DNA of 32,354 nucleotides, taken from assembly GCA_021816155.1 (NCBI GenBank), contig JAKAZA010000029.1, positions 1-32,354 on the forward strand. The letters run 5' to 3'. The notes beneath the pieces were generated by a model. That model ran no database searches and was not told the origin of the DNA. It was given only the letters and a program-made list of their open reading frames with translations. Shown here one piece after another: positions 1 to 32,354 of this stretch. Each line of letters starts with the position of its first letter. Positions within the stretch are counted from its first letter, which is position 1. The translations under genes were made by a program, and so were the position numbers. The DNA is from Pseudomonadota bacterium. GTDB taxonomy: Bacteria; Pseudomonadota; Alphaproteobacteria; Caulobacterales; Caulobacteraceae.

Positions 1-279
1 CGCTTCAACCAGTCGCGCGCCATCGCCGTCGACATGGAGAGCGCGACGATCGCCGCGCAGGGTTACCGGTTCCGTACGCCCTACGGCACGCTGCTATGCG
101 TCTCAGACAAGCCGCTGCACGGCGAGATCAAGTTGCCCGGCCAGGCCAACGCTTTCTACGAGCGCGCCATCTCGCAGCACCTGCGTATCGGCCTCGAGGC
201 GATGAACGTGCTGCGCGGCGAGGGCCCGCGGCTCCATTCGCGCAAGCTGCGCAGCTTCGACGAGCCGCCGTTCCGCTGA
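1..279 (+). CDS. amn: AMP nucleosidase, C-terminal part (5' end outside window)
   Basis: The frame is open from base 1 to the TGA at 277-279, giving the last 92 residues of a protein that starts upstream. The family hydrolyses AMP to adenine and ribose 5-phosphate in the cytoplasm. What is visible is the end of the nucleoside phosphorylase-like domain: AVDMESATIAAQG carries the Met-Glu that binds the ribose in this superfamily, followed by LLCVSDKPLHGEIKLPGQAN, a stretch typical of Amn, and a basic tail ending FDEPPFR. The first ATG in frame (base 34) lies inside this conserved motif and is not the real start. AMP nucleosidases are near 480-500 residues, so about four fifths of the gene is missing. 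I see no sign of damage. Confidence 0.88.
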   Translation, partial: RFNQSRAIAVDMESATIAAQGYRFRTPYGTLLCVSDKPLHGEIKLPGQANAFYERAISQHLRIGLEAMNVLRGEGPRLHSRKLRSFDEPPFR

Positions 280-333
280 GGCGCCGTCGCGGCAGTCTCG
301 CAATCGTCACAGCTCGCCGCTATCTGGCGGGTC

Positions 334-1113
334 ATGACGAGGCACGTCCGGCTCGAAGCCGTCGAGAACTTCCGCGACTTTGGTGATTATCCGACGCGGC
401 ATGGCCGGCGCATGAAGAAGGGCGTCGTCTACCGATCGGCGTCGCACGCCCGGGCCACCGACGCGGATTTGGCCGCCATGGATGCGCTGAACCTGGCCGT
501 CATCGTCGACCTGCGCCGTCCGGGCGAGCGCGAGCGCGATCCGTCGCGCCGGCCGCCCGGCTTCGCTGGCGTTGTCATCGAGAACGACCTCGGCGAGGGC
601 CACGATGACGATCCGTGGTGGACCTTCATCCGCGGAAGCGACCTTTCCGAGGAGTCGTTCCGCGACTATCTGCTGAACTATTACCGCGACGCGCCGTTCA
701 AGGCGCGCCACGTCGATCTTTTCGGGCGCTACTTCCGGGCGCTTGCGGAGGCGGACGGGCCGGTGCTGATCCACTGCGCTGCCGGGAAGGATCGCACCGG
801 CGTGCTCGCGGCGCTCACGCACCACATCGCCGGCGTCTCGCGCGAGGAGATCCTCGCCGACTACCTGCTCAGCAACGACCCGGAGCGCCTGGCTGCGCGC
901 GCGCCGATGGTGAAGCAGATGATCGAGGCGGAGACCGGCCGCATGGCCACCGACGCGGCCATGCGTGCGGCGATCGGCGTTGAGGCCGAGTACCTCGAGG
1001 AGGCCCTGCGCGTGATAGAGGCCGAGCACGGCGATATCGACGCCTACCTCGGGGCGCGGCTCGGTGTGGATGCTGCGCTTCGCGCGGCGCTCGAGAAGCG
1101 GCTTCTCGATTAA
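334..1113 (+). CDS. Tyrosine/phosphoinositide phosphatase family protein (CX5R)
   Basis: 259 residues, starting at an ATG 54 bases after amn. The catalytic P-loop is HCAAGKDRTG at residues 147-156, with nucleophile Cys148 and Arg154. The N-terminal NFRDFGDYPT (12-21) and VVYRSASHA (31-39) are hallmarks of the bacterial tyrosine phosphatase family (Pfam Y_phosphatase3), whose members act on phosphotyrosine or phosphoinositides in the cytoplasm or when secreted. No signal peptide is visible, so it is probably cytosolic. The lysine in the P-loop (GKDRTG) is typical of lipid-phosphatase-like members of the group, but substrate cannot be assigned. A strong hairpin follows the gene. Confidence 0.85.
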   Translation: MTRHVRLEAVENFRDFGDYPTRHGRRMKKGVVYRSASHARATDADLAAMDALNLAVIVDLRRPGERERDPSRRPPGFAGVVIENDLGEGHDDDPWWTFIRGSDLSEESFRDYLLNYYRDAPFKARHVDLFGRYFRALAEADGPVLIHCAAGKDRTGVLAALTHHIAGVSREEILADYLLSNDPERLAARAPMVKQMIEAETGRMATDAAMRAAIGVEAEYLEEALRVIEAEHGDIDAYLGARLGVDAALRAALEKRLLD

Positions 1114-1152
1114 ACGCAGGCTTCCGCAAGGCCGGCGCCAGCGGATAAAGAA

Positions 1153-1195
1153 CGCCCGCCGCGTGGCCCTTCCAGGGTTGGGCCGGCGACGGGCG
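1153..1195 (+). terminator. Strong GC hairpin, possible terminator
   Basis: A long imperfect stem pairs 1153-1169 with 1180-1195 around a ten-base loop. The outer CGCCCG/CGGGCG and inner GGCCC/GGGCC segments pair perfectly. It lies 40 bases after the phosphatase stop and well before the aminotransferase start, where a terminator is expected. No T-run follows, so it is either a Rho-dependent or U-less terminator or an mRNA-stabilising hairpin. Confidence 0.4.
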
Positions 1196-1279
1196 CAAGG
1201 GACATTGGACCTCTATCCGTCGCCAGTCTGCCGCCGGACGCCGGGCGCGCGCCAATCATAATGGTGTGAGGGCAAAGGC

Positions 1280-2458
1280 TTGAGTCTGCACAGCTTCCAT
1301 CCGCCTCGTCGGATACTCATGGGGCCGGGCCCCTCGGATGTTTCGCCGCGCGTGCTCGCGGCGCTGGCGAGGCCCACCGTCGGCCACCTCGATCCGGCGT
1401 TCCAGGCGCTGATGGAGGAGATCAAGGCTGCGCTCGCCCTCGTGATGAAGGCGCCCGGCTATGCCTGCCTGCCGCTGCCCGCGCCCGGCACCGCCGGAAT
1501 GGAAGCGGCTATGATGAACCTGCTGGAGCCGGGCGACACGGCCGTGATCGCGGTCAACGGCCAGTTCGGCGAGCGCATGGCCGACATGGCCGCGCGCGCC
1601 GGGGCGTCAGTGGAGCGTTTCGAGCAGGCGTGGGGAACGCCGGTCGATCCCGCCCGGCTCGAGCCGATGCTGAAGGAGCGTCGGCCCAAGCTCGTGGCGC
1701 TCGTTCACGCCGAGACCTCCACCGGCGTTCTGACCGACCCGAAGCCGATCTGCGACCTCGCCCGCGCGGCCGGGGCGCTGACCGTGGTCGACTGCGTCAC
1801 CTCGCTGGGCGGCGTCGACGTGGACGCGGCTGGATGGGGTGCGGACGTGGTCTATTCAGGCACACAGAAGTGCCTCTCGGCGCCGCCGGGCCTGGCGCCG
1901 TTCGCCATGAGCCCGAGGGCCCTCGAGGCCGTCTCGGCGCGCAGGGAGAAGGTGCGCAACTGGCTGCTCGATATGTCGCTGATCATGGCCTACTGGGGCG
2001 GACAGGGCGGACGCACGTACCACCACACCGCCCCGATCAACGCGCTCTACGGTCTGCACGAGGCGCTCGTGGCGCTGCTCGAGGAAGGGCTGGACGTCGC
2101 CCACGCTCGCCATCGGCGCATGCACGAGGCGCTCGTCGCGGGCGTCGAGGCCGCCGGGCTGAAGCTGCTGGTGGCGCCGGAGCATCGGCTGCCCGAGCTG
2201 AACACTGTGCTCGTTCCCGACGGTGTCGACGAGGCCAAGGTGCGCGCCCACATGCTCGCCCGCTACGACCTCGAGATCGGCGCCGGCCTTGGCCCTCTGA
2301 AGGGGCGGATCTGGCGGATCGGGCTGATGGGCGCCTCGGCGACGCCGTGGCACGTGCGCCTGTGCCTCACCGCGCTCTGCGACGCGCTCGCCGCGCAGAA
2401 CTACCCCGACGCTTCGCGCCAGGCGCTGGCGGCGGCCGAGGCGAAGCTGTCGGGCTGA
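1280..2458 (+). CDS. Class V aminotransferase (alanine/serine-glyoxylate type)
   Basis: 392 residues from a TTG, preceded by GAGGG at good spacing; an ATG at 1319 would remove part of the conserved N-terminal GPGPSD strand, so TTG is preferred. This PLP enzyme moves an amino group from alanine or serine to glyoxylate. The PLP lysine is Lys197 in [12 protein letters not shown] and the ring-nitrogen aspartate is Asp171 in [10 protein letters not shown]. The [19 protein letters not shown] segment and C-terminal [16 protein letters not shown] match the AGXT1/SGAT branch. Length is normal. 2-aminoethylphosphonate transaminase (PhnW) is in the same fold class, but the motifs fit AGT better. Whether the in vivo donor is alanine, serine or another amino acid cannot be seen. 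Confidence 0.87.
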
Positions 2459-2473
2459 CCGGAGCGCCGCGCT

Positions 2474-3478
2474 TCAGGCGATGTCGATCACGACCTTGCC
2501 GAAGTGGCTGCGGCCCTGCATCAGTGCGAGCGCCTGCGGCAGCTCGGCGAGCGGGAAGCGGCGGTCGATCGCCGGCTTGAGTTTAGCCACCTCGATCGCG
2601 CGCACCATCTGTTCGACGTGTTCGCGGCTGCCGACGGTGATGCCGCTGATCTTGACGTTGCGGGCGAAGATCTCCGCCACCGACAGGTCCTTCACCGCGC
2701 CGGAGAGCACGCCGATCACCGCGATGTGGCCTCCGTAGGCGCACGCGGCGATCGACTGGCGGAAGGTGTCCGCGCCGCCCACCTCGACCACCTGGTCGAC
2801 GCCTCGCCCGTCGGTTAGGTCGCGCGCGGCTTTCGCCCAGTCGGGCGAGGCGACGTAGTTGATCGTCTCGTCGGCACCCAGCGCCCGCGCCCGCGCCAGC
2901 TTCTCGTCGGACGACGAGGTGACGATGACGCGCGCCCCGGCCAGCTTGGCGAACTGCAGCGCAAAGATCGAGACCCCGCCGGTGCCTTGCACCAGCACCG
3001 TCTGCCCGGCCATCAGCCGCCCTTCGACGATGAGGCCACGCCACGCCGTGACAGCGGCGCAGGGCAGTGTCGCGGCTTCGGCCGCGGTCCAGCCCGCCGG
3101 CGCGGGCGAGACACCGTCCTCCGGCAACGCGATCGCCTCGCAGGCCACGCCGTCGAGAGCGCCCCCGAGTGCGGCCATCTGGGCCGGAACCGGCGGGCCG
3201 GCGCGCCAGTGGGGGAAGAAGCTGGGCATCACGAGTTCGCCCCGCCTGACCCGCGTGACACCTTCGCCGACCGACTCGACCACGCCCGCGCCGTCCGAGA
3301 GCGGGATCAGCGGCAGCCGAGCGAGCCCGGGGAAACTGACGGTCACGAGGTCGCGGTAGTTGATCGATGCCGCCTCGAGCCGCACCACGACCTGGCCGGG
3401 GCCCGCCTTCGGGGCCGGCCGTTCGGCCATCTTCAGGTGATCGAGGCCTACTTGCCCTTCCAGAACCATCGCCCGCAT
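2474..3478 (-). CDS. Zinc-independent alcohol dehydrogenase / quinone oxidoreductase (MDR family)
   Basis: 334 residues. I place the start at the ATG whose first base is 3478, because a near-perfect AAGGAGGA lies about ten bases upstream on this strand; the ATG at 3502 would put that ribosome site inside the gene. The protein has the GroES-like N-terminal domain (about 25-130) and an NAD(P)-binding Rossmann fold with VLVQGTGGVSIFALQFAK (about 160-180). The cysteine cluster that binds structural zinc is absent, as in quinone-oxidoreductase-type MDR enzymes. These reduce quinones, enones or aldehydes with NADPH. It converges on the aminotransferase with a 15-base gap. Substrate unknown. Confidence 0.87.
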   Translation of the reverse strand: MRAMVLEGQVGLDHLKMAERPAPKAGPGQVVVRLEAASINYRDLVTVSFPGLARLPLIPLSDGAGVVESVGEGVTRVRRGELVMPSFFPHWRAGPPVPAQMAALGGALDGVACEAIALPEDGVSPAPAGWTAAEAATLPCAAVTAWRGLIVEGRLMAGQTVLVQGTGGVSIFALQFAKLAGARVIVTSSSDEKLARARALGADETINYVASPDWAKAARDLTDGRGVDQVVEVGGADTFRQSIAACAYGGHIAVIGVLSGAVKDLSVAEIFARNVKISGITVGSREHVEQMVRAIEVAKLKPAIDRRFPLAELPQALALMQGRSHFGKVVIDIA

Positions 3479-3606
3479 CGCGCCCAGTCCTCCTTCATTC
3501 AATGTGGAAGCAGCCTCCGCGCCTTGCCCTTCCGTCCGTCAAACGCGGGACAGCGGGCCGGCGTGCCGGTATGCGAAGAGGCGTCGTCGCCATCGGGGAA
3601 CCGCCC

Positions 3607-4008
3607 ATGAAGCCGCTTGTTCTGGTCGCCGCCGCCGTGCTGGTCGACGTCGACGGACGTGTGCTCATAGCTAAGAGGCCACATGGTAAAGCTATGGCTG
3701 GGTTATGGGAGTTCCCGGGCGGTAAGGTTGAGCCCAATGAAACTCCAGAGGAATGTCTGATTCGAGAGCTGGACGAGGAACTCGGGATTAAGGTTACGCA
3801 CGCCTGCCTGGCGCCGTTTGTCTTTACCAGCCACGGTTACGATTCATTTCATCTGCTCATGCCAGTCTGGCTGTGTCGGCGCTGGGCAGGATTCGTGTCG
3901 GCGCGCGAACACGAGGCGATCGCATGGGTCAGACCCGACAAGCTGAGCGACTACCCGATGCCGCCAGCCGACGCGCCGGTCGTGGCGTGGCTGCGCGACT
4001 TCCTGTGA
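3607..4008 (+). CDS. mutT: MutT-like Nudix hydrolase (8-oxo-dGTP diphosphatase)
   Basis: 133 residues from an ATG preceded by GGGGAA; the frame is open further upstream but that part has no domain and overlaps the MDR gene. MutT removes 8-oxo-dGTP from the nucleotide pool to prevent A:T to C:G mutations. The Nudix box is complete at about residues 38-60: Gly, five residues, Glu, seven residues, then RELDEELGI. The N-terminal LVAAAVLVDVDGRVLIAKRPHGKAMAG and FPGGK are typical of MutT. Codon use between about 3655 and 3880 is unusual for the window: TTA, ATA, AAA, AGG, CGA and several A/T-ending codons cluster there, while both ends of the gene are GC-rich. The stop overlaps the start of the pilin gene. 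Confidence 0.9.
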   Translation: MKPLVLVAAAVLVDVDGRVLIAKRPHGKAMAGLWEFPGGKVEPNETPEECLIRELDEELGIKVTHACLAPFVFTSHGYDSFHLLMPVWLCRRWAGFVSAREHEAIAWVRPDKLSDYPMPPADAPVVAWLRDFL

Positions 4009-4184
4009 TTCTGGGGCGCCTCAGCCGGCTCTCAGGCGATGAATCCGGAGCGACGGCCGTGGAATACGGCCTGATCGTCGCCTTCATTTTCCTGGCGATC
4101 ATTGGCGGGCTCTCGGCCTTCGCCACCAACGAGAACGCCATGTACCAGAAGATCAGCAGCTCGGTCAGCGGGGCCACGCACTAG
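4005..4184 (+). CDS. Flp/Fap-type (type IVb) pilin
   Basis: 59 residues from GTG at 4005, which overlaps the mutT stop in a GTGA junction; the upstream frame is a shadow of mutT. The signature is GATAVEYGLI at about residues 15-24: prepilin peptidase cleaves after the Gly, and the exposed Glu five residues on is needed for pilus assembly. The next 20 or so residues are a single hydrophobic helix, followed by a short polar tail. Flp pilins are assembled by Tad/Cpa systems into adhesive surface pili. No tad/cpa gene is in the window, so this is an orphan pilin copy. No clear ribosome site precedes the GTG, so translation may depend on coupling to mutT. Confidence 0.85.
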   Translation: MILGRLSRLSGDESGATAVEYGLIVAFIFLAIIGGLSAFATNENAMYQKISSSVSGATH

Positions 4185-4271
4185 CCGGCGCCGCCGCGCC
4201 GCGCGCAGCCCCGGAACAGGTGAGAAACGTTCGCGCTGGGGTTTCGACGCGCCGCCCGTTAGTCTTCGGGC

Positions 4272-5240
4272 GTGGACACGGCCTACACCCTTTCGGCGGC
4301 CGAGACCGCGGCGCTGACACGCCGCGTCACGGCGCTGTCGGTCGCCACCGCGGCCATTCTGGCGGCGCTGAAGGCGCTGGTCTGGCTTATCACCGATTCC
4401 GTCTCCATTCTGGCGTCGCTCGCCGACAGCGGGCTCGACGTGCTGGCGGCGCTCGGCACGTTCTTCGCGGTCCGCTACGCGGCCACGCCGCCGGACGCGG
4501 AGCATCGGTTCGGGCACGGCAAGGCGGAGGCCTTCGCCAGCCTGGTCCAGGCCGGGCTGGTGTTCGCTTCGGCGGCGCTGATCGGCGAGGAGGCGATCCG
4601 GCATCTGTTCCGGGCTCAGCCGCTCGCCCAGAGCGGCTGGGCGATCGCGGTGATGCTCGCCTCGACCCTGCTCACCGCGGCGCTCGTCTATGCGCAGACG
4701 CAGGTGCTGCGGCGCGCGCGCTCGGTCGCGGTGACCGGCGATCGGGCCCACTATCTCGCCGACCTGGCGTCAAACCTCGCCGCGCTGGTTGCGATCGCGG
4801 CCACCGCGCTGACCGGTCTCTCCGGCTTCGACGCAATCGGGGGGCTCGTCGTGATGGGCGTGCTGTTGTGGGGCGCCGTGGGCGTGTTCCGCGCGGCCTC
4901 CAACGAACTGCTTGACCGCGAGCTCTCGGACGAGGCGCGTGCGAGGATCGTGGCGCTGATGACGGAGGACCCCAGGCTCACCGACGTGCACCAGCTGCGC
5001 ACCCGCGCGTCTGGCCCGATCATGCACATCCAGATGCACGCCGACCTCGACCCCGAGCTTTCACTGGAGACCGCCCATAAGGTGGTCGTCGCGGCGGAGA
5101 AGCGGGTGCTGACGGAGTTCCCCGCCGCCGATATCATCATCCACGCCGATCCGCGTGGCCGGGCCGAGCCGCACGGCGGCGCCTTTCCCGAGGCCCACGA
5201 AACCGCGGAGGGCGAGGCGCCTACGGTCGCGCTTGAGTAA
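4272..5240 (+). CDS. Cation diffusion facilitator (FieF-like metal exporter)
   Basis: 322 residues from a GTG start. CDF proteins export Zn2+, Fe2+ or similar ions across the inner membrane in exchange for protons. The transport-site ligands seen in FieF are present: Asp52 and Asp56 in ADSGLD, and His160 and Asp164 in HYLADL. HRFGHGKAE (78-86) is the family signature. Hydrophobic segments fit six membrane helices up to about residue 200, followed by a cytoplasmic ferredoxin-like domain with the metal-binding HIQMHADLD. The tail after about 295 is acidic and low in complexity. The Asp-Asp-His-Asp set suggests Zn/Fe/Cd; the physiological ion cannot be read directly. Confidence 0.9.
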   Translation: MDTAYTLSAAETAALTRRVTALSVATAAILAALKALVWLITDSVSILASLADSGLDVLAALGTFFAVRYAATPPDAEHRFGHGKAEAFASLVQAGLVFASAALIGEEAIRHLFRAQPLAQSGWAIAVMLASTLLTAALVYAQTQVLRRARSVAVTGDRAHYLADLASNLAALVAIAATALTGLSGFDAIGGLVVMGVLLWGAVGVFRAASNELLDRELSDEARARIVALMTEDPRLTDVHQLRTRASGPIMHIQMHADLDPELSLETAHKVVVAAEKRVLTEFPAADIIIHADPRGRAEPHGGAFPEAHETAEGEAPTVALE

Positions 5241-5276
5241 ACGCGCCCTTAACGGCCATGATCGTAGTGGCCTTTC

Positions 5277-5957
5277 GTGGAACGCACCCTCTACCATTTC
5301 CCGCTGGACCCGGCCTCGCGCCAGGCGAGGCTGGCGCTGGGCGAGAAGCGGCTGCCGTTCGAGCCGGTGCTGGTGCGATACTGGGAGCAGCCGGCCGAGT
5401 TCGTGCGGCTCAACCCGTCCGGCCTGACGCCGGTGCTGGTGGAGAACGAGGGCGGGCGCCGGATCGTCGTCGCCGAGCTTCGCGCGATCCTGGAGCACAT
5501 TGACGAGCAGCACCCGCAGCCGCCGCTGATCGGCCGCGACCCGGTCGAACGCGCCGAGACCCGCCGTCTGCTGCAGTGGTTCGACCGCAAGTTCGACGCC
5601 GAGGTCAACTCGCTGCTCCTGCATGAGAAACTGGAGAAGCGCCTGACCAAGATGGGCGCCCCGGACCTGTCCAACATGCGTCTGGGCCGCGAGGCGTTGC
5701 GCGATCACCTGGGCTACGTGGAGCGCCTCCTGAACGCGCGCGACTGGCTGGCTGGGCCGCGCCTGACGCTGGCCGACTTCGCGGCTGCGGCGCACCTGTC
5801 GGTGCTGGACTACTTCGGCGATATCCCGTGGCGCGACATCCCCAGCGCCAAGATCTGGTACATGAAGGTCAAGTCCCGACCTGCTTTCCGCCCCCTGCTC
5901 GCCGACCGCTGGCCGGGCCTCGCGCCTGCGGGGCACTATGACGACCTCGACTTCTGA
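5277..5957 (+). CDS. Glutathione S-transferase family protein
   Basis: 226 residues from a GTG. The N-terminal thioredoxin-like domain (1-80) has the expected order: [20 protein letters not shown] with a candidate catalytic Ser, the cis-proline motif [10 protein letters not shown], and the [11 protein letters not shown] segment where glutathione-binding residues normally lie. The all-helical C-terminal domain contains [19 protein letters not shown], the conserved N-capping box of GSTs. Its last 20 bases overlap queG, so the two are probably co-transcribed. This pairing recurs in related genomes as I recall, but no functional link is known to me. The substrate is unknown. Confidence 0.87.
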
Positions 5958-6984
5958 TCCCGCCGCCCGGACGTCCATCCGCGAGGAAGCCCTGCGCCTC
6001 GGCTTCGACGCCTGCGGCTTCGCGAGCGTCGATGCGCCCTGGCCGGCATCGGCGCGGCTGGCCGAGTTCGTCCGCGAGGGCCGCCACGGGACCATGGCGT
6101 GGATGGAGCGCACGGCCGAACGCCGCGCCCATCCGCGCAGCCTCTGGGGCGAGGCGCGCTCGGCGATCGTGCTAGGCCTCAACTACGGGCCGGATCACGA
6201 TCCGCTCGCGGCGCTGAACGCACGGAGCCGGGCGGCGATCTCGGTCTACGCGCAGGGCGACGACTACCACGAGCTGATCAAGAAGCGTCTGAAACGGCTG
6301 GCGGGCCTGGTGCAGGTGCGGTTCGGCGGCGAGGTGAAGGTCTTCGTCGACACGGCTCCCCTGATGGAGAAGCCGTTGGCGCAGGCCGCCGGTCTCGGTT
6401 GGCAGGGCAAGCACACCAACCTCGTCTCGCGGGTGTTCGGGTCCTGGCTCTTCCTGGGCGCCGTGCTGACCACGCTGCCGCTGGAGCCCGATCCGCCCGG
6501 CGACGACCGTTGCGGCGCCTGCCACGCCTGCCTCGACGTGTGCCCGACGGATGCGTTCCCGGCGCCCTACCAGCTCGACGCACGCGCCTGCCTCTCGTAT
6601 CTCACCATCGAGCACACGGGACCGATCCCCGAACGCTACCGGATCGCCCTGGGCAACCGCGTCTATGGCTGCGACGACTGCCTCGCGGTCTGTCCGTGGA
6701 ACAAGTTCGCGCGCGCTTCGCGCGAGGCGGCGCTGCACGCTCGCGAAGCTCTTCGCCAACCGCCGCTCGCCGAGCTCGCAGCGCTGGATGACGCGGCGTT
6801 CCGCGCGCTCTTCGCGAAGAGTCCGATCAAGCGGATCGGCCGCGATCGCTTCGTGCGCAACGTGCTTTACGCGATCGGCAATTCGGCCGACACGGCCCTG
6901 GTTCCGGCTGCGCGGGCCCGGCTCGCGGACGCCAGCGAGGCGGTGCGCGAGGCGGCGGCCTGGGCCCTGGCGCGCCTCAGCTGA
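5938..6984 (+). CDS. queG: Epoxyqueuosine reductase QueG
   Basis: 348 residues; the ATG lies inside the end of the GST gene. QueG reduces epoxyqueuosine to queuosine at tRNA wobble position 34, using cobalamin and two [4Fe-4S] clusters. Cluster cysteines are clear: Cys192, 195, 198 and 202 ([12 protein letters not shown]), Cys218, and Cys245, 248 and 252 (CDDCLAVCP). The probable proton donor is Asp138 in VDTAPLMEK. The C-terminal 50 or so residues form HEAT-like helices used to bind the tRNA. Length and order are those of a full enzyme. It converges on argE with an 8-base overlap. Confidence 0.95.
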
Positions 6985-8143
6985 GCGCCTCCGCGAGCCG
7001 CGCCATGAACTCGGCGCCGCGATCCACCTGGGCGATCTCGATGTATTCGTCGGGCTGGTGGGCCTGGTCGATCGACCCCGGGCCGCAGAGCACGGCGGGC
7101 AGCGCCGCGGCCTGGAACTGGCCCGCCTCGGAAGCAAAGGAGGCCACGCGCGCCGGACCGTTGTCGCCGGCCAGGCGCCGCACGAAGGCCTCGGCCTCGG
7201 TGGTCGGCTCAGGTCGCAGGCCGGGCACCTCGGCGAGTTGCTCGACGGCCACGCCGCCCTCCGGCGCGCGCGCCTTGATCTCGGCGTCGAGCCGGCGGAC
7301 GAGGGCGAAGAACGGCGCGAGCTGACGCGCCCTGTCGTCGCCTGCCGGGCCGCGCAGGTCGAATTGGAAGACGCAGGCCCTGGCGAGGATGTTGCCCGCC
7401 GTGCCGCCGTCGATGCGCCCGATCGTCAGCGTGGCGTGCCTGGGCGTGTAGAGCGAGGCCGGGTCGGCGTTGCGCTCGAGGTCGTCGGCGATGTCGGCGA
7501 GCGCCGCCATCAGCCGGACGGCGACCATATTGGCCGAGACCCCGAGATGGGTCTGGGCGGAGTGCGCCTCGCGGCCCGTGACGGTGACGCGCCAGACCGC
7601 GATGCCCTTGTGGCCGGACACGACCTGCATGCTCGTCGGCTCCCCGACCACCACCAGCGCCGGCCGGGGCAGCTCCCGGGCGATCACCTCGATCATCGCC
7701 GGCGCGCCGAAGCAGCCGGTCTCCTCGTCGTACGAGAACGCGAGGTGCGCCGGGCGCACGAGGCGCGCGGCGAGGAGGTCGGGGACCGCGGCGAGGGCGA
7801 GCGCGATGAACGTCTTCATGTCCGAAGCGCCGCGGCCGTAAAGGCGCCCGCCGCGCTCTGTGAGCTCGAACGGATCACTCGACCACGCCTGCCCCGCCAC
7901 CGGCACGACGTCGGTGTGGCCCGAGAGCACGACCCCGCCTGCCGACGCGGGGCCGATGCTCGCAAGCAGGTTGGCCTTGCGCCCGTCGGCGCTGGCGATG
8001 CGCCGCGAGGCGACGCCGCAGCCGGCGAGGTAGCGCTCGATCCACTCGATCAGCGCAAGGTTGGAGAGATGCGACGTGGTGTCGAACGCGACGAGACGCT
8101 CCAGGATAGGGAGCGCCCGCGCGGCGAGCGCCTCGCCCGGCAT
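6977..8143 (-). CDS. argE: Acetylornithine deacetylase (M20 metallopeptidase family)
   Basis: 388 residues. The start is the ATG at 8143-8141, which overlaps the FKBP stop as TGATG; the longer open frame upstream is only the FKBP gene in another frame. ArgE removes acetate from N-acetylornithine in arginine synthesis. Metal ligands are in place: His76 and Asp78 (SGHTDVV), Asp108 (GRGASDMK), Glu140-Glu141 (DEETG), Glu168 (GEPT), and a late His in [10 protein letters not shown]. The [10 protein letters not shown] and [15 protein letters not shown] segments are characteristic of ArgE rather than DapE. It is the last gene of an ilvA - FKBP - argE run. Related M20 enzymes cannot be fully excluded. 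Confidence 0.9.
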
Positions 8144-8640
8144 CAGCCGCCATTCCCGGGCAGCACGCGGATCAGCTCGACCTTGAAGACGAGCGCGCTG
8201 CCCGGCGGCACGGGGCCCGCGCCATCGTCGCCGTAGGCGAGGCCCGCAGGGGCGTAAAGCATCCACACGTCGCCCGGCTTCATCAGCTGCAGCGCCTCGG
8301 TCCAGGCCTTGACCACCGCGTCCACCTGGAAGGTGCTGGGCTCGCCGCGGGCGTAGGACGAGTCGACGAGCTCGCCGGAGGGCAGCCGCGCCTCGTAGTT
8401 GACCACGACGCGGTCGGATGCCCTCGGCGACTGGCCGGTGACGAGGCCGGACTGCAGAACGCGGTACTCGAGCCCGTCCGGCAATGTGACGACGCCAGGT
8501 TCGCGCCCGACCTCGGCGAGATAGGTCCTGGAGGCGGCCTCGGCGGCGGGCGCGGCGAGCGCCGGGCGGTTGACGCCGCAAGCGCCGACGAGCGTCGTCA
8601 GGGCGATGGCGCAGGCGAAGCGGAGCATCGGCGCGCGCAT
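8143..8640 (-). CDS. FKBP-type peptidyl-prolyl isomerase, lipoprotein
   Basis: 165 residues. The N-terminus is a lipoprotein signal: basic start, hydrophobic core, and lipobox LVGAC with the lipidated cysteine at 21, so it is likely anchored to the periplasmic side of a membrane. After a linker, a single FKBP domain occupies about 65-162. It shows SDRVVVNYEARLPSGELVDSSY, the usual first strands, and MKPGDVWMLYAPAGLAYGD, the active-site loop with Tyr-Gly. The dimerising N-terminal helices of FkpA/Mip are much reduced. It catalyses proline isomerisation during folding of exported proteins. It sits 4 bases after ilvA and overlaps argE by one base, suggesting one transcript. Confidence 0.9.
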   Translation of the reverse strand: MRAPMLRFACAIALTTLVGACGVNRPALAAPAAEAASRTYLAEVGREPGVVTLPDGLEYRVLQSGLVTGQSPRASDRVVVNYEARLPSGELVDSSYARGEPSTFQVDAVVKAWTEALQLMKPGDVWMLYAPAGLAYGDDGAGPVPPGSALVFKVELIRVLPGNGG

Positions 8641-8644
8641 CGTC

Positions 8645-9847
8645 TCAGACCGCCCTCGGCGGGTAACCCTCGGCGCGCAGGGCGTCCATGATCTCCTGGG
8701 TGTGCTGCGCGTCGCGCGTCTCGACCAGGATGTCGAACTCGGCGCCTTTGGCCGGCACGTCGAGCGCCAGGCGGTTGTGCGCCACCTCGATGATGTTGGC
8801 GCCGTGGCGTCCGATCACGGCCGAGACCGTGGCGAGCAGACCCGGGCGGTCGTCGCCGACGATGCGCAGCGAAACGAGCCGCTGGGCGCGCACGAGCTCG
8901 CGCGTCAGCACCGAGGCGAGCAGCCGCGGGTCGATGTTGCCGCCGGTGATGATCAGGCCGCACTTCTTGCCGCGGAAACGCTCAGGGAAGGCGAGCAACG
9001 CCCCCAGCGAGGCCGCGCCGGCGCCTTCGGCGACCGTCTTCTCGACGTTGCAGTAGAGCGCCACCGCGCGTTCGAAGAACGGCTCTTCGAGCAGCAGCAC
9101 GTCCTCGATCAGCGGTCGGGCGTTCTGGTAGGTCAGCTTGCCCACCTCGCGCACCGCGATGCCCTCGGCGATCGTCTGCCCCGCGCAGGGCGCATTGACG
9201 CCACGCATCCTGGCCGTGAAAGACGGGTACATGGCGGGCTCGACGCCGACCACCCGGATGTCGGGCTTCAGCGCCTTTGCGGCCGTGGCGACGCCCGCAA
9301 TCAGGCCGCCGCCGCCGATCGGCACCGGCAGCACTTCCAGGTCGGGCGCGTCCTCCAGCATTTCGAGCGCGATCACGCCCTGGCCGGCCATGATGTCCTC
9401 GTCGTCGAAGGGATGGACGAAGACGCAGCCGTGTGAGTCGCGCAGCGAGATGGCGTGCTGGTGGGCTGCGTCGTAGTTGTCGCCCTCGATCACGACGGCC
9501 GCCCCGAAGTCGCGCGTCTGTTGCACCTTTACGAAGGGCGTGCCGCGCGGCATCACGATCGTGACCGGGATGCCGAGCCGCTGGCCGTGGTAGGCTAGGC
9601 CCTGCGCGTGGTTGCCGGCGGACGCGGCGATCACGCCGCGCTTCTTCTCCGCGTCGGTCAACTGCAGCAGCTTGTTCAGGGCGCCGCGCTCCTTGTACGA
9701 GGCGGTGAACTGCAGGTTCTCGAACTTCACCCACACCTCGGCCCCGGTAATCTCGGACAACGTCCTCGAGAATCGGCACGGCGTGCGCTCGATGTGGCCG
9801 GCCACGCGGCCGGCGGCGGCCTTGATGTCGTCGAGGGTGAGGGTCAT
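8645..9847 (-). CDS. ilvA: Threonine ammonia-lyase (threonine dehydratase) with ACT domain
   Basis: 400 residues. This PLP enzyme deaminates threonine to 2-oxobutanoate, the first step toward isoleucine (or catabolic). The PLP lysine is Lys52 in FTASYKERGA; SAGNHAQG and the glycine loop PIGGGGLIAG bind the cofactor. After the catalytic domain (to about 320) there is one ACT domain (about 325-400: LRIVGDDRPGLLATVSAVIG). This single-ACT, roughly 400-residue form differs from the 500-residue E. coli IlvA with a double regulatory domain. The family name is secure, but whether the role is biosynthetic or degradative is not. It is the first gene of the run leading to argE. Confidence 0.92.
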   Translation of the reverse strand: MTLTLDDIKAAAGRVAGHIERTPCRFSRTLSEITGAEVWVKFENLQFTASYKERGALNKLLQLTDAEKKRGVIAASAGNHAQGLAYHGQRLGIPVTIVMPRGTPFVKVQQTRDFGAAVVIEGDNYDAAHQHAISLRDSHGCVFVHPFDDEDIMAGQGVIALEMLEDAPDLEVLPVPIGGGGLIAGVATAAKALKPDIRVVGVEPAMYPSFTARMRGVNAPCAGQTIAEGIAVREVGKLTYQNARPLIEDVLLLEEPFFERAVALYCNVEKTVAEGAGAASLGALLAFPERFRGKKCGLIITGGNIDPRLLASVLTRELVRAQRLVSLRIVGDDRPGLLATVSAVIGRHGANIIEVAHNRLALDVPAKGAEFDILVETRDAQHTQEIMDALRAEGYPPRAV

Positions 9848-9894
9848 GGCGGAGGGGTTGCGAAAAAGGCGCGCAACCTAGTGTCGGCAGGCCC

Positions 9895-10971
9895 TCACCG
9901 CAATCCGCGGATGAGGTCGATGCGGCGCATCGCCTTGCCGGGCAGTTCCGAGACGCCGCCGAGGCGCAACTGCTCGGCGGTCTGCCGCAGCGCGTAGGCG
10001 GCCTCGCGCATGAGCGTGGCCGCCGACGGCAAGCCGACGAAGCCATAGGTCAGCCGGGTCTGCGCGTTGGAAAGCTCGCGCTTGAACCGGTAGTCGCCGT
10101 AGCCGAGGTCGAGCCGCGTGTAGGGCGCATCGTCCATCCAGCGCAGGATGTCCTGGAACAGCAGCAGGCCCGGCGAATAGCGCTCGAACGCCGGTTCGTG
10201 GGCGATCATCCAGGCATGGATCACGCGCTCGCCCATCAGATGGAACTGCACGGCCGCCAGCCTGTCGCCGAAGTGCAGCGTGAAGAGCGTGCCGCCGTAG
10301 CCCGGCAGCTTCAGGGCGAACAGATCGTCCATAAGTCGCATCGTCCAGCCGGCTTCGAAGACGTCCGTCTGGCCGGTCAGCCGGTACTGCTCGCGCTTGA
10401 GCTCGAACAGGCGGTCGAAATGGGTCCGCGACGTCGACCAGGCCGTGAATTGCGGCTCCGCCACCTCTCGCGCCGCCTTGCGGCGCTTCCGGTCGAGGTC
10501 CTTGAGCGCTGAGACGCCGGCAGCGCGCCGTCCGGCGGCGTAGACCTCGTACCCGTCGGGCATGTCGATGAGCCACGAGACATGCTCGCCCCGACCGTAA
10601 GGCGCCAGCGCGGCGTCGTTCTCCAGCGCGTGGCTGAAGTCGTAGCGGCTGACGCCCAGCGCCCGCAGCAGCGCCTGCGGATCGACCACAAAGCCCGGCT
10701 CGGCGACCAGACCTTCGTAGTCGCACATGGCCCCGCCGGCGGCGATCGCGGTGATCTTGCCGGCGCTCACGGGCATGAAGGCGCGCGGCTCGCCCGCCTC
10801 GCTGACGACCGCCACGCGCACCCCGCGGCCGCCCTTGGCGGCCTCGACGCTCCTCGCCCAGCACGGCGACAGGAAGGGGGTGTCACGGCCCTCTGAAAGA
10901 CGCTGGAACTCAAGCCACCGCGTCTGCAGCGCCGGCGTCAGCTCCATCGGACGCAAGATGTCGATGTCCAC
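9895..10971 (-). CDS. CelD/BcsL-type GNAT acyltransferase
   Basis: 358 residues if started at GTG 10971-10969, which has GAGGA upstream; a TTG at 11022 would add 17 weakly conserved residues. The fold is the double-GNAT BioF2-like acetyltransferase (Pfam Acetyltransf_6) seen in proteins linked to cellulose and polysaccharide modification. Visible features are ALKDLDRKRRKAARE (basic helix), HFDRLFELKREQYRLTG, and C-terminal YSPGLLLFQDILRWM with LDLGYGDYRFKRELS, the usual end of the second GNAT domain. HfsK, a holdfast-modifying enzyme of Caulobacter, belongs to this family, so a surface-polysaccharide role is possible. No glycan genes are adjacent, so substrate and role are open. Confidence 0.8.
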   Translation of the reverse strand: MDIDILRPMELTPALQTRWLEFQRLSEGRDTPFLSPCWARSVEAAKGGRGVRVAVVSEAGEPRAFMPVSAGKITAIAAGGAMCDYEGLVAEPGFVVDPQALLRALGVSRYDFSHALENDAALAPYGRGEHVSWLIDMPDGYEVYAAGRRAAGVSALKDLDRKRRKAAREVAEPQFTAWSTSRTHFDRLFELKREQYRLTGQTDVFEAGWTMRLMDDLFALKLPGYGGTLFTLHFGDRLAAVQFHLMGERVIHAWMIAHEPAFERYSPGLLLFQDILRWMDDAPYTRLDLGYGDYRFKRELSNAQTRLTYGFVGLPSAATLMREAAYALRQTAEQLRLGGVSELPGKAMRRIDLIRGLR

Positions 10972-11061
10972 GCTTGAAGGCCGTCCTCGCGCCGGATGCT
11001 CGAGCGCGACGTTAGACCGCAAGCGTTGTGGAAAGGTTGCGGCCGACGCCGCGATTCAACC

Positions 11062-11457
11062 TCAGCGCTGAACGATCTGGGTCAGGACGCCGCCGGTGTG
11101 GGACGGGTGCACGAACACCTGGCCGCGAACGGGGTTGCCGGGGCCCGGGTCGCCCACCAGCCGCACGCCCTTCGCGCGGAGCTCAGCCAGCGTCTTCTCC
11201 AGATCGTCCACCTTCATCGCGATCAGGTGCACGCCCTCGCCCCGCTCCTCGAGCCGCTTGGCGATGGGCCCCTCGTTCCCGAGGTTCGACACCAGCTCGA
11301 TGTACGAGTCCGGGAAGCGGAAGAAGGCCATCGTCATCCCGGCCGCTGCGGATTCGCTCCGGTCGCTGACGCTCGCGCCGTACATCGCCTCGTAGCGGCC
11401 GATCGACGCCTCGAGGTCCTTCACCGCAACCACGACGTGGTCAACGCCCTTGAACAT
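11062..11457 (-). CDS. VOC/glyoxalase superfamily protein, methylmalonyl-CoA epimerase-like
   Basis: 131 residues from the ATG at 11457-11455, preceded by an excellent GGGAGGAAA; the longer open frame upstream is not real. Two beta-alpha-beta-beta-beta halves are visible: DHVVVAVKDLEASIGRYEAMYG (6-27) and GVHLIAMKVDDLEKTLAELRAKGVRLV (second half). The GQVFVHPSHTGGVLTQIVQ ending is that of methylmalonyl-CoA epimerases. Metal ligands His7 and the His of GVHLIA are kept, but the last ligand, normally Glu in VLxELV, is Gln here. It is divergent from a crotonase gene, fitting acyl-CoA metabolism. It may be an epimerase that uses Gln as a ligand, or a VOC enzyme with another substrate. Confidence 0.78.
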   Translation of the reverse strand: MFKGVDHVVVAVKDLEASIGRYEAMYGASVSDRSESAAAGMTMAFFRFPDSYIELVSNLGNEGPIAKRLEERGEGVHLIAMKVDDLEKTLAELRAKGVRLVGDPGPGNPVRGQVFVHPSHTGGVLTQIVQR

Positions 11458-11570
11458 GAGTTTCCTCCCTTGCTTGTCCGCGCGACCGCTAGCACGGTTG
11501 CCGCGGGGTGACGATTGAGACGACGCGCCGGTCGCGCTTTGATCGGCGCCTGCCATCCGGGAGCCGCGCC

Positions 11571-12359
11571 ATGACCGCTCACCACATCCGTTTCGAAGTC
11601 GAGCAGGACGGGATCGGGGTGATCACCATCGATCGCCCCGAGAAGCGCAACGCGATGACCTACGCCATGCTCGGCGCCTTCATCGAGGCGGTGGGCAAGG
11701 CCGGCGAGGACGAGCGGGTCCGCGTCCTGATCGTCAGCGGCGCCGGCGGCGCGTTCTGCGCCGGGACTGACCTCGCCGATCTCGCCACCATTCCCGGCGA
11801 GACGCGCGGCGTGCGCGGCCGCGCCGAGGAGCGCGGCGTCTGGTGGCCGATCACGGCGTGCCCGAAGCCGGTGATCGGGGCGATCGACGGCTATGCGGTG
11901 GGCATGGGCGCGGAGTTCACGAGCCAGTGCGACGTGCGCATAGCCAGCACCCGCGCCCGCTTCGCCTGGAACTTCGCCCACCGAGGCCTCGTGCCCGACA
12001 CCGGCGCGGGCTCGTGGTTGCTGCCGCGCCTGATTGGCCCTTCCCGCGCCCTGCGCCTGCTGTATTCCGGCGCGTTCCTCGAGGCGGCCGAGGCCAGGGA
12101 CATCGGATACGTGGCCGAGCTGGTCGATCCCGGCGCGCTGATGGACGCGGCCCGCGCGGAGGCGCAGCGCTACCTCGCCTCGTCGCCGTTCTCGCTGCGG
12201 CGGATGAAGGAGCTGGTCTGGCGCGGGCTCGAGAGCGATGTGGCCGAACACATGGAGCGCCACGTCGCGGCGCTCTCGGCCTGCTTCAAGTCCGAGGACC
12301 ACAAGGAAGGTGTCGCCTCGTTCCTCGAACGCCGCCCGGCCCGCTTCACGGGACGCTGA
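11571..12359 (+). CDS. Enoyl-CoA hydratase/isomerase (crotonase) family protein
   Basis: 262 residues from an ATG preceded by GGGAG. Crotonase enzymes act on acyl-CoA thioesters. The oxyanion-hole motif AFCAGTDL (61-68) and the GMGAEFTSQCD segment with Glu115 (equivalent to the first catalytic Glu of hydratases) are present. The second catalytic Glu of true hydratases falls at Phe135, so simple hydration is doubtful. Instead, GLVPDTGAGSWLLPRLIG carries Asp143, as in PaaG-type isomerases and other crotonases. Divergent from the VOC gene, it probably belongs to an acyl-CoA degradation step. Exact reaction unknown. Confidence 0.85.
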   Translation: MTAHHIRFEVEQDGIGVITIDRPEKRNAMTYAMLGAFIEAVGKAGEDERVRVLIVSGAGGAFCAGTDLADLATIPGETRGVRGRAEERGVWWPITACPKPVIGAIDGYAVGMGAEFTSQCDVRIASTRARFAWNFAHRGLVPDTGAGSWLLPRLIGPSRALRLLYSGAFLEAAEARDIGYVAELVDPGALMDAARAEAQRYLASSPFSLRRMKELVWRGLESDVAEHMERHVAALSACFKSEDHKEGVASFLERRPARFTGR

Positions 12360-12380
12360 AGCGCCCTCGGGGCAGGATGC

Positions 12381-14183
12381 TCAGACCGGGTCGAACTCGC
12401 TGACGAGGTGGCCCGGCGCGACCTCGATGAGCTTCGGCCGGTAGGGCGGATTCGAGTCGCGCTTGGAGGGCAGAAAACGCAGGGCGGCCTTCGGATCGAG
12501 CGGGCTCGGCGGCTCTCCCTCCAGCCGCACCCGCTGGCGCGCACGCTCACGGACCGGATCGGGGATCGGCGCGGCCGAAAGCAGCGCCTTCGTATAGGGA
12601 TGCATCGGCGAGGCGTAGAGCTGGTCGCGGTCCGCCATCTCCATCACCCGGCCGAGGTAGAGGACCATCACCCGGTGGCTGATCTCGCGCACCACGGCCA
12701 GGTCGTGGCTGATGAACATCATCGCCAGTCCCATGTCGCGCTGCAGTTCGATCAGCAGGTCGATGATCTGGGCGCGGATCGAGACGTCGAGCGCTGAGAC
12801 GGCTTCGTCGCAGATCACGAGCTGGGGGCTCAGGATCATCGCGCGGGCGATCCCCACGCGCTGGTTCTGCCCGCCCGAGAGCTCGTGGGGATAGCGGTTG
12901 ATCAGCTCCGGCGAGAGGCCGGCCCTGGCCATCATTTCCGCCGCCGCCGCCAGCCGCTCGGTCCGCGTCATCCTCGGACGGAACACCGACAGCGGCTCGG
13001 CGATCGACTCGCCGACGGTGGCGCGCGGATCGAGGCTGGCGAGCGGGTCCTGGAAGACGATCTGCAGGTCCTTGCGCGCCTCGCGCATCGCCCGCTGGTC
13101 GGCATGCGCGATATCGCGGCCGAGGACCGTCACCGCTCCGCCGGTGGCCGGGATCAGGTTCAGCACCGCCCGCGACAGCGTGGACTTGCCGCAGCCGCTC
13201 TCGCCGACGACGCCCAGCGTCTCGCCTTTGCGGATCGAGAAGCTGACGCCGTCCACGGCGCGAAGCTGCCGCATGCGGCCGAGCAGGCCCTCCGGCGCCG
13301 GGAACCAGACCTTCACCTCGTCGGCCCGGACCACCACGGGCGCGTCGTCCGGCGTCGGCGCCAGCGTTGGCCGGCCGCCGCGGTCGGTCCGGTCGAGCCG
13401 GGGGATCGCCGCCAGCAGGCGCTGCGCGTATTCGGTGCGAGGCGCGGCGAACAGCTGGGCTGCGTCGCCTTCCTCGACGTAGGCGCCGTCCTTCATCACG
13501 CACACGCGGTCGGCGAGGCGCGCGATGACCCCCATGTCGTGCGTGATCAGCACCATCGCCGCGCCGGTCTCGCGCTTCAGCTCGGCCATCAGGTCGAGGA
13601 CCTCGGCCTGCACGGTGACGTCGAGGGCGGTAGTCGGCTCGTCGGCGATCAGCAGGTCCGGCCCGCACGCCATCGCCGCGGCGATCATCACCCGCTGGCG
13701 CATGCCGCCCGACAGCTCGTGCGGATACTGGTCCATGCGACGCTTCGGGTCGGGGATGCGCACTTTCTCCAGCCACAAGCGGGCGTGATCCGCCGCGGCG
13801 CGCCGGCTCATGCCGAGGTGCACGCGCAGCGGCTCGGCGATCTGCTCTCCAATCTTCACGTGGGGGGTCAGCGCGGTGAGCGGGTCCTGGAAGATCATCG
13901 TAATCTTGGAGCCGCGGAAGGCGTTCAGCGCCTGCGGTCGCAGGCCCAGCAACTGCTCGCCGCGGAACGTCGCGGAGCCCGTTGCGCGGCCGTTCTGCGC
14001 CAGCAGGCCCATCACGGCCATGAACGTCTGGCTCTTGCCCGAACCGCTCTCGCCCACGACGCCCAGGCACTCGCCGGCCGCGACCTCGAGCGAGACACCG
14101 CGCACGGCCTCGACCTCGCCGTCGTGCGTGGCGAAGCGGACCGTCAATCCGTCGACGGCGAGGATCGGGCGGTCTTGCGCCAT
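12381..14183 (-). CDS. ABC transporter, fused double ATPase (peptide/opine/nickel type)
   Basis: 600 residues with two complete nucleotide-binding domains, as in YejF or GsiA. Domain 1 has Walker A GESGSGKS (44-51), signature LSGGMRQRV (from 158) and Walker B LLIADEP (178-184). Domain 2 has Walker A GESGCGKS (328-335), signature LSGGQNQRV and Walker B LVICDEA, the last with Ala replacing the usual Pro. The C-terminus is a shortened oligopeptide-type extension ([16 protein letters not shown]) without the CxFxxRC motif that follows in many relatives. It would power import of peptides or similar solutes. No permease or binding-protein gene lies on either side, so its membrane partners are encoded elsewhere. 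Confidence 0.92.
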
Positions 14184-14317
14184 GGCGATTTTTGCGGCTC
14201 CTGTGGCTCCGGATTGGCGACCATAGCGGCCCTGAGAGCCTGAATGAACCTCACGCGAGGCCCGGGGGCTTCGGCCGGGCAGGGCGCCTCAGCTTCGTGG
14301 AGGCACGCGCCCAGGTC

Positions 14318-15436
14318 ATGAGCGGACGCGAGCGTTTGCAGGCGGCGGCTGCGCGCCTACGCTGCTGGCTGATGGACGACGCCCTGCCGATCTGGTGGGA
14401 GCGTGGCGCGGACCCGGCCGGCGGCTTCTGCGATCGCCTGGACCAGAGCGGCGCACCGTCCGCGCCGGCGTCGCGGCTGCGCGTCCAGGCCCGTCAGACG
14501 CATGTCTATGCGCTGGCCGCCCGGATGGGCTGGTCGGCCGCGGCCGAGGCCGCCAGCCGGCACGGCCTGGCCGCCGTCCGCGCTGCGCGGGGCGATGACG
14601 GCCTCTACCGGCTGGGCGGCTACCCGGTCGCCCACGACGGCATGGGCCTCGTCTACGACCAGGCGTTCGTGCTGCTGGCGCTTGCGTCATATCGCGCGGC
14701 GTTCGGCGGCGGCCTGGAGGCTGAAGCGGCGGCGTTGGCGCGGCGTCTGGAGGCGTTCGCCGATCCCGCCGGCGGCTATGGCGAGACGCCGGGTCTCGCC
14801 GCGCCGCTGTTCGCGAACCCGAACATGCACCTTTTCGAGGCGTTCCAGGCGTGGTCGCGTGCGTCGGACGACCCACTCTGGCCGGCGCTCGCCGACGCCG
14901 AGGCGCGGCTTTGTCTCGAGCGCCTCGTCGCGCCCGGCTCGGGAGCTCTCCACGAGGTCTACGACGCCGGCTGGCGAACGCCGGCCGATGCGGTCTGCTG
15001 GCCGGGGCATCTCTACGAATGGGGCTTCCTGCTGCTCGACTGGCCCGGCGCCGACGGGGCGAGCCGTGCGGCGGCCCTGCGCCTGATCGACGTCGCAGAG
15101 CGTCACGGCGTGGACCAGAAGCGCGGCGTCGCCATTTTCGCGCTGGACGGGGCCCTTGCGCCGCTGGATCGCGGCGCGCGGCTATGGGCGCAGACGGAGC
15201 GGGCGAGGGCTTGCGCGCGCGCCGCGGGGTCGACCGGCGACGCGACGCTCTGGGACGCCGCGGCCCAGGCGGCCGAGGCGCTGGAGGGCTTCCTCCAGGT
15301 TCCGACGCCAGGGCTGTGGCGCGACTGGATGGACGAGACCGGCGCGTATCGCGACGAGCCGGCGCCGGCCTCGAGCCTCTATCACATCGTAGGGGCCATC
15401 GCCGAGCTGACGGCGCGCGCGGCCGGCCCGGCGTAG
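14318..15436 (+). CDS. AGE-family sugar epimerase/isomerase (mannose isomerase-like)
   Basis: 372 residues from the ATG at 14318, with a GGAGG 14 bases upstream (rather far); the frame is open back to 14192 but that part shows no domain. Family members interconvert N-acylglucosamine/N-acylmannosamine, mannose/fructose or cellobiose through a ring-opened sugar in an alpha6/alpha6 barrel. Typical signatures are RLRVQARQTHVYA (His62), FANPNMHLFEAFQAW (His171), WPGHLYEWGFLLLDW (His231) and LYHIVGAIAEL near the end; the histidines are the catalytic and substrate-binding ones. A role with mannose or mannose 6-phosphate is most common in alphaproteobacteria. Its 3' end overlaps the convergent neighbour by 55 bases. 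Confidence 0.85.
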   Translation: MSGRERLQAAAARLRCWLMDDALPIWWERGADPAGGFCDRLDQSGAPSAPASRLRVQARQTHVYALAARMGWSAAAEAASRHGLAAVRAARGDDGLYRLGGYPVAHDGMGLVYDQAFVLLALASYRAAFGGGLEAEAAALARRLEAFADPAGGYGETPGLAAPLFANPNMHLFEAFQAWSRASDDPLWPALADAEARLCLERLVAPGSGALHEVYDAGWRTPADAVCWPGHLYEWGFLLLDWPGADGASRAAALRLIDVAERHGVDQKRGVAIFALDGALAPLDRGARLWAQTERARACARAAGSTGDATLWDAAAQAAEALEGFLQVPTPGLWRDWMDETGAYRDEPAPASSLYHIVGAIAELTARAAGPA

Positions 15437-16416
15437 ACGGTCTCGCCGACGAGGCCCATGTCGGCCAGCGTCGCGCGCACGGCGGTCTCCAGCGGTGTGT
15501 GCGGCTCCGCGCCCAGGAAGGCGACCAGTTTCGCATTGTCGAGGCCGATCGGCCTCTCCTGCAGGTATCGCATCTCCAGAAGTTCCCGGAACGTCTCGTT
15601 GACCGGCGAGAGCAGCCGAACCAGGAGCCAGGGGAAGGCGCGGATCCTCAGCTCCGGTCGGCCGGCCGCCCGGCGGACCGTCTCGGCGAGCTCGCCGCTG
15701 TGCTCCAGCCAGTGGCCGCGGAAATGGAACACTTCGAAGCCGCCTAGACGCTCCTCCAGCGCGACCAGCCGCGCCAGCGCCTCGCCCAGGTCGGGCATGT
15801 AGGCGAAGGCATGGCCGACGTGCGCCGGGCCGGCCCGGTAGACGCCGGTCAGGCGGTCGCCCTTGCGGGTGACGATCCACGACAGCGCGCTTGACGGCGC
15901 GGCGGGGCCGAAGAAGTCGCCCGCGCGCAGGATCAGCACCTTCACGCCGGTCTCGGAGGCCGCCTTCAGCCGCCGCTCCATCTCGACGCGGATGGCGCCC
16001 TTGCGGGTCGCGGGCCGCTGCGGCGCGTCCTCGCCGATCGCCGGGCCCGCGTCGGGGGCGTAGTTGTAGACGTTGCCTGGGATCACGAGGCGGGCGCCCG
16101 AGGCGCGCGCGGCGGCGATCGAGCTCTCCACCATGGGAAGGACCGTGCCTTTCCAGTTGCGGTAGCCCGGCGGGTTGACGGCGTGGACGATCAGCTGAGC
16201 GCCCTGCGCCGCTGCGACCACGCTGGCGGTGTCCATCGCATCGCCCTGGACGAAGTCGATCGGCGTCCGGGGGCCCAGCTTGCGGGCGGCGGCCGCCGGG
16301 TCGCGAGCCAGCGCCCGGACGCTCCAGCCGTGCTTGATCAGGGCCTGAGCGGCATGGGCGCCGAACGTGCCGGTCACGCCGACGACGAGCGCGGCCTTGC
16401 GGGGAAGAGGGGTCAT
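15382..16416 (-). CDS. NAD(P)-dependent epimerase/reductase (extended SDR-like)
   Basis: 344 residues from the ATG at 16416-16414, with GGAG seven bases upstream. The N-terminal Rossmann motif is GVTGTFGAHAA (a GxxGxxG variant), followed by FVQGDAMD and the conserved IVHAVNPPGY strand end. VYNYAPDAGP fits where an SDR Tyr-containing segment would lie, but the canonical YxxxK is not clear, so catalysis may differ from standard SDRs or the protein may be atypical (NmrA-like). It is transcribed divergently from a LysR gene across a 92-base region with paired direct repeats, which suggests control by that LysR. Substrate unknown. Confidence 0.8.
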   Translation of the reverse strand: MTPLPRKAALVVGVTGTFGAHAAQALIKHGWSVRALARDPAAAARKLGPRTPIDFVQGDAMDTASVVAAAQGAQLIVHAVNPPGYRNWKGTVLPMVESSIAAARASGARLVIPGNVYNYAPDAGPAIGEDAPQRPATRKGAIRVEMERRLKAASETGVKVLILRAGDFFGPAAPSSALSWIVTRKGDRLTGVYRAGPAHVGHAFAYMPDLGEALARLVALEERLGGFEVFHFRGHWLEHSGELAETVRRAAGRPELRIRAFPWLLVRLLSPVNETFRELLEMRYLQERPIGLDNAKLVAFLGAEPHTPLETAVRATLADMGLVGETVYAGPAARAVSSAMAPTM

Positions 16417-16464
16417 TGGGTGGCTCCGTGATAGGGTGGAGCGATGAATGCGCCTCGCGCGGAC

Positions 16465-16508
16465 TATACGTAATTGCCTGAATGTGTGCCGGCGGTATAC
16501 ATATTTGC
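16465..16508 (+). promoter_or_regulatory. Divergent promoter with two 13-bp direct repeats
   Basis: Two near-identical 13-mers, TATACGTAATTGC (16465-16477) and TATACATATTTGC (16496-16508), match at 11 of 13 positions and are 31 bases apart, about three helical turns. The second abuts the LysR ATG. The region is AT-rich against its surroundings. For lysR, TTGCCT (16474-16479) and TATACA (16496-16501) are spaced by 16 bases, placing the transcription start about at the ATG. On the other strand TATAGT (16468-16463) could be the -10 of the epimerase gene, though no good -35 is seen. Likely LysR operator and promoters. Confidence 0.5.
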
Positions 16509-17387
16509 ATGCCAAGCTGGGACCACTACCGAACGCTTCTGGCGGTGCTGGACGAGGGCAGCCTGTCGGGCGCCGCGCGCGCGCTGGGGCTGACCCAGCC
16601 GACGGTCGGCCGCCACGTCGAGGCCCTGGAGGGCGAACTCGGCGCGCCGCTGTTCACCCGGTCGGGCGGGGGTCTCGCGCCGACCGAAGCGGCGCTCGCC
16701 TTGCGCCCGCACGCCGAGGCGATGGCCGCCGCGGCCGAGGCGCTGGCGCGCGCCGCCTCGGGGGAAGCGGAGGCCACGCGGGGCGTCGTCCGGGTCACCG
16801 CCGCGCACGTGGTCGGGGTCGAGGTGCTGCCGCCGATCCTCGCCAGCTTCCACGAGGCGCATCCGGAGGTGACGATCGAACTCGCCCTTTCCGACCGCTT
16901 CGAGGATCTGCTCCGCCGCGAGGCCGATATCGCGGTGCGCATGGCGCGCCCGGCGCAAGGGGCTCTGCTGGCCAGGCGCGTGGGCTCGGTGAGGCTCGGG
17001 CTGTACGCTCATCGCCGCTATCTCGAGGCTCACGGGGCTCCGACGGGCCTCGACGACCCGCGAGCGTCGTCGATCGGCTACGACAGGAACCTCCAGATGG
17101 AACGCGCGCTCGCCGAGCGGCAGCTGCGTGTGAGCCGCAAGATGTTCGCGTTCCGCTCGGACAGCGACCTCGCCCAGTTCGCGGCCCTGCGCGCCGGGTT
17201 CGGCGTCGGGGCCTGTCAGGCGCCCCTCGCCGCGCGCGATCCTGACCTGGTCGAGGTGCTCGGCGGCGACTTCCGCTACGAGATGGAGGTCTGGGTCGCC
17301 ATGCACGAGGACCTGAAGTCGAGCCGCCGCATGCGCCTGATGTTCGACGCATTGGTCGAAGGGCTGGAGGCCTACGTCAGGTCGTAA
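16509..17387 (+). CDS. LysR-family transcriptional regulator
   Basis: 292 residues from the ATG at 16509. Residues about 1-60 are the winged HTH: YRTLLAVLDEGSLSGAARALGLTQPTVGRHVEALEGELGAPLFTR, the standard LysR pattern. The remainder is the two-lobed effector-binding domain. No ribosome site is visible before the ATG; a putative -10 ends seven bases upstream, so the mRNA may be leaderless. The divergent epimerase gene and the shared repeat region suggest that it regulates itself and that gene. Its 3' end overlaps the AraC gene by 16 bases. The effector is unknown. Confidence 0.92.
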   Translation: MPSWDHYRTLLAVLDEGSLSGAARALGLTQPTVGRHVEALEGELGAPLFTRSGGGLAPTEAALALRPHAEAMAAAAEALARAASGEAEATRGVVRVTAAHVVGVEVLPPILASFHEAHPEVTIELALSDRFEDLLRREADIAVRMARPAQGALLARRVGSVRLGLYAHRRYLEAHGAPTGLDDPRASSIGYDRNLQMERALAERQLRVSRKMFAFRSDSDLAQFAALRAGFGVGACQAPLAARDPDLVEVLGGDFRYEMEVWVAMHEDLKSSRRMRLMFDALVEGLEAYVRS

Positions 17388-18439
17388 CCTGCGGGGCGCG
17401 TCCCGGCGCTGTCACCCCGGCGGAGGCGGGAAAGGTAGTCGCGCGGCGCCTCGCCGAACCGTCTTCGGAACCAGTGGCTGAAGCCGCTCTGGTCAGGGAA
17501 GCCGGCGAGATCGGAAATCTCGCCGAGCGCGCGTCCGGCGGCCATCATGGAGAGCGCCAGCTCGCGGCGCTTCTCGTCGAGCAGCGCGTGGTAGCCGCAG
17601 CCTTCGCGGGCGAGGCGGCGGTGCAGGGTGCGCCGGTCGACGCCAAGACGTCGCGCCACCTCGTCCGCCGAGCAGACGCCGGTCGGCAGCAGCAACACGA
17701 TGAGCTCGCCGACGGCGTCGCGGGCGCGGCGCCGTCGTGCGCCGGCGGCTTCCTCCGCCAGGCGCCGGGCTGGCTGCGCCGCCGGCGCGGCGCCGGCGAG
17801 CTGACGGTCCAGATCGCGGCGCGCGAGGACGAGACCGTCCAGTTCCGCCCGGAACTGCGGCGCCGCGCCGAACACCCGGCGGTGCGCGGCGAGGTCGGCC
17901 GGAGGGCCGTGCCGCAGCAGCACCTGGTCGGGCCGCCAGGCCTCGCCCAGCAACCCCCGGAGCGTCTCGGTCAGGACGCCGACGGCGAGCTCGACCGCCT
18001 GGCGCGAGACGCGACGCCCGCCGGCCTGGATCACAAGGCGCGCGACCGCGATGTCGCCATCCAGCTCCAAAGCCAGCGACAGCGCCTCGTTGTGCAGCCA
18101 CAAGAACTGGCCGAGGACCTCGAGCGCCTTGCGCATCGTGGGTTGCTCCCGCGCGATCGCGCCGACCGGGCCGAGGTTCGAGAGGCGGCGCGTGGCCGCG
18201 AGGCGCAGGCCGAAATCCTCGGCGCCGCCCGCCCTGGCCGAGCGTTCGAGCAACCGTCCGACCGCGTCGCTTGCGATCATCAGGTCCGGGTCGGCGAGCG
18301 CCTCCGCCGGAGCGCCCGCCTCGATCGCCATCCGCACCGGGTCCAGGCCGAGCGAGCGCGCCAGCTCGGCGTAACCGACGAGGCTTGCGCTGCGGATCAG
18401 TTGCGTCGCGGGTGCGGAAGACGCCTCCATGTCCCGCAT
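17372..18439 (-). CDS. AraC-family transcriptional regulator (arabinose-binding-domain type)
   Basis: 355 residues; the start could be the ATG at 18439 or the one at 18430, and neither has a good ribosome site. The N-terminal 200 or so residues match the ligand-binding domain of the OruR/ArgR-like subgroup (Pfam Arabinose_bd), including LGPVGAIAREQPTMRKALEVLGQFLWLHNEA. The C-terminal 100 residues hold the double HTH: SADEVARRLGVDRRTLHRRLAREG and ISDLAGFPDQSGFSHWFRRRFGEAPRDYL. It is divergent from the TauD-type dioxygenase with a 60-base gap, so it most likely controls that gene and perhaps the whole phosphonate region. That link is inference. Confidence 0.9.
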   Translation of the reverse strand: MRDMEASSAPATQLIRSASLVGYAELARSLGLDPVRMAIEAGAPAEALADPDLMIASDAVGRLLERSARAGGAEDFGLRLAATRRLSNLGPVGAIAREQPTMRKALEVLGQFLWLHNEALSLALELDGDIAVARLVIQAGGRRVSRQAVELAVGVLTETLRGLLGEAWRPDQVLLRHGPPADLAAHRRVFGAAPQFRAELDGLVLARRDLDRQLAGAAPAAQPARRLAEEAAGARRRRARDAVGELIVLLLPTGVCSADEVARRLGVDRRTLHRRLAREGCGYHALLDEKRRELALSMMAAGRALGEISDLAGFPDQSGFSHWFRRRFGEAPRDYLSRLRRGDSAGTRPAGYDLT

Positions 18440-18499
18440 TTACAAGCACGCCCGGCGCCGCGCCGCTACTTCGATGGCGGAAGCCTTCAGGAGGAACCG

Positions 18500-19378
18500 A
18501 TGCACTGGCAGGGCCGCGAAGCCGTCGAGGCGTTGATCGAGACGCAGCACGAGCCGTACGAAACGATCATGGTTCGCCCGCTCACCCCCGTGATCGGGGC
18601 CGAGATCGAGGGGGTCGACCTTTCGGGGGAGCTCTCCAATCTCCAGTTCGCCGAGGTGCGCCGCGCGCTCCTGGAGCATCTGGTGATCGTGTTTCGTGAC
18701 CAGCATCTGACCGCCGAAGACCACAAGCGGTTCGGGCGTCGGTTCGGCAAGCTGCACGTGCATCCCCTGCAGGCGATGCGCGAGGGCGATCCCGAGCGGC
18801 TGGTGATCAAGGCCGACAAGGACTCGAAATCGGTGGCGGGCGAAGGCTGGCATTGCGACGTCACCTGCGATGCGGAGCCGCCGATGGGTTCGCTGCTCTA
18901 CCTTACCGAGACGCCCAGCATCGGCTCCGGCGGCGACACGCTCTTCGCCAACATGTACCTGGCCTACGAGATGCTCTCGGCGCCGATGAAGGCGCTCCTT
19001 GAGCCGCTGACCGCCGTCCACGACGGTGCGATCCCCTGGGTGCAGGGCTACGGCTACCGCCCCAACGAGACGTTCCAGAAGAACGAGCATCCGGTCGTGG
19101 TCCGCCACCCGGAGACGGGGCGCAAACTTCTCTACGTGAACCGGGGCTTCACCTCGCACATCCGCGAGCTGGCCAGGTTCGAGAGCAGCGCGGTGCTGGA
19201 AATGCTCTACCGGCATATCGAGACGCAGCCGTCCCTGGCCTGCCGGGTGCGCTGGACGCCGAACACGCTGGTCTTCTGGGACAACCGCTGCACCCAGCAC
19301 CAGGCGATCTGGGACTATTACCCCCTGGACCGCGCCGGCTACCGCGTCTCGATCATCGGCGAGCGTCCAGCGGCCTGA
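18500..19378 (+). CDS. TauD/TfdA-family Fe(II)/2-oxoglutarate dioxygenase
   Basis: 292 residues from the ATG at 18500, with a textbook CAGGAGGAA ribosome site; the much longer open frame upstream is the antisense of araC. The family hydroxylates a carbon next to a sulfonate, ether, ammonium or similar group using O2 and 2-oxoglutarate. The iron triad is His118 and Asp120 (WHCD) and His267 (TQHQAIWD), with Arg282 near the end as the 2-oxoglutarate anchor. The substrate is not visible. TmpA and other dioxygenases hydroxylate the alpha carbon of aminoethylphosphonates ahead of a PhnZ-type enzyme; the PhnZ-like gene at 28108-28656 makes that role attractive here. Taurine or an aryloxy acid are alternatives. 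Confidence 0.9.
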   Translation: MHWQGREAVEALIETQHEPYETIMVRPLTPVIGAEIEGVDLSGELSNLQFAEVRRALLEHLVIVFRDQHLTAEDHKRFGRRFGKLHVHPLQAMREGDPERLVIKADKDSKSVAGEGWHCDVTCDAEPPMGSLLYLTETPSIGSGGDTLFANMYLAYEMLSAPMKALLEPLTAVHDGAIPWVQGYGYRPNETFQKNEHPVVVRHPETGRKLLYVNRGFTSHIRELARFESSAVLEMLYRHIETQPSLACRVRWTPNTLVFWDNRCTQHQAIWDYYPLDRAGYRVSIIGERPAA

Positions 19379-19385
19379 ACGAGGA

Positions 19386-21023
19386 TCAGGGCGTTGCGGC
19401 GACCCGGGTTCCGGCCGCGGCGCGCTGGGCCCAGGGATAGTCGGCCTTGCCGTTGGCGGCGCGGCGGACCTTGTCCACCACCACGAGGCGTCGCGGCGCC
19501 TTGTAGCCTGCGATGCGGCTGCGCACGAACGCCATGAGCTCCGCCTCGTCTAGCGCGCGGCCGGGCGCCAGCGACAGCACCGCCGTAATCCGCTGGCCGA
19601 AGCGCTCGTCCGGTTCGCCGACGACAAGGCAATCCTCGACGTCGGGGTGGGCCTTCAACGCCTCCTCGACCTCCTCGGGAAAGACCTTCTCGCCGCCGGT
19701 GTTGATACAGTTGGAGCCGCGGCCCATCAGGATCAGCGAGCCGTCCGCGGCGACCTTGGCGTAGTCGCCGGGGAACGAGTAGCGGTGGCCGCCGATCACG
19801 CGGAAGGTGCGCGCGCTCTTCTCCGGATCCTTGTAGTAGCCCTGCGGCGCCGCGCCGCCATTGGCGATCAGGCCGATCCTGTCCGAGCCGGGCTCGATTT
19901 CCTGGTCGTTCTCGTCGAACACCTTGGTGAGAGGATGGCGCGCGAACACCGCGGTCGGGCCGGGCGGGTTGGCGCGCGAGACGATCGAGACGCCCATCGA
20001 GCCCTCTGTGGCGGCGATCACGTCGTTGATGGTGACGTCCGCGTGCCGCAGGAGGCCAGCCTTGGTCTCGTGCGAGAACATCACGCCGGCGCTGAAGATC
20101 GATCGCAACGATCCGAGGTCGTAGGGCCGGCCGGCGGCCTCGGCGGCGTCGAGCGCGGCCAGCATCGGGCGGGCGAACGTATCGCCGACGATAGCCATGT
20201 GCGTGATCCGCTCCGCCCCGACCGTCCGCCAGATCGCGTCGGGATCGAAGTGCTCGTTGCGGCGGGTGACCGCGCAACCGGCGGCGAGCTGCGGGTTGTG
20301 CGCGCCGCCCGTCAGACCGGTCCCGTGCATCAGCGGGCAGGCGACGTAGCTGACCGGCGCCGCGCCCATCGCATGGAGGCGCCGGAATCCCTCGATCAAC
20401 TCTTCGCGGCCCTGCGGCCGCGGCAGCTTCGCGCTGTTGAAGGCCTGCGTCACGCCGGCGAGGGCTCGGTCGGCCTGATGCGACATGACGCCCTTGGGCA
20501 TCCCCGTGGTGCCGCCGGTGTAGACGATGAAGATGTCGTCCTCGGCGTAGTCCTGGCGCGTAAGCGGTGCGTGGGCCGCGATCACCTCCTCGAAGCGCGA
20601 CGCGCCTTCCAGATGGCGGCCGGACCCGTCTTCGATCTCGATCAGCGTACGCAGCATCGGCAGCTGGGCGCGGATCGCCTCGACGCGCGGGCCGAACTGC
20701 GCGGCGAACACCAGCGCCTCGGCGTCCGCGTTGGCCAGGAGGTACGCGAGTTCGCCCTCTGTGTAGCGGTAGTTGACGTTGAACGGCGTCGCGCGGGCCT
20801 TGAAGGCCCCGTAGTAGGCCTCGAGAAACTCGCTGCAATTGTAGCTGTAGACCGCGATCTTGCCGCCCGGCCCGTGCCCGGCCGCGACGAGCGCGCCGGC
20901 CAGCCGCGCCGCCCGGTCCTCGTAATCGCGCCAGCGTCGCCGCACCCGCTCGTCCGCCACCGCCGGCGCATCGGGAACCGCGTCGGCGACCGCATCCCAC
21001 ACCGCCGCCAGATGCCACTTCAT
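19386..21023 (-). CDS. Acyl-CoA synthetase (AMP-binding, FadD-like)
   Basis: 545 residues from the ATG at 21023-21021, preceded by AGGGGAAA; the open frame beyond it is a shadow. The enzyme activates a carboxylic acid as acyl-AMP and transfers it to CoA. The adenylation P-loop is IVYTGGTTGMPKGV (about 166-179). The A8 hinge and core run through GRGSNCINTGGEKVFPEEVEEAL, and the C-terminal catalytic lysine lies in ANGKADY. DYAKVAADGSLILMGRG precedes the hinge as usual. It is convergent with the dioxygenase (7-base gap) and divergent from the FAD oxidoreductase. It may be unrelated to phosphonate use. The acid chain length cannot be read. Confidence 0.9.
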   Translation of the reverse strand: MKWHLAAVWDAVADAVPDAPAVADERVRRRWRDYEDRAARLAGALVAAGHGPGGKIAVYSYNCSEFLEAYYGAFKARATPFNVNYRYTEGELAYLLANADAEALVFAAQFGPRVEAIRAQLPMLRTLIEIEDGSGRHLEGASRFEEVIAAHAPLTRQDYAEDDIFIVYTGGTTGMPKGVMSHQADRALAGVTQAFNSAKLPRPQGREELIEGFRRLHAMGAAPVSYVACPLMHGTGLTGGAHNPQLAAGCAVTRRNEHFDPDAIWRTVGAERITHMAIVGDTFARPMLAALDAAEAAGRPYDLGSLRSIFSAGVMFSHETKAGLLRHADVTINDVIAATEGSMGVSIVSRANPPGPTAVFARHPLTKVFDENDQEIEPGSDRIGLIANGGAAPQGYYKDPEKSARTFRVIGGHRYSFPGDYAKVAADGSLILMGRGSNCINTGGEKVFPEEVEEALKAHPDVEDCLVVGEPDERFGQRITAVLSLAPGRALDEAELMAFVRSRIAGYKAPRRLVVVDKVRRAANGKADYPWAQRAAAGTRVAATP

Positions 21024-21091
21024 GCCGTTTCCCCTGCGTGCTTTCTTCGCCTCATCTAACGGCCGCGAACCCAGGTCGACAATCGGCCGCC

Positions 21092-21105
21092 CGGCGGAAC
21101 CGCCG
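21092..21105. promoter_or_regulatory. Palindrome in the divergent acyl-CoA synthetase / FAD oxidoreductase region
   Basis: CGGCGG, AA, CCGCCG form a 14-base palindrome with six-base arms, 85 bases before the FAD oxidoreductase ATG. It is a candidate operator, but short GC-only palindromes arise easily by chance in this DNA. Confidence 0.22.
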
Positions 21106-21123
21106 CCCACCCTCAGGAGGAGG

Positions 21124-21180
21124 ATGATTGTGTCAAAGACGGCGCCTATACGGGGCTGTCCGCAGGTCGGGGAAACATGA
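21124..21180 (+). CDS. Possible 18-residue leader ORF before the FAD oxidoreductase
   Basis: An 18-codon ORF starts at ATG 21124, directly after AGGAGGAGG (21115-21123), the best ribosome-binding sequence in this intergenic region. The spacing suits the in-frame GTG at 21130 better than the ATG. Its TGA overlaps the FAD oxidoreductase ATG as ATGA, the usual layout of translational coupling. The FAD gene itself has only a weak GGGGAA site. The peptide (MIVSKTAPIRGCPQVGET) matches nothing I know. It could be a leader peptide that delivers ribosomes to the next gene, or a chance ORF. Confidence 0.4.
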   Translation: MIVSKTAPIRGCPQVGET

Positions 21181-22322
21181 CGACACAAGCCTTCGATCTC
21201 GCCGTGGTCGGCGGCGGCGTCATCGGGCTGGCGCACGCCTACGTCGCGGCGCGCGCCGGCCGGCGCGTGGCGGTGATCGAGCGTGACGCCCACGCCAACG
21301 GCGCCTCGATCCGCAACTTCGGCTTTGTCACGGTGACCGGCCAGGCGCGGGGCGACGGCTGGCGCCTGGCGCGACGCACGCGGGATGTCTGGGCCGACGT
21401 GGCTCCCAAGGCGCGGATTCCGCTCGAGCATCGCGGCCTCTGGCTCACCGCCCGGTCGAACGAGGCCGTCGCGGTGGTCGAGGCGTTCCTGGCGACCGAG
21501 ATGGGCGACGGATGCCGGTTCGCGGACGCGGCGACGTTCCGGCGCGAGAGCGGCGGTCTTGGCGGAGCGGACCTGAAGGGCGCGCTCTTCAGCCCCCACG
21601 AGGTGCGCGTCGAGTCGCGCGCCGCGATCCCGCGTCTCGCAGCTTGGCTCGCCGAGGCGATGGGCGTGACGTTCTTCAACGAGACCGTGGTGTTCGAGGC
21701 GGCGCCGCCAGCCCTCGGGACCTCGCGCGGCCGGATCGAGGCCGGCGCCGTCGTCGTCTGCCCCGGCGACGACTTCGTCACGCTCTATCCGGACCGCATC
21801 GCGGCCTACGCCCTGCGCAAGTGCCGGCTATCGATGCTGAAACTCGCCGACCCTGGCTTCAGGCTGCCCGCGGCGCTCATGTCGGACCTCGGCCTCGTGC
21901 GCTACCAGGGCTACGCGGAGCTCCCCGAGGCGCGGGCGCTCGAGGCGCGGTTGCGGGCCGAGCACCCCGACTGCTTCGCGAACGGCGTCCACCTCATCGT
22001 GGCGCAGGGCGCCGACGGCGGCCTGATCGTTGGCGACAGCCACCACTACGACCATCTGCCGGCCCCGTTCGCCCCGGCCGAAGCCGAGCGCTGCATCCTT
22101 GAGGAGTACGCCCGTGCGACCGGCCGCGCCGCGCCGCCAGCACTCGAACGCTGGACCGGCGTCTATGCGGTCGCGGACGATCGCAGCTACCTGATCGACG
22201 CGCCGGCTGACGGCGTGCGGCTGGTGATCGTGACCAGCGGCACGGGCGCCTCCACCGGCTTCGCCATCGCCGAGCGCGTGCTGGGCGACCTGATGGGTCT
22301 CGAAGTGGGGACGACGGCATGA
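21177..22322 (+). CDS. FAD-dependent amine oxidoreductase of phosphonate operons (HpnW/PbfD-like)
   Basis: 381 residues. The N-terminal dinucleotide fold is VVGGGVIGLAHAY (10-22), and ERDAHANGASIRNFGFV (about 35-51) with its RNFG is characteristic of the family proposed as HpnW (TIGR03364), DAAO-type flavoproteins encoded beside phosphonatases. DRSYLIDAP and TSGTGASTGFAIAERV near the end complete the FAD site. The predicted reaction is oxidation of 2-aminoethylphosphonate or an N-methyl or hydroxy derivative to phosphonoacetaldehyde; I recall the name PbfD for members shown to do this. Its last 4 bases overlap phnX (ATGA), so product and next substrate match. It would replace the usual PhnW transaminase, which is absent here. 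Confidence 0.82.
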   Translation: MTTQAFDLAVVGGGVIGLAHAYVAARAGRRVAVIERDAHANGASIRNFGFVTVTGQARGDGWRLARRTRDVWADVAPKARIPLEHRGLWLTARSNEAVAVVEAFLATEMGDGCRFADAATFRRESGGLGGADLKGALFSPHEVRVESRAAIPRLAAWLAEAMGVTFFNETVVFEAAPPALGTSRGRIEAGAVVVCPGDDFVTLYPDRIAAYALRKCRLSMLKLADPGFRLPAALMSDLGLVRYQGYAELPEARALEARLRAEHPDCFANGVHLIVAQGADGGLIVGDSHHYDHLPAPFAPAEAERCILEEYARATGRAAPPALERWTGVYAVADDRSYLIDAPADGVRLVIVTSGTGASTGFAIAERVLGDLMGLEVGTTA

Positions 22323-23116
22323 GCTTCCCGGTCAAAGCCGTGGTGTTCGACTGGGCGGGCACCGTGATCGACTTCGGGTGCATGGCGCCGGTCCGGGCGT
22401 TGATCGAGGTCTTCGCGGCCGAGGGCGTGGCGCTGTCTGACGCCGAGGCGCGGCGGGACATGGGCAAGGCAAAGCTCGACCACCTGCGCGCGCTGCTCGC
22501 CGACCCTGACGTGGCCCCGCGCTGGCGGGTGTTGAAGGGCGCGGCGGCGACCGACGCCGACGTGGCTCGTCTGTACGCCCGCCTCGAGCCGGCGATGAAG
22601 GCCGCCGCGGCGGCCGCTGCGACCCTGATCCCCGGCGCCGCCGGGACTGTCGCCGAGCTGCGCGCACTGGGCGTGAAGATCGGCTCGGGCACAGGCTACA
22701 CGCGCGAGATGATGGGGCCGATCCTGCCGCGCGCCGCGGAGCAAGGCTACGCGCCCGACGTAGTGGTCTGCGCCGGCGAGACGCCGAGCGGCCGTCCGTC
22801 GCCGCTTATGACCTGGAAGGCGCTGATCGAACTCGACGCCTGGCCCGCCAGGGCCTGCGTCAAGGTCGACGACGCGGCTGTGGGGATCGAGGAAGGGCGG
22901 CTGGCCGGCTGCTGGACGGTCGGCGTCTCGGCCTCAGGCAATGGCATGGGCCTCGACCGTCCCGCCTATCTCTCGCTGCCCGCCGCGGAGCGCGCCGCGC
23001 GGCTGGCCGGCGCTGAACGGGAGCTGCGCGCGGCGGGAGCCGATTTCGTGATCGAGGACGTCTCGCAGCTGATCCCCGTCGTGCGCCAGATCGCAGAGCG
23101 CATCGCCGCCGGTTGA
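22319..23116 (+). CDS. phnX: Phosphonoacetaldehyde hydrolase (phosphonatase)
   Basis: 265 residues; the ATG overlaps the FAD oxidoreductase stop. PhnX hydrolyses phosphonoacetaldehyde to acetaldehyde and phosphate. It is a HAD enzyme that forms an imine with the substrate through a cap-domain lysine. Visible are the nucleophile Asp11 in VFDWAGTVIDFG, Schiff-base lysine Lys52 in MGKAKLDHLRALL, the GSGTGYTREMM loop, GYAPDVVVCAGETPSGRPSP, and the acidic KVDDAAVGIEEGRLAGCWTVGV that binds Mg2+. All catalytic elements are present and the length is normal, so it should be active. It is the clearest evidence that the region degrades phosphonates. Confidence 0.94.
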   Translation: MSFPVKAVVFDWAGTVIDFGCMAPVRALIEVFAAEGVALSDAEARRDMGKAKLDHLRALLADPDVAPRWRVLKGAAATDADVARLYARLEPAMKAAAAAAATLIPGAAGTVAELRALGVKIGSGTGYTREMMGPILPRAAEQGYAPDVVVCAGETPSGRPSPLMTWKALIELDAWPARACVKVDDAAVGIEEGRLAGCWTVGVSASGNGMGLDRPAYLSLPAAERAARLAGAERELRAAGADFVIEDVSQLIPVVRQIAERIAAG

Positions 23117-23123
23117 GGCCGAC

Positions 23124-23145
23124 CGCACGACGGGACCTCCGTGCG
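23124..23145 (+). terminator. Small hairpin after phnX
   Basis: CGCACG (23124-23129) pairs with CGTGCG (23140-23145) over a ten-base loop, 8 bases after the phnX stop. GTGCG can instead pair with CGCAC at 23153-23157, so two mutually exclusive stems are possible. No T-run follows. It could mark the end of the phnX message, but may be chance in GC-rich DNA. Confidence 0.25.
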
Positions 23146-23179
23146 CCGCCGTCGCACAAGTGTCGGCAAATATTCAATT

Positions 23180-23201
23180 CGGTGAAATACAAGCTTCACC
23201 G
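23180..23201. promoter_or_regulatory. Perfect inverted repeat, candidate operator for the TonB receptor
   Basis: CGGTGAA (23180-23186) and TTCACCG (23195-23201) are perfect inverted copies separated by eight bases. The site lies in a locally AT-richer stretch 150 bases before the receptor ATG. The 22-base dyad has the size of a dimeric repressor or activator site. The same element was not seen elsewhere in the window. Confidence 0.45.
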
Positions 23202-23246
23202 TAGCGTTATGCCCCGAGCTCATAGAACCATCAGGAACAAGCTGGC

Positions 23247-23265
23247 TCGCGATAGCTGATCGCGA
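23247..23265. promoter_or_regulatory. Second perfect inverted repeat upstream of the TonB receptor
   Basis: TCGCGAT (23247-23253) and ATCGCGA (23259-23265) are perfect inverted copies around AGCTG. It lies 86 bases before the receptor ATG and could be an operator or, if transcribed, a seven-base-pair hairpin with a five-base loop in the leader RNA. Its sequence differs from the dyad at 23180. Confidence 0.45.
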
Positions 23266-23351
23266 CCCGGGCTGAACTTGCGCGCGGAGACGGGGGTCAG
23301 AGGCGCGCCACACGTGACCGATCTGATTGGCGAAAGCTTGGGGGCTTACCA

Positions 23352-26054
23352 ATGAAGGGCAAGTATCTGATCTCGTGCGCCATTGCGGCTATCGCCGCCG
23401 GCGCCGCCGCCGACGCCTGGGCGGCGGACAACACGGCGGCCACCGCGGACGCGGCCAGCGTCAATAGCTCGTCCGCGGTGAGCGAAATCGTCGTCACCGC
23501 GGAGCGGCGCTCGGAGGACGTGCAGTCCGTGCCGATGACGCTTCAGGCGCTGGGCAGCGTCGCGCTCTCGCAGCAGAACGTGCTCGGCCTGTCAGATCTC
23601 ATCAAGTACACGCCCAACGTCACGTTCGGTTCGAGCGGCCCTGGCCAAGGCGTGGTCTTCATGCGTGGCCTCTCCACCGGCGTGCAGGGCAACCAGTCGA
23701 GCGCCACCATCGGCCTCTTTCCGAACGTCGCTATCTACCTCGACGACCAGTCGCTGCAGTTCCCTGGCCGCAACGTCGACCTCTACGTAGTCGATATGCA
23801 GCGGGTCGAGGTCCTGGAGGGACCGCAGGGCACGCTCTTCGGCGGCGGCGCCGAGGCCGGCGCGATCCGCTACATCACCAACAAGCCGAACCTGGGCGCA
23901 TATGAAGGCAGCGCCGAGGCGCAGGGCGGCGTCACCAGCGGGGGCAACCCGAACTACGCCTTCAACGCGGTGATCAACATCCCGCTGGTGACCGACAGGC
24001 TCGCCGTCCGCGCCGTCATCTACGATGACCGCCAGGGCGGCTACATCGACAACGTCCCCAGCACGTTCACCAGGTCCAACAACGACCTCGGCAACACCTA
24101 TTTCAACATCCATCCAAACGCGCGGAATATCTGCCCGAACGGACTTCCGGGGGGCGGGCCGCACGATCTTTGCACCCTGCCGAATGCGCCTCAGGCCAAC
24201 AACTACCAACTCGCGCGCAACAACTTCAATCCGGTCGAGTACCAGGGCGCGCGGATCTCGGCGCTGTTCGACATAAACGACGACTGGAGCGTGCTGATCT
24301 CACAAAGCTTCCAGCTTCTTGACGCCGAGGGGCTCGACCAGCAGTACCCGATCGGCTCCGATTTCCAGGCGTTGAAGCCGCTCCAGGTCACCTCGTTCGC
24401 GCCGTCGTGGGATCGCGACAGTTTTTCGAACACGGCCTGGACCGTAAACGGCAAGATCGGACCGCTGCACGCGATATACACTGGAAGCTACCTGCTGAGG
24501 CACATCAACCAGCAGGAGGACTACTCAAACTATTCACGCTCGACCGGCGGCATGTACTACCAGTGCACCGGCGGCGGCACCGGCTTCGGCGCCGGTCCGC
24601 CGACCTGCTTCTCGCCGGTGTCGAGTTGGCTCGACGTGGTGCGCAACACGCACCTCAGCAACGAGTTCCGCGTCTCCACGCCGGACGACTGGCGGCTGCG
24701 CGGCATCGCGGGGGTCTACCAGGAGAACTTCCGCATCTACGACGTGATGAACTTCAACTACAAATCCATCCCGGCCTGCACGCCTCAGAATCTGGCGATC
24801 GCGCAGCAGCCCGGCGGACAGCCCTGCCTCGCCGACACCAGCACGGCGCCGGGGTCGACGGCGAACGTGCCAGGCGTGCGGCCCGACAACACCGCGTTCG
24901 GCGAGGATATCCAGCGCGGCTACGACCAGGTGGCGCTCTTTGGCTCGGTGGACTTCGACATCATCCCGGATGTGCTGACGGTCAGCGCCGGCACGCGTTG
25001 GTATCAGTACAAGGAATACGAGGTCGGCTCCCAGTACGAGACCGGAGCGGAGTGTCTGAACGTGCCGAACGGCCAGTGCGGCCCTGGAAGCAACGTCAAC
25101 ATCAACGCCCATAACGACCACGCCACCTATTCGGGCTTCCGCAGCCGCGCCAACGTCACCTGGAGGGTGAACCCGAACGCGATGGCCTACTTCACGTTCT
25201 CGCAGGGCTTCCGTCCCGGCGGCTTCAATCGCTCGGCCGGTCTCGTCGCGCCGCTGACGGCCGGCGGGCCGGCTCAGTTCAATAAGCCCAACGCCTACGC
25301 CCCCGACTCGCTGACCAACTACGAGTGGGGCTTGAAGAGCGAGTTCCTCGATCACCGACTGCTGCTCAACCTTTCCGTCTACTACATGCAGTGGGACAAT
25401 GTTCAGCTGCTCTTCTTCAACCCGACGGAACTCGGCAACACGACGTTCGGTGTCAACGGCCCGAACTACGTTGTGAAGGGCGGCGAGCTCCAGTTCGTCG
25501 CCAAGATCACCGACAGCCTGACTATCCAGGGCTCGGGCAGCTACAACGACGACACGCAGGCCAACTCGCCGTGCCTGAAGAACAACGTGCCCGGCACACC
25601 TGGTTTCGGCGGCTGTATCACGCAGGTCTACCAGAAGGGTGTCGGCGTCGTGCCGTTCCTCAATCCGTTCGGCCTTGTCGGCTCGACCCCGGCCTTCTCG
25701 CCGAAGTTCGAGGGCGACATCGTGGCGCGCTACGAATGGATGATCGGCGACTTCAAGGCGCACGCCCAGATCGGGGCGAACTACATGGGCAGCATGTACA
25801 ACCAGCCGGCCACCTACACGTCCGGGGTCGGGGTGCTCGTCCCGAACACGACGCTGCTGCGCTACGAGATGCCGGCCTACGCCACGCTCGACGCGGCGAT
25901 CGGCGTCGCCAAGGACAACTGGTATCTCGAACTCTACAGCGAGAACCTGACGGACTCGAACGCCAGCACGTTCACGAGTTCGGCCCAGTTCATCAAGTCG
26001 GAGGTCCCTTTGAGGCCGCGGATCGTCATGCTCAAGATCGGCGCGCACTACTGA
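23352..26054 (+). CDS. TonB-dependent outer-membrane receptor
   Basis: 900 residues. A Sec signal peptide (basic start, alanine-rich core, cleavage near AWA-AD at about 25) is followed by a TonB box-like SEIVVTAERR (about 44-53). The plug domain (about 55-175) contains VEVLEGPQGTLFGGGAEAGAIRYITNKP, the typical end of the plug. The rest is a 22-strand barrel rich in aromatic and Asn residues and ends in RIVMLKIGAHY, with the C-terminal aromatic residue needed for outer-membrane insertion. Such receptors import large or scarce ligands using TonB energy. It follows phnX after a 235-base leader with two perfect dyads and precedes the TPR-sulfotransferase. A phosphonate-containing ligand is possible but unproven. 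Confidence 0.93.
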   Translation: MKGKYLISCAIAAIAAGAAADAWAADNTAATADAASVNSSSAVSEIVVTAERRSEDVQSVPMTLQALGSVALSQQNVLGLSDLIKYTPNVTFGSSGPGQGVVFMRGLSTGVQGNQSSATIGLFPNVAIYLDDQSLQFPGRNVDLYVVDMQRVEVLEGPQGTLFGGGAEAGAIRYITNKPNLGAYEGSAEAQGGVTSGGNPNYAFNAVINIPLVTDRLAVRAVIYDDRQGGYIDNVPSTFTRSNNDLGNTYFNIHPNARNICPNGLPGGGPHDLCTLPNAPQANNYQLARNNFNPVEYQGARISALFDINDDWSVLISQSFQLLDAEGLDQQYPIGSDFQALKPLQVTSFAPSWDRDSFSNTAWTVNGKIGPLHAIYTGSYLLRHINQQEDYSNYSRSTGGMYYQCTGGGTGFGAGPPTCFSPVSSWLDVVRNTHLSNEFRVSTPDDWRLRGIAGVYQENFRIYDVMNFNYKSIPACTPQNLAIAQQPGGQPCLADTSTAPGSTANVPGVRPDNTAFGEDIQRGYDQVALFGSVDFDIIPDVLTVSAGTRWYQYKEYEVGSQYETGAECLNVPNGQCGPGSNVNINAHNDHATYSGFRSRANVTWRVNPNAMAYFTFSQGFRPGGFNRSAGLVAPLTAGGPAQFNKPNAYAPDSLTNYEWGLKSEFLDHRLLLNLSVYYMQWDNVQLLFFNPTELGNTTFGVNGPNYVVKGGELQFVAKITDSLTIQGSGSYNDDTQANSPCLKNNVPGTPGFGGCITQVYQKGVGVVPFLNPFGLVGSTPAFSPKFEGDIVARYEWMIGDFKAHAQIGANYMGSMYNQPATYTSGVGVLVPNTTLLRYEMPAYATLDAAIGVAKDNWYLELYSENLTDSNASTFTSSAQFIKSEVPLRPRIVMLKIGAHY

Positions 26055-26081
26055 GCCAGCCGGCCGCCCGGTGAGGAACTC

Positions 26082-28097
26082 ATGGACGCTTCCGCCGACA
26101 TGGCTGTGCGATTCCCAGTCGAGCTCGAGCTCGACCGGCTTCGGAGGCTGCAGAAGGAGGGCCGGCACGACGCGGCGCTGGCCAGCGCGCGGGCGCTGCT
26201 GGCCGACCTGCCGGAGAACCGCGACCTCCTGCTGGCCGAGGCGGTGAGCCTGCGCCACCTGCTGCGCCTCAGCGAGGCCCTGGCCAGCCTGGAGCGTCTG
26301 CAGCGCCTGCGCCCGCGGTTCAGCCGGCTCTTTGAGGAGCGCGGCCTGTGCTTCGTCGTGATGCGGGATGCGCCGCGGGCGATCGAGGCGCTGCTCACGG
26401 CCGTCAACATCAACCCGGCGCTGCCGGGCAGCTGGCGGATGCTGCACGGCCTCTACCGGCTGACCGGCGATGCGGCCGGCGCCGAGACGGCAGCCGAACA
26501 CGTGGCGACGCTGGCGCGGCTTCCGGCGGAGGTGGTGGCCGCCACCTCGCTGTTCTGCGACGGCGAGCTTGCGCGCGCCGAGGAGGTGACGCGCGCGTTC
26601 CTCCTGCGCCACGGCGACCATCCGGAGGCGATGCGGCTACTGGCGCGGATCGGCCTGGCCCACGGCGTGCTCGACGACGCGGAGACGCTGCTCGAAGCGG
26701 TGCTCGCGATGGAGCCGGGCTACCCGGCCGCAAGGCGCGACTACGCCGACTGCCTGGCCCGCCGCCAGAAGTACCCGCGGGCCCGCGCCCAGATCGACCA
26801 ACTCCGCGCGCTGACGCCCGACGATCCCGAGGTCCTGGCGCTGGCCGCGACCGTGGCCGTGGGGCTGGGCGAGCAGGACGAGGCGATCGGCCTCTATCGG
26901 CGGATGCTGGCGAAGGCGCCGGACTCGCCGGACGCCAACCTCTGGCTCGGGCACGCGCTGAAGACCGTCGGCCGGCTCGAGGAGGCCGTCGACGCGTACC
27001 GCAGGGCCGCCGCTGCCCGTCGAGACTTCGGCGACGCCTATTGGAGCCTCGCCAACCTCAAGACCTACCGTTTCACCGACGCCGAGATTGAGCGCATGCG
27101 GGCCGAAGAGGCCGCGCCCATGACCCAGGCCGACGACCGCGCCCATCTCTGCTTCGCGCTTGGCAAGGCGCTCGAAGACCGCGGCGAGACCGCGGAATCC
27201 TGGGCGTTCTACGCCCGCGGCAACGCCCTCAAGCGCGCCGAGAGCCGCTACCGCCCCGAGATCCTGGAAACCAACACCCGGCTGCAAAAGGAGGTCTGTA
27301 CGGCGGCCTTTTTCGCGCGCCGCGCCGGCTGGGGAGACCCCCGGCCGGACCCGATCTTCATCGTGGGCCTGCCGCGCTCCGGCTCGACGCTGATCGAACA
27401 GATCCTCGCCTCGCACACCGACGTGGAGGGCACCCAGGAACTGGCCGACATCCAGCGCGTCGCGCTCGACCTGCAGGGTCGGGAGCACGACCTCGACAAT
27501 CCGCGCTACCCGGCGTCGCTGGTCGCGCTAACCGCCAGCGACTGCCGGCGCCTCGGCGAAAGCTACCTCGCCGATACGCAAGTCTACCGCGCCGCGGCGC
27601 GGCCTTTCTTCATCGACAAGATGCCGAACAACTTCCGTCACATCGGGCTCATCCACCTGATGCTGCCCAATGCGCGGATCATCGACGCGCGGCGCGAGCC
27701 GATGGCGTGCTGCTTCAGCAACCTCAAGCAGCTGTTCGCCAACGGCCAGGAGTTCGCCTACAGCGCCGAGGATATCGGCCGCTACTACCGCACCTACCTC
27801 GAATTGATGCGCCACTGGGATGAAGTCCTGCCCGGCAAGGTGCTGCGCGTGCGGCACGAGGACGTCGTCGACGACCTGGAAGGGAGCGTGCGGCGTCTCC
27901 TCGACCACTGCGGCCTCGACTTCCAGCCCGGCTGTATCGAGTTCCACCGCACCCGGCGCAGCGTGCGCACGCCGAGCTCGGAACAGGTGCGCCAGCCGAT
28001 CTTCCGAGACAGCCTCGACCAATGGCGTCGCTACGAGGCTTGGCTCGGACCGCTGAGGGACGCGCTCGGCGACGCCACGGAGCGCTACCGCGACTGA
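26082..28097 (+). CDS. TPR-repeat sulfotransferase family protein
   Basis: 671 residues from an ATG preceded by GAGGAAC, 27 bases after the receptor gene, so they are probably one operon. About 1-400 is a chain of tetratricopeptide-like helices (clear units around 250-345, e.g. GEQDEAIGLYRRMLAKAPDS and GRLEEAVDAYRRAAAARRDF). The C-terminal domain is a PAPS-dependent sulfotransferase: the 5'-phosphosulfate loop FIVGLPRSGSTLIEQI at 426-441 and the 3'-phosphate region IDARREPMACCFSNL at 534-548. No signal peptide or membrane segment is seen, so it is likely cytosolic. TPR-sulfotransferases commonly follow TonB receptors in Caulobacterales and Sphingomonadales. Their substrate is, to my knowledge, undefined. 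Confidence 0.88.
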   Translation: MDASADMAVRFPVELELDRLRRLQKEGRHDAALASARALLADLPENRDLLLAEAVSLRHLLRLSEALASLERLQRLRPRFSRLFEERGLCFVVMRDAPRAIEALLTAVNINPALPGSWRMLHGLYRLTGDAAGAETAAEHVATLARLPAEVVAATSLFCDGELARAEEVTRAFLLRHGDHPEAMRLLARIGLAHGVLDDAETLLEAVLAMEPGYPAARRDYADCLARRQKYPRARAQIDQLRALTPDDPEVLALAATVAVGLGEQDEAIGLYRRMLAKAPDSPDANLWLGHALKTVGRLEEAVDAYRRAAAARRDFGDAYWSLANLKTYRFTDAEIERMRAEEAAPMTQADDRAHLCFALGKALEDRGETAESWAFYARGNALKRAESRYRPEILETNTRLQKEVCTAAFFARRAGWGDPRPDPIFIVGLPRSGSTLIEQILASHTDVEGTQELADIQRVALDLQGREHDLDNPRYPASLVALTASDCRRLGESYLADTQVYRAAARPFFIDKMPNNFRHIGLIHLMLPNARIIDARREPMACCFSNLKQLFANGQEFAYSAEDIGRYYRTYLELMRHWDEVLPGKVLRVRHEDVVDDLEGSVRRLLDHCGLDFQPGCIEFHRTRRSVRTPSSEQVRQPIFRDSLDQWRRYEAWLGPLRDALGDATERYRD

Positions 28098-28107
28098 CGC
28101 TGAGTTC

Positions 28108-28656
28108 TCAGCGCGCGAGGCGCAGCAGCAGCGGGCGGTGGCGCCCGAGATCGCCGACCTGCGCGCCGATCACCTTGGCCGCGTCGTCCCATCGGCGCAG
28201 GCGGACCGCCTCGTGCGCGAATGGGCGTCGCGCAAACGCCGCCGCTTCGGGCGCTTCGAACGGGCCGCCCTGCAGGTGAAGGCTCAGTTGAGAGGCGGGG
28301 CTCAGGGCGTCGCGGTAGCCGGGCGCAACGGCGCAGAGGTGGCGCTTGGCCGAGACGTGCAGCGCGATCGGCCGGGTCACCTCGGGTCCGAACCATGCCG
28401 ACAAGGCGAGCGCGCCGACGGCCTCGTGCTCGGCGTCGACGCCCTCGGCCTCAGCCATGCGCCCGCGGTCTTCGACGAGATGGCCGTAGTCGTGCAGCAG
28501 CGCGGCCGCCACGAGGCTGTCCGGCGCACCCGCCCGCTCGGCCAGCGCGGCGCACTGCAGGGCGTGTTCGAGCTGGCTGACGCCCTCGCCGTAGTGTTCG
28601 CCGCCGCGACGCAGGAAGAGCGCGAGGATGTCCTCGATCGCCGCTTCAGCCCTCAT
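28108..28656 (-). CDS. PhnZ-like HD-domain di-iron oxygenase (phosphonate-associated)
   Basis: 182 residues from the ATG at 28656-28654, preceded by GGAGG; the longer open frame is not real. It matches the HD proteins of phosphonate operons, typified by PhnZ, which use mixed-valence di-iron and O2 to split 1-hydroxy-2-aminoethylphosphonate into glycine and phosphate. The six PhnZ ligands as I recall them (His34, His58, Asp59, His80, His104, Asp161) fall on His31, His55, Asp56, His77, His100 and Asp157, at constant offsets of 3 or 4. Substrate residues Glu27 and Lys108 correspond to Glu24 and Lys104. Tyr24 is replaced by His21, with a Tyr next to it. It converges on the TPR-sulfotransferase (10-base gap). 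A general HD phosphohydrolase is the alternative. Confidence 0.8.
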   Translation of the reverse strand: MRAEAAIEDILALFLRRGGEHYGEGVSQLEHALQCAALAERAGAPDSLVAAALLHDYGHLVEDRGRMAEAEGVDAEHEAVGALALSAWFGPEVTRPIALHVSAKRHLCAVAPGYRDALSPASQLSLHLQGGPFEAPEAAAFARRPFAHEAVRLRRWDDAAKVIGAQVGDLGRHRPLLLRLAR

Positions 28657-28728
28657 GCGCGCGCCTCCGATGCCCTGACGGCCCACCATAGCCGATCCGG
28701 CGCGATCCTGCCGGCCGCGGGCTTGCGG

Positions 28729-28755
28729 TTGACCGCGCCTGGCGCCGCGGCTAGC
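28729..28755 (+). promoter_or_regulatory. Probable sigma-70-type promoter (Caulobacter-like)
   Basis: TTGACC (28729-28734) and GCTAGC (28750-28755), spaced by 15 bases, fit the Caulobacter housekeeping consensus TTGACG / GCTANAWC. It lies in the gap between the divergent PhnZ-like gene and rsgA and points toward rsgA, 40-50 bases upstream of the small ORF. Confidence 0.45.
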
Positions 28756-28803
28756 CTTCTTCCTGTCCAGCCACCATCCGAGACGGAAAGGAGGGGTTGC
28801 GAA

Positions 28804-28866
28804 ATGACTGTGCTCAACCACGCCGCCCTCCGGGGCGCGCCTCACGAGGCTGCGCGCACAGGCTGA
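28804..28866 (+). CDS. Possible 20-residue small ORF upstream of rsgA
   Basis: ATG 28804 to TGA 28866 encodes 20 residues (MTVLNHAALRGAPHEAARTG) and is preceded by a strong AAGGAGGGG with good spacing, better than the site before rsgA. A likely promoter sits just upstream. rsgA starts 53 bases after its stop. No homology is recognised. It may be a real microprotein or a leader ORF, or the ribosome site may be coincidental. Confidence 0.35.
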   Translation: MTVLNHAALRGAPHEAARTG

Positions 28867-28919
28867 GATCCAGCTTCCTCGCGGCCGCGATCCCAACGCC
28901 GAGCTCGAGGACTCTTCCG

Positions 28920-29858
28920 TTGATCATCGACTATGGCTGGAGCGACGCGCTCCGGCAGACCTTCGCGCCGTTCGCCGCGCGCGGACTCATCCCCGGCCGC
29001 ATCGCTGTGCAGCGGCGCGGCCTCTACGACCTCGTCACCGATGCGGGCGAGGTGACCGCCCAGATCTCCGGCCGCCTGGCCCACGAAGCCGAGGAGGGCG
29101 GCGGCTATCCCGCTGTCGGCGACTGGGTGGCGGCGGCCGTCCGACGCCACGAGAGCGCGGCGACCGTCCATGCCGTGCTGCCGCGCCGCACCGCCTTCCT
29201 GCGCAAGGCGGCCATGAGCGTCGCGACCGAGCAGGTCGTGGCGGCCAACGTGGACGTGGCTTTCCTGGTCGCCTCGCTGAACGCGGACTTCAACGTCCGG
29301 CGGCTCGAGCGCTATCTGGCCACCGCCTGGCAGAGCGGAGCGGCGCCGGTCGTCGTGCTGACCAAGGCGGACCTCTCGGACGATGTCGCCGCGCAGGTGT
29401 CGGAGGCCGAGAGGGTCGCGTTCGGCGCGCCCGTGCTGGCGGTGTCCGTCGTCACCGGCGAGGGCGTGGAGGCGCTGGCCGGCTGCGTGAGGCCACGGGA
29501 GACCGCCGTGCTGGTCGGGTCCTCCGGCGTCGGCAAGTCGAGCCTCGTCAATGCGCTTGCAGGCGAGGCGGTGATGGCCACCGCCGAGATACGCGTCCGG
29601 GACGACCGCGGCCAGCACACGACGACGCACCGTGAGCTGATCCGGCTGCGGTCGGGGGCGCTGATCCTCGACACGCCGGGCATGCGTGAACTCGGCCTCC
29701 TCCATGCCGACGACGGGGTCGCGGCCACGTTCGAGGACATCCAGGCCCTGGCGTCGCGCTGCCGCTTCAGCGATTGCGGCCACACGAACGAGCCTGGCTG
29801 CGCGGTGCGGGCGGCGCTGGATGACGGCTCGCTCGATCCCGGCCGCTGGAAGAGCTAA
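28920..29858 (+). CDS. rsgA: Ribosome small-subunit GTPase RsgA, shortened by an in-frame stop
   Basis: 312 residues if begun at TTG 28920, with GAGGA at good spacing; residues encoded upstream of that are not conserved. RsgA (YjeQ) is a circularly permuted GTPase that checks late 30S assembly. Visible are an OB-fold N-terminus, G4 LTKAD, G1 GSSGVGKSS, G3 DTPGM, and a zinc motif CRFSDCGHTNEPGC. The order G4-G1-G3 confirms the permutation. The frame stops at TAA 29856-29858 after RWKS, where homologs continue with Tyr-x-Lys-Leu-Gln-Arg-Glu. The bases after the stop keep encoding exactly that in frame, so the last 43 residues are lost unless the stop is read through or is a sequencing error. 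The GTPase and zinc domains remain whole. Confidence 0.88.
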   Translation: MIIDYGWSDALRQTFAPFAARGLIPGRIAVQRRGLYDLVTDAGEVTAQISGRLAHEAEEGGGYPAVGDWVAAAVRRHESAATVHAVLPRRTAFLRKAAMSVATEQVVAANVDVAFLVASLNADFNVRRLERYLATAWQSGAAPVVVLTKADLSDDVAAQVSEAERVAFGAPVLAVSVVTGEGVEALAGCVRPRETAVLVGSSGVGKSSLVNALAGEAVMATAEIRVRDDRGQHTTTHRELIRLRSGALILDTPGMRELGLLHADDGVAATFEDIQALASRCRFSDCGHTNEPGCAVRAALDDGSLDPGRWKS

Positions 29859-29990
29859 GGCAAGCTGCAGCGCGAACTCGAGCATCAGGCGCGCCGTGAG
29901 GATCCGCTCGCCCGCGAGGCCTACCGCCGCAAGTGGGTCGCGGTCCACAAGGCCGCCAAGGCCCGCATGAAGCACCAGCGCGAGGTGTAG
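29859..29990 (+). pseudogene. Detached C-terminal end of rsgA
   Basis: Directly after the TAA, the same frame stays open for 43 codons to a TAG at 29988-29990. It encodes GKLQRELEHQARRED, then a stretch with RKWVAVHKAAKARMK, which matches the C-terminal helices of RsgA. This part contacts the 30S subunit in the family. A single base change (TAC or TAT to TAA) explains the break. Confidence 0.75.
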
Positions 29991-30007
29991 GACAGGGCGA
30001 GCCTCGT

Positions 30008-32176
30008 CTACGTGCGGATCAGCGGCAGGCTGGTGGTTGGCTTGCCGGTGATCTCCAGCAGCGCGTTCGCGACCGCCGGCGCGATGACCGGCGTGCCGGG
30101 CTCGCCGACGCCGCTCGGCGGGTTGGCGGAGGCGACGATGTAGGTCTCCACCACTGGCGCCTCGTTCATCCGAAGCACGCGGTAACCGTCGAAGTTGTGC
30201 TGCTGGACGATGCCGTCCTTGAGCACGATCTCGCCGTAGAGCGCGGCGGCGAGGCCGAGACAGGCGCCGCCCTCCATCTGCGCCGCGATCTGGTCGGGCG
30301 CGACGGCGATGCCGCAGTCGATGGCGGTGACGACGCGGCCGACGCGCGGGACGCCGTTGTCCAGCCGCACCTCGGCGACCTGCGCGACCACCGAACCGAA
30401 GCTTTCGTGCACGGCGACACCCTGGGTGTATCCGGCCGTCGGCTGACCCCACCCCGCCTTCGCGGCTGCCAGATTGAGCGCCGCCAGACGTCGCTCGGCC
30501 CCCACGCGGTTGTAGAGCGCCCGGCGGTAGTCGACCGGGTCGCGGCCGACCTTGCGCGCCAGCTGGTCGACCGTGTGCTCCATCACGAACGCGGTGTGCG
30601 TCGCGCCGACCGAGCGCCACCAAAGCACCGGCACGCCCACGTCGATCATCGCCACCTGGCCGTCGACCACCGGCGCGCCGTCGATGTAGGGCGAGTTCTT
30701 GGCGCCTTCCACGGTGGTGTCGTCGAAGCCGACCGGGATCGGCGAGCCCTTCATGATCGACTGCGTGACGATGCGCTGGCGCCAGGCGGACGGCAGCCCG
30801 TCCGGGCCCAGCGCGACCCGCACGCTGTGGTGCGTGAGCGGCCGGTAGTAGCCGGCGGCCATGTCGTCTTCCCGGGACCAGACCAGCTTCACCGGGCGTC
30901 CGCCGCCGACGCGCTTGGCGATCTGGACCGTCTCGCGGACGAAGTCGGACTGGAAGTTGGTGCGCCGGCCGAACGAACCACCGGCGAACAACGTCTCCAC
31001 TTCCACCGAGCCGGGGAGGACGCCAATGATCTCGGCCGTGTTCAGCTGATCGAGCGTGGGCGTCTGCGAGCCCAGTGTCAGCTTGTGCTTGCCGTCGCCG
31101 ACCTCGGCGACCGCGTTCATCGGCTCCATCGGCGCGTGGGCGAGGTAAGGGACGTCGTAGGTGGCGACGAGGTCGCTGTCGTGGAACGCGCCTCTGACGT
31201 CGCCCTTGGTCGCATACGGCTGCCAGCGGACGTTCTGGGTCAGCGTTCCCGCGGCGATCGCGCGGTACTGCGCGGCCAGCCTGTCGGAGCTCACGCGCGT
31301 CGCGCGACTGTCGTCCCACGTCACCTTCAGCGCCTCGCGCCCCATCCGCGCGGCCCAGGTGCTGCTGGCCACCACCGCGACGCCGCTCGGGATCTGGAAC
31401 ACGTCGACCACGCCTGGGACGCGCCGCGCGCCGCTGTCGTCGAAACTGGCGACCCTGCCGCCGAACCGCGGCGGATGGGCCACCATGGCGGTGAGCATGC
31501 CGGGCAGGTGCACGTCCTGAGTGAAGCGCGCGGTCCCCGTGGCCTTCAGTCGCGAATCCTTGCGCCGCACGCGATCCGTGCCGATCAGCGTGAAGCTCTT
31601 CGGATCTTTCAGCGGAGGGTTCTGCGGCGGCGTCACCTTCGATGCGTCGGGCAGGAGCTCGGCGAACGTGGCGCTGCGGTTCGTCGCCTGATGGACGACG
31701 ACGCCATTCCTTACGGTCAGTTCCGCCGCCGGGACGCTCAGCCGGGTCGCCGCAGCCTGTACGAACATCGCGCGGGCCGCGGCGCCGGCATGGCGCAGCT
31801 GGTCCCACGAATTGGCGACGCCCGACGAGCCGCCGGTGCCCTGTACGCCCATCGTCGTGTTGGCGTAGACCTTGGCGTCGGCGGGCGCCTGGACCACCCT
31901 CACGGTGTCCCAGTCGGCGTCGAGCTCCTCGGTCACGATCGCGGCGAGGCCCGCATGGGTGCCCTGGCCGACTTCGATGTGCTTGGAGACCACTGTCACC
32001 GACCCGTCCGGGTCGATGCGGATGAACGGACCGAACGCGCCGAAATGCATCGCTGGCGCGCCGAGACTCAGGATGTCGGCGGGGCCGCAGCCGACGAGCA
32101 GCGACGCGCCGGCGCTCGCGGCCACGGTGACCAGGAACGCCCGGCGGTTCGGGCGGGCGGGGGGCTCAGCCAGCAT
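30008..32176 (-). CDS. iorB: Molybdenum hydroxylase large subunit (isoquinoline 1-oxidoreductase beta-like)
   Basis: 722 residues from the ATG at 32176-32174; earlier in-frame residues overlap iorA. The family hydroxylates N-heterocycles or oxidises aldehydes with a molybdenum cofactor, passing electrons to the small subunit and then to cytochromes or other acceptors. The N-terminus has a twin-arginine signal (NRRAFLV, 10-16) followed by a lipobox-like LLVGC with Cys30, so export by Tat and membrane anchoring are likely. Cofactor-binding segments [15 protein letters not shown] and [11 protein letters not shown] are clear, the last with the probable catalytic Glu. Length is typical. Physiological substrate unknown; many members are annotated as aldehyde dehydrogenases. 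Confidence 0.9.
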
Positions 32177-32190
32177 GGACGAGGGTTCCT

Positions 32191-32354
32191 TCAGGCGGTG
32201 ACGCCGGCGGCGTCCTTGATCGCCGCTCGGATGCGCTGGTACGTGCCGCAACGACAGATGTTGCCGCTCATCGCTTGGTCGATGTCAGCGTCGCTGGGCT
32301 TCGGCGTGCGGGCCAGCAGCGCCACGGCGCTCATGATCTGGCCGGACTGGCAGT
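32191..32354 (-). CDS. iorA: 2Fe-2S small subunit of molybdenum hydroxylase, C-terminal part (runs off window)
   Basis: The last 53 residues of the protein lie on the minus strand and end at the TGA at 32193-32191, 14 bases before iorB. CQSGQIM and CRCGTYQRI are the two halves of the C-terminal [2Fe-2S] motif (C-x2-C and C-x-C) of xanthine-dehydrogenase-type small subunits. It carries electrons from the molybdenum centre of IorB. The IorA-IorB order is the normal operon. The N-terminal ferredoxin domain is outside the window. Confidence 0.9.

Follow-up and report, generated by a model that had tools for sequence, protein, structure and literature searches.

The stretch of DNA analysed here, 32,354 nucleotides long and referred to as the window in its entirety, contains a locus that, judging by family assignments and gene context, probably serves aminophosphonate scavenging in a Caulobacteraceae bacterium and has its own outer-membrane entry. 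The unit consists of five genes at 21177-28656, encoding a PbfD-type FAD oxidase, PhnX, a TonB-dependent receptor (TBDR), a TPR-sulfotransferase and a PhnZ-like HD oxygenase. From the gene context we infer that the receptor and the sulfotransferase form an outer-membrane uptake module for aminophosphonates, and its recurrence beside several phosphonate-breaking pathways in relatives points to an undescribed uptake route. The combination of PbfD and PhnX without phnW, also together with an HD gene, is already published; the new part is the receptor.

The first gene (21177..22322, + strand) encodes a PbfD-type (HpnW, TIGR03364) FAD-dependent aminophosphonate oxidase, scoring 388.9 bits against a cut-off of 285.1, and overlaps by 4 bp with phnX (22319..23116, +), the gene for phosphonoacetaldehyde hydrolase (TIGR01422, 329.4 against 220 bits), an arrangement that the preliminary description had correctly recognised. 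By family, the oxidase would convert 2-aminoethylphosphonate (AEP) or N-methyl-AEP to phosphonoacetaldehyde, from which PhnX would then yield acetaldehyde and phosphate. The window PhnX has Asp11 and Lys52, which we take to be the nucleophile and Schiff-base positions (B. cereus residue positions), and the matches listed for it contain seven solved relatives, each a phosphonoacetaldehyde hydrolase or a similar protein. According to the available text of PMC10590968, PbfD1 of A. baumannii carries the TIGR03364 annotation, other PbfD enzymes have been shown to do such chemistry, and the route from AEP or N-methyl-AEP through PbfD and PhnX without phnW is already described as a pathway. The absence of phnW noted earlier was also seen in a profile search of the genome assembly from which the window comes, recorded as 94% complete: no PhnW passed the cut-off. 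The best hit, a class V aminotransferase at window positions 1313-2386, was considered as a hidden PhnW and rejected on its score (179 against 361 bits). A C-P lyase was likewise rejected for this genome: no PhnJ was found in the assembly, with a positive control in E. coli.

The receptor gene (23352..26054, +) encodes both Pfam domains over their cut-offs (Plug 46.8 bits, TonB_dep_Rec_b-barrel 66.6 bits), and its place as a true member of the locus, claimed before, is upheld by its co-occurrence and clustering with phosphonate genes among relatives. In 99 related genomes, TBDR and pbfD were found together in 18, TBDR only in three, pbfD only in nine and neither in 69 (Fisher 1.8e-10; the pbfD count leaves out FAD-query matches weaker than 1e-100). 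All 21 genomes with the TBDR have pbfD or the HD gene, and 18 of them have pbfD. Both genome size and kinship push up co-occurrence figures of this kind, and as a gauge of the inflation a loosely defined TauD set too reaches a p of 1.8e-4; within the genus alone, the association of TBDR and pbfD has a p of 0.005 (9, 0, 2, 5 genomes in the same order). Of the 18 genomes that have the two genes, 11 do not show them within 10 kb of each other (ten on separate contigs, one at about 13 kb), and nine pbfD genomes are without such a TBDR.

A search with the receptor only, blind to its neighbours, gave 576 confirmed loci, of which the best 79 were kept. Phosphonate-degradation genes lie within the fetched flanks in 35 of these 79, so that the linkage extends across lineages and several pathways, among them PbfD-PhnX, PhnW-PhnX, PhnA-PhnY-PhnW and C-P lyase (examples checked by NCBIfam/Pfam). 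The linkage follows the TBDR score, with phosphonate genes at 32 of the 52 loci scoring at least 1200 against 3 of the other 27. The remaining 44 of the best 79 have no phosphonate-degradation gene in their flanks (several are short contigs), and none was found near the 39% TBDR homologs in two genomes (L136, L137). The C-P lyase label covers 11 loci, with PhnG, H, I and J all present in only eight; the Dyella species D. nitratireducens (L188) has a C-P lyase version of the receptor locus. The other three of the 11 (L166, L167, L179) have DUF5690 and a TIGR03364-type FAD gene together with homologs of PhnM and PhnF.

The tightest arrangements are co-directional operons. At locus L158 the TBDR gene is followed after 7 bp by the sulfotransferase gene, then by pbfD (4-bp overlap), phnX (15 bp) and DUF5690 (4-bp overlap). 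Novosphingobium nitrogenifigens DSM 19370 (L192) has a single tight operon of TBDR and, 94 bp on, the sulfotransferase gene, followed by pbfD, phnX and DUF5690, each with a 4-bp overlap. In the receptor tree the PhnX label needs 16 changes against 23.4 when shuffled, and the C-P lyase label (in its 11-locus form) 2 against 10.6, with none of 500 shuffles as low in either case. Six loci judged to lie on contigs already represented by G010, G041, G053, G015, G011 and G047 were kept out of the tree, the HD alignment and the gene-order and distance counts, and are still counted in the 79-locus tallies; L144 was also left out of the HD alignment, the gene-order count and the distance comparison. 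The structure model of the receptor is poor (pLDDT 54.5) and tells nothing about the ligand, and a listing of its conserved tyrosines near acids discriminates nothing.

Directly behind the receptor gene (27 bp) lies the gene for the TPR-sulfotransferase (26082..28097, +), confirmed as such by Pfam Sulfotransfer_3 (174.9 bits) and TPR matches. It is co-directional with and directly behind the TBDR gene in 81 of 102 gene calls, and the distances of the two proteins are correlated (Mantel r 0.68, none of 999 permutations as high, with species kinship uncontrolled). A phosphonate-specific role was rejected because TPR-sulfotransferases also sit by other TonB receptors: in genome G034, for instance, at least 6 of 11 Sulfotransfer_3 places are within 4 kb of a plug match, among the matches listed. 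The sulfotransferase belongs with the receptor and not with the phosphonate chemistry. Together, as read from gene context, receptor and sulfotransferase would carry a compound of the AEP type, either free or in a small conjugate, through the outer membrane.

The sulfotransferase (AlphaFold2 model, pLDDT 88.8) has an OGT-like TPR superhelix, and the protein-tyrosine sulfotransferases 8w5z and 5wrj are among the nearest solved sulfotransferases; these features suggest, with low certainty, that the acceptor is a protein (the receptor or a partner). That the enzyme acts instead on the ligand or on a cell-surface glycan is a tentative alternative of appreciable probability, given that Sulfotransfer_3 domains act on many acceptors, even though the superhelix and the structurally solved tyrosine sulfotransferases lean to a peptide. 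The fold search has little bearing on this point (the matches shown are TPR proteins), and the same receptor-sulfotransferase pairing at betaine loci (see below) argues against a phosphonate acceptor.

Besides a free or small aminophosphonate, the imported ligand might be a phosphonolipid, or a head-group fragment freed extracellularly by phospholipase C, which we consider possible if somewhat unlikely. A phosphocholine-specific phospholipase C (TIGR03396) reaches 740 bits at L041 of genome G029 and 767 bits at L186, against 580, and the gene adjoins HD, pbfD or phnX in G029 and G048. A fragment of it adjoins the TBDR in G054 (by sequence cluster), and it is also present at L186, L226 and L182 (the last by cluster). 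An AEP-type head group is moreover the usual form of a phosphonolipid. Against this, phospholipase C is found in a minority of the loci and is absent from the window, and its family is named for phosphocholine and not for phosphonate. A large ligand such as a phosphonolipid is possible for the receptor, given that phospholipase C genes adjoin HD, pbfD or TBDR in some relatives.

The receptor family is not restricted to phosphonates, as 19 of the best 79 loci (of 576) carry betaine-, choline- or sarcosine-type genes (BetA-, GbcA- or SoxA-like, all named below curated cut-offs), with no overlap with the 35 phosphonate loci. It might be argued that the receptor-sulfotransferase pair is a general importer of methylated or zwitterionic amines, such as betaine, choline and sarcosine with their lipid or phosphono analogues, the phosphonate genes being one neighbourhood among others. 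N-methyl-AEP and trimethyl-AEP chemically resemble betaine, and in the tree 11 of the 23 betaine-labelled rows fall inside the clade holding the phosphonate-linked rows (including a subclade of seven betaine and four unlabelled rows), while 12 branch outside. Nonetheless, we regard general amine uptake as unlikely: the best-scoring TBDRs are mostly accompanied by phosphonate genes (32/52) and rarely by betaine genes (5/52), and amine uptake alone leaves unexplained that several unrelated C-P cleavage systems share the receptor. The ligand class may still be broader than phosphonates, because the 19 other loci carry betaine/choline-type genes.

For aminophosphonates taken up through the receptor, an inner-membrane carrier would have to move the ligand on; in many relatives this is perhaps the DUF5690 protein. 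This uncharacterised family often accompanies the receptor loci (19 of 23 DUF5690 genomes also have pbfD), forms its own Pfam family without a PDB profile match at E 0.01, and was not found in the window's own assembly; our literature search found no paper on it. A more ambitious proposal would be a general aminophosphonate import module of TBDR, DUF5690 inner-membrane permease and a cytoplasmic sulfotransferase with OGT-like TPRs that sulfates the receptor or a partner for maturation, combined in turn with PbfD-PhnX, PhnW-PhnX, PhnW-PhnA-PhnY or C-P lyase. As a whole we consider it improbable.

Convergent with the sulfotransferase gene, the last gene of the unit (28108..28656, -) encodes PhnHD, a PhnZ/TmpB-like HD-domain di-iron oxygenase (TIGR03276, 219.5 against 214.6 bits). 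The preliminary description had proposed two adjoining C-P cleavage enzymes, hydrolytic PhnX fed by the FAD oxidase and an oxidative PhnZ-type HD protein with every metal ligand of PhnZ, and both statements hold: all six ligand positions are present (H31, H55, D56, H77, H100 and D157 in window protein numbering). PhnHD would add an oxidative route of C-P cleavage to the hydrolytic one, acting on phosphonates that arrive already 1-hydroxylated. An ordinary phosphohydrolase without a role in C-P cleavage is quite unlikely. It would be in line with the gating Tyr-x-x-Glu loop (Y24...E27 in PhnZ/TmpB), which is one residue shorter here (Y22-G23-E24) and does not show YxxE, and the available text of PMC11203657 speaks of bimetal hydrolases that share this ligand motif. 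However, the matches listed contain four solved relatives, namely TmpB (6npa) and three PhnZ chains, the ligands together with Lys104, Ser122 and Gln129 are conserved in 26 of 27 aligned rows (an alignment without L144, L129 and the six duplicate-contig loci), and the gene occurs in 19 of 27 pbfD genomes against 3 of 72 other relatives. The loop Tyr is kept in 25 of the 27 rows, and Y-L-G-E is found in other homologs (for example L130 and L176).

The TauD-type dioxygenase (18500-19378) is a neighbour of the locus and not a member, being separated from the FAD gene by an acyl-CoA synthetase gene on the other strand (19386-21023). Of the five-gene co-occurrence expected among relatives, the links of TBDR and of HD with pbfD stood, whereas the dioxygenase, earlier taken as part of the locus, was rejected: none of 26 pbfD loci of relatives has a match of at least 60 bits, and its three closest homologs (64-83%) adjoin an AraC gene on other contigs, one of them in a genome without pbfD. 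The protein stays below the taurine dioxygenase equivalog score (235 against 313 bits) and, aligned to E. coli TauD, keeps His70, His99, Asp101 and Arg270 and lacks Tyr73 and Asn95, two of the taurine-binding positions. It is close to PlaO1, TauD and RdpA-like enzymes and has no match to the GBBH-like_N domain; the assembly search for a GBBH-like_N (TmpA/PhnY*-type) protein found none, its controls being likewise silent, and no such 2-oxoglutarate hydroxylase adjoins the HD gene. The suggested chain, in which this dioxygenase hydroxylates a phosphonate for cleavage by the HD enzyme, is very improbable on these grounds, even with the two genes within about 9 kb and with the PhnY*/PhnZ and TmpA/TmpB pairs working likewise (as given in the available text of PMC8177086).

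Phosphonates make up a large pool of organic phosphorus. A receptor common to hydrolytic, PhnWAY and C-P lyase systems would account for the access of oligotrophs to dilute or lipid-bound phosphonates. Its linkage also provides an initial clue to the function of the DUF5690 family, and the puzzling pairing of TonB receptor and TPR-sulfotransferase becomes testable in type strains.

Among known systems, the PbfD2-PhnX pathway similarly has a PbfD-type FAD enzyme beside phnX, no phnW and the same proposed chemistry, but the main text of PMC10590968 is without TonB, outer membrane or sulfotransferase. The Achromobacter cluster shares HpnW (TIGR03364), PhnX and PhnHD (TIGR03276) without phnW; unlike the window it has its own phnSTU ABC importer and LysR, and the main text of PMC11203657 does not bring up TonB, outer membrane, sulfotransferase or receptor. 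PhnY*/PhnZ and TmpA/TmpB have all di-iron ligands in common with the window HD enzyme, whereas their partner 2-oxoglutarate hydroxylase was not found in the window and the loop reads Y-G-E instead of Y-x-G-E. For transport, inner-membrane carriers for phosphonates are known: AepXVW, AepP and AepSTU likewise represent dedicated aminoethylphosphonate uptake tied to phn genes, with no mention of TonB, outer membrane or porin in the available text of PMC8316502. The DUF5690 proteins of the relatives belong to a separate Pfam family. The literature searched contained no outer-membrane phosphonate receptor, and in a 2023 review phosphonates are presumed to enter by the porin PhoE, likewise an outer-membrane route though a passive one, without TonB in its available text (PMC10574752). 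In contrast to PhoE, the receptor encoded within the window's operon is of an energised type. The TonB-dependent nutrient receptors known from Caulobacter, sphingomonads and xanthomonads also combine plug and barrel, with their genes beside catabolic genes; the window receptor differs from these in its regular TPR-sulfotransferase partner and its phosphonate neighbourhood.

The window, a complete contig of 32,354 bases in an assembly (G000) of 3.6 Mb and 188 contigs, contains an aminophosphonate-degradation locus in which known enzymology stands next to an undescribed, recurrent outer-membrane module. The forward strand carries the genes for an FAD oxidase, pbfD (21177-22322; TIGR03364, 388.9 bits against a cut-off of 285.1), PhnX (22319-23116; TIGR01422, 329.4 against 220 bits), a TonB-dependent receptor (TBDR) with Pfam plug and barrel domains (23352-26054) and a TPR-sulfotransferase (ST; 26082-28097; Pfam Sulfotransfer_3, 174.9 bits). 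Gaps of 235 bp and 27 bp separate phnX from the TBDR gene and the latter from ST. A PhnZ/TmpB-like HD protein (PhnHD) is encoded on the reverse strand (28108-28656; TIGR03276, 219.5 against 214.6 bits). An FzlA gene (372 bits against a cut-off of 300) would put the assembly in the family Caulobacteraceae. The same contig holds, 19 kb from pbfD, a class V aminotransferase gene (1280-2458) with PhnW-like and BhcA-like scores of 179 and 212 bits, all far under the cut-offs.

Homologs were counted in 99 relatives (own genome included) at E < 1e-100 for pbfD, E <= 1e-120 for the TBDR and E <= 1e-15 for the HD gene, and were found in 27, 21 and 22 genomes, respectively. TBDR and pbfD occur together in 18 genomes, with the TBDR only in 3, pbfD only in 9 and neither in 69 (Fisher test, 1.8e-10); the corresponding counts are 18, 3, 6 and 32 inside the window's family (p = 1.7e-7) and 9, 0, 2 and 5 inside its genus (p = 0.005). 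None of the 21 genomes with the TBDR lacks both pbfD and the HD gene. The distance between TBDR and pbfD is at most 10 kb in 7 of the 18 shared genomes (G000, G001, G006, G010, G034, G047 and G054) and about 13 kb in G025, while the two are on different contigs in the remaining 10. Copies of the TBDR remote from pbfD adjoin a gene of the uncharacterised family DUF5690 (G002, G011, G015, G035, G058, G041) or the HD gene (G012, G025, G041). As background, four genomes gave 206 plug matches; among the matches listed at least five lie within 10 kb of pbfD, two of these five being the TBDR, and the window's own TBDR is additional to the listed matches.

The tie between the TonB receptor and phosphonate genes, suggested in the preliminary description, is borne out further by a search blind to gene neighbours. 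An alignment of 17 TBDRs, picked solely as receptor homologs, was run against 84,980 species, each represented by a single genome; at least 596 stretches matched the peptide pattern, 576 encode a relative, and the best 80 of these 576 represent 79 distinct loci. Of these 79 loci, 35 have phosphonate-degradation genes within the retrieved flanks (32 of 52 with a TBDR score of at least 1200 bits, 3 of 27 below), and three further loci have DUF5690 without such genes. Several pathways are represented: PbfD-PhnX in 16 of the 35 (among them Caulobacteraceae, Novosphingobium, Rhodospirillales and several gammaproteobacterial assemblies), C-P lyase with PhnG, H, I and J in 8 (Dyella, Rhodanobacter and one Lysobacterales assembly), PhnM and PhnF together with DUF5690 and an FAD gene of the TIGR03364 type in 3 (L166, L167, L179, all Dyella), PhnX-PhnW with PhnS in 2 (L178, L195), PhnA-PhnY in 2 (L199, with PhnW, and L204, where the end of the contig truncates PhnA), a lone PhnX in 1 (L168) and the HD gene without other phosphonate genes in 3 (L160, L169, L193). 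In the examples scored with family models, PhnW examples reach 506 and 496 bits against a cut-off of 401, PhnS examples 377 and 408 against 310 (NF011620), yet under the TIGR03227 cut-off, and L199 scores 588 against 408 for PhnA, 846 against 636 for PhnY and 509 against 401 for PhnW. In further examples PhnF, G, H, K, L, M and N exceed their cut-offs, and PhnI and PhnJ are identified by Pfam. The Dyella locus L167 has its TIGR03364 FAD enzyme (401 bits) near the TBDR, and also a TIGR03351-type PhnX-like hydrolase at 204.5 bits, under the cut-off of 218.9.

Gene order points in the same direction. Of 102 receptor gene calls, 81 have ST downstream in the same direction at a distance of at most 350 bp (median gap, 70 bp), and in 19 of the 102 a phosphonate or DUF5690 gene belongs to the same run (gaps of at most 350 bp). 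Compact examples are L158 (TBDR, 7 bp, ST, -4, pbfD, 15, phnX, -4, DUF5690), L046 (ST, 3 bp, pbfD, -4, phnX) and the N. nitrogenifigens DSM 19370 locus L192 (TBDR, 94 bp, ST, then pbfD, phnX and DUF5690, each with a 4-bp overlap). A quick tree (LG+G4) built from 106 receptors places every row labelled with a phosphonate system in a single large clade of 82 rows with a support of 100. The PhnX label requires 16 changes against 23.4 when shuffled, and the C-P lyase label (11 rows, the three PhnM/PhnF loci counted in) 2 against 10.6; for both, none of 500 shuffles was as low. The TBDR-ST pair would therefore probably act in aminophosphonate uptake across the outer membrane.

The family is not restricted to phosphonates, given that 11 of 23 betaine-labelled rows lie within the phosphonate-linked clade (12 beyond), 7 of them forming a subclade with 4 unlabelled rows, and that this subclade is adjoined by the tandem TBDR copies of L192, L217 and L218, whose gene neighbours hold pbfD-phnX. 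In L210, L211, L213, L228 and similar loci, TBDR-ST is found beside choline dehydrogenase-, glycine betaine monooxygenase- and sarcosine oxidase-like genes. Five loci (L208, L215, L222, L225 and L229) have the pair near a homolog of a phosphonate-binding-like protein (PF12974; model check in L208), four of them with a fatty acid desaturase-like gene (model check in L215).

Since ST accompanies receptors of phosphonate loci, betaine loci and more distant TonB receptors (L139, L143), we assign it to the receptor. It has OGT-like TPRs, and the nearest solved sulfotransferases of its domain include protein-tyrosine sulfotransferases; the fold matches shown for its AlphaFold2 model (pLDDT 88.8) are TPR proteins. 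One might speculate that ST sulfates the receptor. The pairing is general, as TPR-sulfotransferase genes also adjoin more distant TonB receptors in G034 and other Caulobacteraceae genomes, and the literature search returned no relevant-looking report of it. Locus L144 (G048:C1:355000-372000) groups several protein-modification-type enzymes around one TonB receptor of a different kind: PLC-HD-PhnX-pbfD is followed by two aspartyl/asparaginyl hydroxylase-like genes, ST and a Sulfotransfer_2 gene.

DUF5690 (PF18943), which might be an inner-membrane permease, occurs in 23 of the 99 relatives and was not found in the window's assembly; 19 of these 23 genomes also have pbfD. It adjoins pbfD-phnX or the TBDR-ST pair, and in Dyella (e.g. 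L188) it lies upstream of C-P lyase genes. Its profile matched no PDB sequence at E 0.01, and no mention of it was found in the literature searched.

The solved relatives of the window's HD protein are TmpB (6npa, 118 bits) and PhnZ (4mlm, 93 bits). As stated earlier, every PhnZ metal ligand is present in the alignment (H31, H55, D56, H77, H100, D157); together with Lys104, Ser122 and Gln129 these are conserved in 26 of 27 homolog rows. The claim holds with one difference: the gating loop, described as Tyr-x-x-Glu for PhnZ and TmpB in PMC8177086, is Y22-G-E24 and thus one residue shorter. Other homologs, e.g. L130 and L176, have Y-L-G-E, and the L176 protein scores highest on the TmpB model (262 against a cut-off of 300). 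Any substrate assigned to the window's PhnHD is putative.

A TauD-family dioxygenase (18500-19378, forward strand; 235.1 of the 313 bits needed for taurine dioxygenase in NCBIfam) had been proposed to feed the HD enzyme, and we reject it as a member of the system: at 60 bits or more, neither it nor the AraC regulator (17372-18439, reverse strand) has a homolog in the 26 pbfD loci of relatives (two on contigs below 7 kb), and its three closest homologs (83, 79 and 64%; G009, G010, G035) are on other contigs, each adjoined by an AraC homolog, with G009 lacking pbfD. Co-occurrence with pbfD gives p = 1.8e-4 for a loosely defined TauD set and p = 0.06 for close homologs, values that genome size and kinship alone could produce. 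The expected co-conservation in related genomes is seen for the TBDR and pbfD, and not for the dioxygenase. The divergent AraC/TauD-type pair (17372-19378) recurs in the three genomes. In the window it is adjoined by an acyl-CoA synthetase gene (19386-21023, reverse strand), which has one partial match (95 bits, L049) in the 26 loci.

No description of a TBDR of this kind for phosphonates was found in the literature searched, which mostly lay outside subscription journals; in the review PMC10574752, porins such as PhoE are the presumed entry for phosphonates. The "two routes" of the preliminary description are already covered by two papers. According to PMC10590968, PbfD enzymes, among them PbfD1 of A. 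baumannii with its TIGR03364 annotation, oxidise N-methyl-AEP (AEP, 2-aminoethylphosphonate) and also AEP to phosphonoacetaldehyde, PbfD2 being efficient on AEP, and pbfD and phnX alone make up a pathway. PMC11203657 reports for Achromobacter a combination of HpnW (TIGR03364), PhnX and PhnHD (TIGR03276) that lacks phnW, and does not settle what PhnHD does. This Achromobacter set resembles the window, which likewise combines HpnW, PhnX and PhnHD in the absence of phnW.
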